This document shows, piece after piece, positions 1 through 64,000 of a stretch of 64,000 nucleotides of DNA. The stretch is from NCBI GenBank assembly GCA_025964795.1, contig JAOPYC010000137.1, positions 1 to 64,000 of the forward strand, given 5' to 3'. This DNA is from Marmoricola sp. (GTDB taxonomy: Bacteria > Actinomycetota > Actinomycetes > Propionibacteriales > Nocardioidaceae). The position numbers and the translations under genes are program-made. Under the pieces are notes generated by a model. That model ran no database searches. It was not told where the DNA came from and saw only the letters and a program-made list of their open reading frames with translations. Every line of letters starts with the position of its first letter. Position 1 is the stretch's first letter.

Positions 1-194
1 AGGATGACCGCGGGCGCCTTGACCCCGGCGAGCAGCTCGCCGCCACCGGTCGCGACGATGAAGCCCAGGCTCGCGGCGAGGCTGTACGCCGGCGCCGTCG
101 ACGCGATGCCGACGACGATGCTGCCGAGCAGCCCGACGGCGCCGGGGCGCAGACCCTTGCTGTCCCGTTCGTGCCCCTGCTGAGTTGTGGTCAT
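1..194 (-). CDS. APC-family amino acid permease, N-terminal fragment
   Basis: The gene starts at an ATG read on the minus strand at 194-192 and runs off the left edge, so only about 64 residues are visible. After a short polar N-terminus (MTTTQQGHERDSKGLRPG) comes a hydrophobic helix with the sequence GSIVVGIASTAPAYSLAASL. The helix-breaking STAPAYS motif is typical of the first membrane segment of amino acid/polyamine/organocation (APC) transporters, where it forms part of the substrate site. The family call is fairly secure; the substrate cannot be told from this fragment. Confidence 0.7.
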   Translation of the reverse strand, partial: MTTTQQGHERDSKGLRPGAVGLLGSIVVGIASTAPAYSLAASLGFIVATGGGELLAGVKAPAVI

Positions 195-291
195 GCACCA
201 CCTCCGGTCCCCAGTCCCGAGATCGTTGCGATGACACTAGGTCGGCGCCGAGCCGTTTTCGAGGAGCGGCGATCGGCTGACCTGAGTGGGG

Positions 292-1230
292 TCAGCCCAG
301 CGACTCCCGGCCATGGGGGGTGAGCCAGCTGTCGCGATCGGGGCCCTTCGGGACGATGCCCGAGGGGTTCACCTCGCTCTGCACGATGTAGTAGTGCTGC
401 TTGATCTGGTCGAAGTCGATCGTCTCGCCGAAGCCGGGGGTCTGGAACAGGTCGCGGGCGTAGCCCCACAGGTGCGACATCTCGGTGAGCTTGTTGCGGT
501 TGCACTTGAAGTGGCCGTGGTAGACCGCGTCGAAGCGGGCCAGCGTCGTGAACAGGCGTACGTCGGCCTCGGTGATCGCCGACCCCATCAGGTAGCGCCG
601 ATCGGCCAACCGCTCCTCGAGCCAGTCCAGCGAGGCCCAGAGCCGGTCGTAGGCGTCGTCGTAGGCCTCCTGCGAGCCGGCGAACCCGCAGCGGTAGACG
701 CCGTTGTTCACCTCGGTGAACACCCGCTTCATCACGGCGTCCATCTCCTCGCGGATGTCGTCGGGCCACAGGTCGGGCGCGTCCGGGCGGTGAAACTCGC
801 GCCACTCGAAGAAGAAGTCGTGGGTGATCCACGGGAAGTCGTTGGTGACGACCTGGCCGGTCGGGACGTCGACCACCGCCGGCACGGTGATCCCCTTGGA
901 GTAGCCCGGGTCGCGCCTGAGGAAGGCCTCCTTGAGCCGCGGGATGCCCAGCACCGGGTCGACACCCTCCGGGTCGAGGTCGAAGGTCCAGCTGTCCTGG
1001 TCGTGCACCGGGCCGGCGAGGCCCATCGAGATGACGTCCTCGAGCCCGAGCAGGTTGCGCACGATGATCGTGCGGTTGGCCCACGGGCACGCCTTCGCGG
1101 CGATCAGCCGGTAGCGGCCCGGTTCGACCGGCCACTCCTCGCTCGTGCGCGTGATCCGGTCGGGCAGGTAGTCCATGTCCCGCTCGAAGGACTTGCCCTG
1201 TTCGACGTAGGTCGAGTCGCTTTCCACCAT
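292..1230 (-). CDS. Glutathionyl-hydroquinone reductase-like protein (GST superfamily, YqjG/ECM4 type)
   Basis: A 312-residue cytosolic protein. The N-terminal thioredoxin fold carries the CPWA catalytic motif, with the active cysteine at residue 48. The C-terminal helical GST domain is of Xi-class type, with the conserved [18 protein letters not shown] stretch and a YHGHFKCN segment, and the length is normal for the class. Known members reduce glutathionyl-(hydro)quinones. Actinobacteria mostly use mycothiol, so the natural thiol here may be mycothiol; that is an inference. It follows the aminotransferase gene on the same strand with a 38-bp gap and may be its own unit. An ATG at 1230 is the natural start. 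Confidence 0.85.
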
Positions 1231-1268
1231 GGAGTCACTGTGCCCAGATGCGACAGTTTTCGACCACT

Positions 1269-2348
1269 TCAGCCGACCCAGTTGCCGGTGACGGCGAGCA
1301 GGACGTCGTTGGCCGCGGGCTCCCCGATGCTGACCCGCACGCCCTCGCCGGCGAAGGGACGCACGGTGATCCCTGCCTCCTCGGCGGCGGTCACGAACTC
1401 GGCGGTCCGGTCGCCGAGCGGCAGCCAGACGAAGTTGCCCTGCGCGTCCGGGATGCTCCAGCCCTGCTCGGCCAGGCCGCCGACCACGCGGTCGCGCTCG
1501 GCGACGAGCGCGTCGACGCGCTCGAGCAGCACCGCCTCCGCCGCCAGGCTGGCCACAGCCGCGGCCTGCGCGATCGTGGAGACGCCGAACGGGAGCGCGC
1601 AGGCGCGCACCGCAGCCGCTACCTCCGCGTGCGCGACGAGGTAGCCGACCCGGAAGCCGGCCAGTCCGTAGGCCTTGGCGAAGGTCCGCATCACCGCGAC
1701 GTTGGCGTGCTCCGCCTGCAGCGCGACGGCGTCGATCGGGTCGTCGGCGCGCACGAACTCCCGGTAGGCCTCGTCGACCACGACCAGCACCCCGTCAGGG
1801 ATCTCGGCCACGAAATCGCGCAGGTCCGCGTCGCTGACCGAGGGGCCGGTCGGGTTGTTCGGCGTGCAGACGATGACCACCTTGGTCCGCTCGGTGACCG
1901 CGGCCGCCATCGCATCGAGGTCGTGCCGACCGTCCTTGCCCACGGGCACCTGGACGGACACCGCGCCGGTCGCGGACACCGCGATCGGGTAGGCCTCGAA
2001 GGACCGCCACGCGTAGACGACCTCGTCGCCGGGATCGCAGAACGCCTGCAGCAGGTGGTAGAGCACGGCCACCGACCCGGTGCCCGCAGCGAGCTGCTCC
2101 CGCGGTACGCCGAGCCGGCCGGCGAGCGCGTCGTAGAGCGCGCTGTTGCCCATGTCGGGATAGCGGTTCATCTGCGCCACCGCGGCCTCGGCGGCCTCGA
2201 CCACCCCGGGTAGCGGCGGGAACGGGTTCTCGTTGGAGGACAGCTTGTAGACCTGCTGGCCGGGCCGAGGCGCGGGCGGCTTGCCGGCGACGTACGTCGG
2301 GATGGCGGCGACCGTGGCCCGCGGGGCCGGAGGGTTCTGGGAGCTCAC
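1269..2348 (-). CDS. Aromatic / histidinol-phosphate aminotransferase (HisC/Pat family)
   Basis: A 359-residue class I/II PLP-dependent aminotransferase. Visible motifs are SSNENPFPP near residue 37, the CTPNNPTGP signature at 161-169, VDEAYREF at 191-198 and the PLP-binding lysine at about residue 225 in TFAKAYGLAGFRVGY. The family transfers the amino group between histidinol phosphate or aromatic amino acids and 2-oxoglutarate. Because the gene lies outside a his operon and beside a DDAH-like gene, the aromatic (Pat-like) role is more likely than histidine biosynthesis, though sequence alone does not settle this. The GTG start at 2348 lies 9 bp after the upstream amidinohydrolase stop, so the two are probably co-transcribed. 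Confidence 0.85.
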   Translation of the reverse strand: MSSQNPPAPRATVAAIPTYVAGKPPAPRPGQQVYKLSSNENPFPPLPGVVEAAEAAVAQMNRYPDMGNSALYDALAGRLGVPREQLAAGTGSVAVLYHLLQAFCDPGDEVVYAWRSFEAYPIAVSATGAVSVQVPVGKDGRHDLDAMAAAVTERTKVVIVCTPNNPTGPSVSDADLRDFVAEIPDGVLVVVDEAYREFVRADDPIDAVALQAEHANVAVMRTFAKAYGLAGFRVGYLVAHAEVAAAVRACALPFGVSTIAQAAAVASLAAEAVLLERVDALVAERDRVVGGLAEQGWSIPDAQGNFVWLPLGDRTAEFVTAAEEAGITVRPFAGEGVRVSIGEPAANDVLLAVTGNWVG

Positions 2349-2357
2349 CCGGTCAGG

Positions 2358-3245
2358 CTATGCGGGCAGGGTGACGCGGCCACCCGCGACGGGGACCAGG
2401 TCGCGGCCGAGGCGTACGTCGAGCGGGTTGGTCAGGCAGCGGATCGCCCCACCGCCCTTGAGGAACTCACCGACCTCCACCACCACGACGTCGAAGCCCC
2501 ACTCCTCGAGCTGCTCGCGCACCCGGTCCGGGCAGGCCGGCATCACGACGGTGCGGCCGAGCACGATCGAGTTGGCGCAGAAGGTCAGCGCCTCCTCCTC
2601 GGTGAGCACGAGCGGGTCCGGCACGAGGGCGAGCAGCGCGGCCGCCGAGGCGTCGTCGTACGCCGCCGGGCAGACCATGGCACGGGTCTCGTCGAGGGGG
2701 CAGAACCCGAGGTCCATGTGGTACATCCCGGGGTGCGTGATCCGGAACCCGCGGACGCTCACCCCGAGGTCGCCGGCGAGGTGCTTGAGCGCGAGCTCCT
2801 CGGTGCGCGGTCCGTAGCCGACGATCAGCTCACCGCGCCAGGCGAAGGCGTCGCCGGCCTCGAAGTGCGCGCCGACGCCGTCGCGACCCACCGAGCGGCT
2901 GCTGAAGCCGTGCTCGGCGAACCACTGGTCGGCGGCGGGCGTCTCCATCCGGCGCTGGGCGTAGCGCATGTGCGAGAGCACCACCTGCGGGCTGTCGCCC
3001 GCCAGGGCCAGGCCGAGGTTCATCGCGTAGACCATGTCGGGCGCCTCGGGCAGCTGCGGCAGCACCCGCACGGAGCCGCCGGCCGCCTCGATCGCGGCGA
3101 TGATCGCCAGCCACTCCGACCGCGTGCGCAGCGGGTCCGGCTGGTCGTCGAGGTGCATGAACGGGTTGATCGAGTAGTCCACGCGGAAGTGGTCGGGCTC
3201 GACCATCAGGTACTCGTGACCCCACTGAAGCTCGGTGCTGCTCAT
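2358..3245 (-). CDS. Dimethylarginine dimethylaminohydrolase-like amidinohydrolase
   Basis: A 295-residue member of the amidinotransferase/guanidine-modifying superfamily. The catalytic histidine lies in HPGMYHMDLG (about residue 176) and the nucleophilic cysteine in GGGAIRCLTNPLD (about residue 270). An acidic HFEAGD segment at 128-132 fits the substrate-guanidinium site. DDAH hydrolyses methylated arginines to citrulline and methylamines; related enzymes hydrolyse arginine or ornithine derivatives, so the exact substrate is open. A GGGAGGG ribosome site precedes the ATG at 3245. The gene is divergent from a GntR/FadR regulator whose predicted operators lie in the shared upstream region, so repression lifted by a small ligand is likely. 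Confidence 0.82.
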   Translation of the reverse strand: MSSTELQWGHEYLMVEPDHFRVDYSINPFMHLDDQPDPLRTRSEWLAIIAAIEAAGGSVRVLPQLPEAPDMVYAMNLGLALAGDSPQVVLSHMRYAQRRMETPAADQWFAEHGFSSRSVGRDGVGAHFEAGDAFAWRGELIVGYGPRTEELALKHLAGDLGVSVRGFRITHPGMYHMDLGFCPLDETRAMVCPAAYDDASAAALLALVPDPLVLTEEEALTFCANSIVLGRTVVMPACPDRVREQLEEWGFDVVVVEVGEFLKGGGAIRCLTNPLDVRLGRDLVPVAGGRVTLPA

Positions 3246-3347
3246 CGGTGCCCTCCCTCGGACCAGTGGCTCGTGGTGCGACCTGTGTAGGCACGGGTCG
3301 TTTCGGAGCTGTTTCGTGCGTGCGCATGTCGTGTGACGGACATTGCC

Positions 3348-3364
3348 GGATTGTCGGACAATCC
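3348..3364. promoter_or_regulatory. Predicted GntR/FadR-type operator, copy 1
   Basis: A perfect inverted repeat, GGATTGTC-G-GACAATCC, with 8-bp arms around one central base. Its core TTGTCGGACAA fits the consensus of FCD-class GntR regulators (TnGTnnnACnA). It lies in the gap between the divergent DDAH-like gene and the GntR gene, 50 bp centre-to-centre from a second copy. Binding by the adjacent regulator is inferred. Confidence 0.75.
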
Positions 3365-3400
3365 CAAGTGTGCGTCATGGCGGGTGCGAAATGCAAAGAG

Positions 3401-3411
3401 TTGTCGGACAA
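3401..3411. promoter_or_regulatory. Predicted GntR/FadR-type operator, copy 2
   Basis: A second perfect copy of TTGTCGGACAA, with 5-bp arms, ending 10 bp before the chosen start of the GntR gene. This position would block the regulator's own transcription start or ribosome access, so it suggests autorepression. The 50-bp spacing to copy 1 is close to five helical turns and would allow cooperative binding. Confidence 0.72.
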
Positions 3412-3421
3412 TCAGACGGTC

Positions 3422-4132
3422 ATGACCGACACACCGCTTGCGGGCCCCTTCGCGACGCTCAGCCTGGAACCTCTCTCGACCGTGGACCGGGTCGCCGAGG
3501 AGCTGCGGCGCTCGCTGTTCGAGGGCGAGGTGGACCCCGGCACCCCGCTGCGCGAGGTGGCCCTCGCTGCGGCGCTTGGCGTCTCCCGGTCCACGGTGCG
3601 CGAGGCCCTCGGCATGCTGGTCGCCGAGGGGCTGGCCGACCGGGTCGCCAACAAGGGCACCCAGGTACGGCGGCTCGATCCCGAGCAGGTGCGCGACGTC
3701 TGCCAGGCCCGGATGGTGATCGAGACCGCCGGCGTACGACGCTGGAACGAGGCCGACGACCCGCTGCGCGACGACGTACGCCGGGCCCTGCAGGCCTTCT
3801 CCGACCTCACCGACACCGACTACACGCCCGCGGAGTTCACCGCCGCCCACCTGGACATCCATCGCGCCCTGTCCGCGCTGACCAGGTCGGAGCGGCTGGT
3901 GGCGGTCGCCGAGTCCCTGTACGCCGAGGTGCGGCTGGCGCTCGCCCACGTCGACAAGGTCCGCGGAAACGCGCTCGAACAGGTGCACTCCCACGCCGAA
4001 CTCCTCTCCTTGCTGGAGAAGAGCGACCTCGACGCCGCTGCGGACGAGCTCGCGCACCATCTCAGTGGCGCGGAAACCTCCATGCTCGAAGCCATCACCC
4101 GGCCCGAGCCGCCCACTACGCTGACCCGATGA
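3422..4132 (+). CDS. GntR-family transcriptional regulator (FadR/FCD subfamily)
   Basis: A 236-residue regulator with an N-terminal winged helix (about residues 17-82; LREVALAAALGVSRSTVREAL is the recognition region) and a C-terminal all-helical FCD ligand domain (about 90-220). Conserved acidic and histidine positions occur in FTAAHLDIHRAL and EQVHSHAELL and may bind metal. I chose the ATG at 3422 because the HTH then begins at the usual distance; an in-frame ATG at 3377 is possible but overlaps less well. It is divergent from the DDAH-like gene, and two operators lie between them. Its stop overlaps the next gene in an ATGA, so transcription may run on into the downstream cluster. Confidence 0.87.
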   Translation: MTDTPLAGPFATLSLEPLSTVDRVAEELRRSLFEGEVDPGTPLREVALAAALGVSRSTVREALGMLVAEGLADRVANKGTQVRRLDPEQVRDVCQARMVIETAGVRRWNEADDPLRDDVRRALQAFSDLTDTDYTPAEFTAAHLDIHRALSALTRSERLVAVAESLYAEVRLALAHVDKVRGNALEQVHSHAELLSLLEKSDLDAAADELAHHLSGAETSMLEAITRPEPPTTLTR

Positions 4133-4509
4133 AGTTCCTCACCTGGCTCGTCGTCAACGCCTTGGCCCTCGGGGCGGCCGCCTGGCTCCTCGACGGCATC
4201 ACCGTGACCGGAACCAGCGACACCGACACGGTCCTGACGCTGCTGGTCGTGGGCGCGATCTTCGGCCTGATCACCTCCTTCGTGCGTCCGGTCGTCCGGC
4301 TGCTCTCGCTGCCGCTGATCGTGCTCACCCTCGGGCTGATGCTGCTCGTGATCAACGCGCTGATGCTGCTGCTCACCAGCGCCATCGCCGACGGCGTCGA
4401 CCTCGGGTTCCACGTCGACGGCTTCTGGACCGCCCTGTGGGGGTCCATCGTGATCTCCATCGCCTCGATCATCCTCGAGGCGATCTTTCCCCACCCCGAG
4501 AGCCGCTGA
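4129..4509 (+). CDS. Small 4-TM holin-like membrane protein (mycobacterial 4TM phage holin superfamily)
   Basis: A 126-residue, very hydrophobic protein with about four membrane segments, roughly residues 3-20, 34-54, 58-85 and 100-120. The TSFVRPVVRLLSLPLIVLTLG stretch, with its FxRPxxxxLxLPL pattern, is characteristic of the PF04020-type family. Members are widespread in actinobacterial chromosomes and the holin label is historical; the cellular role is unknown. It overlaps the GntR stop by 4 bp and ends 12 bp before telA, so it sits at the head of the long coupled gene run. Confidence 0.8.
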   Translation: MKFLTWLVVNALALGAAAWLLDGITVTGTSDTDTVLTLLVVGAIFGLITSFVRPVVRLLSLPLIVLTLGLMLLVINALMLLLTSAIADGVDLGFHVDGFWTALWGSIVISIASIILEAIFPHPESR

Positions 4510-4521
4510 GGGAGCCGAACC

Positions 4522-5748
4522 ATGACCGATGCACAGCAACCTGCCCCGCTGGCACCCCCGGCGGCCGCCGAGTCGTCCCTCACCCTGACCGCCCCCACCC
4601 CACCTCAGGCCGTGGCCGCGACCGCCGCCCCGAAGATGGCCCCGGCCGTGGAGGCGGCGGCGCTGCCGGGTCTCGACGCCAAGGTGGACGGCTACCTCGC
4701 CTCACTGATGACCGCCCAGCCGCGGTCCCCGGAGTTCACCGCCAAGGCCACCGACGTCCGCACCATGGGCGACAGCGACATCCGCCAGGCCGCCGAGACC
4801 TCCAACCGGCTGCTCAAGTCACCGGTCAAGGCCCTCCAGGAAGGCGGGCTCTCCGAGGGGTCGAAGGTCGGCTCCACGCTGCTCGAGCTGCGCCGCACGG
4901 TCGAGGACCTCGACCCCAAGGAGGCGACCGGCGCCAAGAAGCTGCTCGGGATGATCCCCTTCGGCGACCGGGTCACCGACTACTTCCGCAGGTACGAGTC
5001 CGCGGAGAAGCACCTCGACGGCATCCTGCACGCGCTGCGCGAGGGCCAGGACGAGCTGGGCAAGGACAACGCTGCGCTCAACCTGGAGAAGCAGCTGCTC
5101 TGGGACGCGATGGCCCGGCTCAACCAGTACGTCTACGTCGCCGAGCGCCTCGACGCCCGCCTGGCCGCCGGCATCACCGACCTGGAGGCCACCGACCCCG
5201 AGCGGGCCAAGGCCCTGCGCGACGACGTCTTGTTCTACGTGCGCCAGAAGCACCAGGACCTGCTCACCCAGCTCGCGGTCTCGATCCAGAACTACCTGGC
5301 CATCGACATCGTGATCAAGAACAACATCGAGCTGGTCAAGGGTGTGGACCGCGCCTCGACGACCACCATCTCCGCCCTGCGTACGGCGGTCATCGTCGCC
5401 CAGGCCCTCGGCAACCAGAAGCTGGTGCTCGACCAGATCACGGCGCTGAACGCCACCACCTCCGGGATGATCGAGCGCACCAGCGAGATGCTCCGCGACA
5501 ACTCCGTGCGGATCCAGGAGCAGGCCGCCTCCGCGACCGTGGGGCTGCCCCAGCTGCAGGCGGCGTTCGCCAACATCTACGCCACGATGGACGCGATCGA
5601 CACCTTCAAGGTGCAGGCACTGGACACCATGGCGGCCACCATCGGCACCCTCGAGACCGAGGTCACCAAGTCCCGCGACTACCTCGCGCGCGTCGAGCGC
5701 CAGGACCAGCAGGTGGCGCACGGGTCGCTCGACCTCAGCAAGGGATAG
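4522..5748 (+). CDS. telA: TelA-family (toxic anion resistance) protein
   Basis: A 408-residue soluble, largely alpha-helical protein. The Ala/Pro-rich first 50 residues are a linker. The rest matches the TelA/KlaA pattern: GDSDIRQAAETSNRLLKSP near 75, LLGMIPFGDRVTDYFRRYESAEKHLDGIL near 140, and the C-terminal helix region with IEQNIELVKGVD-like sequence and repeated QLQAAF segments. TelA proteins were named for tellurite resistance but are generally part of membrane-stress and Ter-linked signalling loci. Here the gene opens a coupled run leading to GlnX, GlnH and PknG, which argues for a signalling role rather than simple metal resistance. A GGAG site lies just before the ATG. Confidence 0.85.
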   Translation: MTDAQQPAPLAPPAAAESSLTLTAPTPPQAVAATAAPKMAPAVEAAALPGLDAKVDGYLASLMTAQPRSPEFTAKATDVRTMGDSDIRQAAETSNRLLKSPVKALQEGGLSEGSKVGSTLLELRRTVEDLDPKEATGAKKLLGMIPFGDRVTDYFRRYESAEKHLDGILHALREGQDELGKDNAALNLEKQLLWDAMARLNQYVYVAERLDARLAAGITDLEATDPERAKALRDDVLFYVRQKHQDLLTQLAVSIQNYLAIDIVIKNNIELVKGVDRASTTTISALRTAVIVAQALGNQKLVLDQITALNATTSGMIERTSEMLRDNSVRIQEQAASATVGLPQLQAAFANIYATMDAIDTFKVQALDTMAATIGTLETEVTKSRDYLARVERQDQQVAHGSLDLSKG

Positions 5749-5755
5749 TGGGTCC

Positions 5756-6361
5756 ATGTCGGGTGGTTTCTTCGGCCGCCTCTTCGGCCGCGGTGAGCAG
5801 GAGCAGCACGCCGCCGCGTCCGCCGTGCCCACGAGCGACGACCTGCTCGCGGCCCTGGCGCGGGTCGAGGAGATGGTCACCGCGGGCGCGGTGCCGGCCC
5901 CCGTCGCCTCCCGCGTACGCCGTGTGGACCGCGTCGTCCGCGACACGATCCCGCGGCTGGCCCACCTCGGCGCGGGAAGCCCACAGGCCTACTCGGTGAT
6001 GGCCACGGCGACGGACTACCTGCCCGAGGCCGTGGGCGGTTACCTCCGGCTCCCCCGCCAGTTCGCGGACAGCCGCCCGGTCGACCACGGCAAGTCCTCG
6101 CTGATGGTCCTCATCGACCAGCTCGACCTCCTGGCCTCGACCATGGACAAGGTGTTCGACGCGGTGTGCCGCGACGACGCCGCGGCCCTCGTGGCCCACG
6201 GCCGGTTCCTCCAGGAGAAGTTCGGAGCGACGTCGTCTGGGGGCTCGTTGGACGTGGGGGCGAGCCCGCTCCCCCCGATGCCGGGCTCGGCTGCCTCGGG
6301 TGGCGAGCCCGACGGGGGCGACCTGCGCCTGCAACCGCCCGCGGGACGGGACGCGTCGTGA
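5756..6361 (+). CDS. Hypothetical 201-aa TelA-partner protein
   Basis: I do not recognise the family with confidence. The protein starts with a short amphipathic stretch (MSGGFFGRLFGRG) that could touch the membrane. A predicted helical core follows (about residues 25-155), then a disordered Gly/Pro/Ser-rich tail. It lies 7 bp after telA and overlaps the AAA ATPase gene by 4 bp (GTGA). In Firmicutes TelA is paired with an XpaC-type helical protein; this gene occupies the same position and may be a functional counterpart, but I see no clear sequence signature to prove it. A role within the telA-pknG assembly is inferred from the tight coupling. Confidence 0.6.
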   Translation: MSGGFFGRLFGRGEQEQHAAASAVPTSDDLLAALARVEEMVTAGAVPAPVASRVRRVDRVVRDTIPRLAHLGAGSPQAYSVMATATDYLPEAVGGYLRLPRQFADSRPVDHGKSSLMVLIDQLDLLASTMDKVFDAVCRDDAAALVAHGRFLQEKFGATSSGGSLDVGASPLPPMPGSAASGGEPDGGDLRLQPPAGRDAS

Positions 6362-7764
6362 GCGACGGCAGCCGGCACACGGGGCCACGCCCCACCGGGA
6401 CGCTCACGCTGGCAGAGGCAGTCGACGACCTCGAACGGATCGCGGCCAGTGCGAGCGTCGACCCGCAGGCGGCGCGGCGTGAGGGCCTGGCGCTGGCCGC
6501 GGCCGTCGCTGAGTCCGCGCCCCGGGCCGCGGCCGACTGGACCGACACGGTGGGCCCGGGCGCCACCACCCAGGACTTCTTCGACGCCGCCAGCCGCGGC
6601 CGGCGCTGGCGCGACTCACCCACCGCGACCCTGAGCTCCCTGGGCGCCCAGGGGTCGCCGTACGCCCCGGAGTACGCCCGGGCCCTCGCCGAGGTGGCCT
6701 CGGCGGCCTGCCTGCTCGGGGAGCCCACCATGCGCGTGGTCGGCAACGCCTCCGTCGCCGCCGCGGCCCAGCTGGCGGCCGGCGGAGTCCCGGTCCCCTC
6801 CACACCGGCCGCCGTCCCCGACAGCACCGACCCGGCCAGCCCCGCGCCGGTCGCGGCGGCCGCGGCCGAGACGCCCCCGGCGCCGGCGCCGAAGGTCCCG
6901 CAGAAGTCCCTCGACGAGCTGCTGGCCGAGCTCGACGCCCTGATCGGCCTGGAGCGGGTGAAGCGCGAGGTCCATCGCCAGGTAGCGCTGCTGCGGGTCG
7001 AGCGGCTGCGCGGCGAGGCCGGGCTGAAGAGTCCCACGATGACTCGGCACCTGGTTTTCACCGGCAACCCCGGCACCGGCAAGACCACCGTGGCCCGGTT
7101 GGTCGCTGGCATCTACCACGCGCTCGACCTGCTCTCCCAGGGTCAGCTGGTCGAGGTGGACCGCTCCGAGCTGGTGGCCGGCTACCTCGGGCAGACGGCG
7201 ACCAAGACCGCCGACGTGGTGGCCTCCGCGGCCGGCGGCGTGCTCTTCATCGACGAGGCCTACAGCCTGACCGGGATCGGCAGCAGCGGCGACCAGTACG
7301 GCCAGGAGGCCGTCGACACCCTGGTCAAGGAGATGGAGGACCGGCGCGACGACCTGGTCGTCATCGTGGCCGGCTACCCCGCCCCGATGCAGGCCTTCAT
7401 CGCCGCCAACCCTGGGCTGGCCAGCCGGTTCCGGACCACCATCGAGTTCGAGGACTACACCGACGAGGAGCTGGTGGCGATCCTGGAGCAGCTCGCCGCC
7501 GGCGCCGACTACGAGGTCCTTCCCGAGGCCGTGGAGCGGTTCCGCGAGGTGCTGGGCCACACCCCGCGCGGGGACGGCTTCGGCAACGGGCGGTTCGCCC
7601 GCAACGCGCTCGAGGCCGCGATCGGGCACCACGCCTGGCGGCTGCAGGAGGTCGAGGCCCCCACCCTCGACCAGCTGCGACAGCTGGTGGCCACGGACTT
7701 CGACGAGGAACCGGCCACCGCCGCCGTCGTCGAGCCGGCCCCGGTGTCGGGGCGCGCGCCGTGA
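6358..7764 (+). CDS. AAA+ ATPase of the SpoVK/CbbX type
   Basis: A 468-residue protein. The N-terminal third (1-175) is helical and ends in an Ala/Pro-rich linker. The C-terminal AAA+ module (about 190-450) starts with LDELLAELDALIGLERVKREV, has Walker A GNPGTGKTT and Walker B GVLFIDEAYSL, then the sensor region and LASRFRTTIEF. This is the CbbX/SpoVK/EccA-like clade, which remodels protein complexes as hexamers. The GTG start at 6358 overlaps the preceding stop, and the gene's own stop overlaps glnX. The target is probably another member of the cluster; that is inference from position. Confidence 0.85.
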   Translation: MSDGSRHTGPRPTGTLTLAEAVDDLERIAASASVDPQAARREGLALAAAVAESAPRAAADWTDTVGPGATTQDFFDAASRGRRWRDSPTATLSSLGAQGSPYAPEYARALAEVASAACLLGEPTMRVVGNASVAAAAQLAAGGVPVPSTPAAVPDSTDPASPAPVAAAAAETPPAPAPKVPQKSLDELLAELDALIGLERVKREVHRQVALLRVERLRGEAGLKSPTMTRHLVFTGNPGTGKTTVARLVAGIYHALDLLSQGQLVEVDRSELVAGYLGQTATKTADVVASAAGGVLFIDEAYSLTGIGSSGDQYGQEAVDTLVKEMEDRRDDLVVIVAGYPAPMQAFIAANPGLASRFRTTIEFEDYTDEELVAILEQLAAGADYEVLPEAVERFREVLGHTPRGDGFGNGRFARNALEAAIGHHAWRLQEVEAPTLDQLRQLVATDFDEEPATAAVVEPAPVSGRAP

Positions 7765-9080
7765 CCGCCACCCGGACCCAGACCCCGACGCCCGCGGCCA
7801 AGGCCCGGAGGTCGTCGTACGTCAGCCGTCAGCTCGGTGGTCTCTCGCACGCGGTGCGCGCGGGCTTCGAGGGCACCCCGGGGCGGCTGAAGGTCATCGG
7901 CGCCGTCTCGGTCGTGGCGGCGCTGCTCTTCGGGCTGATGGCCGGCTACTCGTTCCGCGCCGCCGACGGCGCATTGACCCGTGCCGGGGCCAACACCGAC
8001 CAGCTGGTGCGCGTGCAGGCGATCCAGAACCGCGTCGTGCAGGCCGATGCCGACGCCACCAACGCGTTCCTCGTCGGTGGCCTGGAGCCGCCGGCCGAGC
8101 GCGCGGAGTACACCACCGCGATCGCCACCGCCTCCCGGCTGATCGCCGAGGCCGCGCGGGAGCAGCCGGCCGACGGCCCCGCGCTGGGCGCGCTCAACGA
8201 GGCGTTGGTGAGCTATGCCACCGAGATCGAGCAGGCCCGCGCCAACAACCGGCAGGCGCTGCCCGTCGGGGCGCAGTACCTCAAGAACGCCAGCGCAGGC
8301 CTGCGCACGGAAGCCCTGCCGGCGCTGAAGAACCTCGTGGACGCCAACCAGGAGCGGGTCCACACCGAGTTCGACAACGCCCGCTCGGCGGTGCTGTGGC
8401 TGGTGGTCCTCGGCCTGCTGGCGCTGGCCGTCCTGGGCTACGCCCTGGTGTGGCTGGCCCGCCGCACCCGGCGCTACGTCAACCTCCCGCTGGCCGCGGC
8501 GGCGGTGGTCGTCCTGGTCACCCTTCTCGTCGGTGCCCTCGGCCTGGTCGGCATCGGCAACAAGGTCGACACCGTGCAGAGCGGTGTCTACGCAGCCACC
8601 GTGTCCACCGCGCAGGCGCGGATCGCCGGCTTCGACGCCAAGTCCAACGAGAGCCTGGCGCTGATCGCGCGAGGCTCGGGCGCCGCCTTCGAGACGTCCT
8701 GGAAGGCGTCCGACACAGTCGTCCGGTCCGAGCTCGGTCAGCTCCAGGGCAACCTCGCCTCCCGGGACCTCGACCCGCTCCCGTGGGGCAACTACGCAGA
8801 CGTGCACGCGACCATCCGCAAGCTCGACGACGGCGGCAGCTGGGACAGCGCGGTGAAGCTCGCGACGGGCACCACGCCCGAGTCCGGCAACGCCACCTTC
8901 GCCGGCTTCGACAAGGCCTCCGGCAACCAGCTCGACGAGCTGGGCGGCCAGACGGCGGACCAGCTCGCCCAGGCCGGTGGCTGGCTCGGCCTGGCGGCAG
9001 TCCTCGGGGTGCTGGCCGGCCTCGTCGCCGCGTTCTGCGCCTGGTGGGGCGTGGCCCTGCGGCTGGAGGACTACCGATGA
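7761..9080 (+). CDS. glnX: GlnX-like four-TM membrane sensor protein
   Basis: A 439-residue membrane protein. Segments lie near residues 45-67, 209-233, 243-266 and 408-433, leaving two extracytoplasmic helical domains of about 140 residues each. The first resembles a chemoreceptor-like four-helix sensor, with TNAFLVGG and a helix-rich core. Size, topology and position directly before a GlnH-like lipoprotein and a PknG kinase match GlnX of mycobacteria and corynebacteria. There, GlnX passes the amino-acid-bound state of GlnH across the membrane to PknG. The identity rests on topology and synteny rather than on strong motifs. It is translationally coupled on both sides by 4-bp overlaps. Confidence 0.75.
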   Translation: MTATRTQTPTPAAKARRSSYVSRQLGGLSHAVRAGFEGTPGRLKVIGAVSVVAALLFGLMAGYSFRAADGALTRAGANTDQLVRVQAIQNRVVQADADATNAFLVGGLEPPAERAEYTTAIATASRLIAEAAREQPADGPALGALNEALVSYATEIEQARANNRQALPVGAQYLKNASAGLRTEALPALKNLVDANQERVHTEFDNARSAVLWLVVLGLLALAVLGYALVWLARRTRRYVNLPLAAAAVVVLVTLLVGALGLVGIGNKVDTVQSGVYAATVSTAQARIAGFDAKSNESLALIARGSGAAFETSWKASDTVVRSELGQLQGNLASRDLDPLPWGNYADVHATIRKLDDGGSWDSAVKLATGTTPESGNATFAGFDKASGNQLDELGGQTADQLAQAGGWLGLAAVLGVLAGLVAAFCAWWGVALRLEDYR

Positions 9081-10093
9081 GCCACCGACGCCTGAGCGCC
9101 GCCGCGGCCGCGCTCGCGGCAGCCGTGCTCGTCTCCGCGTGCTCGTCGGCCGGCGACTACGCGACGACGCCCGTGCCCACCCCCAGCATCACCCCGCCCG
9201 CACCGCCTCCCTCCGCCGCCCTCTCGCCCGCGCCCCAGGGCACCGACGTGAGGACGGCCAACTGCCTGCAGTCCTACGCCCCCGACGGCGCCCTGCCGGC
9301 TCCGCGGGACATGCCGGCAGGCTCCTACATGCGCAAGATCCAGCAGCGCGGACGCCTGATCGCCGGCGTCTCGGCGGACACGCTGCTGCTCGGGGCACGC
9401 AACCCGATCTCCGGCCAGATCGAGGGCTTCGACATCGACCTGCTGCACGCGGTCTCCCGGGCGATCTTCGGGGACCCCGACAAGATCGAGCTGCGCGTGA
9501 TCACGGCCGCCGACCGGCTGCCGGTGCTGCAGAGCTCGAGCGTCGACATCGTGGCCCGCAACATGACCATCACCTGCGCCCGGTGGAAGGACATCGCCTT
9601 CTCCACCGAGTACTACCGCTCCGGGCAGAAGGTCCTGGTGAAGCTGGGCGAGAAGACCGTGAGCGGCGGCCGGGTGACCGGCATGCGGGACCTCGTCGGC
9701 AAGAAGGTGTGCGCCCCCAACGGGTCGACCAGCATGGACAAGCTGCGCACCTTCACGGGCCTCCAGCCGGTCGGGTCCGACACCCACACGGGGTGCCTGG
9801 TGCTGTTCCAGCAGGGCTCGGTCGACGCCATCACCGGCGACGACACCGTGCTGGCCGGGCTCGCCGCCCAGGATCCCTACGCCCAGGTCGTGCAGGCCCC
9901 GGCCTTCACCGCCGAGCCCTACGGCCTCGGCATCAACAAGGACAACGTGGACTTCGTCCGGTTCGTCAACGGCGTGGTCGCGAAGATGAAGAGCGACGGC
10001 GAGTGGGCGAGGAGCTACCAGAGGTGGCTGGCCGACTCGCTCGGCAAGGCGCCCGCCCCGCCTGCCGCGGTCTACGGACGGGAACGCCCGTGA
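9077..10093 (+). CDS. glnH: GlnH-like amino-acid-binding lipoprotein
   Basis: A 338-residue exported lipoprotein. The signal peptide ends in lipobox LVSACSS, with the lipidated cysteine near residue 23, and is followed by a Pro/Thr-rich tether. From about residue 85 a type 3 periplasmic-binding domain is evident: GRLIAGVSADTLLLGARNP, GFDIDLLHAVSRAIFG, DIVARNMTITCARWKDIAFS, and later GSVDAITGDDTVLAGL and PYGLGINK. No ABC permease or ATPase gene is nearby, so this is a sensor and not a transporter subunit. In mycobacteria GlnH binds Asp, Glu or Asn outside the cell and signals via GlnX to PknG; the same role is inferred here. Confidence 0.87.
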   Translation: MSHRRLSAAAAALAAAVLVSACSSAGDYATTPVPTPSITPPAPPPSAALSPAPQGTDVRTANCLQSYAPDGALPAPRDMPAGSYMRKIQQRGRLIAGVSADTLLLGARNPISGQIEGFDIDLLHAVSRAIFGDPDKIELRVITAADRLPVLQSSSVDIVARNMTITCARWKDIAFSTEYYRSGQKVLVKLGEKTVSGGRVTGMRDLVGKKVCAPNGSTSMDKLRTFTGLQPVGSDTHTGCLVLFQQGSVDAITGDDTVLAGLAAQDPYAQVVQAPAFTAEPYGLGINKDNVDFVRFVNGVVAKMKSDGEWARSYQRWLADSLGKAPAPPAAVYGRERP

Positions 10094-11286
10094 TCGCCGC
10101 CACCGCGAGTGCCGCAGCCCCGGGCGCACCGGGACGGCTCGGGCAGGCGATGCCGGCCGACCAGGCCCTGGTCTACCTCGAGGCGCTGGGGTCCTGGCGC
10201 GACCAGCGCAAGAGCGAGCTCGACCTGCTCGACGAGGCGGCGCTCAGGGTTCCGGACCAGTCCGCGTTCACCAACGACATGCTGCTCTCGATGGCGCTCT
10301 GGAAGGCCGTCGCCGACCGCCACGACCTGCTCGTCGCGACGTGGGACTCCGGCCGGGTCGGCCCGGCCGAGCTCGAACGGCTCTCCACCCTGGTGTGGGG
10401 CCGGCTCGACGCCTCGCGCGAGCTGCCGCAGCGCAACAGCGCCCAGGTCGGAGGCGGTGCCCTCGCGGTCTCGCTGCCTGAGGCCTGCCGGCTCTCCGAC
10501 GCGCTGGCGGCGTCGCTGCGGGCCCGCCTGGGCGTGGACACCTCCGAGGCCGACGCGACCGTGCGGCTGCGACAGCTGCGGACGGCGGTCGAGCGCGTGC
10601 GCGACCTCGTCGACCGCGAGCCCGCCTCGACGCACGACGCGGCCGCGGAGCTCTTCACGAAGCTGGACGCCCGGGTCACCGACGCCGCGTCGAGGGCGCA
10701 GCGCGGGGCCAGTGTCGGCGGGCTGATCGGCCCGCTGGAGACCGACGTCGCCCTGGTGGAGCGCGACCTGATCGTCGGCGCGGCCAACCGCCGTGCCGAC
10801 GCCCGCGACGAGTCCCGCGCTCGTGGCCTGCGGACCGAGCTCGAGGCCCGCGGCGCGGCCCTGCGGGTGCTGGCGGCACGGTGCGTCGCCGAGGTCACGC
10901 CGGCCCCGCGATTCGCGGTCCCCGACGTGGCCGCGCTGGGCGCCGTACCCCGAGAACCCGACGCCGTGGACGCCTACCTGCTGCGGCTCGACGCCGTCGG
11001 GCGTGCGATGACGATGGCGCAGGACGCCTACGCCGCCGCGCTGACCGAGCGCGACGAGCTGCGCGGACGCCTCGAGGCGTACGCCGCCAAGGCCGGCGCC
11101 CTCGGCGTGCCGCCGGCCGCGGCCGGTGACCTGGAGGACCTGCAGCACCGTGCCGACGAGGTGCTGTCCGCGGCCCCGGCCGACGTCACCCGGGCCAGGC
11201 ACCTCCTCGCGGCCTACCAGGCCTACCTCGCCGACGTGCTCGCCCAGGGCCGGGCGTCCGGCCCGAGGACGGGTGGCACCGCATGA
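10090..11286 (+). CDS. Hypothetical 398-aa helical protein between glnH and pknG
   Basis: I do not recognise this protein. It starts at a GTG overlapping the glnH stop and ends overlapping the pknG start. It has no signal peptide and no membrane segment. Composition is rich in Ala, Leu, Arg, Glu and Asp with long stretches of predicted helix and coiled coil (for example about residues 100-270 and 305-385). There are no obvious catalytic motifs. In mycobacteria glnH and pknG are adjacent with nothing between, so this is an insertion into a known arrangement. A cytoplasmic scaffold linking the GlnX tail to the kinase is a reasonable but untested guess. Confidence 0.65.
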   Translation: MIAATASAAAPGAPGRLGQAMPADQALVYLEALGSWRDQRKSELDLLDEAALRVPDQSAFTNDMLLSMALWKAVADRHDLLVATWDSGRVGPAELERLSTLVWGRLDASRELPQRNSAQVGGGALAVSLPEACRLSDALAASLRARLGVDTSEADATVRLRQLRTAVERVRDLVDREPASTHDAAAELFTKLDARVTDAASRAQRGASVGGLIGPLETDVALVERDLIVGAANRRADARDESRARGLRTELEARGAALRVLAARCVAEVTPAPRFAVPDVAALGAVPREPDAVDAYLLRLDAVGRAMTMAQDAYAAALTERDELRGRLEAYAAKAGALGVPPAAAGDLEDLQHRADEVLSAAPADVTRARHLLAAYQAYLADVLAQGRASGPRTGGTA

Positions 11287-13646
11287 GCGCCATCGCCTGC
11301 CCCCAGCCCGGCTGCACCGGGAGCATCCTCGACGGCTACTGCGACGTCTGCGGCTCCCCCGCTGCGCCGGCCGGCACGCCGGCACCCTCGCCCGCCGCGG
11401 GCGCCGTCAGCACGGCCACTGCGATCGGGTCGCTGGCGGGGCGCTGCACCCAGCCGGGGTGCGCCGGGACCGTCGTCGACGGCTACTGCGACGTCTGCGG
11501 AACGCCCGGAGGAGCGCCCCCCGTCGCAGCCGGACCGCCTGCCGGCGTGGGCGAGACCGCCTCGACCAGCTCGCGCGCGTCCAACCGACTCGCCTCCACC
11601 GCGCTCGGGTCGGCGCGTGCCGCCGCGGGCGGCAGCAAGGTCACCCGCCGGGTCGGGACCTCCTCGACGCGGCTGCGCGGCGCCCGGCTGGGCGCCGGCC
11701 TGACCACGATCCCGGCCGTGCCCGCGGTGGACGCGGCGCTCGCCATCATGAAGGACCCCGTGGTCCCGGAGGACCGGCGCAGCTGCCCGGTCTGCGGCGC
11801 CGCGGTCGGGCGCTCCCGCGACGGGCAGCCCGGTCGCACCGAGGGCTTCTGCCCCACGTGCCGAGCCCCGTTCTCCTTCGCGCCGAAACTGAAGAAGGGC
11901 GACCTCGTCGGCGGCCAGTACGAGGTGGCCGGCGCCCTGGCCCACGGTGGCCTCGGCTGGATCTACGTGGCCCAGGACCGCAACGTGTCCAACCGCTGGG
12001 TGGTGCTCAAGGGCCTGCTGAACTCCGGCGACCCCGACGCCCTCGCCGCGGCGATCGCGGAGCGCCAATTCCTCGCGCAGGTCGAGCACCCGCTCATCGT
12101 CGAGATCTACAACTTCGTGACCCACGAGGGCGCCGGCTACATCGTGATGGAGTACGTCGGCGGCACCTCCCTCAAGCAGCTGCTCAAGCAGCGGATGAAG
12201 GCCGCCGGCGGAACCTACGACGCCCTCCCGGTCGACCAGGCGATCGCCTTCCTGATCGAGATCCTGCCGGCGTTCCAGTACCTCCACGACCTCAACCTGA
12301 TCTACTGCGACTTCAAGCCGGACAACATCATCCAGGTCGGTGACGCGGTGAAGCTGATCGACCTCGGCGGCGTACGACGCCTCGACGACCTCGACTCCGC
12401 GATCTACGGGACCACCGGCTACCAGGCCCCCGAGGTGCCGGTCGTCGGGCCGTCGGTGGCCTCCGACATCTACACGATCGGCCGCACCCTGACGGTGCTG
12501 TGCATGGAGTTCCGTGGCTACCAGAGCACCTACATCGCCTCGCTCCCGCCGGTCGACCAGACGCCCCTGTTCCAGAAGTACGACTCGCTCTACCGGCTGC
12601 TGCTCAAGGCCTGCGCGCCCGACCCGGCCGACCGGTTCGTGTCCGCCGACGAGCTGCGCGTGCAGCTGCTCGGCGTGCTCCGCGAGGTGGTGGCGCTCGG
12701 TCGGGACGGCGCCGCGGAGCACTCGACCTCCTCGCTGCTCTTCGGCTCCCCGACCGTCTCCGACGACGTGCTCGACTGGGCCGACCTCCCCACGCTGCGC
12801 GTCGACGAGAGCGACACCCAGTCGGCGTGGCTGCGCTCGGTCAGCATCGAGGACCCGGTCCAGCGGCTGGCCGCGTTGGAGGGTGCCCCCGAGGTCACGG
12901 CCGAGGTGCTGCTCGCCCGGTCCCACGCCGCGCTCGAGGCCGGCGACTTCGCCGGGGCCGACGCCGCGGCGCAGGCCCTGCTCGTCGACGACCCGTGGGA
13001 GTGGCGGGCGGCCTGGATGTCGGGCCTGCTCGCGCTGGCCCAGGGGAAGACGTCCGACGCGCAGAGCTCCTTCAACGCCGTCTACGGCCAGGTCCCGGGT
13101 GAGCTGGCCCCCAAGCTCGCCCTCGCGTTCGCCTGCGAGACCGGTGGAGAGCACGAGGTCGCGGAGTCGCTCTACGTCACCTGCGCGCGCACGGACGCGA
13201 GCTACATCGCCCCGGCCGCGTTCGGGCTGGCCCGGATCCGGTCCGCGCGGGGCGAGGTCGCCGAGGCCATCCGGGCGCTCGACCTGGTGCCCGCGACCAG
13301 CCGCGCGTTCACCCCGGCCCGGCGTCGACGGGCCAGCCTGCAGGCCGAGTCCGGTGGCGGGCTGCGCTCGCTGGCCGCGGCCCTGGAGAGCATCGACAAC
13401 CTGACCATCGACCCCGCCGACCGCTCGCGGTTCCGCGTGGGCGTGCTGGAGTCGGCGATGAAGCTGGTCGAGCAGGACGGCGTGGACCCCGCCGTACGCA
13501 TCGGTGGCCGACCGGCTGACGAACCCTCCCTGCGCGACGGGCTGGAGGCTGCCTACCGCGACCTCGCACTGCACGCCGGGACCCGCGAGGAACGCGTCGG
13601 CCTGGTGGACAAGGCCAACGCCGTACGCCGCTGGACGTTCCGATGA
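11283..13646 (+). CDS. pknG: PknG-like serine/threonine protein kinase with three zinc ribbons and TPR domain
   Basis: A 787-residue soluble kinase. Two near-identical ribbons open it (residues 6-23 and 55-72, each ending DGYCDVCG). A rubredoxin-like CPVCG...CPTC pair follows at about 168-193, as in PknG. The kinase domain (about 207-470) has the PknG-type loop HGGLGWIYVAQDRNVSNRW, lysine in VVLKGLL, catalytic YCDFKPDNI, IDLGGVRRL in place of DFG and GTTGYQAPE. A TPR-like helical tail fills 520-787. PknG controls 2-oxoglutarate metabolism by phosphorylating an FHA protein (GarA/OdhI). An FHA protein is encoded three genes downstream. The extra N-terminal ribbon pair is unusual compared with mycobacterial PknG. 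Confidence 0.93.
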   Translation: MSAIACPQPGCTGSILDGYCDVCGSPAAPAGTPAPSPAAGAVSTATAIGSLAGRCTQPGCAGTVVDGYCDVCGTPGGAPPVAAGPPAGVGETASTSSRASNRLASTALGSARAAAGGSKVTRRVGTSSTRLRGARLGAGLTTIPAVPAVDAALAIMKDPVVPEDRRSCPVCGAAVGRSRDGQPGRTEGFCPTCRAPFSFAPKLKKGDLVGGQYEVAGALAHGGLGWIYVAQDRNVSNRWVVLKGLLNSGDPDALAAAIAERQFLAQVEHPLIVEIYNFVTHEGAGYIVMEYVGGTSLKQLLKQRMKAAGGTYDALPVDQAIAFLIEILPAFQYLHDLNLIYCDFKPDNIIQVGDAVKLIDLGGVRRLDDLDSAIYGTTGYQAPEVPVVGPSVASDIYTIGRTLTVLCMEFRGYQSTYIASLPPVDQTPLFQKYDSLYRLLLKACAPDPADRFVSADELRVQLLGVLREVVALGRDGAAEHSTSSLLFGSPTVSDDVLDWADLPTLRVDESDTQSAWLRSVSIEDPVQRLAALEGAPEVTAEVLLARSHAALEAGDFAGADAAAQALLVDDPWEWRAAWMSGLLALAQGKTSDAQSSFNAVYGQVPGELAPKLALAFACETGGEHEVAESLYVTCARTDASYIAPAAFGLARIRSARGEVAEAIRALDLVPATSRAFTPARRRRASLQAESGGGLRSLAAALESIDNLTIDPADRSRFRVGVLESAMKLVEQDGVDPAVRIGGRPADEPSLRDGLEAAYRDLALHAGTREERVGLVDKANAVRRWTFR

Positions 13647-14782
13647 CGTGCCCCTCGTGCGCGGCCGAGGTCGCCGAGGGCGAGCAGTACTGCGAGGCGT
13701 GCGGGGCTGCGCTGACCGCGACCCCCGCGGCGCCGCAGCCGGACGAACCGGCCGGCGACGAGACGCCCCTCGAGCCCGCCGGGGAGCACTCGCAGCTCGA
13801 GCCGACCACCGCGGAGCCCGGACCGGAGACGACGTGCCACGAGTGTGGTGGCGTCGTCGCGGAGGACGGCTACTGCACCGAGTGCGGGGCCAAGGCCCGC
13901 AGCGTCCGCGACCACTTCACGGAGCAGCCCGCCCCCTGGGTGGCCGGCGTCTGCGACCGGGGCGTGCGCCACTCCCGCAACGAGGACGCGCTGGCCCTGG
14001 ACGCGCGTCCCGACCCGGGCAGCCGGGCGGTGCTCGTGGTGTGTGACGGCGTCTCGACCTCCACCGACTCCGACGTCGCCAGCCTGTCCGCGGCGCGTGC
14101 GGCCCGCGACGTGCTGACCCGCTCGGCCGGAGCCGGTATCGGCACCGCGGCGGCCAAGGTCGCTGCCGCCACCCAGGCCTTCGAGGCCGCCGTCGACGCG
14201 GCCAACGACGCCGTCATCGCCAGCACCACGCCCGGACCGGGCAACCCGGCCTCGTGCACGTTCGTGGCCGGGGTCGTGGACGCCTCGTTGCTGGTCGTGG
14301 GGTGGGTCGGCGACAGCCGTGCCTACTGGTTGCCGGCGACCGGGGAGCCGCGGCTGCTCACCACCGACGACTCGTTCGCGGCGGAGCAGATCGCCGGAGG
14401 GATGTCCCGCGCCGACGCGGAGAACGGGCCACAGGCGCACGCGATCACCCGGTGGCTGGGCTGCGACGCCCCCGACCACACGCCGCGCACGGTCGCGGTC
14501 GACCTCGACGCCCCGGGCTGGGTGCTGGTCTGCTCGGACGGGCTGTGGAACTACTGCTCCGAGGCCAAGGACCTGGCCGCCCTCGTGCTCGAGCTCGACC
14601 ACGGCTCGGACCCGCTCGCCCTGGCGGACGCGCTGGTCGACTGGGCCAACACCCAGGGCGGCGTGGACAACATCACCGTGGCCCTGGCCAGGATCGGGGC
14701 GGCCCCTGTTGGATCGTCCCTGACGGGACAGCCCGAACCCCAGATGAAGGAAGGCACCGACGATGGCAACGTTCTCGGCTGA
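13643..14782 (+). CDS. PP2C-family serine/threonine phosphatase with N-terminal zinc ribbons
   Basis: A 379-residue protein. Two CxxC ribbons (residues 3-20 and about 65-82, the second ending DGYCTECG) precede a PP2C domain (about 98-350). The domain has the metal-binding aspartates in RNEDALALD, VVCDGVST and WVGDSRAYWL and the C-terminal GGVDNITVALARI. It would remove phosphate from targets of the adjacent kinase. Start and stop overlap neighbours: 4 bp with pknG, and 20 bp with the VWA gene. The kinase-phosphatase-VWA order recalls the TerY-P triads described in Ter-linked stress systems. The specific substrates are unknown; the FHA protein and PknG itself are the first candidates. Confidence 0.9.
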   Translation: MTCPSCAAEVAEGEQYCEACGAALTATPAAPQPDEPAGDETPLEPAGEHSQLEPTTAEPGPETTCHECGGVVAEDGYCTECGAKARSVRDHFTEQPAPWVAGVCDRGVRHSRNEDALALDARPDPGSRAVLVVCDGVSTSTDSDVASLSAARAARDVLTRSAGAGIGTAAAKVAAATQAFEAAVDAANDAVIASTTPGPGNPASCTFVAGVVDASLLVVGWVGDSRAYWLPATGEPRLLTTDDSFAAEQIAGGMSRADAENGPQAHAITRWLGCDAPDHTPRTVAVDLDAPGWVLVCSDGLWNYCSEAKDLAALVLELDHGSDPLALADALVDWANTQGGVDNITVALARIGAAPVGSSLTGQPEPQMKEGTDDGNVLG

Positions 14783-16034
14783 GGTCTACCAGAACGAGTT
14801 CCTCCCCGACGGCGGCAGCGACGTGCACGCGATCGTCACGGTCACCTGCGCCGGAGCGGGCGAGGCGGGGCACTCCGGCGCCGGCGACGCCGCCGAGATC
14901 GTCATCGTGGACACCTCCGGCTCGATGGGCGCGGACAAGATCGCCGCCGCGCAGCGGGCCGCGGAGGCGGCGCTGGACCAGGTGCTGGACGGCGTCTGGT
15001 TCGCGGTGATCGCGGGCAGCCACGAGGCCCGCCTGGCGTTCCCCGCCGAGCACGGCATGGTGCGGATGGACAGCCAGGCGCGGGCCGCCGCCAAGTCCGC
15101 CATCGGCACCTTCGAGCCCAAGGGCGGCACGGCCATGGGCACCTGGCTGCGGCTCGCGACCGAGGTGTTCGCCTCGGTGCCCGGCCTGGCCCAGAAGCAC
15201 GCGATCCTGCTGACCGACGGGATCAACCAGCATGAGACCGCCGAGCAGCTCAGCGCCGCGATCGCGGGCGCGCAGGGCCAGTTCCAGTGCGACTGCCGCG
15301 GGGTCGGGTCGGACTGGCAGGTCGCGGAGGTACGCCGGATCGCCACCACCCTGCTCGGCAGCGTCGACCTGATCGCGTCGGCCGACCGGATGGCGGCCGA
15401 CTTCGAGAAGATCATGCGCCAGTCGATGGGCCGCGGCGTGGCCGCGGCGTTCCTGCGGGTGTGGGCGCCCCAGGGGGCCCAGGTGCTGTTCGTGCGCCAG
15501 GTGTCCCCGACCGTCGACGACCTCACCGCCCGGCGTACGGAGGTGAACGCGCTGACCTCGGCGTACCCCACGGGCTCCTGGGGCGACGAGGCCCGCGACT
15601 ACCACGTCGCCGTACGTCTCGCGGCGAAGGCGGTCGGCCAGGAGCAGCTCGCCGCCCGCGTGCAGCTCGCCATCGGGCCGGACGTCGTGGCACAGGGACT
15701 GGTCAAGGCCCTGTGGTCCAGCGACGACACCCTGACCACGCGGATCGACCCGGCGGTGGCGCACTACACCGGCCAGGCCGAGCTGGCCGAGGCGATCCAG
15801 GAGGGCCTCGCCGCCAAGGCGTCCGGCGACACCGCCACCGCCACCACCAAGCTGGGCCGCGCCGTACAGCTGGCCGCCGAGACCGGCAACGAGGAGGCCA
15901 CCACGCGGCTCCGCAAGATCGTGGAGATCGGCGACGCCGCGACCGGCAAGGTGCAGCTCAAGCGATCGGTCGACAAGCTCGACGAGATGGCCCTCGACAC
16001 CGCGTCCACCAAGACCACCCGGGTGAAGAAATGA
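14763..16034 (+). CDS. VWA-domain protein (TerY-like partner)
   Basis: A 423-residue cytosolic protein. It opens with a beta-sandwich-like segment (MATFSAEVYQNEFLPDGGSD). The von Willebrand A domain follows (about 45-230), with a complete metal-ion site: DTSGSMG near residue 50, the threonine in GGTAMGTW near 121 and LLTDGIN near 150. The C-terminal half holds a beta-rich region and a helical tail ending in basic residues. VWA proteins of this kind act as metal-dependent protein-binding scaffolds. The ATG lies 20 bp inside the PP2C gene, and the stop overlaps the FHA gene by 4 bp. Its place next to kinase and phosphatase genes fits a triad role, inferred from gene order. Confidence 0.87.
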   Translation: MATFSAEVYQNEFLPDGGSDVHAIVTVTCAGAGEAGHSGAGDAAEIVIVDTSGSMGADKIAAAQRAAEAALDQVLDGVWFAVIAGSHEARLAFPAEHGMVRMDSQARAAAKSAIGTFEPKGGTAMGTWLRLATEVFASVPGLAQKHAILLTDGINQHETAEQLSAAIAGAQGQFQCDCRGVGSDWQVAEVRRIATTLLGSVDLIASADRMAADFEKIMRQSMGRGVAAAFLRVWAPQGAQVLFVRQVSPTVDDLTARRTEVNALTSAYPTGSWGDEARDYHVAVRLAAKAVGQEQLAARVQLAIGPDVVAQGLVKALWSSDDTLTTRIDPAVAHYTGQAELAEAIQEGLAAKASGDTATATTKLGRAVQLAAETGNEEATTRLRKIVEIGDAATGKVQLKRSVDKLDEMALDTASTKTTRVKK

Positions 16035-16738
16035 GCACCTGCCCCAACGGACACCAGTCCGCGTCCGACGACTACTGCGACACCTGCGGGGCGCCCATCG
16101 CCGCTGCCGGTGCCGCCTCGACGCCCGGCCCCGACGCCCTGCCGGAGACCGCGCCCGACGTGCCGGCGCCCCAGGTCTGCCCCAACTGCAGCACCGAGAA
16201 CAGTGCGACCGCGCTGTTCTGCGAGGCCTGCGGCTACGACTTCACCACGGGCACGATGCCGCGACCACCCGACCCGGTGCAGGCCCCGCCCCCCTCACAG
16301 GCGCCGCTCGCCACGCCCCTCCCACCGGAGTGGGTGGCCGAGCTCTGGGTCGACCCCGACTGGTACGCCGCGCAGGAGAGCGAGGACCCCTGCCCCTCGC
16401 CGGGCCTGCCGGTCGTCGTACCGCTGCGGTCGCAGAGCGTGCTCGTCGGCCGCCCCTCGTCGAGCCGCAACATCCACCCCGACGTCGACTGCTCCGGCGA
16501 CACGGGGGTCAGCCGCCGGCAGGCGCAGCTGACCTCGGATGGGCAGCGCTGGTGGGTCGAGGACCTGCAGTCCTCCAACGGCACCTACGTCGGCCCCGCG
16601 AGCGGGCCGCTGCCCGAGACCCCTCTGCCGCCAGGCCAACGGCGGGAGCTCGGCGACGACGACCGGGTCTACCTCGGCACCTGGACCCGGCTGGTGGTGC
16701 GCCGAGCGACCCCCGAGGAGCAGGCCGGCACGTCGTGA
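16031..16738 (+). CDS. FHA-domain protein with zinc ribbons
   Basis: A 235-residue protein. Two N-terminal ribbons (C4 to C20, ending DDYCDTCG; and CPNCSTENSATALFCEACG at about 56-74) lead through a Pro-rich linker to a forkhead-associated domain (about 125-225). The FHA core is seen in VGRPSSSRN, GVSRRQAQL and the SSNGTYVG loop, which bind phosphothreonine. In mycobacteria and corynebacteria PknG phosphorylates the FHA protein GarA/OdhI at an N-terminal ETTS motif; I do not find that motif here. So this is either a reader of other phosphorylated cluster members or a divergent effector. Overlaps of 4 bp on both sides tie it to the VWA and phosphatase genes. Confidence 0.88.
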   Translation: MSTCPNGHQSASDDYCDTCGAPIAAAGAASTPGPDALPETAPDVPAPQVCPNCSTENSATALFCEACGYDFTTGTMPRPPDPVQAPPPSQAPLATPLPPEWVAELWVDPDWYAAQESEDPCPSPGLPVVVPLRSQSVLVGRPSSSRNIHPDVDCSGDTGVSRRQAQLTSDGQRWWVEDLQSSNGTYVGPASGPLPETPLPPGQRRELGDDDRVYLGTWTRLVVRRATPEEQAGTS

Positions 16739-17244
16739 CCCTGCCCGCGCGCGCTGGATCGCCGTACCGCATCGGGTTCGTGTGCCTCGGCAACATCTGC
16801 CGCTCCCCGATGGCGGACGTGATCCTGTCCGCTCTGGTCAACCGAGCGGGCCTGGCGAGCAAGGTCGAGATCAGCAGCAGCGGCACCGGCGGCTGGCACG
16901 TCGGCGAGCCGATGGACCCGCGGGCCGCCGTACAGCTGCTGGCGGAGGGGTACGACGCCTCCGGCCACCGCGCCCAGCAGTTCGACGAGAGCTGGCACGA
17001 CCTGGACCTCGTCCTGGCCATGGACGCCAAGAACCTCGCCGACATCACCGGTGGGCGCGGAGCCAGCGAGCAGGTGCGGCTGTTCCGGTCCTTCGACCCC
17101 CTGATCGGCCCCGGCGCCGCCCCCGAGGCCCTCGACGTACCCGACCCCTGGTTCGGCGGCGACGAGGGCTTCACCGAGGTGCTGGCGATCATCGAGCGCA
17201 CGTGTCGAAGACTGCTGACAGAGCTCGAGGCCCTGGGCCTGTAG
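16735..17244 (+). CDS. Low-molecular-weight protein tyrosine phosphatase
   Basis: A 169-residue cytosolic phosphatase. The P-loop VCLGNICRSP lies at about residues 16-25, giving the nucleophilic cysteine and the phosphate-binding arginine. The general-acid aspartate is in DVPDPWFGG near 140. This is the standard arrangement and length for the LMW-PTP family, which dephosphorylates tyrosine and in bacteria sometimes arginine. The GTG start at 16735 overlaps the FHA stop. It is the last gene of the coupled run, and a 85-bp gap follows. Whether it serves the PknG cluster or simply lies at its end is unclear. Confidence 0.9.
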   Translation: MTLPARAGSPYRIGFVCLGNICRSPMADVILSALVNRAGLASKVEISSSGTGGWHVGEPMDPRAAVQLLAEGYDASGHRAQQFDESWHDLDLVLAMDAKNLADITGGRGASEQVRLFRSFDPLIGPGAAPEALDVPDPWFGGDEGFTEVLAIIERTCRRLLTELEALGL

Positions 17245-17329
17245 GCGCACCTCGGCAACCCTCCGATGAGTTCTGCCCTCGCCTCCTGTCTGTCTCTGTG
17301 CCTAGAGTTGGTCCCCCTAAGGAGCTGCG

Positions 17330-18382
17330 ATGCCTTCGATCTCCACCCCGACGTCCACGAGGCGCCCTGTGGCCACACCGGCCGAGGGTCCGCCGCCGCA
17401 ACCGGCTCCGGACGACTTCCCCAAGATCGCCGACCAGTACCGTCGCGAGCTGACCGCGCACTGCTACCGGATGACCGGCTCGGTGTACGACGCGGAGGAC
17501 ATGGTCCAGGAGACCTACCTCAGGGCCTGGCGGGCGTACGACGACTTCGAGGGCCGCTCCTCGGTCCGCACCTGGCTCTACCGGATCGCCACCAACGTGT
17601 GCCTGACCAACCTGGACAACAAGGCCCGCCGGCCGCTGCCCACCGGGCTCGGCATGCCCGGCGCGCAGGCCCACGACGAGCTGGTCGAGGCCACCGAGGT
17701 CCCGTGGCTGGAGCCGATGCCCGACGTGATGGTCGACGTGACCAACGTCGACCCGGCCGACGTGGTCGGCAACCGCGACTCCATCCGGCTCGCCTTCGTG
17801 GCCGCCCTGCAGCACCTGCCCGCCCGGCAGCGCGCCGTGCTCATCCTGCGCGACGTGCTCCGCTGGTCGGCCAAGGAGACCGCGGTGGCGCTGGACACCA
17901 CCGCTGCCGCGGTGAACAGCGCCCTCCAGCGCGCGCACGCGCAGCTGGCCGAGAAGCAGCTCACCCAGGGCACCGTGGAGGACGACCTGACCCCGGAGCT
18001 CGAGGCGATGCTCGACCGCTACGTCCGGGCGTTCTGGGACAAGGACGTCAACGCGCTGGTCACGATGCTGGCGCACGACGCGGTGTGGGAGATGCCGCCC
18101 TTCACCGGGTGGTACGCCGGGGCGCAGAACATCGCCGCCCTGATCGACCACCAGTGCCCGGGCGGCGCCAAGGACATGCCGATGATCCGCACGTCGGCCA
18201 ACGGCCAGCCCGCCTTCGGCCTCTACATGCGGCAGCCCGACGGACACTTCGAGCCGTTCCACCTGCAGGTGCTGCAGCTCGTCGACGGCCAGGTACGGCA
18301 CGTGAGCGCGTTCTTCGACCCCGCGCTGTTCGAGACCTTCGGGCTCCCGGCCACGCTGCCGGCGTCGTACTCCCAGGGTTGA
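17330..18382 (+). CDS. ECF sigma factor with C-terminal SnoaL-like domain (SigG-like)
   Basis: A 350-residue sigma factor, longer than typical ECFs. Region 2 (about 30-100) includes DMVQETYLRAWRAYDDFEG. Region 4 (about 155-215) includes HLPARQRAVLILRDVLRWSAKETA and the helix TAAAVNSALQRAHAQL. The C-terminal 120 residues form a SnoaL/NTF2-like domain, which in related ECF groups modulates activity without a separate anti-sigma factor. A strong AAGGAG at 17319-17324 precedes the ATG. No anti-sigma gene is adjacent. It ends one base before the next gene, so the two are probably co-expressed. Confidence 0.88.
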   Translation: MPSISTPTSTRRPVATPAEGPPPQPAPDDFPKIADQYRRELTAHCYRMTGSVYDAEDMVQETYLRAWRAYDDFEGRSSVRTWLYRIATNVCLTNLDNKARRPLPTGLGMPGAQAHDELVEATEVPWLEPMPDVMVDVTNVDPADVVGNRDSIRLAFVAALQHLPARQRAVLILRDVLRWSAKETAVALDTTAAAVNSALQRAHAQLAEKQLTQGTVEDDLTPELEAMLDRYVRAFWDKDVNALVTMLAHDAVWEMPPFTGWYAGAQNIAALIDHQCPGGAKDMPMIRTSANGQPAFGLYMRQPDGHFEPFHLQVLQLVDGQVRHVSAFFDPALFETFGLPATLPASYSQG

Positions 18383-18383
18383 G

Positions 18384-18959
18384 ATGTCCACCGTCACGCC
18401 ACCGAGGTCGGTGGCCGTGCTCGACAGCGCCGTCACCTGGACGCACAGCTGTCTCCAGCTCGCCCGGGTGAGCCCGCTCGACCGCCCGACCCCCTGCCGG
18501 GACTGGGACCTCGGGCAGCTGCTGCTGCACATGGACGAGTCCCTGGTCGCCCTCGCCGAGGCCGCGGAGCTCGGTCAGGTCTCCGTGGACCCACGCTCCG
18601 GCACCCCCGACTCCGGCGACCTGGTCGACCGGCTCGTGCAGCGCGCCTGCCGGACCCAGGCGGCCTGGCAGCGGCGGCTCACCTCGGCGCCGATGGCGGT
18701 CGGGGACCTCACCCTCGGACGCGACACCGTCGCCCTGGTCGGCGCCCTCGAGATCGCCGTGCACGGGTGGGACGTCGCCGTCGCGACGGGGCACCCACGG
18801 CCGCTCCCCGGAGACCTGGCGTTGCAGCTGCACGCCGTGGCGCTGGCCGTCGTGACGCCCGAGGAGCGCGCCCACCGGTTCGGCCCGGCCCTCGCGGTGC
18901 CGCCCGGGGCGTCCCCGGGCACGCGGTTGCTCGCCCACCTCGGCCGCGCGCGGACCTAG
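18384..18959 (+). CDS. TIGR03086-like metal-binding protein (DinB/mycothiol-dependent superfamily)
   Basis: A 191-residue four-helix-bundle protein. It has the LDRPTPCRDWDLGQLLLHM signature, giving a metal-binding histidine near residue 52, and the second site EIAVHGWDVAVATG near 125-138. Family members bind a divalent metal and some use mycothiol as thiol cofactor; most are uncharacterised. The gene begins one base after the ECF sigma stop. A functional link with the sigma factor, for example a thiol-stress response, is possible but only inferred from position. Confidence 0.78.
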   Translation: MSTVTPPRSVAVLDSAVTWTHSCLQLARVSPLDRPTPCRDWDLGQLLLHMDESLVALAEAAELGQVSVDPRSGTPDSGDLVDRLVQRACRTQAAWQRRLTSAPMAVGDLTLGRDTVALVGALEIAVHGWDVAVATGHPRPLPGDLALQLHAVALAVVTPEERAHRFGPALAVPPGASPGTRLLAHLGRART

Positions 18960-18991
18960 CGGCCGGGGTCCCGGCCGGGCAGAGTGGGGCG

Positions 18992-19846
18992 ATGGCCCGG
19001 ATGCGTGGGATCGCCGATCGCGTGGAGCAGCTCCTCCCGGCGACCGTGGTGGCCACCACCCCCGTCGCCGGGGGCGACGTATGCACCGCCACCCGGGTCC
19101 GGCTCAGCGACGGCGGGTCGGCGCTCGTGAAGACCCGGGCGGGCGCCCCCGAGGGCTTCTTCGAGGCCGAGGCGCGCGCCCTGGGCTGGCTCGCGGAGCC
19201 GGGCGCGATCGACGTGGCCGAGGTGCTCGCCGTCGAGCACGACTGCCTCGTGCTGCGCTGGATCGAGCCCGCGCGGCCGAGCCCGGAGAGCGCGGCGCGA
19301 CTGGGCCGGTCGCTGGCCGCGCTGCACGCGAGCGGTGCCGACCGGTTCGGCGCCGACCAGGACGGGTTCATCGCCTCCCTGCCGCTCCCGAACCGGACGG
19401 CTCCCACGTGGCCGGAGTTCTACGCGACCCGGCGGGTGCTGCCCTACCTGAAGCTGGCCGCCGACCGCGGCCACATCGACCCCGACGACGTCCAGGCGGT
19501 CGACGCCCTCGTCGGGCGGATCACCGCGCTCGCCGGACCCGAGGAACCACCCGCCCGGATCCACGGCGACCTGTGGTCGGGCAACGTGGTCTGGTCCGCC
19601 GAGCACGGCACGCTGATCGACCCGGCTGCCCACGGCGGGCACCGCGAGACCGACCTCGCCATGCTCGCGCTCTTCGGCCTCCCCCACCTGCAGCGGCTCG
19701 TCGACGCCTACCGGGAGGAGCACCCCCTCGCCGACGGCTGGGAGGAGCGTCAGCCCCTCCACCAGCTGTTCCCCCTGCTCGTCCACGCCGCCCTGTTCGG
19801 CGGCCACTACGGCGCGCGCGCAGGACAAGCTGCCCGACGCCTCTGA
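18992..19846 (+). CDS. Fructosamine kinase-like phosphotransferase
   Basis: A 284-residue protein of the aminoglycoside-phosphotransferase/protein-kinase-like fold. Visible are an N-terminal beta lobe with [21 protein letters not shown], the catalytic loop [13 protein letters not shown] near residue 190 and the metal-binding [16 protein letters not shown] near 210. The HGDLWSGN wording is characteristic of fructosamine/ribulosamine kinases, which phosphorylate glycated amines to trigger their removal. Two in-frame ATGs occur, at 18992 and 19001; I used the first, which follows AGAGTGGGG. It is 32 bp after the preceding stop. Confidence 0.85.
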
Positions 19847-19857
19847 AACTGCTGCGT

Positions 19858-19874
19858 CTCAGCGATTGCTCAGC
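19858..19874. promoter_or_regulatory. Possible response-regulator binding site (11-bp-spaced CTCAGC repeat)
   Basis: CTCAGC occurs twice, at 19858-19863 and 19869-19874. The 11-bp period places both on the same DNA face, as OmpR-type regulators prefer. It lies 22 bp upstream of the response-regulator start, and a CTCTCAGG occurs at 22034-22041 just ahead of the linked htrA gene. Autoregulation and htrA control by the regulator are inferred. Confidence 0.4.
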
Positions 19875-19895
19875 ACGGGGTGGCACTCTGGTGCC

Positions 19896-20603
19896 GTGAA
19901 CGCCGAACCCGTGGTCCGTCAGCACGTCCTCGTCGTCGAGGACGACCGCGCCGTGCGGGAGTCGCTGCGCCGGTCGCTGGAGTTCAACGGCTACCAGGTC
20001 TCGACCGCCTCCGACGGGGCCGAGGCCCTCGCCGGCATCAGCGGGATCAACCCGGACGCCGTCGTGATGGACATCATGATGCCGCGGCTCGACGGCCTCG
20101 AGACCACCCGCGCGCTGCGCAAGGTCGGCAACAGCGTGCCCATCCTGGTGCTCACCGCCCGCGACGCGGTCGGTGACCGGGTGGAGGGGCTGGACGCCGG
20201 CGCGGACGACTACCTCACCAAGCCGTTCGCCCTAGAGGAGCTGCTGGCCCGCGTCCGCGCGCTGCTGCGCCGCGTGGCCCCGGGCCCCGGCGACCCGGAG
20301 GAGCACCTCGGGTTCGCGGACCTGACGATGGACCTCGCCTCCCGGGACGTACGACGGGGCGACCGCCTGATCGAGCTCACCCGCACCGAGTTCAACCTGC
20401 TCGAGCTCTTCCTGCGCCGGCCCCGCCGCGTGCTCGAGCGCTCGTTCATCCTCGAGGAGGTCTGGGGCTTCGACTTCCCCACCACCGCCAACAGCCTCGA
20501 GGTCTACGTCGGCTACCTCCGGCGCAAGACCGAGGCGGCCGACGAGCCCCGACTGATCCACACGGTTCGCGGGGTCGGCTACGTCCTCCGCGAGGCGCAG
20601 TAG
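19896..20603 (+). CDS. mprA: OmpR/MprA-type response regulator
   Basis: A 235-residue two-component regulator. The receiver domain (about 8-122) has the acidic pair in [11 protein letters not shown], the phosphorylated aspartate in [14 protein letters not shown], threonine in LVLTARDA and lysine in [10 protein letters not shown] winged-helix DNA-binding domain follows (about 138-232; [21 protein letters not shown] and GYLRRKTE). The GTG at 19896 puts the receiver at the usual distance; an upstream in-frame ATG at 19866 would overlap the candidate binding site. Its stop TAG overlaps the kinase's GTG. Order regulator-kinase-HtrA protease is that of mycobacterial MprA-MprB-PepD, so the symbol is given by synteny. 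Confidence 0.87.
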
Positions 20604-22018
20604 TGCGCCCGATCGCGACCTGGCACCCCCCGCACTACCGACGGTCGCTGGCCAGCCGGGTCACCCTGCTCACCACGATGGCGGTGGGCTTCGTGGTGAC
20701 CGCGGTCGCGTTCGCGGCGTACGCCACGGTGCGGATGCAGAGCATGGAGAGCATCGACCGGTCCCTGCACACCCGGGCGGCCGCGGCCGCGAAGCCCGGT
20801 CCCCTGACCGCCCTCGCGCAGCGGCAGGTGCCCGCGTGGGCCCTCGGCGCCGGCGACGTCATGCTCGTGGTGATCGATGCCGACCTCGGTCGCGCTCTCG
20901 CCACGACCGACAAGGCGGCCTCCGACCAGGTAGGCGACACGGAGTACCGCGTCGCCCGCGGGCAGGACTCGTGGTCGGCCCGAACGGTGACGATCCACGG
21001 GGTCCGCTACCGGGCCGTCGCCGTACCCGTCCAGGACAGCGCCGGCGAGGCGCTGGTGCTCTCCCAGTCCCTGGCGTCGACCGACCGGATGCTCGGCCGG
21101 CTCGGCCTGGTGATGCTGCTGTTCGGCCTGGCCGGGATGATCAGCGCCGCCCTGGCCGGCTGGGGTGTCGCTCGCAACGGCCTGCGCCCGGTCCGGCGCC
21201 TCACCACCCGCGTCGAGGACATCGCCCGCACCGAGCGGCTGGACCCGATCCCGGTGGAGGGCCGCGACGAGGTCGCCCGGCTCTCCACCGCGTTCAACGC
21301 CATGCTCGCCGCCCTGTCGGCCTCGCAGGCCCGCCAGCGGCAGCTGGTCGCGGACGCCGGCCACGAGCTCCGCACTCCGCTCACCTCGCTGCGCACCAAC
21401 CTCGACCTGCTCGCCCAGGCGGACACCTCCGCGAAGCTGTCGGCGGAGTCGCGCAAGGAGCTGCTGGACGACGTCCGCGCGCAGATCTCCGAGATGACCA
21501 CTCTGATCGTCGACCTGGTCGAGCTGGCCCGCGACGACCCGTCGGCGGCCCCGTCCGTGGAGCCCGTCGAGCTCGCCGCCGTGGTGTCCCAGGCGGTCAC
21601 GCGCGTACGACGACGCGCACCGACCGTGCACTTCGACGTGCACACCGACCCGTGGTGGGTCACCGGCGACGCGGCCGCCCTGGAGCGGGCCATCACCAAC
21701 CTGCTCGACAACGCGGCGAAGTGGAGCCCGGAGGACGGGCGGGTCACCGTCGCCCTGTCCCAGGGCACCGTGGTCGTCTCCGACCAGGGCCCCGGCATCG
21801 CCGACGAGGACCTGCCGCACGTCTTCGACCGGTTCTACCGCTCGGCCGAGTCACGCGGGATGCCCGGCTCAGGGCTGGGCCTCTCGATCGTGAAGGCCGT
21901 CGCCGACCGCCACGGCGGTGAGGTCCAGGCCGGCGGGGGACTCGAGGGCCGCGGCGCCGCCTTCCGCTTCCACGTCCCCGGCACGATGGCCCCGCCCGAG
22001 GTTTTGGCCCGGTCGTAG
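20603..22018 (+). CDS. mprB: MprB-like sensor histidine kinase
   Basis: A 471-residue membrane kinase. Helix 1 is at about 20-42. An extracytoplasmic sensor of about 120 residues follows, then helix 2 (about 165-188) and HAMP. HisKA carries the phosphorylated histidine in DAGHELRTPLTSLRTNL, near residue 253. The ATPase domain has NLLDNAAKWS, DQGPGIADEDLP and GSGLGLSIVKAVADRHGG boxes. It would phosphorylate the preceding regulator. GTG overlaps the previous stop by one base (TAGTG). In mycobacteria MprB senses envelope stress with the help of extracytoplasmic chaperones; the downstream HtrA gene fits that. Confidence 0.88.
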   Translation: MRPIATWHPPHYRRSLASRVTLLTTMAVGFVVTAVAFAAYATVRMQSMESIDRSLHTRAAAAAKPGPLTALAQRQVPAWALGAGDVMLVVIDADLGRALATTDKAASDQVGDTEYRVARGQDSWSARTVTIHGVRYRAVAVPVQDSAGEALVLSQSLASTDRMLGRLGLVMLLFGLAGMISAALAGWGVARNGLRPVRRLTTRVEDIARTERLDPIPVEGRDEVARLSTAFNAMLAALSASQARQRQLVADAGHELRTPLTSLRTNLDLLAQADTSAKLSAESRKELLDDVRAQISEMTTLIVDLVELARDDPSAAPSVEPVELAAVVSQAVTRVRRRAPTVHFDVHTDPWWVTGDAAALERAITNLLDNAAKWSPEDGRVTVALSQGTVVVSDQGPGIADEDLPHVFDRFYRSAESRGMPGSGLGLSIVKAVADRHGGEVQAGGGLEGRGAAFRFHVPGTMAPPEVLARS

Positions 22019-22062
22019 CCAATCCAAAGGTGGCTCTCAGGATCACCACGGAGACTGGTGAC

Positions 22063-23535
22063 ATGGATCAGCAGAACCCTTACCCCCAGCAGCCCGACCG
22101 TGAGAACACCGGCGGGAACCCCCAGAACGACGAGACCCCCACCGGCCCGATCGGCCAGCCCGCCGGCGGCTACGACCAGCCCGCCGGCGGCTACGACCGC
22201 CCCGCCGGCGACCACGATCAGTACACCCGCCCGCTGCCGCCGTACCAGTCGGAGAGCGAGCGCATCCTCCCGCCTTACCAGCCGGAGACATCGAACAACC
22301 CGCTCCCGCCGGTCGTCGGCCCCTTCTACGGCAGCACCCAGTCCGCTCCCGCGGCCACCACCACGGCTTCGCGCCGGCGTGGCCTGACCGCGGCCGTGCT
22401 GGCCGGGGCGCTCGTCCTCGGTGGCGCCGCAGGTGTCGGCGGCGCGGCCGCGTTCCACGCGTTCGACGACGGCGGCGGCAGCTCGTCCTCGAACACCTCC
22501 GGACCGTTCCAGGCCACGAAGACCTCGGTCGTCCAGGACGGCACCGTCGAGAAGGTCGCGAACTCCGTCCTCCCCTCCGTGGTCAAGGTCAACGTCACCG
22601 GCTCGTCCGGCGCCGGGTCGGGCTCGGGGATCGTGCTCAGCAAGGACGGCAACATCCTGACCAACAACCACGTCGTCGCCGGCGTCGGCGGCAACGGGTC
22701 GATCACCGTGAACTTCAACGACGGCACCACCACGAAGGCGACCGTCGTGGGGACCGACCCGGTGACCGACATCGCCGTGATCAAGGTCGACGGGGTCTCC
22801 GATCTCGTGCCGGCCGCGCTCGGCAAGTCGAGCGCCCTGAAGGTGGGCCAGTCGGTGGTCGCGGTCGGGTCGCCGTACGGCCTCAACGCGACGGTGACCT
22901 CCGGCATCGTCAGCGCCCTCAACCGGCCGGTCTCGGTGTCCACCGCCGAGGAGCAGTCCCCCCAGCAGCAGGACCCCTTCGGTGGGGGGCAGAGCCAGCA
23001 GCAGGGCGCGGACCTGAGCACGACCTACCCGGCGATCCAGACCGACGCGGCCATCAACCCCGGCAATTCCGGTGGCGCGCTCGTCGACCTGTCCGGCCGC
23101 GTGGTCGGGATCAACTCCTCGATCCGCACCGGCTCCAGCGGTGGCTCGACCAGCGACTCGGGCGGCTCCATCGGCCTGGGATTCGCGATCCCGATCGACG
23201 AGGTGCTCCCAGTGGTCAACCAGATCACCCAGGGCGAGAAGCCGACCCACGCGCGGCTCGGCGTCTCGGTCTCCGACGTCACGGGCAACACCCTCACCCA
23301 AGGTGCCCAGCTCGGTACCGTGGAGGGCGGTGGCGCGGGCGCCAAGGCCGGGCTGAAGAAGGGTGACGTGATCACCAAGGTCGACGACCAGGTCATCGAC
23401 GGCTCCGAGTCGCTCGTGGCCACGATCCGCGGGCACCGCCCGGGCGAAGCGGTCACCATCACCTACCTGCGCGACGGGAAGTCCAGCACCACCAAGGCCG
23501 ACCTCGGCTCCGACGCGGACAGCTCCGCCTCCTGA
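22063..23535 (+). CDS. pepD: HtrA/PepD-type membrane-anchored serine protease
   Basis: A 490-residue protein. A cytoplasmic N-terminus of about 105 residues, rich in Pro, Gln and Asn, contains PAGGYDQ/PAGGYDR/PAGDHDQ repeats. One membrane helix follows (about 108-132), then a trypsin-like domain with the triad H (NNHVVAGVGG), D (VTDIAVIKVD) and S (NPGNSGGALVD). A C-terminal PDZ domain covers about 395-485 (GLKKGDVITKVDDQVIDG). It degrades or refolds misfolded envelope proteins. I start at ATG 22063 because GGAG at 22050-22053 is well spaced; an upstream GTG at 22030 is in frame but has no such site. It is 44 bp after mprB and followed by a strong hairpin terminator. Confidence 0.9.
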   Translation: MDQQNPYPQQPDRENTGGNPQNDETPTGPIGQPAGGYDQPAGGYDRPAGDHDQYTRPLPPYQSESERILPPYQPETSNNPLPPVVGPFYGSTQSAPAATTTASRRRGLTAAVLAGALVLGGAAGVGGAAAFHAFDDGGGSSSSNTSGPFQATKTSVVQDGTVEKVANSVLPSVVKVNVTGSSGAGSGSGIVLSKDGNILTNNHVVAGVGGNGSITVNFNDGTTTKATVVGTDPVTDIAVIKVDGVSDLVPAALGKSSALKVGQSVVAVGSPYGLNATVTSGIVSALNRPVSVSTAEEQSPQQQDPFGGGQSQQQGADLSTTYPAIQTDAAINPGNSGGALVDLSGRVVGINSSIRTGSSGGSTSDSGGSIGLGFAIPIDEVLPVVNQITQGEKPTHARLGVSVSDVTGNTLTQGAQLGTVEGGGAGAKAGLKKGDVITKVDDQVIDGSESLVATIRGHRPGEAVTITYLRDGKSSTTKADLGSDADSSAS

Positions 23536-23543
23536 GGGCCCGG

Positions 23544-23584
23544 ACCGCGGGCGACTCCCCTCCGCCAGGGAGGTCGCCCGCGGT
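23544..23584 (+). terminator. Strong hairpin after the HtrA gene
   Basis: ACCGCGGGCGAC pairs with GTCGCCCGCGGT (12 bp), and further CCC/GGG pairs extend it towards a short loop around CTCCGCCA. It starts 9 bp after the protease stop. No U-run follows, as is common in high-GC actinobacteria. Predicted from sequence only. Confidence 0.75.
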
Positions 23585-23606
23585 CTAGTCCCGTTCTCCG
23601 GACTTG

Positions 23607-23630
23607 CGGGCCCGCCTTGTGGCGGGCCCG
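23607..23630. terminator. Second hairpin between converging htrA and pabB
   Basis: CGGGCCCGCC-TTGT-GGCGGGCCCG forms a perfect 10-bp stem with a four-base loop. It lies between the convergent HtrA and PabB genes, and could stop transcription from either side. There is no poly-T tract on the plus strand. Confidence 0.6.
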
Positions 23631-23742
23631 TTCACGTACCAACATGAGTCCGGACGCGACGCGCGGAGCGGGTTCGTCTGACCGACCGGGGGGAGCCACT
23701 CGAAGTCGGCCGGCCACCCGCCCCGCGCGTCGACAATTCCGG

Positions 23743-24978
23743 TCAGCTGTGGACCGCGGCCCGCAGCCGCTGTGCCTTCCAGAGCGTCTCGGCCCACTCC
23801 TCGTCGGCGTCGGAGCGCACGGTGATGCCGCCCCCCGTTCCGAGGGCCCAGCCGCCGGCCGGCCCGGCGTACAGGGACCGGATGACCACGCCGAGATCGG
23901 CCCGCCCGTCGGCACAGACCCACCCGAACGCGCCGGCGTAGAGCCCGCGCGGCGTGGCCTCCACCTCATCGATGATCTCCATCGTCCGCCGCTTCGGGGC
24001 ACCGGTCATCGACCCGGCCGGGAACAGCGAGCGCAAGGCGCCCAGCGTCGACACGTCGTCGCGCAACCGGCCCCGGACGGTGGAGACCAGCTGGTGCACG
24101 CTCGCGTAGGACTCGACCTCCATCAGGCTCGGCACGCTCACCGAGCCGACCTCGCAGACCATCGACAGGTCGTTGCGCAGCAGGTCGACGATCATCAGGT
24201 TCTCGGCCCGGAACCGGGGGTCGTGGGCGAGCTGCGCACGGAGGCGCTCGTCCTCGCTCTCCGTCGCCCCGCGCGGCGTGGTCCCCTTCATCGGCTTGGT
24301 CTCCAGCCAGCGCTGCCGGTCGATCGTGGCGTAGCGCTCCGGGGAGCTGCTCAGCAGGTGCGTCCCCCGGTGGCTCAGCAGCCCGGCGTACGGCGCGGGG
24401 TTGGTCGCGCGCAGCCGCAGGTAGGTGCCCAGCGGGTCGGCCGCCTCACCCACCTGGTCGCGGTAGGTCAGGTTGACCTCGTAGGAGTTGCCCGCCCGCA
24501 GCTGCTCCTGGACGCGGGCGAAGGCGTCGGCATACCAGGCGGGCGTGCCGAGAGGTTTCGAGACGCTCGCTGACGCTCGCTCCTCGACCAGCGGGGGCCG
24601 GTGCTCGAAGAACCTCACCTGCCGCGTCCGCATCCAGATCGCGTCCGGACCCCGTCCCCAGGGCCGCGCCGCGAGGTCGGGCCTGCTCGCGTAGCCGAAG
24701 CAGCCCACCCAGTGCACGTCCGGGTCGCCCGCGTCACGGGCGACCTCCGCCTCGAGCACCGCGAAGACGTCCGAGCCGACCAACTCGTCGCGGCCACCCT
24801 GGTGGCGGGTCACCTCCCGGCGGCCGGCGTCGAAGCTGAGCGAGACGTCGTCGTCGTCGAGCACGCCGACCAGCGAGCGGCGTCCCGACCAGTCGCGCGA
24901 CCCGCCGCCGTCGAGCCAGAACACCCTGTCGCTGTGTGCGAAACCGGCGCGGACGGCGTCGACGACCGGCTCGTTCAC
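23743..24978 (-). CDS. pabB: Aminodeoxychorismate synthase component I (PabB)
   Basis: A 411-residue chorismate-binding enzyme that, with the PabA subunit, makes 4-amino-4-deoxychorismate for folate. The catalytic domain spans about 150-405, with AGNSYEVNLTYRDQV, TKPMKGTTPRGATESED, ENLMIVDLLRNDLSMVCEVG, LFPAGSMTGAPKRRTMEIIDE and GAFGWVC. The N-terminal 140 residues are the usual accessory domain. Between the two is a linker, PPLVEERASASVSKPLG, encoded by a 39-bp palindromic repeat seen again near pabA. It overlaps the pabA stop region: the pabA stop lies 4 bp inside the pabB start. Order pabA-pabB is transcribed together with the upstream PhzE-like gene. Confidence 0.9.
   Translation of the reverse strand: MNEPVVDAVRAGFAHSDRVFWLDGGGSRDWSGRRSLVGVLDDDDVSLSFDAGRREVTRHQGGRDELVGSDVFAVLEAEVARDAGDPDVHWVGCFGYASRPDLAARPWGRGPDAIWMRTRQVRFFEHRPPLVEERASASVSKPLGTPAWYADAFARVQEQLRAGNSYEVNLTYRDQVGEAADPLGTYLRLRATNPAPYAGLLSHRGTHLLSSSPERYATIDRQRWLETKPMKGTTPRGATESEDERLRAQLAHDPRFRAENLMIVDLLRNDLSMVCEVGSVSVPSLMEVESYASVHQLVSTVRGRLRDDVSTLGALRSLFPAGSMTGAPKRRTMEIIDEVEATPRGLYAGAFGWVCADGRADLGVVIRSLYAGPAGGWALGTGGGITVRSDADEEWAETLWKAQRLRAAVHS
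24554..24592. repeat. Palindromic repeat element, copy A, inside pabB
   Basis: A 39-bp element starting GGTTTCGAGACGCTCGCT and ending CTCGCTCCTCGACCAGC. It is nearly identical to copy B at 25523-25560. Ends are inverted (GGT..TCGAG against CTCGACCA) and the middle has a repeated CGCTCGCT. Read on the minus strand it encodes VEERASASVSK in the PabB linker, so the element lies inside a working reading frame. Confidence 0.75.
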
Positions 24979-25559
24979 GAGAGGAACCTCCGGACGATCT
25001 CGTCGCCGTGGCGCGACAGGATCGACTCCGGGTGGAACTGCACGCCCTCGAGCGGTAGCTCGCGGTGCCGGACCGCCATCACCACGTCGTCAGTCACCGC
25101 CGTCACCTCGAGGACGTCGGGGATCTCGACGGCCGCGAGCGAGTGGTAGCGCACCGCGTTGAACGGTGACGGGATCCCCGCGAGCACGCCGAGCCCCTGG
25201 TGGGTGACCGCGGCGACCTCGCCGTGGGCGGGCTCGATGCGCGAGACCGTCCCGCCGTACGACGTGACGAGAGCCTGCATGCCGAGACAGACGCCGAGCA
25301 CGGGCACGCCGAGCTCGAACACGGCCGCGCCGAGGGCGAAGTCAGCGGGGTTCGCAGGGTGGCCGGGTCCCGGCGAGAGCACCACGTGGGTGGCGCTCCT
25401 GGCCCGCTGCAGGACACCAGGGGCGTCGTGCTCGACGACGTCGGGGAGGGTGCCGGTGACACCGGCGACTAGGTGGACGAGGTTCCACGTGTAGGAGTCG
25501 TAGTGGTCGACCACGAGCACCCGGTCTCGAGACGCTCGCTCCGCTCGCTCCTCGACCAC
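24975..25559 (-). CDS. pabA: Glutamine amidotransferase subunit (PabA/TrpG)
   Basis: A class I glutamine amidotransferase of 194 residues from the GTG at 25559, or 181 from the GTG at 25520. Motifs are VVDHYDSYTWNLVHLV, the oxyanion SPGPGHP, the nucleophile in GVCLGMQALV and the His-Glu pair in VQFHPESIL. It supplies ammonia to PabB and possibly to anthranilate synthase. The first 13 residues from 25559 (VVEERAERASRDR) come from a palindromic repeat, while homologues begin almost at VLVVDHYDSY, so 25520 may be the ancestral start. It follows the PhzE-like gene by 2 bp and overlaps pabB by 4 bp, so the three are one unit. Confidence 0.88.
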   Translation of the reverse strand: MVEERAERASRDRVLVVDHYDSYTWNLVHLVAGVTGTLPDVVEHDAPGVLQRARSATHVVLSPGPGHPANPADFALGAAVFELGVPVLGVCLGMQALVTSYGGTVSRIEPAHGEVAAVTHQGLGVLAGIPSPFNAVRYHSLAAVEIPDVLEVTAVTDDVVMAVRHRELPLEGVQFHPESILSRHGDEIVRRFLS

Positions 25560-25560
25560 C
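25523..25560. repeat. Palindromic repeat element, copy B, at the pabA start
   Basis: A 38-bp element, starting GGTCTCGAGACGCTCGCT and ending GCTCGCTCCTCGACCACC. It differs from copy A by a few bases and one deleted position. It fills the junction between the PhzE-like stop and the conserved part of pabA, and supplies the GTG at 25559. Both copies are read in the same coding frame. Confidence 0.75.
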
Positions 25561-25561
25561 G

Positions 25562-27466
25562 TCAACCCAACAGCTCCAGGAGCAGCTGGCGGAGCAGGGC
25601 GAAGCCGTTCTCGGTGAGGATCGACTCGGCGTGGAACTGCACGCCGCGGAAGGTCGGGCCGGCGAGCAGGTGGATGTCGCCGGTGGCGGGATCCGACTCG
25701 ACCCGGACACCGTCGGGGAGGTCGTCCTCGCCGAGCCGGCCGACGAAGGTGTTGTAGAACCCGACCCTCTCCTGGCGCCCGTCGATCTCGACCGACGACT
25801 GCGTGCCCTGGAAGACGATGTCCTTGAAGTCCAGGTCGATGCCGAGCCGCTGGCAGAGGACCTGGTGGCCCAGGCACACGGCGAGGAACGGCTTGCCGGA
25901 GGCGAGCAGCCCGTCGATCGCCCGGTGGTACGCCGCGATCTTCGGGTGGGACTCGTCGCGCGGATCGCCGGGACCGGGGCCGATGACGACGAGGTCCATG
26001 TCCTCGAACACGCCATCGTCGTAGTCCTCGTGCCGGATCACCCGGGAACCCATGCCGAGCACCGAGAACACGTGCGCCAGCATGTTCACGAAGTCGTCCT
26101 CGCCGTGCAGGATCGCGATCGTCCGGCCGGCCAGGGACGGCGCGGGCGGCGAGCCCTCCTGGTCGGTGAGCCAGAACTTCGCGAGCCGGCGGTTGCGGGA
26201 GTTGAGGGCGATCAGGACGTCCTCGTCCTGCATCAGCCCGGCCAGGTCGGCCTGACCACCGCTCGCCCCGGGGACCAGGCCGAACGCGGAGAGGATGCCG
26301 CCGGCCTTGGCGAGGGTCTCGGCCACCTCGTAGTCGGGGTCAGAGTCGCGCACCAGCGTGGCCCCGGCGGTGACCTTCATCGCGCCGTCGGGGCTGACGT
26401 CCGCCGTACGGATGATGATCGGGGAGTCCGCGGTCGGCGCCCCCTCGTCGTCGCGGCCGATCAGGGCGAGGGCGCCGGCGTAGTAGCCGCGGCCCTCCGA
26501 CTCGTACTCGTGGATCAGCCGGCACGCGTTCTCCACCGGGGCCCCCGTGACGGTGGCGGCGAACATGGTGTCGCGCAAGACGTCGCGCACGTCGGACCGG
26601 GTGCGCCCGGCGAGGAGGTACTCCGTGTGCACGAGGTGCGTCATCGGCTTGAGGAACGGCCCGAGCACCTGACCACCCTCGTGGCAGATGTCGCACATCA
26701 TCTTCAGCTCCTCGTCGACCACCATGAAGAGCTCGAAGATCTCCTTCTCGTCGGCCAGGAAGTCCAGCAGCCTGGCCTTGCGCTCGCTCGCCTCCAGGCC
26801 ACGCAGCCGGAAGGTGCCGGAGATGGGGTTCATCCGCACGTCGCCGCCGTGCACGCTGACGTGCCGTTCGGGGGAAGCACCGATCAGGAAGCGGTCGCCG
26901 GTCCAGAAGCAGTAGGTCCAGTAGGCACCGCGCTCGCTGGTCAGCAACCGACGCAGGACGGTGAGCGCCTTCGCGGTGTTCCAGTCGCGCAGCTGGGCGC
27001 GGTAGTGCCGGCCGACGACGAGGTTGGCGCCCTCGCCGTTTCCGATCTCCTCGCGGATGATCTTGGCGACCACCTGGGCGTAGTCCTCGTCGGAGGTCTC
27101 GAAGCCGCCGGTGTCCTCGAAGGCGACCTCCTCGTCGGGCAGCGCGTCGATGAGCTCCTGGAGCGGGATCTCCCGCTCGGTCTCGATGGCTACCGCGGCC
27201 AGCGGAGTGCCGTCGTCGTGGGCGACGAACCCGCGCTCGGTCACCTGCCGGAACGGTACGGCGACCAGCCGGTCGAACCGCTTCCCCTCCTCCGGGACGC
27301 CCTCCTCGAGCGGGATGTCGGCCAGCTTCGCCAACCGCTCGAGCGATCCCCCCACCAGGGTCGCCGTCGGGCTCTCCCGCAGCCGGATCACCGCCCACGC
27401 CTCGTGCCCCAGCAGCTCCTCGAGCGCGGCCGTGGCAGTGAGGTTCTCCGGAAGTGGTTCGGGCAT
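25562..27466 (-). CDS. Fused chorismate-aminating synthase (PhzE / TrpE-TrpG-like)
   Basis: A 634-residue two-domain enzyme. Residues 1-400 form the chorismate-binding domain (RFLIGASPERHVSV, MNPISGTFR, VVDEELKMMCDICHEGGQV, ATVTGAPVENACRLI, YYAGALALIG). Residues 430-634 are a glutamine amidotransferase (VVIGPGPGDPRD, AVCLGHQVLC, GVQFHAES). The size and the start MPEPLPENLTATAALEELL fit PhzE-type 2-amino-2-deoxyisochorismate synthase or a fused anthranilate synthase; fused TrpE(G) of rhizobia is about 100 residues longer. No phenazine genes (phzD, phzF, phzB) are in the window. I chose the ATG at 27466; the open frame upstream runs through repeats and is not conserved-looking. Confidence 0.82.
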   Translation of the reverse strand: MPEPLPENLTATAALEELLGHEAWAVIRLRESPTATLVGGSLERLAKLADIPLEEGVPEEGKRFDRLVAVPFRQVTERGFVAHDDGTPLAAVAIETEREIPLQELIDALPDEEVAFEDTGGFETSDEDYAQVVAKIIREEIGNGEGANLVVGRHYRAQLRDWNTAKALTVLRRLLTSERGAYWTYCFWTGDRFLIGASPERHVSVHGGDVRMNPISGTFRLRGLEASERKARLLDFLADEKEIFELFMVVDEELKMMCDICHEGGQVLGPFLKPMTHLVHTEYLLAGRTRSDVRDVLRDTMFAATVTGAPVENACRLIHEYESEGRGYYAGALALIGRDDEGAPTADSPIIIRTADVSPDGAMKVTAGATLVRDSDPDYEVAETLAKAGGILSAFGLVPGASGGQADLAGLMQDEDVLIALNSRNRRLAKFWLTDQEGSPPAPSLAGRTIAILHGEDDFVNMLAHVFSVLGMGSRVIRHEDYDDGVFEDMDLVVIGPGPGDPRDESHPKIAAYHRAIDGLLASGKPFLAVCLGHQVLCQRLGIDLDFKDIVFQGTQSSVEIDGRQERVGFYNTFVGRLGEDDLPDGVRVESDPATGDIHLLAGPTFRGVQFHAESILTENGFALLRQLLLELLG

Positions 27467-27489
27467 GCCGGGAACGCTACTAGGTCGCC

Positions 27490-27585
27490 GACCGGGCAGT
27501 TCCGTCACGCCGTGGTGCGCTGACCGGGCAGTTGCGTCGCGCCGTACGACGTCGAGCGGGCAGCAGCGTGACGGGAGTGCCCGGT
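27490..27585. repeat. Three-copy tandem repeat with 32-bp period, plus inverted arm
   Basis: Units start at 27490, 27522 and 27554, exactly 32 bp apart. The first two share GACCGGGCAGTT and a following CGTCxCGCCG with few changes; the third is diverged (GAGCGGGCAGCAGCGTGACG). In addition GCGCTGACCGGGCA at 27517-27530 is perfectly inverted at 27578-27591, overlapping the end of the helicase gene. It could act as a terminator for the helicase gene or as a binding array upstream of the PhzE-like gene. Confidence 0.7.
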
Positions 27586-29723
27586 CAGCGCTGGGTGAGG
27601 GTGACCATCCGCTGGGTGGCGCGGGTGTAGACGACGTACAACGTCGCCTTGCCCGTGGGGGCCTCGTCCTCGATCTCCTGGGGCTGTACGACGACGATGC
27701 CGTCGAACTCCAGGCCCTTGGTGTCCAGCCCGGTGAGCACGACGAGGCGGGAGTCGGCCGAGCCGGTCTCCTCGGCGAACTCGGGCCACGAGGACACCCA
27801 GCGGGAGACCTCACCCAGCCGCGCGGTCGGTACGACGATGCCGACCGTGCCGGCCAGCGACCCCGCGAGCTCGGTCAGGCGCTGGTGCACGGCGGCCTCG
27901 AGGTCGTCGACCGTCAGCCGCGCGGGCGCCACCCCGGTCGAGCGGACCGCGTCGGGCAGGTCGGCGTCCAGGCCGACGCGCTCGGCGTACTCCGCCGCGA
28001 AGTCGTAGATCTCCGCCGAGTTGCGGTAGTTGGTCGACAGGTGGAAGTCGTGCCGCGGCTTGTCGCCCAACGCCTCGGCGCGAGCGGCCGCGGACTCGGC
28101 CGGCACCGGCCAGGAGGACTGCGCGAGGTCGCCGACGATGGTCCAGGTGGCCCCGCGTCCACGACGACCGACCATCCGCCACTGCATCGGGGTCAGGTCC
28201 TGCGCCTCGTCGATGAGCACGTGCGCGAACCCGTCGTCCTCGACACGGTTGGTCGGCGGGGTCCAGCCGCCGGGGCCGGCGTACTCCCGGTCGGAGGCCG
28301 TCCAGAGCTCCTGCAGCGACGCGTCCTCGGCTCCGAGGTATTCGTCGTCGACCGAGCCGGTGTTCACGATCGGCGGGTCACCGAGGAGGTAGCGCAGCTC
28401 GTCGAGCATGGCCACGTCGTCGACCGACAGCGTGTCGCCCCACGACTTCGCCAGCACCCGGACCGCCTCGTCGTCGAGGATGCCCTCGCCCACCCGCGCG
28501 AGCAGGTCGCGGTCGCGCAGCCAACCGAGCACGGTGGCGGCGTCGAGCACCGGCCACCAGGCGGCGGCGAATTCGAGGAACGAGTCGTTGGTGCGCAGCT
28601 CCTCGGCGAACTCCTCCTTGGTCCGGTCGCGGCCGCGCTCGCTGCGGACCTGGCGCCACATTGCGTCGATCAGCGTGGAGGCGACCCGCGTCGTCGAGCG
28701 GTTGCGCAGCCCTATCGACAGCAGCTGCCGGCGCAGGCCGCCGAGCTCCCGCTGGCCGAGGGTGATCACGTCGTCGCGGTAGAAGACCCGGAAGCTGCTG
28801 GGGGCGTCGGGCACGGCCTGGCGCGCCGTACGACGGAGCACCTCGGCCATGGCTGCCGACCCCTTGATCTCGGCCACGGCGGGCTCGTCGCGCCGGCTCG
28901 CCTTGACGCCGTCGACGACCTCGCCGAGCGAGCGCAGCGCCACCGCGGTCTCACCCAACGAGGGCAGCACGCGCTCGATGTAGCGCATGAACACCCCGGA
29001 CGGCCCGACCACGAGCACGCCGCCGCGCTCGTAGCGGCGCCGGTCGGCGTAGAGGAGGTACGCCGCGCGGTGCAGCGCGACCACCGTCTTGCCGGTGCCC
29101 GGACCGCCGCTGATCGACACGACGCCCTTGTTGGGTGCGCGGATGGCGCGGTCCTGCTCGGCCTGGATGGTGGCGACGATCGAGTGCATCGACCGGTCAC
29201 GGGCCTTGGAGAGCTGGGCGAGCAGCGCTCCCTCGCCGACGATCGGCAGCGTCTCGGCGGCCGGGTCCTCGGCGTCGAGCAGGTCGTCCTCGACGCCGAG
29301 GACGTGCACGCCCTTGCTGCGCAGGATCCGACGGCGTACGACGCCCTGGGGGTCGGCCAGCGTGGCCTGGTAGAACACCGCGGCGGCCGGGGCACGCCAG
29401 TCGATCAACATCACGTCGTAGTTGTCGTCGCGGAGGCCGATCCGGCCGATGTAGCGCGCGTCCGAGCTGACCTTGGCACCCATGTCGAGGCGGCCGAAGA
29501 CCAGCCCCTCGTGGGCCGCGTCGAGGGTGGCGATCCGTCGCGCCGCCTGGAACACCATCGCGTCGCGCTCGACCAGCCCGCCCTCGTTGCCGATCCGGCC
29601 GCGGGCCAGGCCTTCCTTGGCCAGCTCCTGCGCCGACACCGCCGCCTTCTCGAGCTGCGTGTAGACGGTGTCGACATAGGCCTGCTCGTTCGCGACCTCG
29701 CGCGCGGCAACATCACTGTTCAA
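27585..29723 (-). CDS. helR: HelD/HelR-family RNA polymerase-associated UvrD-like ATPase
   Basis: A 712-residue superfamily-1 helicase-like protein. The N-terminal coiled coil (about 1-60; EQAYVDTVYTQLEKAAVSAQ) is the arm that enters the RNA polymerase secondary channel in HelD proteins. Motifs are DNYDVMLIDWRAPAA, Walker A GGPGTGKTVVALHR, Walker B LIDEAQDLTPMQWRM, STNYRNS, DTKGLEFDGIVVVQP and YTRATQRM. Known members free stalled or rifampicin-bound polymerase. The start is a TTG at 29723, backed by GGAGGA eight bases upstream; no better start is present. I see no rifamycin-associated element upstream, so the rifampicin link of HelR is not shown here. Confidence 0.87.
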   Translation of the reverse strand: MNSDVAAREVANEQAYVDTVYTQLEKAAVSAQELAKEGLARGRIGNEGGLVERDAMVFQAARRIATLDAAHEGLVFGRLDMGAKVSSDARYIGRIGLRDDNYDVMLIDWRAPAAAVFYQATLADPQGVVRRRILRSKGVHVLGVEDDLLDAEDPAAETLPIVGEGALLAQLSKARDRSMHSIVATIQAEQDRAIRAPNKGVVSISGGPGTGKTVVALHRAAYLLYADRRRYERGGVLVVGPSGVFMRYIERVLPSLGETAVALRSLGEVVDGVKASRRDEPAVAEIKGSAAMAEVLRRTARQAVPDAPSSFRVFYRDDVITLGQRELGGLRRQLLSIGLRNRSTTRVASTLIDAMWRQVRSERGRDRTKEEFAEELRTNDSFLEFAAAWWPVLDAATVLGWLRDRDLLARVGEGILDDEAVRVLAKSWGDTLSVDDVAMLDELRYLLGDPPIVNTGSVDDEYLGAEDASLQELWTASDREYAGPGGWTPPTNRVEDDGFAHVLIDEAQDLTPMQWRMVGRRGRGATWTIVGDLAQSSWPVPAESAAARAEALGDKPRHDFHLSTNYRNSAEIYDFAAEYAERVGLDADLPDAVRSTGVAPARLTVDDLEAAVHQRLTELAGSLAGTVGIVVPTARLGEVSRWVSSWPEFAEETGSADSRLVVLTGLDTKGLEFDGIVVVQPQEIEDEAPTGKATLYVVYTRATQRMVTLTQR

Positions 29724-29822
29724 CGCTGATGTCCTCCGTAGGAGCAGTCGTTCTCGGGGAATCGACCACTTTACCGCGCGCTCGTGTTCGGCGTGTTGCC
29801 GACTGCCCAGATCCGGACAGCG

Positions 29823-30767
29823 TCAGTGGCACCGGCGGCTTCCGGAGTCCAGCGCGGCGCCGCTGAGGGCACGGTAGGACCAGCTGACGTAGCCGCGGTG
29901 CAGGGCGAGGAGCAGCACGCCGGGGGTGGACGCCTGGTAGTAGACCGAGCCGCGCTTGCGGGTCCCGAGGTGGTAAAGGTTCTTGCCACCCGTGCCGGCG
30001 ACGAACTCCACCATCCCGCGGCGCGGCTTCACGTGGCCCTTGGCGTCCATCGGCCGGAACCGCTCGTAGTCGTGGTCGTGGGCGGACAGCACGACGTCGT
30101 TGCGGTGCCGGTAGGCCGCGTTCCACAGCGGCTTCACCGCCGTGTTGTTGCCGTGCTCCAGCCCTGAGGAGTAGCGCGGGTGGTGCATCGTGACGATCGA
30201 GCAGCGCGACGGGTGGGCCTTCATCTGGCGGTTCAGCCAGGCCGCCTCGGCCCGGCAGCTGACCTTGTCGCAGTTGCTGTTCAGCACCCAGATGTTCCAA
30301 CCGCCGGCAACGACCCGGTAGTAGCCGGGCGGGCCGGGCTGGCGGGACTTGAAGTAGGTGTAGTAGCCGGCGGCCCCGGGCGTCACGTACTCGTGGTTGC
30401 CGATCGTCGGCCGTGTCTTCGGCAGCAGCGCTCCCCAGGACTTGTCGTAGGAGCCGGCGAACTCGGCCGTCGAGTTGGCGTTGTACTGGTGGTCGCCGAG
30501 CGTGAGCACGAGGTCCGGCCGCAGGCGGGTGGCCAGGGACGCGGTGTCCGCCTGTCGGCAGGTCGTCGCCGTCACGGCCTCACCCGGCTCGCAGGCGATG
30601 TCACCCACGGCGACGACGCGGACGACGCCGGGGGCAGAGGCGGAGGCGGCGGAGTAGACCTTGTCCGCGGGGCGACCGGCGGTGGCATGCTCGTGGCCGC
30701 CGCATCCGGCCGTGGCGGCGACGAGAGCGAGCACTGCCGGTCCGAGGACCCACCGAGAAAAGCGCAT
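29823..30767 (-). CDS. Secreted lipoprotein metallophosphoesterase (purple acid phosphatase-like)
   Basis: A 314-residue protein. The signal peptide ends at a lipobox-like ATAGC, with the cysteine near residue 22. The calcineurin-like domain shows the metal ligands VGDIAC, TLGDHQY, GNHEY, TMHHPRY and HDHDYERF; GNHE together with HDHDYER is typical of bacterial purple-acid-phosphatase-like enzymes. Four or more cysteines outside the lipobox suggest disulfides in an extracytoplasmic protein. Substrate is unknown. It stands alone between the helicase gene and the CoxE-like gene, separated by short gaps. Confidence 0.87.
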   Translation of the reverse strand: MRFSRWVLGPAVLALVAATAGCGGHEHATAGRPADKVYSAASASAPGVVRVVAVGDIACEPGEAVTATTCRQADTASLATRLRPDLVLTLGDHQYNANSTAEFAGSYDKSWGALLPKTRPTIGNHEYVTPGAAGYYTYFKSRQPGPPGYYRVVAGGWNIWVLNSNCDKVSCRAEAAWLNRQMKAHPSRCSIVTMHHPRYSSGLEHGNNTAVKPLWNAAYRHRNDVVLSAHDHDYERFRPMDAKGHVKPRRGMVEFVAGTGGKNLYHLGTRKRGSVYYQASTPGVLLLALHRGYVSWSYRALSGAALDSGSRRCH

Positions 30768-30792
30768 GGTCCGACGGTACGCCGGATCGGCC

Positions 30793-32211
30793 TCACGCGA
30801 GGTCGTGCACGAACTCTCCGAGCTGAGTGAGGTTGCGGCACTCGACCATGGGGATCAGTCGGCCGTACTCCCGGGCCGCCGAGTCGCCGGTGTTCCAGTT
30901 GCGCGCGTGCTCGGGGTTGAGCCACCAGCTGTGCCGGGCGGCGTACGTCAGGTCCTTGACGACGGGCAGCGCCAGGTCGGTGTGGTTCGACCGCGCGTCG
31001 CCGAGCACGAGCAGGTTGGTCTTCGGGGTGAGCGCGTCGGGGTGCTGGTCGGCGAAGCGGGTGAACGCCCGGCCGTAGTTGGTGCGTCCCCACAGGCTCG
31101 CGTAGCGGGCGCTGGCCGCGAGCTCGCTCATCGTCTGCGCCGGGTCGTTGCTGGTCTCGAAGCGGTCGGTGACCTCGTGGATCTCGTCGACGAAGGTGAA
31201 CGCCCGCACCCGGTTGAACTGCTCGCGCAGCGCGAACACCAGCATCAGCGTGAAGCTGGCGAAGTTGGCGACCGAGCCGCTGACGTCGCAGAGCACCACC
31301 AGGTCGGTGCGCCCGGGCCGCTTGGGCTTGTGCCGGGTCTCCATCGGGACGCCGCCGCTGGACATCGAGGCCCGGACCGTGCGCCGGAAGTCGAGCGGCC
31401 CCCGGGGGCGGGCGTGCTGCTCGCGGCTCAGCCGGGTCGCCAGCCGGCGGGCCAGCGGCTGGATCTCGCGGCGCATCAGCTCGAGGTCGGCCTTGCGCGC
31501 GGAGGTGAAGTCGACCTGCTCGATCCCCGGCCGGATCGTGTGCCGGGCCACGTGCTGGGGTCCACGCACCTCGGCCGCGCGGCGGCGTACCTCCGCGTCG
31601 ACGAGCCGCTCGAAGACCTGCGCCTGGGCCTCGACCAGCCGGCGGATCGCGGGGTCGTCGTCGGTCGCCAGGCCCATCCCCTGCAGCACCTCGTCGACCA
31701 GCTCGTCGGGCGAGACCCGGTTCATCACGTTGTACGACGACCACCGCTGCTCGCCGGGCCCCCGTCCCCGGATCAGCCCGAACCGCTGCACCGCCTCCCT
31801 CGCCAGCAGGGCCAGCACGTCGGGGTCGCCCAAGGCCAGGGCGTCGGTCAGCGCCTCCCGGAAGTCGGCCAGCGCCTGGGGCCCGTCCTGCCCGACCAGA
31901 TCGTCAGACCCGGATAGTCCCGATCGTTCGGCATCCTCGGGGTCCTCGGATTCGTGCCGATCGCCCGGGACAATCCGGTAGCCGTCCCCGATCAGCAACG
32001 GGAAGTAGAGGTCGAAGACCTGGTCGAAGCCGGTGCGGTGGTTCTGGCGCTTGAGCAGGGTCGCGGCGTACGCCGCCCGCAGGGTCTCGCGCTCCTCGAT
32101 GCCGAGCACGTCGATCGCCCGGACGGCATCGAGTCCCTCGGCGAGCGAGACCGGGAGTCCGGCGGTGCGCAGCGCCTCGACGAACTCGATGTGCCGGTCG
32201 AGCAGCGTCAT
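30793..32211 (-). CDS. VWA-domain CoxE-like protein
   Basis: A 472-residue protein. A helical N-terminal half is followed by a long charged linker and a VWA domain in the last 180 residues. The metal site starts at LCDVSGSVANFASF, and further motifs are FVDEIHEVTDRF and LVLGDARSNHTD. It overlaps the MoxR gene by 4 bp. MoxR-VWA pairs act as ATP-driven metallochaperones; CoxD/CoxE insert copper and sulfur into carbon monoxide dehydrogenase. No coxSML genes occur in the window, so the client is unknown. Confidence 0.85.
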   Translation of the reverse strand: MTLLDRHIEFVEALRTAGLPVSLAEGLDAVRAIDVLGIEERETLRAAYAATLLKRQNHRTGFDQVFDLYFPLLIGDGYRIVPGDRHESEDPEDAERSGLSGSDDLVGQDGPQALADFREALTDALALGDPDVLALLAREAVQRFGLIRGRGPGEQRWSSYNVMNRVSPDELVDEVLQGMGLATDDDPAIRRLVEAQAQVFERLVDAEVRRRAAEVRGPQHVARHTIRPGIEQVDFTSARKADLELMRREIQPLARRLATRLSREQHARPRGPLDFRRTVRASMSSGGVPMETRHKPKRPGRTDLVVLCDVSGSVANFASFTLMLVFALREQFNRVRAFTFVDEIHEVTDRFETSNDPAQTMSELAASARYASLWGRTNYGRAFTRFADQHPDALTPKTNLLVLGDARSNHTDLALPVVKDLTYAARHSWWLNPEHARNWNTGDSAAREYGRLIPMVECRNLTQLGEFVHDLA

Positions 32212-33083
32212 CTCGCGCGCAGCCTCAGCTCGCGGACGGCCCGGTCGTGGTCGCTGGCGTGCTTGAGGATCACTCCGAGCGTCTGGTCGATGGCGGCCGC
32301 GTCGAGGGTGCCGGTGCCCAGGGCCACCAGGGTGCGGGCCCAGTCGATGGTCTCCGCGATCGACGGCGCCTTGCGCAGCTCCATGCCGCGCAGCTTCGCC
32401 ACCACCTCGACGATCTGGCCGGCCAGCTCCTCCTCGACCTCCGGGACCTGCGAGACGACGATCTCGCGCTCGCGCTCGGAGTCGGGGTAGTCGATGTGCA
32501 GGAACAGGCAGCGTCGCTTGATCGCCTCGGACAGCTCACGGGTGGCGTTGGAGGTGAGCACGACCAGCGGGCGGCGTACGGCGACGATCGTGCCCATCTC
32601 CGGGATGGTCACCTGGAAGTCGCTGAGCACCTCGAGCAGCAGCCCCTCGACCTCGACGTCGGTCTTGTCGACCTCGTCGATCAGCAGCACCGTCGGCTCC
32701 TCACGGCGGATGGCCGTGAGCAGCGGACGGGTCAGCAGGAACTCGTCGGTGAAGATGTCGTCGTGGGTCTCATCCCAGGACTGGTCACCAGCCGCCTGGA
32801 TCCGGAGCAGCTGCTTCTTGTAGTTCCACTCGTAGAGCGCCCGTGCCTCGTCGAGCCCCTCGTAGCACTGCAGCCGGACCAGGTCCGCCCCGGTCGCGCG
32901 GGCGATCGCCTTGGCCAGCTCGGTCTTGCCGACCCCGGCCGGGCCCTCGACGAGCAGCGGCTTCTCCAGCGCGCCGGCGAGATAGCTGGTGGTGGAGGTG
33001 GCCGTGTCGGAGAGGTACCCGACCTCGGCCAGCCGCTTGTCGGCATCCGCCGGGGACTCGAACCAACTGGACTTCTGGGTCAC
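32208..33083 (-). CDS. MoxR-family AAA+ ATPase
   Basis: A 291-residue ATPase with Walker A EGPAGVGKTELAKAIA near residue 48-60, Walker B VLLIDEVDKTDVEVEGLLLE near 120, sensor-1 PLVVLTSNATRELSEA and arginine-finger KRRCLFLHIDYP. This is the CoxD-like MoxR group. It is upstream of, and translationally coupled to, the CoxE-like gene. The pair probably remodels a metal-containing enzyme or an envelope protein; the client is not visible. Confidence 0.9.
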   Translation of the reverse strand: MTQKSSWFESPADADKRLAEVGYLSDTATSTTSYLAGALEKPLLVEGPAGVGKTELAKAIARATGADLVRLQCYEGLDEARALYEWNYKKQLLRIQAAGDQSWDETHDDIFTDEFLLTRPLLTAIRREEPTVLLIDEVDKTDVEVEGLLLEVLSDFQVTIPEMGTIVAVRRPLVVLTSNATRELSEAIKRRCLFLHIDYPDSEREREIVVSQVPEVEEELAGQIVEVVAKLRGMELRKAPSIAETIDWARTLVALGTGTLDAAAIDQTLGVILKHASDHDRAVRELRLRAR

Positions 33084-33125
33084 CCGGCCATTGTGCCCGT
33101 CAGGTCCGGGAGCAGGCGCGCCGCG

Positions 33126-34121
33126 TCACCAGCGGTCGTGGACCAGCTCCCGCACCCGCCCGTCGTAGATCGACCGGACGCCGTCCATGAACTCGACGCC
33201 GAGGTTGGCCGCCTCGCCGGCTGCGGCGTTGGAGCGGGCCTGCCGCTCGTTGCGCGCGCCCGGGATGACGGTGCTGACACCAGGCTGCTGCCAGATCCAC
33301 GCGATCGCGGCCTGCGCCGGGGTCAGGCTGCCCGGGGCGGACTCCTTGACCAGGCGGGTGAAGTCGCCGGCCGCCTGCAGGCCGACGTCGTAGGGCACCC
33401 CGGAGAAGGTCTCGCCCACGTCGAAGGCGCTGCCGTCGCGGTTGAAGCTGCGGTGGTCGTCGTCGGCGAAGGTGGTGTTCTCGTCGTACTTGCCCGAGAG
33501 CAGACCCGAGGCCAGCGGCACCCGCGCGATGATGCCGACGCCAGCGGTCTCCGCGGCCGGCAGCACCTGCTCGAGCGGCTTGAGCCGCAACGCGTTCAGG
33601 ATGATCTGCACGGTCGCGAGGTGCGGACGCGCGATCGCGGCCAGGGCCTGGTCGACGGTCTCCACGCTGACGCCGTACGCCGCGATCGAGCCGTCCTCGA
33701 CCAACGCGTCGAGCGCGTCGTACGTCGCGTCGGCCTCGATCACCGCCGAGGGCGGGCAGTGCAGCTGCACCAGGTCGAGCCGGTCGACGCCGAGGTTGGT
33801 GCGGGACCGGTCGATCCAGGAGCGGAAGTTCTCCGGCGTGTAGTTCTCGAGGGTCTGGTCGGCCCGGCGACCCATCTTGGTGGCGATGGTGAAGCCGGCG
33901 TCCGCGTTGTCGGCGGCGAACCGGCCGACGATCTGCTCGCTGCGACCGTCGCCGTAGACGTCGGCGGTGTCGTAGAAGGTGACGCCCGCCTCGGCCGAGG
34001 CCTCGAGCACCGCGCGTGCGTCCGCCTCGCTGACGTCGCCCCAGTCGGCGCCGAGCTGCCACGTCCCCAGCCCGACGGCCGAGACGGTGCGCCCCGTGCG
34101 ACCCAGAAGTCTGTGCTCCAT
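33126..34121 (-). CDS. Aldo/keto reductase
   Basis: A 331-residue TIM-barrel oxidoreductase. The catalytic tetrad is visible: Asp and Tyr in FYDTADVYG, Lys in IATKMG and His in DLVQLHCPP. Near the C-terminus, STVIPGARN gives the NADPH phosphate-binding pattern. Members reduce aldehydes or ketones, or oxidise sugars, with NADP(H). I chose the ATG at 34121, which follows GGAAGAGGAA; the open frame continues upstream but without homologous sequence. It is transcribed after galM with a 110-bp gap, so co-transcription is uncertain. Confidence 0.9.
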   Translation of the reverse strand: MEHRLLGRTGRTVSAVGLGTWQLGADWGDVSEADARAVLEASAEAGVTFYDTADVYGDGRSEQIVGRFAADNADAGFTIATKMGRRADQTLENYTPENFRSWIDRSRTNLGVDRLDLVQLHCPPSAVIEADATYDALDALVEDGSIAAYGVSVETVDQALAAIARPHLATVQIILNALRLKPLEQVLPAAETAGVGIIARVPLASGLLSGKYDENTTFADDDHRSFNRDGSAFDVGETFSGVPYDVGLQAAGDFTRLVKESAPGSLTPAQAAIAWIWQQPGVSTVIPGARNERQARSNAAAGEAANLGVEFMDGVRSIYDGRVRELVHDRW

Positions 34122-34231
34122 CAGTTCCTCTTCCTGCTCATTCGTCGAAACCACCATCCTCACGTACCCCCGTCTCCGGACCTCACCCGGTAGGACGGAG
34201 CGTCCGGGCGGCGCGGGCGTTCGGCCCGCCG

Positions 34232-35266
34232 TCAGGGCAGGGGCACGAACCGCCAGTCGAGGGCGGCCCGGTAGGTCTCTCCCGGCCGGAGCGCCGCCGA
34301 GCCGAAGTCCGGGCGGTTGGGGGTGTCCGGGAACAGCTGCGGCTCGAGCGCGAGGCCGTCGCCCTGGCGGTAGAGCCGCCCCTCGGTCGAGCCGAGCACG
34401 CCGTCGAGCCCGTTGCCCGTGTAGACCTGCAGCCCGGGCTGGTCGCTGTGCAGCTCCATCCGGGTGCCGGTGCGCGGTGAGTCCAGGGTGGCCACGAGGC
34501 GCCAGCCGTCGCCCGCGGGCGCGTAGTTGTGGTCGATGCCGTGCGCTGCGAGGACCTGGTCGTGGCGTCCGCGGACGGCCTCGGCCAGCCGCGTGGGACG
34601 GCGTACGTCGAAGGGGGTGCCCGCTACCGGCTCCAGCCCGCCCGACGGGATCCCGGTGTCGTCGACCGGGAGGTAGTCGTCGGCGTCGATCCGCAGCAGC
34701 TGCTCGTCGATGGACCCGGACCCCTCGCCGTCGAGGTTGAAGTAGGCGTGGCTGGTCAGGTTCACCACGGTCGGGGCGTCCGTCGACGCGGCGAACCGGA
34801 CCTCGACGCTGTCCTCGGTCGTCTCGAAGCGCACCGTCACCGTCAGCTGGCCGGGGAAGCCCTGGTCCCCGCCGGGACTCGTCAGCCGCAGCGTGACGTG
34901 CCGGTCCGAGCTGTCCGCGACGGCCCAGAGCTGCCGGTCGAACCCCTCCGGCCCGCCGTGCAGGTTGTTGCCCCGGTCGTTGGTCTCGAGCTGCACCTCG
35001 GCCCCGTCGAGCGAGAAGCGCCCTCCGGCGATCCGGTTCGCGTAGCGGCCGATCGTGCCGCCGAGGTAGTGCGTCGAGGCGCGGTGCTCGGCGACCGTGG
35101 CGTTGCCGAGCACCACGTTGCGGCGTACGCCGTCGCCGCCGGTGACCCATAGCCGGTGCACGGTGGCCCCGAGGTCGAGCAGTTCGAGCACCGGCCCGGG
35201 CTCCTGGCCGATCGTCAGGCGCTGGACGGGCCCGTGGGGTGAGTCGCCGAACGGCTCTGTTCGCAT
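34232..35266 (-). CDS. galM: Aldose 1-epimerase (galactose mutarotase)
   Basis: A 344-residue beta-sandwich enzyme that interconverts alpha and beta anomers of galactose and glucose. The conserved elements are TIGRYANRIAGGRFSLDG, NNLHGGPEGFD (catalytic histidine), NLTSHAYFNLDGEG (second histidine), GIDHNYA and the C-terminal glutamate in ALEPQLFPDTPNRPDF. Length is typical. No other galactose (Leloir) genes are in the window, so the sugar is not fixed by context. Confidence 0.9.
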   Translation of the reverse strand: MRTEPFGDSPHGPVQRLTIGQEPGPVLELLDLGATVHRLWVTGGDGVRRNVVLGNATVAEHRASTHYLGGTIGRYANRIAGGRFSLDGAEVQLETNDRGNNLHGGPEGFDRQLWAVADSSDRHVTLRLTSPGGDQGFPGQLTVTVRFETTEDSVEVRFAASTDAPTVVNLTSHAYFNLDGEGSGSIDEQLLRIDADDYLPVDDTGIPSGGLEPVAGTPFDVRRPTRLAEAVRGRHDQVLAAHGIDHNYAPAGDGWRLVATLDSPRTGTRMELHSDQPGLQVYTGNGLDGVLGSTEGRLYRQGDGLALEPQLFPDTPNRPDFGSAALRPGETYRAALDWRFVPLP

Positions 35267-35375
35267 GGTCGAACGCTAGCGCCGTACGACGTACCGCTCC
35301 GTCACCAACGTGACCGGACGGCTGGCTCCGGCGGACGAGGTGGTGCTCCAGGTCACGGCTGGTGGGCGGGTCGGG

Positions 35376-35969
35376 CTAGTCGATCGGGCGCAGCTCGTCG
35401 GCGTACGAGAGCGACACCCGACGCAGGACGCCGGCGTCGTTGACGGCGTACTGCCCCATCCGCCACAGCGGCGGGCTGTAGGCGTGCACGCTGACCGAGC
35501 CGTGCACGGCACCGTTGAGCCGGTGGATGTGGTCGGGGCCGAAGGAGAACACCCGGCCCGCACCCACGCGGGTCTCCCGCGCACCCTCGGCGAGGGTCAG
35601 GTTGTTCTCGACCAGCTCGCCTGCGACGACCGCCACCGCGCCCGAGGAGATGTCGTGGTCGTGCCAGCCGGTGTCGTTCTCCGGCGTCCAGCACAGCAGC
35701 CAGATGTCGACGTGGGCGTCGCGGTGGAGCGAGGCGTAGACGCGTTCCTCACCGTCGAAGGCGACGTGGTGCTGCCACAGCTCGGGCTGCTGGGCGATCG
35801 AGGCGGCCAGCTCCTCGAGCTCGGCCTGCGTCAGGTCGCGGTCCGGCACGTCGGTGACGGCCTGGTCGGCCGGGTAGGAGGCCAGGTCGGCCGCCTGCTC
35901 GGCGGGTACGCCGGTGGCCGAGGGCTTCCTGGTCACCGGGTCGAGGACGATCAGCTCGCCACTGCCCAT
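35376..35969 (-). CDS. Cysteine dioxygenase-type cupin
   Basis: A 197-residue iron-binding cupin. The metal histidines are seen in GWHDHDISSGAV (two) and SFGPDHIHRLNG (third). This matches thiol dioxygenases of the CDO type I fold, which oxidise cysteine or 3-mercaptopropionate to the sulfinate. The ATG at 35969 lies 19 bp inside the end of the amidohydrolase gene, so the two are coupled. Whether the thiol is cysteine or another one cannot be told. Confidence 0.85.
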   Translation of the reverse strand: MGSGELIVLDPVTRKPSATGVPAEQAADLASYPADQAVTDVPDRDLTQAELEELAASIAQQPELWQHHVAFDGEERVYASLHRDAHVDIWLLCWTPENDTGWHDHDISSGAVAVVAGELVENNLTLAEGARETRVGAGRVFSFGPDHIHRLNGAVHGSVSVHAYSPPLWRMGQYAVNDAGVLRRVSLSYADELRPID

Positions 35970-36916
35970 TCCCGCTCACCTCCGTCGCTCCTCGGGTCGC
36001 TCGACAGCAGCCGGGTCGGGTTGAGGACCCTGACCGCCCGGGTGGCCGCGTCGCCGAGGAACTCGGTCAGCGGGTCGCCGTACGGGCGGTCGCTGCCGAG
36101 CACCAGGGCGTCGATCCCGAGCACGCGGACGACGGCCTCGAGGGCACGAACCCCGGTGCCGGAGGTGTCGACGAACACGTTCGCGTCGATCGGCGCACGC
36201 GTCCCGCCCCGCAGGGCGTGGCGCTCCGCCAGCACCGGCGCCAGCCCGGCCCCGGCCGCGAAGACCACCTTGAGCCGGGGGAACAGGGTGCGGCCGCTGA
36301 CGGCGTTCCAGCCCCACCAGGCGGCCTGCAGCTGCGCGGTGTAGCCGACGACCGGCGCCCACCATGCGGGGAGGGTCCCCGCCGACGGGCGACGAGGCTC
36401 CGGCCCGGGGTGCACGAAGACCGGCTTGCCGGCGAGCTCGGCGGCGAGCAGCACGTGCGCGGCGGCCTCCCACGCGAGCGGGGTGAGCAGGTCGGTGGCC
36501 GGCAGCTGCACGCCCACGAAGCGGTTCTCGGCGAGCACCGCGTTGAGGCCGACCACGTCGACCTGCTCGCGGGGCACCGAGGCCCAGGCGAGGAAGTGCC
36601 CGGGCAGTGCCCGGACACCGTCGTGCCAGGCGTCGATCAGCGGCTGGGCCTCGGGCCGGCGCAGGCTCTCGATCCCGAGGGGTGCGGAGAGGCTGAGGCA
36701 GGAGCTGCCCACCCCCGTCTGTTGGTCCGCCGCGACACGTAGCGCGACGTCATGGGCCTGCGGGTCCACGTCGTACGGCGGTTCGCCGTCGGTGAACAGC
36801 GTCCAGCCGCGCAGGTACGGCGCCCGCGAGCGCGCCCGCAGCCGGTCGACGAGCTCGTCGGGCCACAGGTGCTGGTGCACGTCGACCGCGGAGCTGTCGA
36901 TCTGGTGTTCAGGCAT
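35951..36916 (-). CDS. Amidohydrolase-2 family metal-dependent hydrolase
   Basis: A 321-residue TIM-barrel protein with the N-terminal metal motif VDVHQHLWPDE, a KPVFVHPGP strand with the next histidine, and VFVDTSGTG and LVLGSDRPYG near the C-terminus (the aspartate ligand). This is the ACMSD/amidohydrolase-2 group, which holds decarboxylases and lactonases; the substrate is unknown. An AAAGGAGG ribosome site (36934-36927, minus strand) lies 10 bases before the ATG. Upstream is an unusually AT-rich 40 bp that probably contains the promoter. It overlaps the CDO-like gene by 19 bp, so both may serve one thiol or aromatic pathway. Confidence 0.8.
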   Translation of the reverse strand: MPEHQIDSSAVDVHQHLWPDELVDRLRARSRAPYLRGWTLFTDGEPPYDVDPQAHDVALRVAADQQTGVGSSCLSLSAPLGIESLRRPEAQPLIDAWHDGVRALPGHFLAWASVPREQVDVVGLNAVLAENRFVGVQLPATDLLTPLAWEAAAHVLLAAELAGKPVFVHPGPEPRRPSAGTLPAWWAPVVGYTAQLQAAWWGWNAVSGRTLFPRLKVVFAAGAGLAPVLAERHALRGGTRAPIDANVFVDTSGTGVRALEAVVRVLGIDALVLGSDRPYGDPLTEFLGDAATRAVRVLNPTRLLSSDPRSDGGEREWAVAS

Positions 36917-37081
36917 CTGACTCAGCCTCCTTTCACTCTAGTAAGTGCAGTGACTTTATCGTATTAATGCAACCCGTGGGGCGAGGTCCAGATCCGGGCG
37001 CGTCGCCCAGGACCAGGGAACACCCTCGGGCCGCACGTGGTTGCAGACACCGACCCCGCCGATCTTCCCCAAGGAGCTTTC

Positions 37082-38152
37082 GTGCCCAGCCTGTTCGAGC
37101 CGATCACCCTGCGCTCGCTGACCGTCCGCAACCGAGTGTGGCTGGCGCCGATGTGCCAGTACTCCGCCGTCGACGGAGTGCCGAACGACTGGCACCTCGT
37201 CAACCTCGGAGCCCGGGCCACCGGCGGCTTCGGGCTGCTCCTGACCGAGGCGGCGGCCGTCGTGCCCGAGGGTCGGATCTCGCCGGAGGACGCGGGCCTC
37301 TGGAACGACGAGCAGACCCAGGCCTGGCGTCGGATCGTCGACTTCGTGCACGGGCAGGGAGCCGCGGTCGGCGTCCAGCTGGCGCACGCCGGCCGCAAGG
37401 CCTCGACGTACCGGCCGTGGGCCGATCACGACGGCTCGGTCCCGGAGGCCGAGGGCGGCTGGACCACGACGGCCCCGTCGGCCGTCGCCTTCGAGGGGTA
37501 CGCCGAGCCGGCAGCCCTGTCCGTCGCCGAGATCGCCGACGTCGTCACCGCCTTCGCGGAGGCGACCCGTCGTGCCGTCGAGGCCGGCTTCGACACCGTC
37601 GAGCTGCACGCGGCCCACGGCTACCTGCTCCACCAGTTCCTCTCGCCGCTGTCCAACCGGCGCGAGGACGACTACGGCGGCTCGTTCGAGAACCGGGTCC
37701 GGATCGTGCTCGAGACGGTGGACGCCGTACGTCGGGCCCTGCCGCACACCGCTCCCCTGCTGGTGCGCATCTCCGGCACCGACTGGATCGACGGCGGCTG
37801 GGACCTCGAGCAGAGCACCCGCCTCGCCGCCCTGCTGAAGGACCACGGGGTCGACCTGGTCGACGTCTCCTCGGGCGGCAACGCACCGGCCTCCATCCCG
37901 GTGGGACCGGGCTACCAGGTGCCGCTGGCAGCCGGGGTCCGCTCGGCCGGGCTCCCCACCGGTGCCGTCGGGCTGATCACCGAGCCGGAGCAGGCGCAGA
38001 AGATCGTCGCCAACGGCGAGGCCGATGTCGTGCTGCTGGCCCGGGCCGCCCTGCGGGAGTCCGCCTGGCCGCTGCGCGCCGCCCACGAGCTGGGGGTAGC
38101 GCCGGCGGACGCCCCCTGGCCCGAGCAGTACGCCCGCGCCCACTGGCGCTGA
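37082..38152 (+). CDS. Old-yellow-enzyme NADH:flavin oxidoreductase (YqjM-like)
   Basis: A 356-residue FMN-dependent ene-reductase. It shows the YqjM-class cysteine in LAPMCQYSAVDG, LTEAAAVVPEGR, the active-site HAGRKAS, HAAHGYLLHQFLSPLSNRR with REDDYGGSFENR, and the phosphate-binding end EADVVLLARAAL. It reduces activated C=C bonds with NAD(P)H. I chose the GTG at 37082 because AAGGAG lies five bases before it and homologues start at PSLFEPITL; a GTG at 37037 is in frame but lacks a site. It is divergent from the amidohydrolase gene. Confidence 0.9.
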   Translation: MPSLFEPITLRSLTVRNRVWLAPMCQYSAVDGVPNDWHLVNLGARATGGFGLLLTEAAAVVPEGRISPEDAGLWNDEQTQAWRRIVDFVHGQGAAVGVQLAHAGRKASTYRPWADHDGSVPEAEGGWTTTAPSAVAFEGYAEPAALSVAEIADVVTAFAEATRRAVEAGFDTVELHAAHGYLLHQFLSPLSNRREDDYGGSFENRVRIVLETVDAVRRALPHTAPLLVRISGTDWIDGGWDLEQSTRLAALLKDHGVDLVDVSSGGNAPASIPVGPGYQVPLAAGVRSAGLPTGAVGLITEPEQAQKIVANGEADVVLLARAALRESAWPLRAAHELGVAPADAPWPEQYARAHWR

Positions 38153-38155
38153 CCC

Positions 38156-39391
38156 TCAGGCGCTCGACCCCGGGGCGAGCCGGGCACCGGGAGGCAGCTC
38201 GGAGCTGACCACGCTCTCGCGCCCCACGATCGGGATCGAGTCGGGGTCGTCGAGGGCCACCGACGCGTCGCCCACCCGGGCCCCGTCGCGCAGCTCGCTG
38301 CCCGCGTCGACGATCGCCCGGGTCACCCGGGCACCGCGGCGCACCACCGTGTCGGCGAGCAGGACGCTCTCGTTCACCTCGGCGCCGGCCTCGACCACGA
38401 CGCCGGGCCCGAGCACGCTGCGGGTCACCTCACCCGCGACGACGCACCCGGAGCTGAGCAGCGTCTCGCTGATCCGGGCTCCCGCGAGCACGCGAGCGGG
38501 TTCCCGCTGCGGCTGCTGGGTCATCAGCGGCCAGCTGCTGCTGAACAGCCCCGCGGCGCCGTCGAGCAGCTCGAGATGGGCGTTCAGGTAGTGGTGCGGC
38601 TGGCCCAGGTCGCGCCAGTAGCCGTCGAGGGCGTGCGCGTAGACCCGGCCGCGGTCGACGAACCGCGGGACGAGCAGGTCACCGAAGTCCCCCAGGCCCG
38701 AGTCGCCCTCGTCACCGCCGTCCTGGGCCTCGGCCTGCTCCCGGTGCAGCTCCTCGAGCACCTCGACGAGGGCGTCGGGCTCGTAGAGGAAGACCTCGGT
38801 CGCGACCGTGCTCGAGGCCGGCTCCTCCGGCTTGTAGGCGAACGAGGTCACCCGGCCGAGCCGGTTCACCTCCACCACCGCGTGGTCGGCGGCATCCTCG
38901 GCGTACGTCCCGGAGAGGTCGGTGGTGACCATGGTGACCTCGGCGCCCTTGTCCCGGTGGGTGCGCACGACGTCGCGGTAGTCGAGCCGGTAGACGTGGT
39001 CCGCGCTCATCACCAGGACCAGGTCGGGAGCGGCCGTCCGGATCTCGTCACGCAGCCGGTAGAGCTCGTCGGCGTTCCCCTTGGCGAAGCCCTCCTCGTC
39101 CAGCGCCCCGGTGCCCTCCTGGGGCACCAGCAGCCGCAGCCCACCGCGCGTCCGGTCGAGGTCCCAGGGCCGGCCGTTGCGCACCTGGTCCTCCAGCGCG
39201 GAGGCCTGGTAGGCGACGGAGAGCCATACGTCGTCGATGCCGGAGTTGACCAGGTTGGACAGCGGGAGGTCGAGCAGCTGGTAGCTGCCCGCGAACGGCA
39301 GGGCCGGCTTGGCCCGCTCCAGGGTCAGCACGTCCATGCGCCCGCCGGCGCCTCCCGCCTGGATGATGGCCAGCACCTTCGTCGACTCCAT
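38156..39391 (-). CDS. GlgC-like sugar-nucleotide pyrophosphorylase
   Basis: A 411-residue nucleotidyltransferase. The N-terminal Rossmann-like domain has QAGGAGGRMDVLTLERAKPALPF, close to the GlgC signature, then LPLSNLVNSGIDDVWL and the catalytic LVMSADHVYRLDYRD. The C-terminal part is a left-handed beta helix with hexapeptide-like repeats (about 310-400). An acidic insertion of about 20 residues (EAQDGGDEGDSG) precedes the usual DFGDLLVPR. It most likely makes ADP- or another NDP-glucose from glucose-1-phosphate. No glycogen genes are next to it. It converges on the OYE gene, with 3 bp between the stops. Confidence 0.82.
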   Translation of the reverse strand: MESTKVLAIIQAGGAGGRMDVLTLERAKPALPFAGSYQLLDLPLSNLVNSGIDDVWLSVAYQASALEDQVRNGRPWDLDRTRGGLRLLVPQEGTGALDEEGFAKGNADELYRLRDEIRTAAPDLVLVMSADHVYRLDYRDVVRTHRDKGAEVTMVTTDLSGTYAEDAADHAVVEVNRLGRVTSFAYKPEEPASSTVATEVFLYEPDALVEVLEELHREQAEAQDGGDEGDSGLGDFGDLLVPRFVDRGRVYAHALDGYWRDLGQPHHYLNAHLELLDGAAGLFSSSWPLMTQQPQREPARVLAGARISETLLSSGCVVAGEVTRSVLGPGVVVEAGAEVNESVLLADTVVRRGARVTRAIVDAGSELRDGARVGDASVALDDPDSIPIVGRESVVSSELPPGARLAPGSSA

Positions 39392-39613
39392 CGGCCCATC
39401 GTGCCCGAGGCGGTGCTGCGAGCCCCAAGCTGCCGCTCACGTCTCGGAATGTGCCCCCGCCGTGACCGGAGAGCGCCTACGGTGTTGTAAAGGGCAGCCG
39501 AAGCAGCCGGATTAGTCCTTTCCGTGGCTTTGTCCCCTTAAATGGGGCATTAACCCACAAAACTCATATTCTTTTCCCGTAGTCCCTTCCGGACAAGAAA
39601 CGATTGAGGTTCC
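39392..39613 (+). other. AT-rich leader upstream of the large secreted protein gene
   Basis: This 222-bp gap serves the divergent GlgC-like and secreted-protein genes. From about 39481 it is clearly AT-richer than its surroundings (for example TTGTAA at 39485-39490, and CCCCTTAAATGGGG inside 39534-39549, a small hairpin). A long untranslated leader is likely. I could not match it to a known riboswitch, and no promoter is convincing enough to place. Confidence 0.45.
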
Positions 39614-42232
39614 GTGCGCGCTCCCGCTTCCCGCCGGCTCGGTGCAGGTGTCGCCGTGGCGGCCGCCATCATCTCCTTGTTCACGGCCCTCCCCGCCACG
39701 GCCCTGACCCCGGGTGTCGCCTTCTCGGCCACGAACCTCTCCACGTGGCAGACCGACGGCGTGGTCTGGGCGATCGGCCAGTCCCACGGCAAGATCGTCG
39801 CCGGCGGCGACTTCACCACGCTGCGTCCCCCCGAGGGCACCTCGGGGACGCCGGTCGCGGTCCAGTCCCTGGCCATCCTGAACGCCGAGACGGGCGCACC
39901 CGACACCTGCCAGCTGCCCGCCCTGCTGACCGGAGGAACGCCCACGATCCGGGCGGTCGCCACCTCCGACGACGGCAACACGGTCTACGTCGGCGGCAAC
40001 TTCTCCAACATCGGCGGGACCACGGTGTCCCGCGTGGCAGCCATCGACGTGCAGACCTGCACGGTGTTGCCGCTGCGTCCCAACAACATCTCCTCGACCG
40101 TCAACACGCTGGCCGTCCGCGGCAACACGCTCTACGTCGGTGGTGCGTTCACTACCGTGGCCGGTCAGCCGCGGCAGCACTTCGCCGCCCTGAACGCGAC
40201 CACGGGCGCGCTGCTGGTGCCCTGGGTGGCCGACGCCGACGACACCGGCCGGGGCATCGGCATCTCGCCGGACGGGACCAAGGTGGCCATCGGCGGTGAC
40301 TTCGCGACGGTGAACGGCGCCGCCTCACACTCCATCGCGGTGGTCGACGCCACCACCGGCGCCAACCTGAAGGACTACGGCAGCACCTTCGTCCCGACGA
40401 CCTCGGACACCAAGAACATCTTCAGCGGCACCGACGGCCGCTTCTACGTCTCCAACGAGGGCACGGGCACCAACGTCTTCGACGGGCGGATCGCTCTCTC
40501 GTGGGACACCCTCGACGAGGTCTGGCGGGACACCTGCCTGGGCGCCACGCAGGCCACCTACCAGTACCAGGGCGCGTTGTACGTCGCCAGCCACGCGCAC
40601 AACTGCCAGGACAACGGCTACCAGGACGGGAAGCGCAACTTCTTCATGGCCGAGGGCGCCTCGACGGGCGACCTCCTCGGCTGGGACCCCACCGCGAACA
40701 ACGGCACCGGGGAGGGCGTCGGACCCCGCTCCATCACCGTGGCCTCCGGGGCGACCACCGCGAAGGACTACCTCTGGTACGGCGGGGAGTTCACCCAGGT
40801 CAACGGGAAACCCCAGCAGGGACTCACCCGCTTCGGACCGGACGACGTGATCGCACCCCCGACCGTGCAGTCCGTGGCGGCCGAGGCGCTGGCCGAGGGA
40901 TCGATCCAGGTGCGGTGGCAGGCCTCCGTTGACCCCGATGACAGCGAGCTCAGCTACGCCGTCTTCCGGGACTCCGAGACCAACCCCGTGTGGACCGGCA
41001 CGTCGAGCTCGGTGTGGTGGAAGCGACCGCAGCTGAGCTTCGTCGACACCGACGTGACGGCGGGGAGCACGCACACCTACCGGGTCCAGGTCAGCGACGG
41101 GATCAACTCGAGTGCCCCGTCCCCCGCAGTGTCCGCGACCGCCCTGGCTCCCTCCTCGCGCTACGCCTCCGTGGTGCGTGCCGACGGTCCGGTCGCCTAC
41201 TGGACCTCCTTGGTCATCGGGTCCCCGTCATGGGTCCAGGACTCGGGGGCGGCGACGTCGCAGACCCGGCGGATGCGCGCGGTCCGGCACGGGCCGACGA
41301 GCGACACCGACTCCCCGGTGACCGACGGCTCCGGCTCCCTCAAGTTCGACGGAGTGGGCAACTACTACTCCAGCGACGAGTACGTCCTCGCCCCGACGAC
41401 GTACTCGATCGAGACCTGGATCAAGACGAGCACCACGACCGGCGGCCAGATCGTCGGCTACGGCAACGGTCGGCCCCGGACGGACACCGCGGCGACGCAG
41501 GCCAGCACGAAGTACGACCGGGTGCTCTACATGCAGAACAACGGCCAGGTCCGCTTCGGCGTCAACCCGGGCACGGTCACCACGGTGGTCAGCCCCAAGG
41601 CTCTCAACGACAACAAGTGGCACCACGTCGTCGCCACCCAGGGCTCGGCCGGGATGGCGCTCTACGTCGACGGGGCCCGGGTGGCCACGAACCCGGCCAC
41701 GGGCTCCGCGGCCTACAAGGGCGTCTGGCACGTCGGGGGCGACAGCCTCAGCGGCTTCACCAGCCGGCCGTCGCAGAACTTCTTCAAGGGCCTCATCGAC
41801 GAGACGGCGATCTACCCGGCAGCGCTGAGCGCCGCGAGGGTCACCGCGCACTACACGGCCAACCGCGGGTCCAACCCGCCCGCGCCGCCCGTGGTCGTCC
41901 CGAACCCGAAGATCTCCAGCAGCTCGGTCACGATCCACACCGGCAAGCGCAAGAGGCTCACGCAGACCTTCGTGCTGCGCCTCAGCGCCGCCTCGAAGCA
42001 CACGATCACCGTCGCGGTCGTCACCCGCAACGGCACCGCGCGCGCCAGGCGTGACTACGGCGCCGTCAAGGGCACGGTCGTCTTCCGGCCCGGCCAGGTG
42101 AGCCACGCGATCCCGGTCAGGATCATCGGGCACCCCAAGCTGCGCCGCGCGCGCAGCTACCAGCTCCGGATGGGCCAGGCCCGCGGGGCCACCCTGCGCG
42201 CCTACTACGTCACGGGCACCATCCGGCACTGA
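39614..42232 (+). CDS. Large secreted multi-domain protein (beta-propeller, FnIII, LamG, Calx-beta-like)
   Basis: An 872-residue exported protein. A signal peptide covers residues 1-31, with a cut near ATA-LTP. Five blade-like repeats follow with the pattern GGxFxxVxG: GGDF at 64, GGNF at 127, GGAF at 176, GGDF at 227 and GGEF near 395. Then come an FnIII domain (about 415-512), a concanavalin/LamG domain (about 520-755; YSIETWIKTS, KWHHVVATQG, LYVDGARVATN, GLIDETAIYPAALS) and a basic Calx-beta-like C-terminus (about 770-872). No sortase or membrane anchor is seen. A surface-adhesion or polysaccharide-binding role is likely. The GTG start follows GAGG; the upstream leader is AT-rich. Confidence 0.83.
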   Translation: MRAPASRRLGAGVAVAAAIISLFTALPATALTPGVAFSATNLSTWQTDGVVWAIGQSHGKIVAGGDFTTLRPPEGTSGTPVAVQSLAILNAETGAPDTCQLPALLTGGTPTIRAVATSDDGNTVYVGGNFSNIGGTTVSRVAAIDVQTCTVLPLRPNNISSTVNTLAVRGNTLYVGGAFTTVAGQPRQHFAALNATTGALLVPWVADADDTGRGIGISPDGTKVAIGGDFATVNGAASHSIAVVDATTGANLKDYGSTFVPTTSDTKNIFSGTDGRFYVSNEGTGTNVFDGRIALSWDTLDEVWRDTCLGATQATYQYQGALYVASHAHNCQDNGYQDGKRNFFMAEGASTGDLLGWDPTANNGTGEGVGPRSITVASGATTAKDYLWYGGEFTQVNGKPQQGLTRFGPDDVIAPPTVQSVAAEALAEGSIQVRWQASVDPDDSELSYAVFRDSETNPVWTGTSSSVWWKRPQLSFVDTDVTAGSTHTYRVQVSDGINSSAPSPAVSATALAPSSRYASVVRADGPVAYWTSLVIGSPSWVQDSGAATSQTRRMRAVRHGPTSDTDSPVTDGSGSLKFDGVGNYYSSDEYVLAPTTYSIETWIKTSTTTGGQIVGYGNGRPRTDTAATQASTKYDRVLYMQNNGQVRFGVNPGTVTTVVSPKALNDNKWHHVVATQGSAGMALYVDGARVATNPATGSAAYKGVWHVGGDSLSGFTSRPSQNFFKGLIDETAIYPAALSAARVTAHYTANRGSNPPAPPVVVPNPKISSSSVTIHTGKRKRLTQTFVLRLSAASKHTITVAVVTRNGTARARRDYGAVKGTVVFRPGQVSHAIPVRIIGHPKLRRARSYQLRMGQARGATLRAYYVTGTIRH

Positions 42233-42241
42233 GCCCGGAGT

Positions 42242-42281
42242 GCAGACTCCCGGACCCACATCCGTGGGTCCGGGAGTCTGC
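42242..42281 (+). terminator. Perfect 18-bp hairpin after the secreted-protein gene
   Basis: GCAGACTCCCGGACCCAC pairs along its full length with GTGGGTCCGGGAGTCTGC around the loop ATCC. It begins 9 bp after the stop. It has no T-run but is exceptionally stable. It lies between the secreted-protein gene and the convergent tRNA-Ser gene, so it may insulate both. Confidence 0.85.
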
Positions 42282-42298
42282 GATGTCCCTGGGACATC
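42282..42298. terminator. Second short palindrome beside the 18-bp hairpin
   Basis: GATGTCCC-T-GGGACATC, a perfect inverted repeat with 8-bp arms, directly follows the long hairpin and ends 3 bp before the 3' end of tRNA-Ser. It may terminate the tRNA transcript, which is read on the minus strand, or act with the larger hairpin. Confidence 0.55.
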
Positions 42299-42301
42299 CG
42301 G

Positions 42302-42388
42302 CGGTGGCGGTGGGATTTGAACCCACGGTGGGCTTGCACCCACACACGCTTTCGAGGCGTGCTCCTTAGGCCGCTCGGACACGCCACC
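42302..42388 (-). tRNA. tRNA-Ser (anticodon CGA)
   Basis: Read on the minus strand, the acceptor arm GGTGGCG pairs with CGCCACC and the discriminator is G. The anticodon stem CACGC/GCGTG holds loop CTCGAAA, giving anticodon CGA for UCG codons. A variable arm with GTGGGTG..CCCAC and a T-arm GGGTTCAAATCCC complete an 87-nt class II tRNA, as expected for serine. CCA is not encoded. Confidence 0.95.
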
Positions 42389-42426
42389 GCCGGAGAGGTT
42401 ACCGGACACCCTCGGTGCCGTCGAAA

Positions 42427-42879
42427 TCAGCGGTGCGTGTGGAAGAACTCGTCCAGCAGCACGGTGCTCTGGGCCGCGAGGACCCCGCCGACCACCTCTG
42501 GCCGGTGGTTCAGCCGCCGGTCGCGAACGACGTCCCACAGCGAGCCGGCGGCACCCGCCTTCTCGTCGTACGCCGCGAACACGACCCGGTCGACCCGGGA
42601 CAGCACGGCGGCGCCGGCACACATGGTGCACGGCTCCAGCGTCACCACCAGGGTGCAGCCGGTGAGCCGCCACGCGCCGAGGGAGGTCGCGGCCGCGCGC
42701 AGGGCCACGATCTCGGCGTGCCCGGTGGGGTCACCATCGCGCTCACGGACGTTGTGGCCGGCTCCCACGACGTCGCCGGACGGCCCGAGGACCACCGCGC
42801 CGATGGGCACGTCGCCCGCCTGGCCCGCGAGCGCCGCCTCGTCGAGGGCAGCACGCATCGGGGTCTCCCACGGGCTCAC
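42427..42879 (-). CDS. tadA: tRNA adenosine deaminase-like nucleoside deaminase (TadA)
   Basis: A 150-residue zinc deaminase. The zinc site is GHAEIVALR (His and catalytic Glu, near residues 54-56) and LEPCTMCAGA (two cysteines, near 83-86). TadA converts A34 to inosine in tRNA-Arg(ACG). The GTG at 42879 overlaps the partner gene's stop by 4 bp; an ATG at 42856 would also work. The upstream partner is the family known as tRNA adenosine deaminase-associated protein in actinobacteria, which supports the TadA assignment over other cytidine deaminase-fold enzymes. Confidence 0.9.
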   Translation of the reverse strand: MSPWETPMRAALDEAALAGQAGDVPIGAVVLGPSGDVVGAGHNVRERDGDPTGHAEIVALRAAATSLGAWRLTGCTLVVTLEPCTMCAGAAVLSRVDRVVFAAYDEKAGAAGSLWDVVRDRRLNHRPEVVGGVLAAQSTVLLDEFFHTHR

Positions 42880-43367
42880 CCCGAGATGCCGACCAGGTCG
42901 TCGAACTTCGAGCCGAAGCCCACGTTGTTGGCGACGTCGCTGAGGATCTCCTCGGGGTAGAGGTCGTAGTCGTCGAGCAGCGCCCCCATCTCCCGCGCCG
43001 ACATCCCCATGTCCTCGAAGATCCCGAGGTCGCCCGCCGGGGCCTGGTCGTCCTCGTCGTCGACGTGGACGCCGATGTGGTCGACGGCCGAGCGGGCCAG
43101 GCTCCAGTCGGTCGCCGCGGTGGCGTCCGAGAGCAGCACCCGCACCAAGGATCCCTGGGCGCGCACGAGCAGGACGAAGTCCTCGGCCACCGAGATCATG
43201 GCCAGCGCACCGTTCTCGCCGGGATAGCGGCGCAGCTCCCTGGCGATGGTCTCGACGTCGTCCAGGGAGCGGTCGGGGAGCTCGGCGAGGTTCCAGTCGC
43301 CCTCGTCCCGGTACGCGACGACAGCCAGGTCGATCTCACCGACCTCGGCATCCGTGATCTCAGCCAT
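42876..43367 (-). CDS. tRNA adenosine deaminase-associated protein
   Basis: A 163-residue acidic protein. It has the conserved core [44 protein letters not shown] and [15 protein letters not shown], and an acidic C-terminus with [17 protein letters not shown]. This matches the actinobacterial family found next to tadA (TIGR03941 type); its function is not established. I start at the ATG at 43367 ([10 protein letters not shown]), since the longer open frame upstream has no family-like sequence. It is coupled to tadA and divergent from upp. Confidence 0.85.
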
Positions 43368-43464
43368 CCCGCACCACCTTCCCGATGCTCGATCCTGCTT
43401 CTCGCATCGTCGCAGACCACGGCGGGAAGGACCACCGACAATCGGTCCCACTACGGTGTACGCC

Positions 43465-44106
43465 ATGCGCCTGCAGGTCGTCGACCACCCATTGATCTCG
43501 CACAAGCTGACCACGCTGCGTGACCAGGACACCGCGTCGCCGGACTTCCGCCGGCTCACCGAGGAGCTGGTGACGCTGCTGGCCTACGAGGCGACCCGCG
43601 ACGTCCGCGTCGACCCGGTCAGCATCACCACGCCGGTCGAGGCCACCGAGGGCGTGAAGCTGAGCCGTCCCCGGCCACTCGTCGTACCGATCCTCCGCGC
43701 CGGCCTGGGGATGCTCGAGGGGATGATGCGGCTGATCCCGACGGCCGAGGTCGGCTTCCTCGGGATGGTGCGCAACGAGGAGACGCTCGAGGCCTCGACG
43801 TACGCCGAGCGGCTGCCGGTCGACCTGTCGGGACGGCAGTGCTACGTCCTCGACCCGATGCTGGCCACCGGCGGCACCCTGGCGGCGGCGATCCGCTTCC
43901 TGACCGACCGCGGCGCCGACCACATCACCTGCATCTGCCTGCTCGTGGCGCCCGAGGGTGTGCAGAACCTGGAGCGGGGACTCGCCGGGATCGACGTGCC
44001 GATCACGGTGGTCACCGCGGCGCTGGACTCCCACCTCAACGACAAGGGCTACATCGTGCCCGGCCTCGGTGACGCGGGCGACCGGCTGTACGGCCTGGCC
44101 CAGTAG
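43465..44106 (+). CDS. upp: Uracil phosphoribosyltransferase
   Basis: A 213-residue salvage enzyme that makes UMP from uracil and PRPP. Clear motifs are [13 protein letters not shown] at the start, the [15 protein letters not shown] segment, the PRPP-binding loop [16 protein letters not shown] and the uracil-binding C-terminus [19 protein letters not shown]. Length is standard and the ATG at 43465 matches family N-termini. It is a single gene, divergent from the tadA pair and convergent with the MASE1 kinase. Confidence 0.96.
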
Positions 44107-44134
44107 GCCACCGGCAGACGACCAGGCGGGGACG

Positions 44135-46294
44135 TCAGCCCGTAGCCGAGCCCAGCTGCGGCCTCGGTTCCGTGATGGCGGTGGGGGCCACCCTGGGCAG
44201 CGTGACCGTGACCCTGGTGCCCTGCCCGTGCTTGGAGAACACGTCGATGGTGCCGCCGTGCAGGGAGACGATCGCCTGGACGATGGTGAGGCCCAGGCCG
44301 GTGCCCTGCACCGCGTCGTCGGTGGCCGAGTTGGAGCGGAAGAACCGGGTGAAGAGCTTGTCCTGGTCCTCCTTGCTGATCCCGACGCCGGAGTCCTCGA
44401 CCACGATCCGGCTGCTCTCGCCGTCGGAGTGGAGGGAGACCGCCACGGTGCCGCCGTCGGCTGTGAACTTGACGGCGTTCGTGAGCAGGTTGGTCAGCAT
44501 CCGCTCCAGCTGCTCGGGGTCACCGTGGTGGATCACGGGCTCGGCGGGCGTCGAGATCCGCACGTCCATGGTGCGGTTGGCCAGGACCGGGTGCAGGCGG
44601 TCGCAGGCGCTGGTGACGATCGAGCGGACGTCGGTGACCACGGGCTCGATCTTCAGGGCCGAGGCCTCGATCTGCGAGAGCGTGAGCAGGTCCTCGACGA
44701 GCAGCAGCAGCCGGCGCCCGTTGCGGTCGACCCGGTCGACGATCTCGCGCTGGGCGTCGCTCAGCTCGCCGACCAGGCCGTCGTCGAGGAGCTCGGTGTA
44801 GCCGATGATGCTGGTGATCGGCGTCCGCAGCTCGTGGCTGACCGTCGCGACGAAGTCGGCCTTGACCCGCTCGAGCTCCTGGAGCCGTTCCACGGCGGTC
44901 CGCTGGTGCTGGACGGTCAGCAGCATGGCCCGGTGGGCCTGCTCGCGCTCGGTCACGTCCTCGGCCGTCGCGAGGTAGCCCGACAGCTCCCCGCTCTCCC
45001 CGGGTACGGCGGTGAGGGTCATCCGCATGATCCGCTCCTCGCCGTCCTTGCGGCGGAACAACCACAGCCGGTGCGAGTCCTCGGCCGCGATCGAGGCGCG
45101 GCAGATGTCGGCGAAGGTGGGCAGCGCCCTCAGCCGGCCGGCCTGGTGGCGCAGCTCGTCCGCGGGGTGGAACATGTCGGGTCGCTCACCGAGCACCTCG
45201 GCCGCCGAGTAGCCGAGCATGGCCTCGGCGCCCGGGTTGAACAACGTGATCGTGCCGTCCGGGCCGGTGGCGATGATCGCCGTGCCGGTGGCGGAGGCGA
45301 CCAGGCGTTGCAGGGTCTCGCGACCGGCGTCGGCCCGCTCGGCCGACATCCGCTGCTGGGTCACCATCACCGACAGGGGCAGCAGGATCAGGCCGCAGTC
45401 GAGCAGGAACAGCTGCAGGATGCCCTCCACGACCTCCGGCGGCAGGTTGTAGCGGAGCCCGGTCTCCCAGATGGGACCGATCTCCAGCACGCTGGCCGAG
45501 GAGCCGATCACGGCGACCAGGCTGAGCAGCACGGTCGCCTCGCGCAGCGTGCCGCGGAAGGCGTGCCAGGCGAACATCGGCATCACGGCGAACACGACCA
45601 GCGGGAAGCCGCTGCTGTAGAACACCGCCACCGTCGTACCCAGGGTCAGGACGGCCTGGATGACCCGCTCGCGCGGTCCGGCCAGCGCCTTGAAGGTGAC
45701 CGCCTCGAGGAACAGCGGCAGCATGACCATGAGCGCCGCGGCGTTGGCGCCGAAGGCGCACATGGCCCCCAGCCACGGGTTCCCCTCACCGACGAGCCAG
45801 TCGGTCAGCCCGTAGCCGGCCGCGGCAACCAGGGACCCGGCGACGATCGCACCGATGAACAGGGAGACGTCGCCCGAGTCACGCAGGGCGGCGCGACGGC
45901 CCCCGAGGCCCTTCACCAGCCGGTTGCGGACCACCCACGCGGCGCCCACGAAGCTGGCGCTGTAGCCCAGGGCAGGCACCAGGTCGTAGCCGTGCAGGGC
46001 GTAGGACACGACGATCAGCGACAGGCTGGCGCCGAGCAACCAGCGACGGGTCCAACCCGGCGAGGTCAGCAGCAGGCCGGCGACGATGCCACCGGCGGGC
46101 CAGATGGCCGGCACCTGGCTCGGCGAGTCGACCACCGCGATGGCGGCCCACGCCGAGAGGAAGACGGCGAGCAGCAGCAGCGAGATACGGACCCGCTGGG
46201 CGGTGGTCGTCAGCCGGAGGCGCTCCGCCAGACCTGGCGTGCTCTTCGTCCGGCGCAGCCGGGCGGACGCGGACGAAGCGGTCTCCCCGAGCAC
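44135..46294 (-). CDS. MASE1-PAS hybrid sensor histidine kinase
   Basis: A 719-residue membrane kinase. The N-terminal MASE1 domain (about 30-310) has eight or so helices, with IWPAGGIVAGLLL and a FGANAAALMVMLPLFLEA core. A PAS domain follows (about 330-450; GTAIIATGPDGTITLFNPGAEAMLGY), then HisKA with VSHELRTPITSIIGYTELL and a HATPase with LTNLLTNAVKFT, DSGVGIS and GTGLGLTIVQAIVSLHGG. No response regulator gene is adjacent, so it is an orphan kinase. I chose the GTG at 46294, which follows GGGGGAGGG; the frame stays open upstream to an ATG at 46378. Confidence 0.88.
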   Translation of the reverse strand: MLGETASSASARLRRTKSTPGLAERLRLTTTAQRVRISLLLLAVFLSAWAAIAVVDSPSQVPAIWPAGGIVAGLLLTSPGWTRRWLLGASLSLIVVSYALHGYDLVPALGYSASFVGAAWVVRNRLVKGLGGRRAALRDSGDVSLFIGAIVAGSLVAAAGYGLTDWLVGEGNPWLGAMCAFGANAAALMVMLPLFLEAVTFKALAGPRERVIQAVLTLGTTVAVFYSSGFPLVVFAVMPMFAWHAFRGTLREATVLLSLVAVIGSSASVLEIGPIWETGLRYNLPPEVVEGILQLFLLDCGLILLPLSVMVTQQRMSAERADAGRETLQRLVASATGTAIIATGPDGTITLFNPGAEAMLGYSAAEVLGERPDMFHPADELRHQAGRLRALPTFADICRASIAAEDSHRLWLFRRKDGEERIMRMTLTAVPGESGELSGYLATAEDVTEREQAHRAMLLTVQHQRTAVERLQELERVKADFVATVSHELRTPITSIIGYTELLDDGLVGELSDAQREIVDRVDRNGRRLLLLVEDLLTLSQIEASALKIEPVVTDVRSIVTSACDRLHPVLANRTMDVRISTPAEPVIHHGDPEQLERMLTNLLTNAVKFTADGGTVAVSLHSDGESSRIVVEDSGVGISKEDQDKLFTRFFRSNSATDDAVQGTGLGLTIVQAIVSLHGGTIDVFSKHGQGTRVTVTLPRVAPTAITEPRPQLGSATG

Positions 46295-46368
46295 GACCCT
46301 CCCCCGTCGTCGACACACGGCACCGTGCCGCAATGTCCAGTATGTGACAGTGGTCGCCGAGGATGTCG

Positions 46369-46382
46369 GGTTTTGCAAAACC
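46369..46382. promoter_or_regulatory. AT-rich 14-bp palindrome upstream of the MASE1 kinase
   Basis: GGTTTTGCAAAACC is a perfect palindrome without a loop, so it is a poor terminator but a good dimer-binding site. It lies 75 bp upstream of the kinase start and 24 bp after the pntB stop, in very GC-rich surroundings where such an AT core is rare by chance. The binder is unknown. Confidence 0.45.
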
Positions 46383-46406
46383 GCTTCGCCAGGGGCTGAG
46401 CCCAGG

Positions 46407-47819
46407 TCAGAGGGCCTTGACCGCGTTCAGCAGCTTGCCCATGGAGTCCTTGGCGTCCCCGAAGAGCAGGGTGGTGTTCTCCTCGAATAGCAGCTCGTTC
46501 TCGATGCCGGCGAAGCCCGGGCGCATCGAGCGCTTCATGAACACGACCTGCTTGGCCTCGTCGGCGTTGAGGATGGGCATCCCGTAGATGGGGGCACCCG
46601 GCGTGGTCTTGGCCGCCGGGTTGACCACGTCGTTGGCGCCCACGATGAGGACGACGTCGGCATCCTTGAAGTCGCCGTTGATCTCGTCCATCTCCTTGAG
46701 CTGCTCGTAGGGCACCTGGGCCTCGGCGAGCAGCACGTTCATGTGACCGGGCATCCGGCCGGCCACCGGGTGGATCGCGTAGTCCACGTCGGCGCCGCGC
46801 TCGCTCAGCACGTCGACCAGCTCGCGCAGGGTGTGCTGGGCCTGGGCGACGGCGAGGCCGTAGCCAGGGACGATGATCACCCGGTCGGCATAGGCCAGCA
46901 TGATCGCGACGTCCTCGGGGTTGGCCGACTTCACCGGTCGGTCCGAGGCCACCCCGGCGCCGAGGGTGGAGCCGCCCTTGAGCGCCCCGAACAGGATGTT
47001 GGCGACCGAGCGGCCCATGGCCTTGGCCATCAGCAGGGTCAGGAAGGTTCCGGAGGCCCCGACGAGCGTGCCCGCGACGAGGAGCACGACGTTGTCCAGC
47101 ACGTAGCCGCCCGCCGCCACCGTGAGACCGGTGAACGCGTTGAGCAGCGAGATCACGATGGGTACGTCGGCACCGCCGACCGGCAGCACCAGCAGCAGGC
47201 CGAAGGCCAGGCCCACCACGGCCAGCACGATCCCGACCCACATGGCCGGGTCGAGGGCCAGCTGGGTGGAGAGGCCGACGGCGGCGACGATCCCGGCGCC
47301 GAACCCGAGCGCGAGCCCGGGGAAGGTCACCGGTGCCGAGGTCATCAGCTCCTGGAGCTTGGCGAACGTGACGACCGAGCCAGCGAAGGAGACCGAGCCG
47401 ACGAAGATCGTGAAGGCCGTGGCGACGAGCACGAACCAGTCCACGTCGGCACCGAGGTCGGCGGCACCGACGAGCTCGTGGAGCTCGAGCAGCGCCACCA
47501 GCGCTGCCGCACCACCACCGACGCCGTTGAACAGGGCCACCATCTGCGGCATCTGGGTCATCTGGACGCGCCGGGCGCCGACGACCCCGCCCACCGTGCC
47601 GATGACGATCGCGCCGAGGATCAGCGGGACGTGGTGGAGGTGCTCGAGCCCGTCGGGCTTGTAGAAGAAGGGGACGGCACAGGCGACGACGGCCGCCGCC
47701 GCGCCGATCAGGTTGCCGGCCCGCGCGGTCTTCGGGCCGGAGAGGCCCTTGAGCGCCAGGATGAAGCAGACGGCGCAGGCCAGGTAGACGAGCTGGGCCC
47801 AGGTGGGGATGACGGTCAC
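46407..47819 (-). CDS. pntB: NAD(P) transhydrogenase beta subunit (PntB)
   Basis: A 470-residue membrane protein of the proton-translocating transhydrogenase, which moves hydride from NADH to NADP+ using the proton gradient. Membrane helices occupy about residues 1-260, and the NADP-binding domain III the C-terminal 190 (VIIVPGYGLAVAQAQH, YAIHPVAGRMPGHMNVLLAEA, VVLIVGANDVVNPAA, MKRSMRPGFAGIENELLF). The GTG at 47819 overlaps the pntAb stop. Third gene of a three-gene operon with coupled starts. Confidence 0.95.
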   Translation of the reverse strand: MTVIPTWAQLVYLACAVCFILALKGLSGPKTARAGNLIGAAAAVVACAVPFFYKPDGLEHLHHVPLILGAIVIGTVGGVVGARRVQMTQMPQMVALFNGVGGGAAALVALLELHELVGAADLGADVDWFVLVATAFTIFVGSVSFAGSVVTFAKLQELMTSAPVTFPGLALGFGAGIVAAVGLSTQLALDPAMWVGIVLAVVGLAFGLLLVLPVGGADVPIVISLLNAFTGLTVAAGGYVLDNVVLLVAGTLVGASGTFLTLLMAKAMGRSVANILFGALKGGSTLGAGVASDRPVKSANPEDVAIMLAYADRVIIVPGYGLAVAQAQHTLRELVDVLSERGADVDYAIHPVAGRMPGHMNVLLAEAQVPYEQLKEMDEINGDFKDADVVLIVGANDVVNPAAKTTPGAPIYGMPILNADEAKQVVFMKRSMRPGFAGIENELLFEENTTLLFGDAKDSMGKLLNAVKAL

Positions 47820-48142
47820 CGGGCCGCCCCCGCTCCGTCGGAGCCGGCGGCGACCGGCTTCTTCTTCCGGCGGACGAACATCTGCAGCATCCGGTCGGTG
47901 ACCACGAACCCGCCGACCATGTTGACGGCGGCGAGCACGATCGCGACCAGGCCGACGACCAGGGCGACGGTGTTGTCGGTCGTGCCGGTCACGATGATCG
48001 CGCCCAGCAGGATGATGCCGTGGATCGCGTTGGCGCCCGACATCAGCGGGGTGTGCAGGGTCGAGGAGACCTTGGAGATCACCTCGATGCCCACGAAGAC
48101 GCTGAGGATGAAGATCGTCAGCCAGACCACGGCGTCGTTCAT
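47816..48142 (-). CDS. pntAb: NAD(P) transhydrogenase subunit alpha part 2 (PntAb)
   Basis: A 108-residue membrane protein with three helices (about 5-25, 38-56, 60-85; LTPLMSGANAIHGIILLGAI-like core), ending in a basic RRKKKP tail. In actinobacteria and Rhodospirillum the alpha subunit is split, and this is the small membrane part. It overlaps pntAa and pntB by 4 bp each. Confidence 0.93.
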   Translation of the reverse strand: MNDAVVWLTIFILSVFVGIEVISKVSSTLHTPLMSGANAIHGIILLGAIIVTGTTDNTVALVVGLVAIVLAAVNMVGGFVVTDRMLQMFVRRKKKPVAAGSDGAGAAR

Positions 48143-49353
48143 CGGTCGTCCTCCTGGTCGAAGGGGAGATCGAGCTGGGCATCGGCGGGGACCGGCTCCG
48201 GCTCGGGCACTGGCTCTGGTTGGGTCTCGCCCACCGGCCCCTCGATCGCCTCCCGGGTCGCCTCGTGGACGATCCGGCCGGCGTGCGTGACCGCGGCGCC
48301 CGCGACGACCTCGTCCTCGAAGTCGGGTGCGAAGACACCGTCGTTGGTCATCAGGGTGAGCAGGCTGACCAGGTTCTGGGCGTAGAGCTTGGAGGCCGGG
48401 CCGGGCATCTGGGAGGGGACGTTGTCGCCGCCCCACACTTGCGCGTGCCCGATCCGGACGATCTGGCCGGGCACCGAGCCTTCGACGTTGCCGCCGGACT
48501 CCGCGGCCAGGTCGACCACGACGGAGCCGGGCTTCATCGCCTCCACCATGGCGGCGGTGACCAGCAGCGGTGCCTGGCGCCCGGGCACGGCGGCCGTGGT
48601 GATCAGGGCGTCCGCGTCGGCGATGTAGGGCGCCAGCGCCTCCATCTGGCGCTGGGCCCGGTCCTCGGTCATCTCCCGGGCGTAGCCGCCGGAGCCCTCC
48701 AGGGTCTCGAGCTGCAGGTCGATCGCCTTGGCACCCATCGAGTGGATCTCCTCCGCCGCGGCAGCGCGTACGTCGTAGGCCTGGACCACGGCGCCGAGCC
48801 GCTTCGAGGTGGCGATCGCCTGGAGGCCGGCGACGCCGGCCCCGAGCACCACCACCTGTGCCGGCTGGACGGTGCCGGCGGCGGTCATGTTCAGCGGGAA
48901 GAACCGGCGCAGCAGGCCGGCGGCGACGATGGCGCAGCGGTAGCCCGAGACCAGCGACTGCGAGGACAGCGCGTCCATCGACTGGGCCCGCGAGATCCGC
49001 GGCACCAGCTCCATCGCGAACGCGGTGACCCCCAGGTCGCGCAGGTCCGCCACCAGCTCGTGGGAGGAGTTGACGGGCAGGAAGGACAGCACGGCCGTGC
49101 CGTCGCGGAGCAGCCGGGCCCGGTCGCTGCCGAGCGCGTTGACCCCCAGGACCACGTCGGCGACGTCGAGCGCCTCGTCGGTGACGACGGCACCGGCCTC
49201 GGCGTAGAGCTCGTCGGCATACTCGGCACGAGCCCCGGCGCCCGGTTCCACGAGGACCTCGTAACCGAGGTCGGTCAGCTTGCTGACCAGCTCTGGAACC
49301 ATCGCGACGCGGGTCTCGCCCTGACGGGTTTCCCTGGCTACGGCGATCTTCAC
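48139..49353 (-). CDS. pntAa: NAD(P) transhydrogenase subunit alpha part 1 (PntAa)
   Basis: A 404-residue soluble domain I, which binds NAD(H). The start KIAVARETRQGETRVAMVPELV is the alanine-dehydrogenase/PNT N-terminal signature, and VVVLGAGVAGLQAIATSKRLGAVV the NAD-binding fold; EMTEDRAQRQ and GRQAPLLVT follow. A Pro/Glu repeat (about 375-392) tethers the tail. First gene of the pnt operon, starting at GTG 49353. It is divergent from the ECF sigma gene. The enzyme supplies NADPH for biosynthesis and redox defence. Confidence 0.94.
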   Translation of the reverse strand: MKIAVARETRQGETRVAMVPELVSKLTDLGYEVLVEPGAGARAEYADELYAEAGAVVTDEALDVADVVLGVNALGSDRARLLRDGTAVLSFLPVNSSHELVADLRDLGVTAFAMELVPRISRAQSMDALSSQSLVSGYRCAIVAAGLLRRFFPLNMTAAGTVQPAQVVVLGAGVAGLQAIATSKRLGAVVQAYDVRAAAAEEIHSMGAKAIDLQLETLEGSGGYAREMTEDRAQRQMEALAPYIADADALITTAAVPGRQAPLLVTAAMVEAMKPGSVVVDLAAESGGNVEGSVPGQIVRIGHAQVWGGDNVPSQMPGPASKLYAQNLVSLLTLMTNDGVFAPDFEDEVVAGAAVTHAGRIVHEATREAIEGPVGETQPEPVPEPEPVPADAQLDLPFDQEDDR

Positions 49354-49535
49354 GCGTCAGAACCTAGTCGAAGAGTCCGACCGTTCCGGGCAATGAGATC
49401 ACCGTCTCACTCCGTTTCCCCTCAAAGACGGACGAGGTGGTGCGGGATGCTGCGGTCCGCACGGCGCCGGTCACGAATACTGGGCGCCCAGGCGTCTTGA
49501 CGAGTGTGAAGACCCAGTCGCCGGAGAGGCGTTCC

Positions 49536-50054
49536 ATGGCCGAGGCACCGTCGCTCGACGAGCAGCCCCCGGGTTCCTTCGAGGAGTTCGTCCACGCGAC
49601 CGGGCCGAGGATGTACCGCACCGCCGTCCTGCTCTGCGGCGACCACCACCTCGCCGAGGACCTGACCCAGGCGACGTACGCCAAGGTGTTCGCCTCCTGG
49701 GGTCGGGTACGCCGGGCCGACAACCCGGTCGCCTACACCCGGACGGTGCTCACCCGGACCTGGCTGTCCCACCGCCGCCTGCGTCGTACGACGGAACAGC
49801 CGGTCGACGACCTCCCCGACCTGCCGGCACCGCACCCCGACCCGGGCACCCGGCTCGACCTGGTCGAGGCCCTGTCGCGGCTCCGACCCGAGGATCGGGC
49901 CGTCGTGGTGCTGCGCTTCTACCTGGACCTGAGCGTCAACCAGACGGCGCAGCTGCTCGGCATCTCCGACGTCGCCACCCGCAAGCGCTGCTCCCGCGCC
50001 CTCGAACGCCTGCGTTCCATGCTTCCCGACCTCGACCTGGAGGCCTCCTCATGA
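49536..50054 (+). CDS. SigE-type ECF sigma factor
   Basis: A 172-residue sigma factor. Region 2 is at about 15-80 (FEEFVHATGPRMYRTAVLLCGDHHLAEDLTQATYAKVFASW) and region 4 at about 108-165 (RLRPEDRAVVVLRFYLDLSVNQTAQLLGISDVATRKRCSRALERL). This is the actinobacterial SigE (TIGR02983-like) subgroup. I use the ATG at 49536, preceded by GGAGAGG with good spacing; in-frame starts upstream are weaker. It overlaps the next gene by 4 bp (ATGA), and that gene is its probable anti-sigma or membrane partner. Confidence 0.87.
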   Translation: MAEAPSLDEQPPGSFEEFVHATGPRMYRTAVLLCGDHHLAEDLTQATYAKVFASWGRVRRADNPVAYTRTVLTRTWLSHRRLRRTTEQPVDDLPDLPAPHPDPGTRLDLVEALSRLRPEDRAVVVLRFYLDLSVNQTAQLLGISDVATRKRCSRALERLRSMLPDLDLEASS

Positions 50055-50890
50055 ACACCCAGCTGTCCGACCTGATGCACCGTGACGTCCAGGACCTCAC
50101 TCCCGACCTGGACGCCCTGACCCAGGCGGCGCGTCGCCGCGGCCTGTCCATCCGGCGCCGGCGACAAGCGCTGAGCACCTTGGGAGCCGTGGCGGCGGTC
50201 GCCGTGATCGCCGTCGGCTCGACCCAGCTCCGGGGCAGCGCCGACTCCTCCCGCCCGGCCGCCACCGCCCCCACGACGCCCGCCCCCACGACACAGGCGA
50301 GCGGCACCACCCGGCTCTCCGGCGAGGCCACGGCCGCGGGGCTACGGGACCTGCTGGGGGAGGTGGTGCAGGGGCGTGCGACCAGCTTCGCGGGGCAGGA
50401 CTCGACGGTCTCCTACGACAGCTACGGCGAGCTGAGGTGGTTCCCGGCCGACGGATCGGGCTTCTCCGACGTGGGTCTCAACGTCCAGCCCGGCTTCGAG
50501 TCGAGGATCTACCACTGCCAGGCCTGGCAGGTCGCCTGCACGGTCACGCGCTCGGGCGGAGCCAAGCTGATGACGTTCGAGGAGGTGACCGAGGTCGCCG
50601 GCGGGAAGGGCATCCGGGTCACGGCCGACCTGCTCCGGGCCGACGGCGTACGCGTCGTCGCCTCCGCAACCAACGGGGCCGAGCTGCCCGCGAACAAGTG
50701 GCACATCACCCGGGCCCGGCCCGCGTTCACCGCCCAGGAGCTGGCGCTCGTCGTCGGTCAGTCCTGGTGGGGGCCGCGGATCCCGGCCGAGCTCCAGCGA
50801 GAGGGAGCGGCCCTGCCGGGCTACACGGACCTGGATTCCGACCGCGGCGACTGGCTCGACGGATCACCGACCGCGAAGCCGACGCCGTGA
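50051..50890 (+). CDS. Single-pass membrane protein, probable partner of the ECF sigma factor
   Basis: A 279-residue protein. The cytoplasmic N-terminus of about 40 residues is basic at its end (RRRGLSIRRRRQ). One helix follows (about 42-60; LGAVAAVAVIAVGS), then a Thr/Pro tether and an extracytoplasmic domain of about 190 residues with two cysteines in HCQAWQVAC. It has no zinc-binding anti-sigma HxxxCxxC motif. Position and topology suggest it holds or senses for the sigma factor encoded just before it; this is inference. Confidence 0.7.
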   Translation: MNTQLSDLMHRDVQDLTPDLDALTQAARRRGLSIRRRRQALSTLGAVAAVAVIAVGSTQLRGSADSSRPAATAPTTPAPTTQASGTTRLSGEATAAGLRDLLGEVVQGRATSFAGQDSTVSYDSYGELRWFPADGSGFSDVGLNVQPGFESRIYHCQAWQVACTVTRSGGAKLMTFEEVTEVAGGKGIRVTADLLRADGVRVVASATNGAELPANKWHITRARPAFTAQELALVVGQSWWGPRIPAELQREGAALPGYTDLDSDRGDWLDGSPTAKPTP

Positions 50891-50904
50891 GCTGAGCGAT
50901 CGGG

Positions 50905-51645
50905 TCAGCCCAACCCGGTGCCGGCCAGGTAGCCGATGGCGTAGGTGACCGCCATCGCCAGCACCCCACCCACGACGTTGCGGGTGATCGCGGGGCGGAC
51001 CGGGGCGCCGCCGATCCGCGCGCTCGCCAGGCCGGTGCCGCCCAGCGCGAGGGCCACCGCGACCACGGTGACGACCGCGCGGAGGCCGTGCGGGAACAGC
51101 AGGATGGTGAGGAGCGGGAGCAGCGCGCCCAGGGTGAAGGAGACCATCGAGGCGCGGGCGGCCTGGCACGGGTTGGTGAGCTCGTCGGGGTCGATCCCGA
51201 GCTCTATGTCGAGGTGCGCCCGGAGCGCGTCCTTGCCCGTGAGCTCGATCGCGACCTGCCGGGCGACGTCGTCGCTCAGGCCCTTCTGCCGGTAGAGCTC
51301 GGCCAGCTCGGCCAGCTCGGTCTCCGGCTCCTCGGCCAGCTCGCGGGTCTCCTTCGCGATCAGGGCGAGCTCGGTGTCGCGCTGGGTGCTGACCGAGACG
51401 TACTCCCCGGTCGCCATGCTGAGCGCGCCGGCGACGAGGCCGCCCAGCCCTGACACGAAGATCGTTTGCCGGTCGGTGGTCGCCCCGGCCACTCCCATCA
51501 CCAGGCCGGCCACCGAGACGATGCCGTCGTTGGCCCCGAGGACCGCTGCCCGCAGCGCGTTGATCTTGCCACCGAGCGGGCCGGAGTGCGGCTCGTGGGC
51601 GTGCTCACCCATGGGCGGGAAGTCCTGCTCGATGGAGGTGCTCAT
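50905..51645 (-). CDS. VIT1/CCC1-family transporter
   Basis: A 246-residue membrane protein. An N-terminal helix pair holds [31 protein letters not shown], the family signature. A cytoplasmic helical metal-binding segment (about 85-150, rich in Glu) follows, and three more helices cover about 160-245. These proteins move Fe2+ or Mn2+ out of the cytosol, usually in exchange for protons. The gene stands alone; no metal regulator is adjacent. Confidence 0.9.
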
Positions 51646-51697
51646 GGCTCAATCGTCCTCATCGGGCCCGACCGCCGCAACGAAGGGGAGGCTGGGC

Positions 51698-52361
51698 TCA
51701 GTCGCCGAGCAGCTCCTCGACCCAGGCCGGGACGGTCTCGGTCGCGGGGCCGCGGCGTACGTGCGCGAAGTCGCTCACCGGGTCGGGAGCGAGGTTGAGC
51801 TCGAGGGTGTCCGCGCCGTTGCCGATCGCGTAGTGCACGAAGGCGGCCGCGGGGTAGACGGTCCCCGACGTGCCGATCGCGATCGCCTGCTGCACGGAGT
51901 CCATGTCGTAGGGCACCTCGCCGAACCAGACCACGTCCGGGCGCAGGGCGGCCACACCACAGGTCGGGCAGGCCGGGCGCTGGGCCAGGGTGCCCGTCCA
52001 GGCGTGCCGCGCGTCGCAGGCGGTGCACCAGGCCGCCCGCAGGCGACCGTGCATGTGGTGCACCCGCTGGGACCCGCCGCGTTCGTGCAGGTCGTCGATG
52101 TTCTGGGTGACCAGGTAGAGGCCCCCCGAGCTGCTCCTCCAGCCGCGCGAGCGCGGCGTGGGCGGCGTTCGGCGCGACCCTGCCCAGGGTCGCCCGGCGC
52201 TCGTCGTATAAGCGCTGCACGAGGTCGGGGTCCGCGTCGTACGCCTCCGGGATGGCGACCGTCATCGGGTCGTGGCCCTCCCACAACCCGTCCGCGTCCC
52301 GGAACGTCGGCAGCCCGCTCTCCGCCGAGATGCCCGCTCCGGTGAGTACGACGACCTTCAC
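51698..52361 (-). pseudogene. Sirtuin (Sir2/CobB-type deacylase) with a frameshift
   Basis: Read on the minus strand, the first part begins [27 protein letters not shown] and runs in frame to LEEQLGG. A shift of one base is then needed to continue into [36 protein letters not shown], a zinc CxxC pair, [10 protein letters not shown] and the C-terminus ending in VEELLGD. The shift lies at a run of six C on the plus strand (52122-52127); with five, the whole NAD-binding core, active-site HMHG and zinc site are in one frame of about 220 residues. This is either a real disabling mutation or a homopolymer sequencing error. Confidence 0.85.
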
Positions 52362-52679
52362 GTCAGAGACCGGTCAGTTACCAGGGGAAGCACGGCACGC
52401 TCAGTGGCTGTCGACGGTCAACGTTGGCATTGTGTGCCTGAACTGCGAAAACGCGTTCGTGTGCGTTGACAATGGACGGCGGTCGTCGACCACGCTGCCA
52501 CGCATTTGCCACGCACGAACCCATCATCGGCCCTCCTGCTGGTAGCACTGGTTTCCTGGCTGCGGCCTCCCAGTCCCCGGCCAACGGGGCAGACGCCAAA
52601 AATGGTTGACGACGAACTCGACCCTGCCTGAGAGGAAGCCGCTGATGCCTGGCAGGCCCCTGAGTTGCCGGACGATCGC
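52362..52679. other. Gene-poor 318-bp interval at the start of the accessory segment
   Basis: Short open frames occur on both strands, but none has a ribosome site, codon bias or recognisable motif. Composition is less GC-rich than the flanks, and TTGACAATGG at 52467-52476 resembles a -35 box without a clear partner. It separates the sirtuin gene from the more variable set of genes to the right. Confidence 0.4.
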
Positions 52680-53366
52680 TCAGTCTTCGTCAACGGGCGT
52701 GGGGACGCCCTCACGGGGCGAGTCAGCGTCGAGGTTGCCGGCGAGGTGCCCGGCGTCGTTGAAGGTCACGAGCGTCCAGCTCGACTGCCCCTGCGGCCCG
52801 CGCCGGTGCCGCCAGTGGGTGAGGCTCGTGTTCAGCGGGTCGAACGCGACCCGCTGGACAGAAGCACCCAGTCCGAAGGCCAGGTAGAAGGACGCCTCGA
52901 GCACGCCGCCGTGGCAGACCGCCACGACCGTCTGGTCCTCGTGGCGGGCGACGAGGTCGGTCAAAGCGACCTCGGCGCGGAGCAGGAAAGCAGCCCAGCT
53001 CTCCCCGCCGGGTGAGAAGGACTGGAACGGGTCTTGCGGCGGCACCTCTCGGTCGGCTCGGGCGCTCCAGTCCTCGATCGTCAGTCCGTCCGCGTCCCCA
53101 GGGCGGAGCTCGTGCAGGTCGTCGGTGTTCTGGGCCGGCAGCTGCAGCGCCCTGGCGACGTACTTACCGGTCTCGCGCGCGCGGCGCAGCGTGCTCACGT
53201 AGAGCACGTCCGCCGCCAGCGGGTGCGCACGAAGGCGCTCTTCCAGCAACGCCGCCTGGTGGTGTCCGCGTTCGGTGAGCCCTTGGTCGCTGCGGGCGCC
53301 GGCGATCACGGGCTGCACGTTGGAGACAGCCTCGCCGTGCCGGATCAGGTAGAGCTCGGTGACCAC
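52680..53366 (-). CDS. Histidine phosphatase family protein
   Basis: A 228-residue enzyme. The phosphoglycerate-mutase-like signature YLIRHGEAVSNVQPVIAG is at about residues 6-23. The second histidine is in VVAVCHGGVLEASF, near 158, and YVSTLRRARETGKY gives the phosphate-pocket arginines. It hydrolyses a phosphomonoester; the substrate is unknown. The GTG at 53366 is the first start that does not run into the upstream gene, which ends 10 bp before it, so the two are probably co-transcribed. Confidence 0.85.
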   Translation of the reverse strand: MVTELYLIRHGEAVSNVQPVIAGARSDQGLTERGHHQAALLEERLRAHPLAADVLYVSTLRRARETGKYVARALQLPAQNTDDLHELRPGDADGLTIEDWSARADREVPPQDPFQSFSPGGESWAAFLLRAEVALTDLVARHEDQTVVAVCHGGVLEASFYLAFGLGASVQRVAFDPLNTSLTHWRHRRGPQGQSSWTLVTFNDAGHLAGNLDADSPREGVPTPVDED

Positions 53367-53376
53367 CGCGTGCTCC

Positions 53377-54015
53377 TCAGGCGCCTTTGCGTCGTACCAG
53401 CACGAGGCCGGCGACCTCGACTGCACCTGCCTGTCGCAGCGTCCGCGCCATCTCGCGCATGGTGAAGCCCTCGGAGTAGGCGTCGTCGATCACCAGCACC
53501 CGCTTGCCCTCGACACGGCTGGCGTTGGGTACCCGTAGCAGGCTGCGCAGCTCACCTTCCGCGATCGCGCGTCGTTCCTCGACCCCGATGCCGAGGAAGC
53601 GGCCGGTGACCCCCACCTTGGTGATCACGTCGTCCTCGAACGGCCAGCTGTCGTCGACGGCCTGAGCCGCCTTCAGGATCACCTGAAGGTAGTCCCACAG
53701 GCGGGGTGCGTCGGGCCCGATGTAGAGCGCGACGGGGGTGAGCACGTCGAACCGCTCGAGCTCGGCGCCGTTGTCTTGGAGGTACTCGGCGAGCATGCGG
53801 CCAAGCGGTTCGCCGAGGTCCTTCTGTTCGTTGTACTTGAAGCGGTAGATCAGCTCCCAGGTCTCCTCGGCGTCCTCCGAGACGGTGTAGATGCGGGAGA
53901 ACTCCCGGTCGGGGAGGCGGCACGCGGCGTTGGGGCAGCTGCCGTCGTCGAGCGGCACCGCGCAGGCGGCGCACCGCCCGTCGGACCGCTCTGGCGGAGG
54001 GGGGCTGCTGGTCAC
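53377..54015 (-). CDS. Phosphoribosyltransferase-like protein with zinc-ribbon start
   Basis: About 212 residues. A CAAC...CPNAAC knuckle opens the protein. The C-terminal half holds a PRPP-type motif, RVLVIDDAYSEGFTMREMARTL, resembling VVDDVxTTG of type I phosphoribosyltransferases and ComF-like proteins. The middle region (FKYNEQKDLGEPLGRMLAEYL) also matches ComF/GntX style. The start is uncertain (GTG 54015 or 54021; no clear ribosome site). No competence genes are near. Function cannot be assigned beyond the fold. Confidence 0.65.
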   Translation of the reverse strand: MTSSPPPPERSDGRCAACAVPLDDGSCPNAACRLPDREFSRIYTVSEDAEETWELIYRFKYNEQKDLGEPLGRMLAEYLQDNGAELERFDVLTPVALYIGPDAPRLWDYLQVILKAAQAVDDSWPFEDDVITKVGVTGRFLGIGVEERRAIAEGELRSLLRVPNASRVEGKRVLVIDDAYSEGFTMREMARTLRQAGAVEVAGLVLVRRKGA

Positions 54016-54161
54016 CCGCACGACCCTACACAGCGGCTCCCGAGCCACATCTCGGGCGAAATCGGGTGTGGGATCGCGGCTCTTGGGGGTACTGCGTGGA
54101 AGTGAGCACAAGCAGCCTCACGGCCAGGCTGAACAGGGCTGTAGTGGAGCGACGGTCGACG

Positions 54162-55328
54162 ATGTCGGTCGGCCACCGCCACCCGGGCACGCGTCGACCG
54201 CTCTCAATGTGCCTCTACACGCCCTCCGCCGACCCGTCAGGGATGGGCAGGCACATGCTCGACCTCGTGGCCGAGTACGTCCCGGAGCACGCCGTGTCGT
54301 TCATGTGCTGGCCGACCGCACCGGGCAAGCGCCTCCTCGCCCTGGCCGCGGGGCTCGGCGCCACCACGTTGGCGCTGCCGCACCCCAGGGAGCCCGCTTT
54401 CCACGACGTGATCGAGGAGTTCCTCCGGGCACGCCGGACCGATGTCTTCCACGTGCACGTCGGGACGGGGCGGGAGAACTTCGACGGTGCCCGCGCCGCG
54501 CGGGCTGCCGGAGTGCCTGCCGTCGTGCAGACCCAGCACCTGCCCTGGCTGTTGCGCAGCCAGGCCAAGCGGGCTCCCTTCTTCCGCGGTGCGCGGGAGG
54601 TGGACCGCCTGGTCGCCGTCTCGGAGGCGCTGAGCCAGACCTACGAACGGATCGGGGTTCCAGCAGGCGAGATCGCGACGGTGCCGAACGGCATCGGCGC
54701 GCGCGAGACCCGGCCGGGCCGACTCGCTGCGCGCCGTTCGCTGGGGCTGACCCCCGAGCAGCCTGTCGTGATGACCGTGGGCCGGCTGGTGACCATGAAG
54801 GGCCACCGCGACCTCATCGAAAGCATCCCGGCACTGCTCCGCAGGTGTCCCGAGCTGGTGCTCCTGATAGTCGGCGACGGCCACCTGCACGGGCCGCTCA
54901 CCAAGCAGGTCGCCGACCTGGGCCTGGTCGACCGGGTCCGTCTCCTGGGGCATCGTCGCGATGCCCGCGAGTTGCTGGACGCGGCTGACGTCTTCGTCCT
55001 GCCGTCCTTGCACGAGGGGATGCCGCTGGCGGCTCTGGAGGCGATGGAGGCCTCGTTGCCGGTTGTGGCCACCCGGGTGATCGGCAGCGAGGAGGTCGTC
55101 GTGGACGGCGAGACCGGCCTGCTGGTGCCCGCTCGGAACCCGCGGGCCCTCAGCGGCGCGCTGGCTCAGCTGCTCGCCAGCCCGGCCCTGCGCGCGCAGC
55201 TGGGGCACGCCGGACGGCGCCGCTACCTGGCGAAGTACACCCGGCGACGAATGGCTGAGGGGACCCTCGCGGTGTACTCCCAGGTCCTCGCGTCCGCCGG
55301 TGCCCTCCCGGCCCGGAACAGTCGTTGA
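54162..55328 (+). CDS. GT4-family glycosyltransferase
   Basis: A 388-residue GT-B enzyme. The N-terminal half has the GMGRHMLDLVAEY glycine loop. The C-terminal half has VMTVGRLVTMKGHRDLIESIP, VGDGHLHGPL, LLGHRRDARELLDAADVFVLPSLHEGMPLAALEAMEASLPVVAT and the nucleotide-sugar contacts in the EGMP segment. It transfers a sugar from a nucleotide donor to an unknown acceptor. I start at the ATG at 54162; the upstream open frame has no homologous look. TTGA overlap links it to the next gene. Confidence 0.85.
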   Translation: MSVGHRHPGTRRPLSMCLYTPSADPSGMGRHMLDLVAEYVPEHAVSFMCWPTAPGKRLLALAAGLGATTLALPHPREPAFHDVIEEFLRARRTDVFHVHVGTGRENFDGARAARAAGVPAVVQTQHLPWLLRSQAKRAPFFRGAREVDRLVAVSEALSQTYERIGVPAGEIATVPNGIGARETRPGRLAARRSLGLTPEQPVVMTVGRLVTMKGHRDLIESIPALLRRCPELVLLIVGDGHLHGPLTKQVADLGLVDRVRLLGHRRDARELLDAADVFVLPSLHEGMPLAALEAMEASLPVVATRVIGSEEVVVDGETGLLVPARNPRALSGALAQLLASPALRAQLGHAGRRRYLAKYTRRRMAEGTLAVYSQVLASAGALPARNSR

Positions 55329-56305
55329 GCCGCCTTCGGATCGGGTGCGTCGGCACCGGCTTCATCGCCGGACGACACCTCGCCGCACTCTCGGCCATGC
55401 CGGACGTTGACGTGGTGGCCGTCGCGGATCCCGTGGTCGAGCGAGCACAGGTCGCCGCCGAACGCGTGGGTGCCTGCTCCTACGACGACGGACTGACCAT
55501 GCTGGCCACCGAGGACCTCGACGCCGTGTGGTTGTGCGTCCCACCGTTCGCCCACGGCCCGCTCGAGCAGGCCGCGCTGGACCGGCAGTTGCCCTTCTTC
55601 GTGGAGAAGCCGCTCTCCGTCGACATGACGGTGGCGCAGGCGATCGCCGACGGGGTGAGGTCCTCGGGACTCCAGACTGCCGTGGGCTACCACTGGCGCT
55701 ACCTCGACGTGGTCGAGCAGGCTCAGGAGCTCCTCCAGGAGCTGCCGCCGCAGCTGGTGCTTGGGCAGTGGCTGGACGCGACACCGCCTGCGCCGTGGTG
55801 GTCTCAGCGTGACGCCTCGGGCGGGCAGCTGGTGGAGCAGACGACGCACCTGCTCGACCTGGCCCGACTCCTGTGCGGCGAGGTGGACCACGTGTTCGCT
55901 GCCGAGTCGACCCTCGAACGTGACCAGTGGCCCGGGGCCGACGTACCGACCGTCTCCAGCGCCCTGCTGCGGTTCCGCTCGGGAATGCTCGGCACGTTCT
56001 CCTCCAGCTGCCTGCTGGAGTCTCGGCACCGCGTGGGCCTGCGACTGGTCTCGTCCGGGAGGGTGATCGAGCTGCGGGAGCGCGCCCTGTCCGACCATGA
56101 GCTCCGGGTGGACGACGTGGCGGTCGCCCGCTCGGACCAGGACCCGATCGCGAACGAGGACCAGGCCTTCGTGGACGCGCTGCTGGGACGCGGAGACGAC
56201 GTCCGGGTCCCCTACGACGAGGCGCTGCGCACCCACGCACTGGTCTGTGCCGTCGACCGGTCGGCGCACACCGGTGAACCGGGACCAGGAGGCAGTGGTG
56301 CCTGA
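55325..56305 (+). CDS. Gfo/Idh/MocA-family oxidoreductase
   Basis: A 326-residue NAD(P)-dependent enzyme. The Rossmann start IGCVGTGFIAGRHLAALSAMP, the EKPLS motif (FFVEKPLSVDM) with catalytic lysine, and GYHWRYLDVVEQAQELL are typical; the C-terminal half is the sugar-binding sheet. It begins at a TTG that overlaps the glycosyltransferase stop, a rare start but the only one that preserves the Rossmann fold at the beginning. It overlaps the next gene by 8 bp. Confidence 0.85.
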   Translation: MSRLRIGCVGTGFIAGRHLAALSAMPDVDVVAVADPVVERAQVAAERVGACSYDDGLTMLATEDLDAVWLCVPPFAHGPLEQAALDRQLPFFVEKPLSVDMTVAQAIADGVRSSGLQTAVGYHWRYLDVVEQAQELLQELPPQLVLGQWLDATPPAPWWSQRDASGGQLVEQTTHLLDLARLLCGEVDHVFAAESTLERDQWPGADVPTVSSALLRFRSGMLGTFSSSCLLESRHRVGLRLVSSGRVIELRERALSDHELRVDDVAVARSDQDPIANEDQAFVDALLGRGDDVRVPYDEALRTHALVCAVDRSAHTGEPGPGGSGA

Positions 56306-57416
56306 ACCACGCACGATCCGCACGCTCGGGGTGGCGGCCCAGGACCAACCAGCGTTCTCCAGCTATGTCGAGCAGCCACCCGGTAAAGGTGAGTTCCGGG
56401 TGGACACCGTCTACACCGGGTTGTCGGCCGGCACCGAGCTCACCTTCGTCAAGGGGACCAACCCCTACCTGCACGCGTCCTGGGACGCCGAGCGTGGCGC
56501 GTTCCTCGAGGGCGAGCCGAGCCGGAGCTATCCCGTGGAGTCCATGGGCTACATGGAGGTGGGCCGAGTCACCGAGACCCGGACCGACGAGGTCTCCGTC
56601 GGGCAGCTCGTGGCCCTGGCCTACGGCCATCGCAGCGGGCACGTGATCGACCCCCGTCGCAGCGTCGCCACGGTGCTGCCCTCGGGGCTCGACCCCCTCC
56701 TCGGCATCTACGTCGCGCAGATGGGTCCGATCTGCGCCAACGGCCTGCTGCACGCCTCGGCCGAGCTCGTCGGTGCCGCTCCCGCGGACCCGGAAGCGGT
56801 GCAGCTCGGCGACGGCGTCCGGGGCCAGCGCGTCCTGGTCATCGGCGCCGGTGTGGTCGGGCTCCTGACCGGCCTGTTCGCCCGGGCCCACGGAGCCGCC
56901 GAGGTCGCGGTCGCCGACCCGGACCCGCAGCGACTGGCGGCGGCGGAGGGCCTCGGCCTGCTTCCCGTCCCCGACGACGGCTCGGGATCGGTGGAGCAGT
57001 GGAGCACCACGCGCTGGCAGTCCGGACCCGGCGACCGGGGCGCCGATCTCGTGTTCCAGTGCCGCGGCCGGGCTCCCGCCCTGGCCACGGCACTGCGGAG
57101 CCTGCGGCCACAGGGCACCGTCATCGACCTGGCCTTCTACGAGGGCGGCGCGCCGGACCTTCGGCTTGGCGAGGAGTTCCACCACAAGGGGCTCACCCTC
57201 CGGTGCGCCCAGATCAACCGCGTGCCGCGTGGGCTGGCGTCGGCCTGGGATCGGCGTCGGCTGTGCGCGGAGACGATCACGCTGCTCGCCGAGCACGGCC
57301 ACCTGGTCCGCAAGCACCTGGTCACCGACGTGGTGCCCTTCGACGAGGGCGCCACCTTCATCAGCGAGCTGGCCGAACGACGTCGCTCGTGCATCCAGGC
57401 CGTGTTCGCACTATGA
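56298..57416 (+). CDS. Zinc-type alcohol dehydrogenase-like (MDR) protein
   Basis: A 372-residue medium-chain dehydrogenase. The nucleotide-binding motif VLVIGAGVVGLLTGLFARAHGA is at about 175-196. The N-terminal catalytic half has YTGLSAGTELTFVKGTN in place of the usual zinc ligand CGTD..H, so the catalytic zinc may be missing, as in bacteriochlorophyllide and related MDR enzymes. I chose the GTG at 56298, with AGGAGG at the right distance. Together with the glycosyltransferase and Gfo/Idh genes it forms a three-gene operon, probably making or modifying a sugar-containing product; the product is unknown. Confidence 0.8.
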   Translation: MPEPRTIRTLGVAAQDQPAFSSYVEQPPGKGEFRVDTVYTGLSAGTELTFVKGTNPYLHASWDAERGAFLEGEPSRSYPVESMGYMEVGRVTETRTDEVSVGQLVALAYGHRSGHVIDPRRSVATVLPSGLDPLLGIYVAQMGPICANGLLHASAELVGAAPADPEAVQLGDGVRGQRVLVIGAGVVGLLTGLFARAHGAAEVAVADPDPQRLAAAEGLGLLPVPDDGSGSVEQWSTTRWQSGPGDRGADLVFQCRGRAPALATALRSLRPQGTVIDLAFYEGGAPDLRLGEEFHHKGLTLRCAQINRVPRGLASAWDRRRLCAETITLLAEHGHLVRKHLVTDVVPFDEGATFISELAERRRSCIQAVFAL

Positions 57417-57692
57417 CAGCGCGCGATGATGTTCGGCCCCGGAAGCCCGCAATCCGCGCGTTGGTGCGTGCCGACAGGCACCTGGGCTCCATGAACGGAA
57501 CCCGAGACGGGTAGGCCGGGTCGTTCGGCGCTCCTTGACTGTCACCCAGTGCCCGTTTTAGGTCGCTTGCGGAGCGCCCACGTGCTCGACCCTGGCAACG
57601 CGGGTGTCGGCTGCCCAGTGGCGTTGCCGTCCGCATCAACAGGGGCGCATCGGGTACGTGAGAACTGTCAATCAACAACGAGGAGGCATCTC

Positions 57693-57932
57693 ATGGCTAC
57701 TGGTGAAACTGGTTTCGACGACGTCACCTTCGACCTGATCTCGGTGCAGTACCACTCCCTGAAAGCGGGCCACGACTACGGCCAGTACGTCCGCGACGCG
57801 GAGAACGCAGGTCAGCAGGAGATCGCTGACTTCTTCAAGCAGGTGATGGACCAAGACTCCGAGCGGGCACAGAAGTGCCACGCATTCCTCGCGCAACTGG
57901 GCGGCACGGATAACACGAGCCCGCAAGACTAG
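57693..57932 (+). CDS. Small 79-aa helical protein
   Basis: A small acidic protein predicted to form a short helical bundle: FDLISVQYHSLKAGHDYGQYVRDAENAGQQEIADFFKQVMDQDSERAQKCHAFL. The spacing of His, Asp and Glu residues resembles half of a ferritin-like or DinB bundle, but no full metal site is visible. A strong AGGAGG lies six bases before the ATG. Similar small proteins appear in many actinobacteria as hypotheticals. Confidence 0.75.
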   Translation: MATGETGFDDVTFDLISVQYHSLKAGHDYGQYVRDAENAGQQEIADFFKQVMDQDSERAQKCHAFLAQLGGTDNTSPQD

Positions 57933-58034
57933 ACGCGGGCCCACGTTCTCGGTCAAGACGGGAGTCAGCGCCCCAGGCCCCGTACACGAGTCACCCCGAT
58001 CGTTTTTCAGTGCGTCTCGACAAGGAGGTTTCTC

Positions 58035-58256
58035 ATGCCGCACAAGTCATCAAACGTCAAGAACGAGAAGCAGTACGAGAAGCTCAAGGACAAAGGGATG
58101 TCGAAGGAGCGGGCCGCGAAGATCGCGAACTCCCCGGACGCCTCTAAGAACGGTGGCAAGGCCAGCGGTTCTGCAGGCGACAACTCTCAGGGCGGCACGA
58201 CTGCGCAGAAGAAGAAGGCCGGGCGCAAGGGCGGTACGGCGTCCAACAGCTCCTGA
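58035..58256 (+). CDS. DUF7218-like basic small protein
   Basis: A 73-residue, Lys- and Ser-rich protein (MPHKSSNVKNEKQYEKLKDKGMSKERAAKIANSPDASKNGG), with a disordered, repeat-like tail ending AGRKGGTASNSS. The KLKDKGMSKERAAKIAN core matches a small family often annotated as DUF7218, of unknown role. AAGGAGG lies at 58021-58027, before the ATG. Confidence 0.8.
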   Translation: MPHKSSNVKNEKQYEKLKDKGMSKERAAKIANSPDASKNGGKASGSAGDNSQGGTTAQKKKAGRKGGTASNSS

Positions 58257-58288
58257 GACTGCTCGTCTCGCAGGCGACGTGGGCGGGT

Positions 58289-58981
58289 TCAGCCTTCGAT
58301 GCCGGTGCTGGTGTGCGCTTCGCCCACCGGTTTGCTCTCCGGTGACCCGCGTTGGCGCAGGTAGATACTGAGCACGGCCATGGAACCGACAGCCAAGAAC
58401 TCCGACTGCCAGTTCTGCAACGTTCGCGACCAGAAGTCGGCGTTGCCCAGGTACGCCGTCCAGCTGATCGGGTCCTGAAGTCGTTGCAATCGGGTCTCGT
58501 TGAAGGCGGCCCGTCCCGCGATCGACTGCGCGAGCCAGGAGACGCCGAAGATCAGCCCCATGACCAGGCTCAGCGACCACGAGAACACGGTTGTGCGGAT
58601 ACCGGCTACACGCGCCCACCGCGGGGAGTCCGAGGTGGCGTGGTCACCGACCTTCTGCTCCTCATCGCTCTCCAGACCTGCCTTGTCGAGCTCCTTGGAC
58701 TCAGGTGAGCCACGCTGCAGGAGCCAGACGGTCGCGACGATGTAGAGCAGGAACTGCAGGTACTCGCTCTGCCAGTTCTCGGCCACGTCGGCCGCGAAGG
58801 TGGCAGAGGTCAGGTAGTCCGACAGCGAGAGCCGGCCAAGGCTGTCGGCGAGCTGCTCATCGTTGAACGTCTTCCACCCCGCAAGCGCTTGCCCGGCCAG
58901 AGCCAGCAGGAAGATCGCGCCGAAGAACAGCCCGAGCCCGTTGTCGCGGAGGAACCTGCGCGGGGCGAGTGTCTTTGTCAT
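58289..58981 (-). CDS. DUF6766-like membrane protein with an internal duplication
   Basis: A 230-residue protein. Helices lie near 15-35, 77-92, 130-150 and 195-212. Two halves are similar: each has a W-x-x-x-LQNWQSE-like stretch (ENWQSEYLQFLLYIV and QNWQSEFLAVGSMAV) followed by QRGSPESK. This looks like an internal gene duplication of about 110 residues. The start overlaps a 27-aa gene upstream by 4 bp. Function unknown. Confidence 0.8.
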   Translation of the reverse strand: MTKTLAPRRFLRDNGLGLFFGAIFLLALAGQALAGWKTFNDEQLADSLGRLSLSDYLTSATFAADVAENWQSEYLQFLLYIVATVWLLQRGSPESKELDKAGLESDEEQKVGDHATSDSPRWARVAGIRTTVFSWSLSLVMGLIFGVSWLAQSIAGRAAFNETRLQRLQDPISWTAYLGNADFWSRTLQNWQSEFLAVGSMAVLSIYLRQRGSPESKPVGEAHTSTGIEG

Positions 58982-59061
58982 CGGTGCACGACCCCGAGGA
59001 CGATGAAGTAGGTAAGCCCGACGGCGATGACCAGGAGGTAGGCCACGAACATGGTGCGCAT
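58978..59061 (-). CDS. 27-aa single-helix membrane protein
   Basis: ATG at 59061 (minus strand) encodes MRTMFVAYLLVIAVGLTYFI followed by VLGVVHR. It is one hydrophobic helix with a basic end. GGAGG lies about five bases before the ATG, at the very end of the lipoprotein gene. The stop overlaps the start of the DUF6766-like gene in ATGA. The position between two genes and the perfect coupling make chance unlikely. It is below the length cutoff of normal gene calling. Confidence 0.65.
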   Translation of the reverse strand: MRTMFVAYLLVIAVGLTYFIVLGVVHR

Positions 59062-59062
59062 C

Positions 59063-59473
59063 TCAGCCTCCCTGCAGGCGACAGTCGTAGGGCTTCTCGG
59101 GGACCGGCGAGCAACCCGCGGCCAGCACCTTCCACCCGCGCGGGAACCTGGTCACGAATACTGTGTCGCCCGCGAACCTCACCTGGGCCATCGTTCCGAA
59201 CGTCGCAATGTTCTCGAACGCGTCCGCGGCGGCGAGGTTCTCCTCCGCGAGGGCGACACGGCACGGCTTGCCGGCACCCTGCTCGAGCTGTGCCTTCGTG
59301 TCGGGGGCCAGCAGGGAACAGGCTTGAGCGTGGTTGCCGTCGCTCACGGCTTGAGTGAACCCCTGGGCAGTGGCCTGCGCGCCGCCCGGACCGGCTGAGC
59401 CGGCGCTGGCCCCACACCCGAGGCTCATGCTCAGCAGAACACCGAGCACTGCGAGATAGCCCCAGGCACGCAT
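59063..59473 (-). CDS. Small exported lipoprotein
   Basis: A 136-residue protein with a signal peptide and a lipobox-like SLGC, giving a lipidated cysteine at about residue 20. The mature part (about 30-136) has QGFTQAVSDGNHAQACSLLAPDTK, and a beta-rich end with FVTRFPRGWKVLAAGC, resembling the NTF2/SnoaL-like fold of many actinobacterial lipoproteins. Three further cysteines are available for disulfides. First gene of a three-gene operon with the 27-aa and DUF6766-like genes. Confidence 0.72.
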   Translation of the reverse strand: MRAWGYLAVLGVLLSMSLGCGASAGSAGPGGAQATAQGFTQAVSDGNHAQACSLLAPDTKAQLEQGAGKPCRVALAEENLAAADAFENIATFGTMAQVRFAGDTVFVTRFPRGWKVLAAGCSPVPEKPYDCRLQGG

Positions 59474-59589
59474 GGTTCATTCGTACCCCACGCCGACCTC
59501 GTTGCCGCGCACGCCGGGTGCGTGTCTGCACGTTCCCAAGGCCGCGTAGGTTCGCGTCCAGATGTGCCCAACAGGCGGGAGGCAGCCAG

Positions 59590-60522
59590 ATGATCCGGTG
59601 GGACACCGACCGACGCAGCATGAGTCTCTACACCCGGGCGTACCTGGTGGGCATGAGGTTGCGGCGAGACAAGCAGGCCTTCGAGGGGGCCGAGCACACC
59701 CTTAGCAACGCCAGAGAGCTGCAACGACACGGCGACAGCGCCCCTACCCGCCTGACCCGGCTGCTTTTCCGGGTCGAGGACGACGAGGTGGCGGGCATGG
59801 TCGTCTGGAAGGTGCGCTCCCGGTTGCGACGGCCCAAGGCGAGCGTCATCTACGTGCACGGCGGCGGCTACGTGCACCCGCTGACCGCGGACTACTGGCG
59901 CCTGGTCAGGGCTCTGACGATGTCGCCCGCCGAGGTGATCGTGCTCGCCTATCCGTTGGCACCGGACGCGACGATCGACGACGTGCTCCCTCCACTGCTC
60001 GACGTCCACACAGCGACGGTTCGAGCGCATCCGGGACGCTCCGTCGTTCTCATGGGTGACTCCGCCGGAGGCGCACTGGTCCTCACGATGGGGCGACGGC
60101 TGCGCGACCTCGAGCAACCGGCTCCGGCGGCAGTGGTGGCCTTGTCGCCGTGGCTGGACGCGACGCTCGCGGACCCCGAAGTGGGCGATCTGGAGCCGAC
60201 GGACCCGATGCTGGCCGAGTCTGGCCTACGCGCCGCGGGACGCTGGTGGGCAGGCTTCCGCAGTCCTGACGACCCGCTTGTCAGTCCGGTGAACGGCAGC
60301 CTGGAGGGCTTGCCGCGGGTGGACGTGTACATCGGCGACCGCGACATCCTGCGCCCAGCCGTCGACACGCTCGTGGAACTAGCCAAGCGGGACGGGGCGG
60401 ACCTACACGTCCACGAGGTCCCTGCGATGTTCCACGTCTGGATGACCCGCGCGATCCCCGAGGGCCGGCGAACCCGACACGAGCTCGCGCGCCTGGTGCG
60501 GCGCCGGGCTGGCTCGATCTAG
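59590..60522 (+). CDS. Alpha/beta hydrolase of the hormone-sensitive lipase family
   Basis: A 310-residue esterase-like enzyme. The oxyanion HGGGY motif is near residue 97, the nucleophile serine in MGDSAGGALV near 158, aspartate in IGDRDILRP near 257 and histidine in AMFHVWMT near 287. Such enzymes cleave short-chain esters; the substrate is unknown. I chose the ATG at 59590, which follows GGGAGG; an upstream GTG at 59518 is in frame but lies at the edge of the neighbouring promoter region. Confidence 0.87.
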   Translation: MIRWDTDRRSMSLYTRAYLVGMRLRRDKQAFEGAEHTLSNARELQRHGDSAPTRLTRLLFRVEDDEVAGMVVWKVRSRLRRPKASVIYVHGGGYVHPLTADYWRLVRALTMSPAEVIVLAYPLAPDATIDDVLPPLLDVHTATVRAHPGRSVVLMGDSAGGALVLTMGRRLRDLEQPAPAAVVALSPWLDATLADPEVGDLEPTDPMLAESGLRAAGRWWAGFRSPDDPLVSPVNGSLEGLPRVDVYIGDRDILRPAVDTLVELAKRDGADLHVHEVPAMFHVWMTRAIPEGRRTRHELARLVRRRAGSI

Positions 60523-60836
60523 GCGCGAACCGGACGTCGAACTGGCCGGCAACGGAACCTACCGCTGCGGCGTACGAAGGCGTTGGGCTCCCGAACTCGG
60601 CGACACCACTGGTCGCTAAGCACCGTATCGCCGGCTGCCGGCGGGAGCAGGACTCGCCACCGGCGTATCGCAGGTGACTGGTGGCCGTCCAACCGGGCTG
60701 CGTGAGCCGAAGCGGTTGAACGACCACCCGGGTCACGAGGCTCGAATAAGAGCCGGCCACATGAGCCACCACTTGCTGGGCCCCGTCGAGTCGGTGCGCG
60801 CTATCCGTGACCTCGCGGAGATCATCAACCGACTAG
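60523..60836. other. Interval before the decayed relaxase
   Basis: Little is recognisable in these 314 bp. A short open frame around 60761-60836 reads MSHHLLGPVESVRAIRDLA and breaks off into the relaxase region in another frame, so it may be the start of a lost gene fused by a deletion. No full gene, RNA or repeat is evident. Confidence 0.4.
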
Positions 60837-63431
60837 GTGCAGGTGCCCGTGACCCAGATCGAGGCAGCGGTGGTGCGGCACTACACCTCGCGGGCGGGTG
60901 ACCCGCACCGTCACTTGCACCTCCAGATCAACGCCCGCGTCCTGGCCGAAGGTGCTTGGCGGGGGCTGCACTCGGTCGGGATGCGTGACAGCCTCGCCGC
61001 GATCAACGGCATCGGCCACGCGGCGGTCGCCACCGACCCCGAGTTCCGGTCGGTGCTGACAGCGCACGGATTCACCCTCGACCCGGCCACCGGCGAGCTG
61101 ACCAACCTGGCGCCCTACGTCGGCAGGTTCAGCGCCCGCACTGCGCAGATCGGCCGCAACCTCGACCGCTACGAAGCCGAATGGCGCCACGCGAACCCCG
61201 GCGCCGAACCCGGCCCCGGGCTGCGACAGGCGTGGGACCGCCGGGCCTGGGCCCAGTCACGCCCGGACCAGGTCGTCCCCACCGACGGCGCCGCCTTGGT
61301 CGTACGGTGGAACGAGGAGTTGCACGACCTGGGCTACACCGACCCGCCACAGGTCGGACTCCCGATCGTGGCCGGCACCCCCAGGGTCGGGGGCATCGAT
61401 CGTGACCAGGTGGTCGAGGTTGTCCTGTCACGGCTCGAGGCACGGCGGTCGGCGTGGAACGCCGCCGACATCCGTGGCGAGGTCGAGCAGCGGATCGCCG
61501 GCATCGGTCTGGTTGCCGATGCCACGATCCGGGTCGAGCTTGCCGAAGACCTCACCGCCCGAACCCTGCCAGCCTGTCAGCCGCTCCTCCCCCGCACCGA
61601 TGTGCCCGAACACATCCGTGCCCTGACCTCCCCCGAGGTGCTGGCCGTGGAGGCGGACCTCGTTGGCCGACTCATCGGTCGCGCCGAGCAGCCCGCGCAC
61701 GTCGCGGCGTTCGCCGACCCTCATGCGGACCCCCCACCCGAAGAAGGCCCCGACGCTGGGCTCGAGGGGTTGGATGTCGCGCAGCGAGCGGCCGTCGCCT
61801 CGCTCGCCGGAAGCGCGCCGCTGTTGGTGGTCGAGGGGGCTGCGGGGGCGGGCAAGACGAAGACACTCTCCGCAACCGGGGCGCTGCTCGCGCAGCGCGG
61901 CCACCGGATGGTGGTGGTGACGCCAACGTTGAAGGCAGCGAAGGTGGCCGGCCTTGAGACAGGCACGATGGCGTTCTCCGCGGCGTGGCTGGCCCACCAG
62001 CACGGCTTCCGCTGGGACGACGACGGTCACTGGACCCGCGAGGCCGCGACCCCAGTCGCGGACGCCGCGCTGCAACGCGGTGGCCTGCGGCTCATCGACG
62101 AGGCCGGAATGCTCGACCAGGACACCGCACGCGCCATCCTCACCATCGCCGATGAGACGGGCGCCCGGATCGCCCTGGTGGGTGACCCGCACCAGCTCCC
62201 CGCCGTCGGCCGCGGCGGCGTCCTCGACCTCGCCGCCCGCTGGGCCAGACCCGAGACAATGCTGTCCCTCGACGTCGTACACCGATTCACCGACCCCAAG
62301 TACGCAGAACTCAGCCTCGCGATGCGTACGGGGGTACGGGACGGCGAGGTCTTCGACGCCCTGGTTGCCCCGTACCAGGTACAGCTCTACCCCACAGAGG
62401 CCGAGCGCACCCAGGCGCTGGCCGAGGTCGCTGCTCGAAGCAGGCTGGCCGGCGAGACCGGTGTGCTGGTCAGGCAGACACCCGCGAACAGGTGGCGGCA
62501 CAGAACGGCGCGATCCGGGACCGACTCGTCGCCGCCGGTGTCGTCGATGACCGTCGTGGAGTCGTCACCGGTGCGGGCGAGCGCCTCGGCGTCGGGGACC
62601 GGGTGATGACCCGACGCAACGACCGTGACCCAACGGTCGCCAACCGCGACACCTGGACCATCACCGGCATCGGCTCCGACGGCACCCTGACCGTCCACGG
62701 CGACTCACGCGCCGGTTCCCGTTCCCTGCCGGCGGCGTACTCGCACGAGCACGTGGAGCTCGACTACTCCACCACTGTCCACGGCGCCCAGGGAGAGACC
62801 ACCCACACTGGACACCTCCTACTGGGTGAGAACACCAGTGCCGCCGCGGCGTACGTCGCAATGACCCGCGGCCGCGAGGACAACGCCGCCCACCTGGTCG
62901 CCGAGAATCTCGACGACGCCCGGCAACAGTGGATCGAGACCTTCGGTCGCGACCGCGCCGACCTGGGACCCGGACACGCCGCGCGACGTGCAGCCGAGGA
63001 CCTCGAAAGGTACGCCCCACACCGTCCCCTCGAGCCCGCACTGGCCGACCTGCGCGCCGCCTGGACGACCGAACAAGACCTACGAGGTGCCCTGGCCCCG
63101 CTGCGAGAGCCGCGACGACCGCATGGCGGTCTACGGCGAACCTCCCGCGGCCTGGGTCGCCGCCAACCGCGCCGACCAAGACAGCCTTCGTGACCAGCTC
63201 ACCACCGCCACCGACCAGGTGCGCACCCGCCTCGCGGAGCCCGCCATCCGGTCCCTGCCACCAGGTCGCCTCGAGCGAGAACACGACCACTGGCTCCAGG
63301 ACCGTCGCCACGAGCAGCAGGAAGCCCAGGCCGCGGCGAAGCGCCTCGCCCGTTCCCAGCGCACGGCCCGCCACCAAGCGCCCTACCGCTCACCCGGCAC
63401 ACCCGACCGAGGCAGAGGCATCAGCCGATAA
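60837..63431 (+). pseudogene. Decayed MobF-type relaxase/helicase (TraA/TrwC-like)
   Basis: Fragments in three consecutive frames together resemble a conjugative relaxase. The first (60837-62490) starts in the metal-binding DPHRHLHLQINARV motif, so the N-terminal catalytic tyrosine region of about 80-150 residues is missing. It continues with helicase motifs EGAAGAGKTKTL, RLIDEAGML and VGDPHQLPAVGRGG. A frameshift near 62470-62490 leads to GAIRDRLVAAGVVDDRR, YSTTVHGAQGETTHTG and YVAMTRGRE. A second shift near 63105-63115 leads to CESRDDRMAVYGEPPAAWVAANRADQ and the basic tail ending at 63431. It is clearly inactive and marks an old integrative conjugative element. Confidence 0.87.
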
Positions 63432-63658
63432 CCCCCACGGGCACCGATCTACCCCACCACGCCCGCCGGGTGGTGAGGCATCTGGTGAGACGCGTGGACA
63501 GATCGACGCCCGACAATTGATCGCTCGCAGGCCCCGCCGGGACCTATGTACACACCACGAAAACCACCGAACCAACACGAAGCCCGAGAAGGAGACCAAC
63601 ATGACCGCCACCAACCACCACCCCCGAGACACCACACGCGAACGACGAGCTTCTCACC

Positions 63659-63829
63659 ATGAGCGAAGTCTCCGAGCTCATCCGCCTCCCCGTCGCCACC
63701 CTGCGCTACTACCGCCACCTCGGCTGTGGGCCCCGCAGCTTCAAGGTCGGCCGCACCGTCCGCTACTGGCGAAGCGACGTCTACCAGTGGCTCGAAGAGC
63801 AGTCGCGCCATCCTCAGACCAGGCACTGA
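63659..63829 (+). CDS. Excisionase-like helix-turn-helix protein
   Basis: A 56-residue protein with an HTH of the MerR/excisionase type: MSEVSELIRLPVATLRYYRHL, followed by FKVGRTVRYWRSDVYQWLEEQ. Frame-matching residues NDELLT precede the ATG, so the natural N-terminus is longer. A better start, ATG 63601 behind AAGGAG at 63589-63594, is in a different frame, which suggests a frameshift. It lies directly before the integrase, as usual for element control. Confidence 0.75.
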   Translation: MSEVSELIRLPVATLRYYRHLGCGPRSFKVGRTVRYWRSDVYQWLEEQSRHPQTRH

Positions 63830-63890
63830 GCCTGGCAAGTGTCGGCGACCAGAGAGACGATGAATCCAGCGCTGAGGAAAGGACCAGGTC

Positions 63891-64000
63891 ATGGCTAAAA
63901 ACGTGGCCAAGCGACCCAACGGCAGGTGGCGGGCCCGCTATCGCGACGAAGCTGATCGTGAGCACGCGCGACACTTTGATCGCAAGGTCGACGCACAGCG
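63891..64000 (+). CDS. Tyrosine site-specific integrase, N-terminal fragment
   Basis: Only 37 codons are inside the window: MAKNVAKRPNGRWRARYRDE then ADREHARHFDRKVDAQR. The basic PNGRWRARYRD with a following HFDRKVDA is the arm-binding beta-sheet domain typical of actinobacterial phage and ICE integrases. GAGGAAAGGA precedes the ATG. The catalytic part lies beyond the right edge, so activity cannot be judged. It belongs with the excisionase and relaxase remains to the left. Confidence 0.75.
   Translation, partial: MAKNVAKRPNGRWRARYRDEADREHARHFDRKVDAQ

Follow-up and report, generated by a model that had tools for sequence, protein, structure and literature searches.

A 27-residue single-helix protein encoded almost always beside one branch of the DUF6766 membrane proteins in soil actinobacteria

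Does a frame of 27 codons lying between a lipoprotein-like gene and a DUF6766 membrane protein gene encode a protein and, if so, to which of its neighbours does this protein belong? The locus is part of a stretch of 64,000 nucleotides of Marmoricola sp. (GenBank assembly GCA_025964795.1, contig JAOPYC010000137.1, positions 1 to 64,000), hereafter the window. Three genes follow one another on its minus strand: the lipoprotein-like gene (59063..59473, 136 aa, recognised by its ORF and translation, with an NTF2-like domain predicted by modelling), the gene of a 27-aa single-helix membrane protein (58978..59061, supported by its ORF, its conservation and profile searches) and the DUF6766 membrane protein gene (58289..58981, 230 aa, with a PF20554 match and a tandem duplication). 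An earlier note on this DNA had described a lipoprotein, a 27-aa gene and a duplicated DUF6766 gene in a row, with the small gene in the middle, and this arrangement is confirmed here. The small protein reads MRTMFVAYLLVIAVGLTYFIVLGVVHR (ORF 59061-58978, minus strand). Its Shine-Dalgarno sequence GGGAGG (59067..59072, minus strand) lies within the 3' end of the lipoprotein gene, 5 nt from the ATG, and is kept in relatives, and its stop codon overlaps the DUF6766 start in the sequence ATGA. Neither intrinsic terminators nor sigma-70 promoters were found in a scan of 58000-59800, and an Rfam scan of 57000-61000 gave no match at the gathering threshold.

Several features were observed on the plus strand around the trio. 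A 73-aa DUF7218 gene (58035-58256, E 1.6e-12), encoding a small, charged protein, is convergent with the trio, and an alpha/beta hydrolase gene (59590-60522, Abhydrolase_3, E 1.6e-31) is divergent from it. A 79-aa stretch near the DUF6766 gene has a weak ferritin-like match (57693-57932, E 0.005), and ferritin-like genes are also found near DUF6766 on one Agrobacterium and one Microvirga plasmid. At 60837-62606, a TrwC relaxase match that covers positions 133-285 of the 286 in the model, and so lacks its N-terminal part, is followed by an AAA_30 helicase region; the trio adjoins what looks like a remnant of a mobile element.

The small frame was examined in the 80 loci that are the best of 542 confirmed DUF6766 relatives in a scan of named genomes, a set biased to close relatives. 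It is present in 79 of them (78 by script and L051 by eye), the exception being L085, where another sequence lies directly upstream of DUF6766. The lipoprotein gene is also present in 79 of these 80 loci, its frame being interrupted in L057 and partly masked in L047. Among the 91 small-gene loci found by script, the gene has exactly 27 codons in 79, starts with ATG in 60 and with GTG in 31, and is preceded by a Shine-Dalgarno match of at least 5 nt in 68, compared with 3 and 14 of 91 at two control offsets. The earlier note had made its reading depend on the conservation of the frame and of its ribosome site in relatives, and both held. In the protein, R2, G15 and L16 are kept in at least 90% of 89 aligned rows, with GGC, GGG, GGA and GGT all used at G15. 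In 80 close pairs, which share rows, synonymous changes account for 48.5% of the differing codons against 22.5% under a random-placement null, and the differences by codon position number 302, 251 and 613. The tests on all rows discriminate poorly, since pN/pS over 3003 pairs is 0.84 in the small frame against 0.91 in frame +1 and third positions are no more variable than first (mean column entropy by codon position 1.19, 0.93 and 1.19). A periodicity peak at 100 degrees, which is not significant (357 of 5000 permutations were as high), is kept as a hint of a conserved face on the helix. The window frame matches the family profile with E 2.2e-12, a value that is not independent because this frame is a row of that profile. 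Taken together, these data confirm that the 27-codon ORF is a conserved gene, beyond chance.

The small-family profile was searched in a class sample (296 genomes drawn over the class and not chosen by neighbourhood) and in a phylum sample (396 genomes drawn over the phylum), some genomes being common to both; small-profile counts are given at E<=0.001 unless stated. In the class sample, 29 of the 30 matching places adjoin a full-length DUF6766 gene and the remaining one is in the genome G037. The profile includes seven of the 30 among its rows; the 23 others comprise 22 that adjoin DUF6766 and the one in G037. At E<=0.01, the places number 36, with 32 adjoining DUF6766. Near-full-length DUF6766 itself was found at 40 places in 39 genomes of this sample, and the eight full-length places with no adjoining small gene comprise seven of another DUF6766 clade and the one of G037. 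In the phylum sample, the profile matches 12 genomes at E<=0.01; ten of these matches (E<=6e-6) adjoin DUF6766 and two weak ones do not, and since the ten are profile rows they show only that the profile finds nothing strong elsewhere. Single-piece, near-full-length DUF6766 is present in 12 genomes of the phylum sample, where those without the small gene (G355 and G099) are both of the other clade. No small gene was found at E<=0.001 in a genome lacking DUF6766 in either sample. The weak places away from DUF6766 (E 0.005-0.008; G560, G592 and G635 in the class sample, G070 and G082 in the phylum sample) are about as many as expected by chance; score alone does not separate such weak places, because G476, G524 and G563 in the class sample are equally weak and adjoin DUF6766.

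The genome G037 has the lipoprotein and small genes together near 672 kb, with no DUF6766 after them, and its only DUF6766 match, which belongs to the small-gene clade, lies near 3252 kb on the same 4.4-Mb contig with neither of the two genes beside it. All three genes are therefore present and unlinked, and the trio goes together in this genome despite the split operon. The lipoprotein is the less constant part of the trio, and the pair of small gene and DUF6766 is tighter than the trio: a lipoprotein is also present at 27 of the 32 adjacent pairs of the class sample (E<=0.01), and in six genomes (G282, G314, G395, G453, G602 and G626) the small gene and DUF6766 have no lipoprotein match beside them; for G282, G314 and G395 this includes a reading of the upstream frames. 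The occurrence is patchy, DUF6766 being found in one of the 23 genomes of the window's genus (G021, with all three genes). The single-helix protein of soil actinobacteria thus occurs almost always with one branch of DUF6766, and usually with the lipoprotein. The search across other genomes with DUF6766, which had been proposed from the sequence, bears out this association. The proposal that such proteins regulate or stabilise a larger membrane partner stands for the tight association (29 of 30 places), and what the data give for regulation, stabilisation or contact with DUF6766 is association, so that the earlier interpretation as a whole is partly supported. The pair being closer than the trio, the confinement to one DUF6766 clade and the stress-type promoter box had gone unnoticed in the earlier note.

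The small gene is a mark of one DUF6766 clade. In a tree of 136 DUF6766 sequences, with the root drawn at the midpoint, a split supported at 100/100 separates 120 rows, of which 118 have the small gene, from 16 rows, none of which has it. Members of at least 15 named actinobacterial families carry the small gene in this tree, where the window row clusters with Nocardioidaceae. The carriers include L096, whose frame was found by script although it is not listed by the profile, and the two rows of the small-gene clade that lack the gene are L002, which is the DUF6766 of G037, and L085. The L085 assembly, which has 12.4 Mb and may be mixed, gave no small-profile match better than E 0.016 and contains a second, unclassed DUF6766. 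The clade without the small gene includes alphaproteobacterial and Deinococcus plasmid genes (L120, L121, L122 and L125) and actinobacterial ones, and the split sets the small-gene clade apart from the DUF6766 genes that stand alone in Alphaproteobacteria, in Deinococcus and in some actinobacteria.

Loci of this second clade, with neither helix nor lipoprotein, include L006, L018, L022, L191 and L217 and the plasmid loci L120-L123 and L125, and the clade is common to actinobacteria, Alphaproteobacteria and Deinococcus. Several actinobacterial genomes (L010, L011, L032 and L033) repeatedly show short partial DUF6766 matches, covering positions 5-73 or 12-73, which are perhaps a half-length relative of one repeat.

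The window DUF6766 protein is a full member of PF20554 (E 3.2e-97; 324.6 bits, where the curated cut-off is 27 bits; the match spans positions 2-220 of 221). It had rightly been called duplicated, since its two halves align over 86 aa with 38% identity (E 4e-17), and NWQSE and RGSPESK occur in each of them. In the AlphaFold2 model (pLDDT 90, pTM 0.82), helices 7-45, 53-57 and 60-86, then 136-166, 174-178 and 181-207, form one three-helix unit twice. In an alignment of 78 rows, of which five belong to the other clade, E68, N69, W70, S72, E73 and Q189-E194 do not vary; Q71 does, NWESE being found in some other-clade rows. A topology with cytoplasmic ends is suggested by the positive charge of the N-terminus and by the two RGSPESK stretches. 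Foldseek gave no match to the model at E<=0.001 in PDB or BFVD, and VIA-align returned middling rows (best Z 5.8) that may correspond to a common arrangement. The idea of a new fold was set aside, as the fold-search nulls and the middling rows give no evidence for it. In the open-licence literature of PubMed Central, no paper among 5.39 million was found with the term DUF6766, and none was found on a small membrane protein with DUF4878 or on smORF/DUF/Nocardioides.

The lipobox of the window lipoprotein, S-L-G-C, is not canonical at -3. Its candidate lipobox cysteine is invariant in 81 aligned relatives, as are four others (the five being C20, C52, C71, C121 and C131), and these four suggest that the protein carries two disulfides. 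The model of the lipoprotein (pLDDT 88.6, pTM 0.78), made of helices followed by five strands, resembles NTF2-like folds: the VIA-align list (best Z 9.3, rmsd 4.0, 97 residues aligned) holds mostly ketosteroid-isomerase-like, CaMKII-hub and PBP5 N-terminal chains. Foldseek gave no match to it at E<=0.001, and the lipoprotein profile found nothing at E<=1 among sequences of solved structures. By the resemblance of its model and by a weak match to PF12870, the window lipoprotein comes near DUF4878/NTF2-like lipoproteins, but it stays below the DUF4878 cut-off (16.2 bits, E 0.013, for 24.1 bits required) and differs by its four further invariant cysteines; DUF4878 reaches E<=0.01 in 3 of 81 members. 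When ten candidates per genome were scored in 396 genomes, the lipoprotein profile gave matches at E<=0.001 in at least 33. Among the matches listed, seven are strong (E<=1e-30), all in genomes with the small gene and DUF6766, and the remaining ones listed (E 1e-11 and weaker) are looser relatives elsewhere.

The window small protein matches no Pfam or NCBIfam model at E<=1, and no model in the libraries searched is dedicated to its family. The single match of the small protein among sequences of solved structures (E 0.27) was judged to be due to chance. Small accessory helices such as KdpF and YohP are an already known kind. MetS/MaAIMP_sms is a short single-helix protein encoded beside a larger membrane protein, being the small subunit of NSS amino-acid importers. 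KdpF, according to the part of the source consulted, is a 30-aa membrane peptide co-transcribed with the KdpABC potassium transporter genes and supposed to stabilise the complex (PMC3618439). Like the small protein, KdpF is a membrane peptide of about 30 aa encoded with a larger membrane partner, but this partner is a P-type pump for KdpF and DUF6766 for the small protein. No KdpF model appears in the Pfam and NCBIfam results of the 89 members at E<=1. The consulted part of another source describes further small accessory membrane helices in bacteria (PMC10903887).

Several hypotheses other than a helix dedicated to DUF6766 were weighed. The main rival, which we regard as unlikely, is that the small protein would have the lipoprotein as its main partner and serve it, for example, as an anchor or retention helix, with DUF6766 associated through the operon only. 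It owes this rank to G037, where the lipoprotein and small genes stay together and DUF6766 is apart, but six genomes keep the small gene and DUF6766 with no adjoining lipoprotein match and no genome has the small gene without DUF6766 at E<=0.001. We hold it more doubtful still that the small ORF is a translational coupling device, transferring ribosomes from the lipoprotein gene to DUF6766, with the peptide secondary. In 83 of the 84 cases measured, the small gene starts no more than 6 nt from the lipoprotein stop or overlaps it, and in 56 of 91 loci its own stop shares 4 nt with the start of DUF6766, a count in which the nearest start was picked, favouring short gaps. However, 3 to 55 nt separate the small gene from DUF6766 in 31 of 91 loci, and it persists without DUF6766 downstream in G037 and without the lipoprotein upstream in the six genomes. 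Coupling alone is insufficient, because it leaves unexplained the split genome and the conservation of amino acids while codons drift, as at G15.

The 27-aa YohP and similar small membrane proteins of bacteria have been linked to stress responses, in the part of the source consulted (PMC7549839). The size, single helix and stress-type promoter box of the present protein would suit a free-standing membrane peptide of this kind, either type I toxin-like or of general stress, found here by chance; this is very unlikely, since occurrences at E<=0.001 are limited to genomes with DUF6766 and the five weaker places are close to the chance number. A divergent MetS-like small subunit, which would make DUF6766 a transporter, appears more improbable again. 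The NCBIfam model MetS_like_NSS (NF033493) matches 6 of 89 members (best 4.7e-5), the Pfam model MaAIMP_sms (PF16951) matches 9 of 89 (best 0.0029), and hhalign gives a probability of 49% between MetS and the small family, yet short hydrophobic profiles match easily, the window protein matches neither model at E<=1, and a search of the genome of the window with the MetS model gives no match at E<=0.001. The near-invariant W before GG of MetS is not a conserved column in the small family, and the adjoining membrane gene in the window and its relatives is DUF6766 and not an NSS-family transporter; the weak similarity elsewhere in the family is not membership. Finally, short ORFs are common in GC-rich DNA and frame +2 of the small-gene stretch is open in all 78 rows tested, but a chance frame in an intergenic gap is contradicted by the frame conservation and the genome-wide association with DUF6766, and it retains practically no credit.

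We therefore favour, with a probability of roughly 0.6, the reading that a stress-regulated, clade-specific DUF6766 complex has the 27-aa protein as its dedicated subunit or stabiliser; the contact with DUF6766, the stabilising role, the topology, the stress induction and the activity of the complex are what we infer. The protein would be a single-pass subunit, acting as stabiliser or assembly factor, of a membrane complex confined to one DUF6766 clade. DUF6766 would be pseudo-symmetric, each of its two repeats consisting of one long and one short helix followed by another membrane helix. The third component, lying outside and less constant, would be the NTF2-like lipoprotein. The three genes would be translationally coupled, and the operon would be switched on by a general stress sigma factor of the SigB/SigF type, the small protein probably being part of a stress-induced membrane complex. 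A dedicated helix accounts for three observations: the small gene pairs more tightly with DUF6766, is restricted to one clade and co-occurs with DUF6766 even where the two are unlinked. Against it stand L085, a small-gene-clade DUF6766 with no small gene nearby, G037, where the small gene stays with the lipoprotein and not with DUF6766, and the other DUF6766 clade, which manages without the small gene. The small gene would give DUF6766 a partner and a likely regulatory setting. Natural experiments on the role of a one-helix subunit are provided by the two clades, of which one carries the helix and the other does not, by G037 with its unlinked genes and by the genomes lacking the lipoprotein.

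A candidate SigB-type -10 box, GGGTAC (59483..59488, minus strand), has its first base 15 nt before the lipoprotein ATG (59473), and GGGTA/GGG[TA]A is enriched in relatives. The 100 nt preceding the lipoprotein gene contain GGGTA in 31 of 82 cases, compared with 55 of 621 for neighbouring genes and 5.1 +- 2.3 expected from first-order resampling of the sequence; when GNNT is also required 14-16 nt ahead of the box, the counts become 17 of 82, 26 of 621 and 0.8 +- 0.8, respectively. No exact significance is claimed for these counts, since the loci are related and not phylogenetically independent, start codons were chosen heuristically and the neighbouring genes come from a crude gene caller. 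In 18 cases GGG[TA]A lies at -15 from the lipoprotein start, and the transcript is predicted to be leaderless or nearly so. The box agrees with the SigB-type consensus of Streptomyces coelicolor, GTTT/GNNT, spacer, then GGGTAC/G or GGG[AT]A, as given in the parts of the sources consulted (PMC8346170, PMC3184153). A strict SigB pattern gave four matches, all in Glycomyces, and ECF, SigR, SigD and HrdB patterns showed no enrichment. In the window, no -35 GNNT was found by eye at the matching spacing.

Around 89 loci, 21 neighbour clusters recur, each in 4 to 10 loci. The ten run through Pfam gave GAF-ANTAR, alcohol dehydrogenase, Haem_oxygenas_2, molybdopterin oxidoreductase, GCS2, hemerythrin, FMN reductase, sigma-70 and Usp, the tenth having no Pfam match; among the eleven others, some look unrelated to stress. 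The recurrence of GAF-ANTAR, hemerythrin, Usp, sigma-70 and GCS2 genes speaks in favour of the stress-regulated complex. Stand-alone DUF6766 lies near ferritin-like, sigma-70, Hsp20 or treZ genes at 2 of 4 non-actinobacterial plasmid loci. That stress-type neighbours are found at two of these four loci only, and that the window promoter has no -35 match, count against stress regulation. A bolder and rather doubtful reading makes the trio a new stress-induced envelope device of a disulfide-bearing NTF2-like lipoprotein, a coupling helix and a helix-gated DUF6766. The lipoprotein would sense or bind something outside and be coupled by the 27-aa helix to the pseudo-twofold DUF6766, which has NWQSE twice and would act as a channel, carrier or sensor gated through this helix.

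Such small genes had been said to be easily missed, and six Streptomyces plasmid records (L118, L119 and L224-L227) in which the small gene is present indeed list no feature for it, evidence of lower grade because the gene table is known to be incomplete. Three of the six have one common DUF6766 protein accession, with the lipoprotein unlisted as well. A conserved 27-codon gene skipped in annotated records is easy to overlook. On the Streptomyces plasmids L224 and L225, a hemerythrin gene (1577-2581) directly precedes the lipoprotein-small-DUF6766 set, and in L225 it overlaps the lipoprotein gene by one base as annotated.
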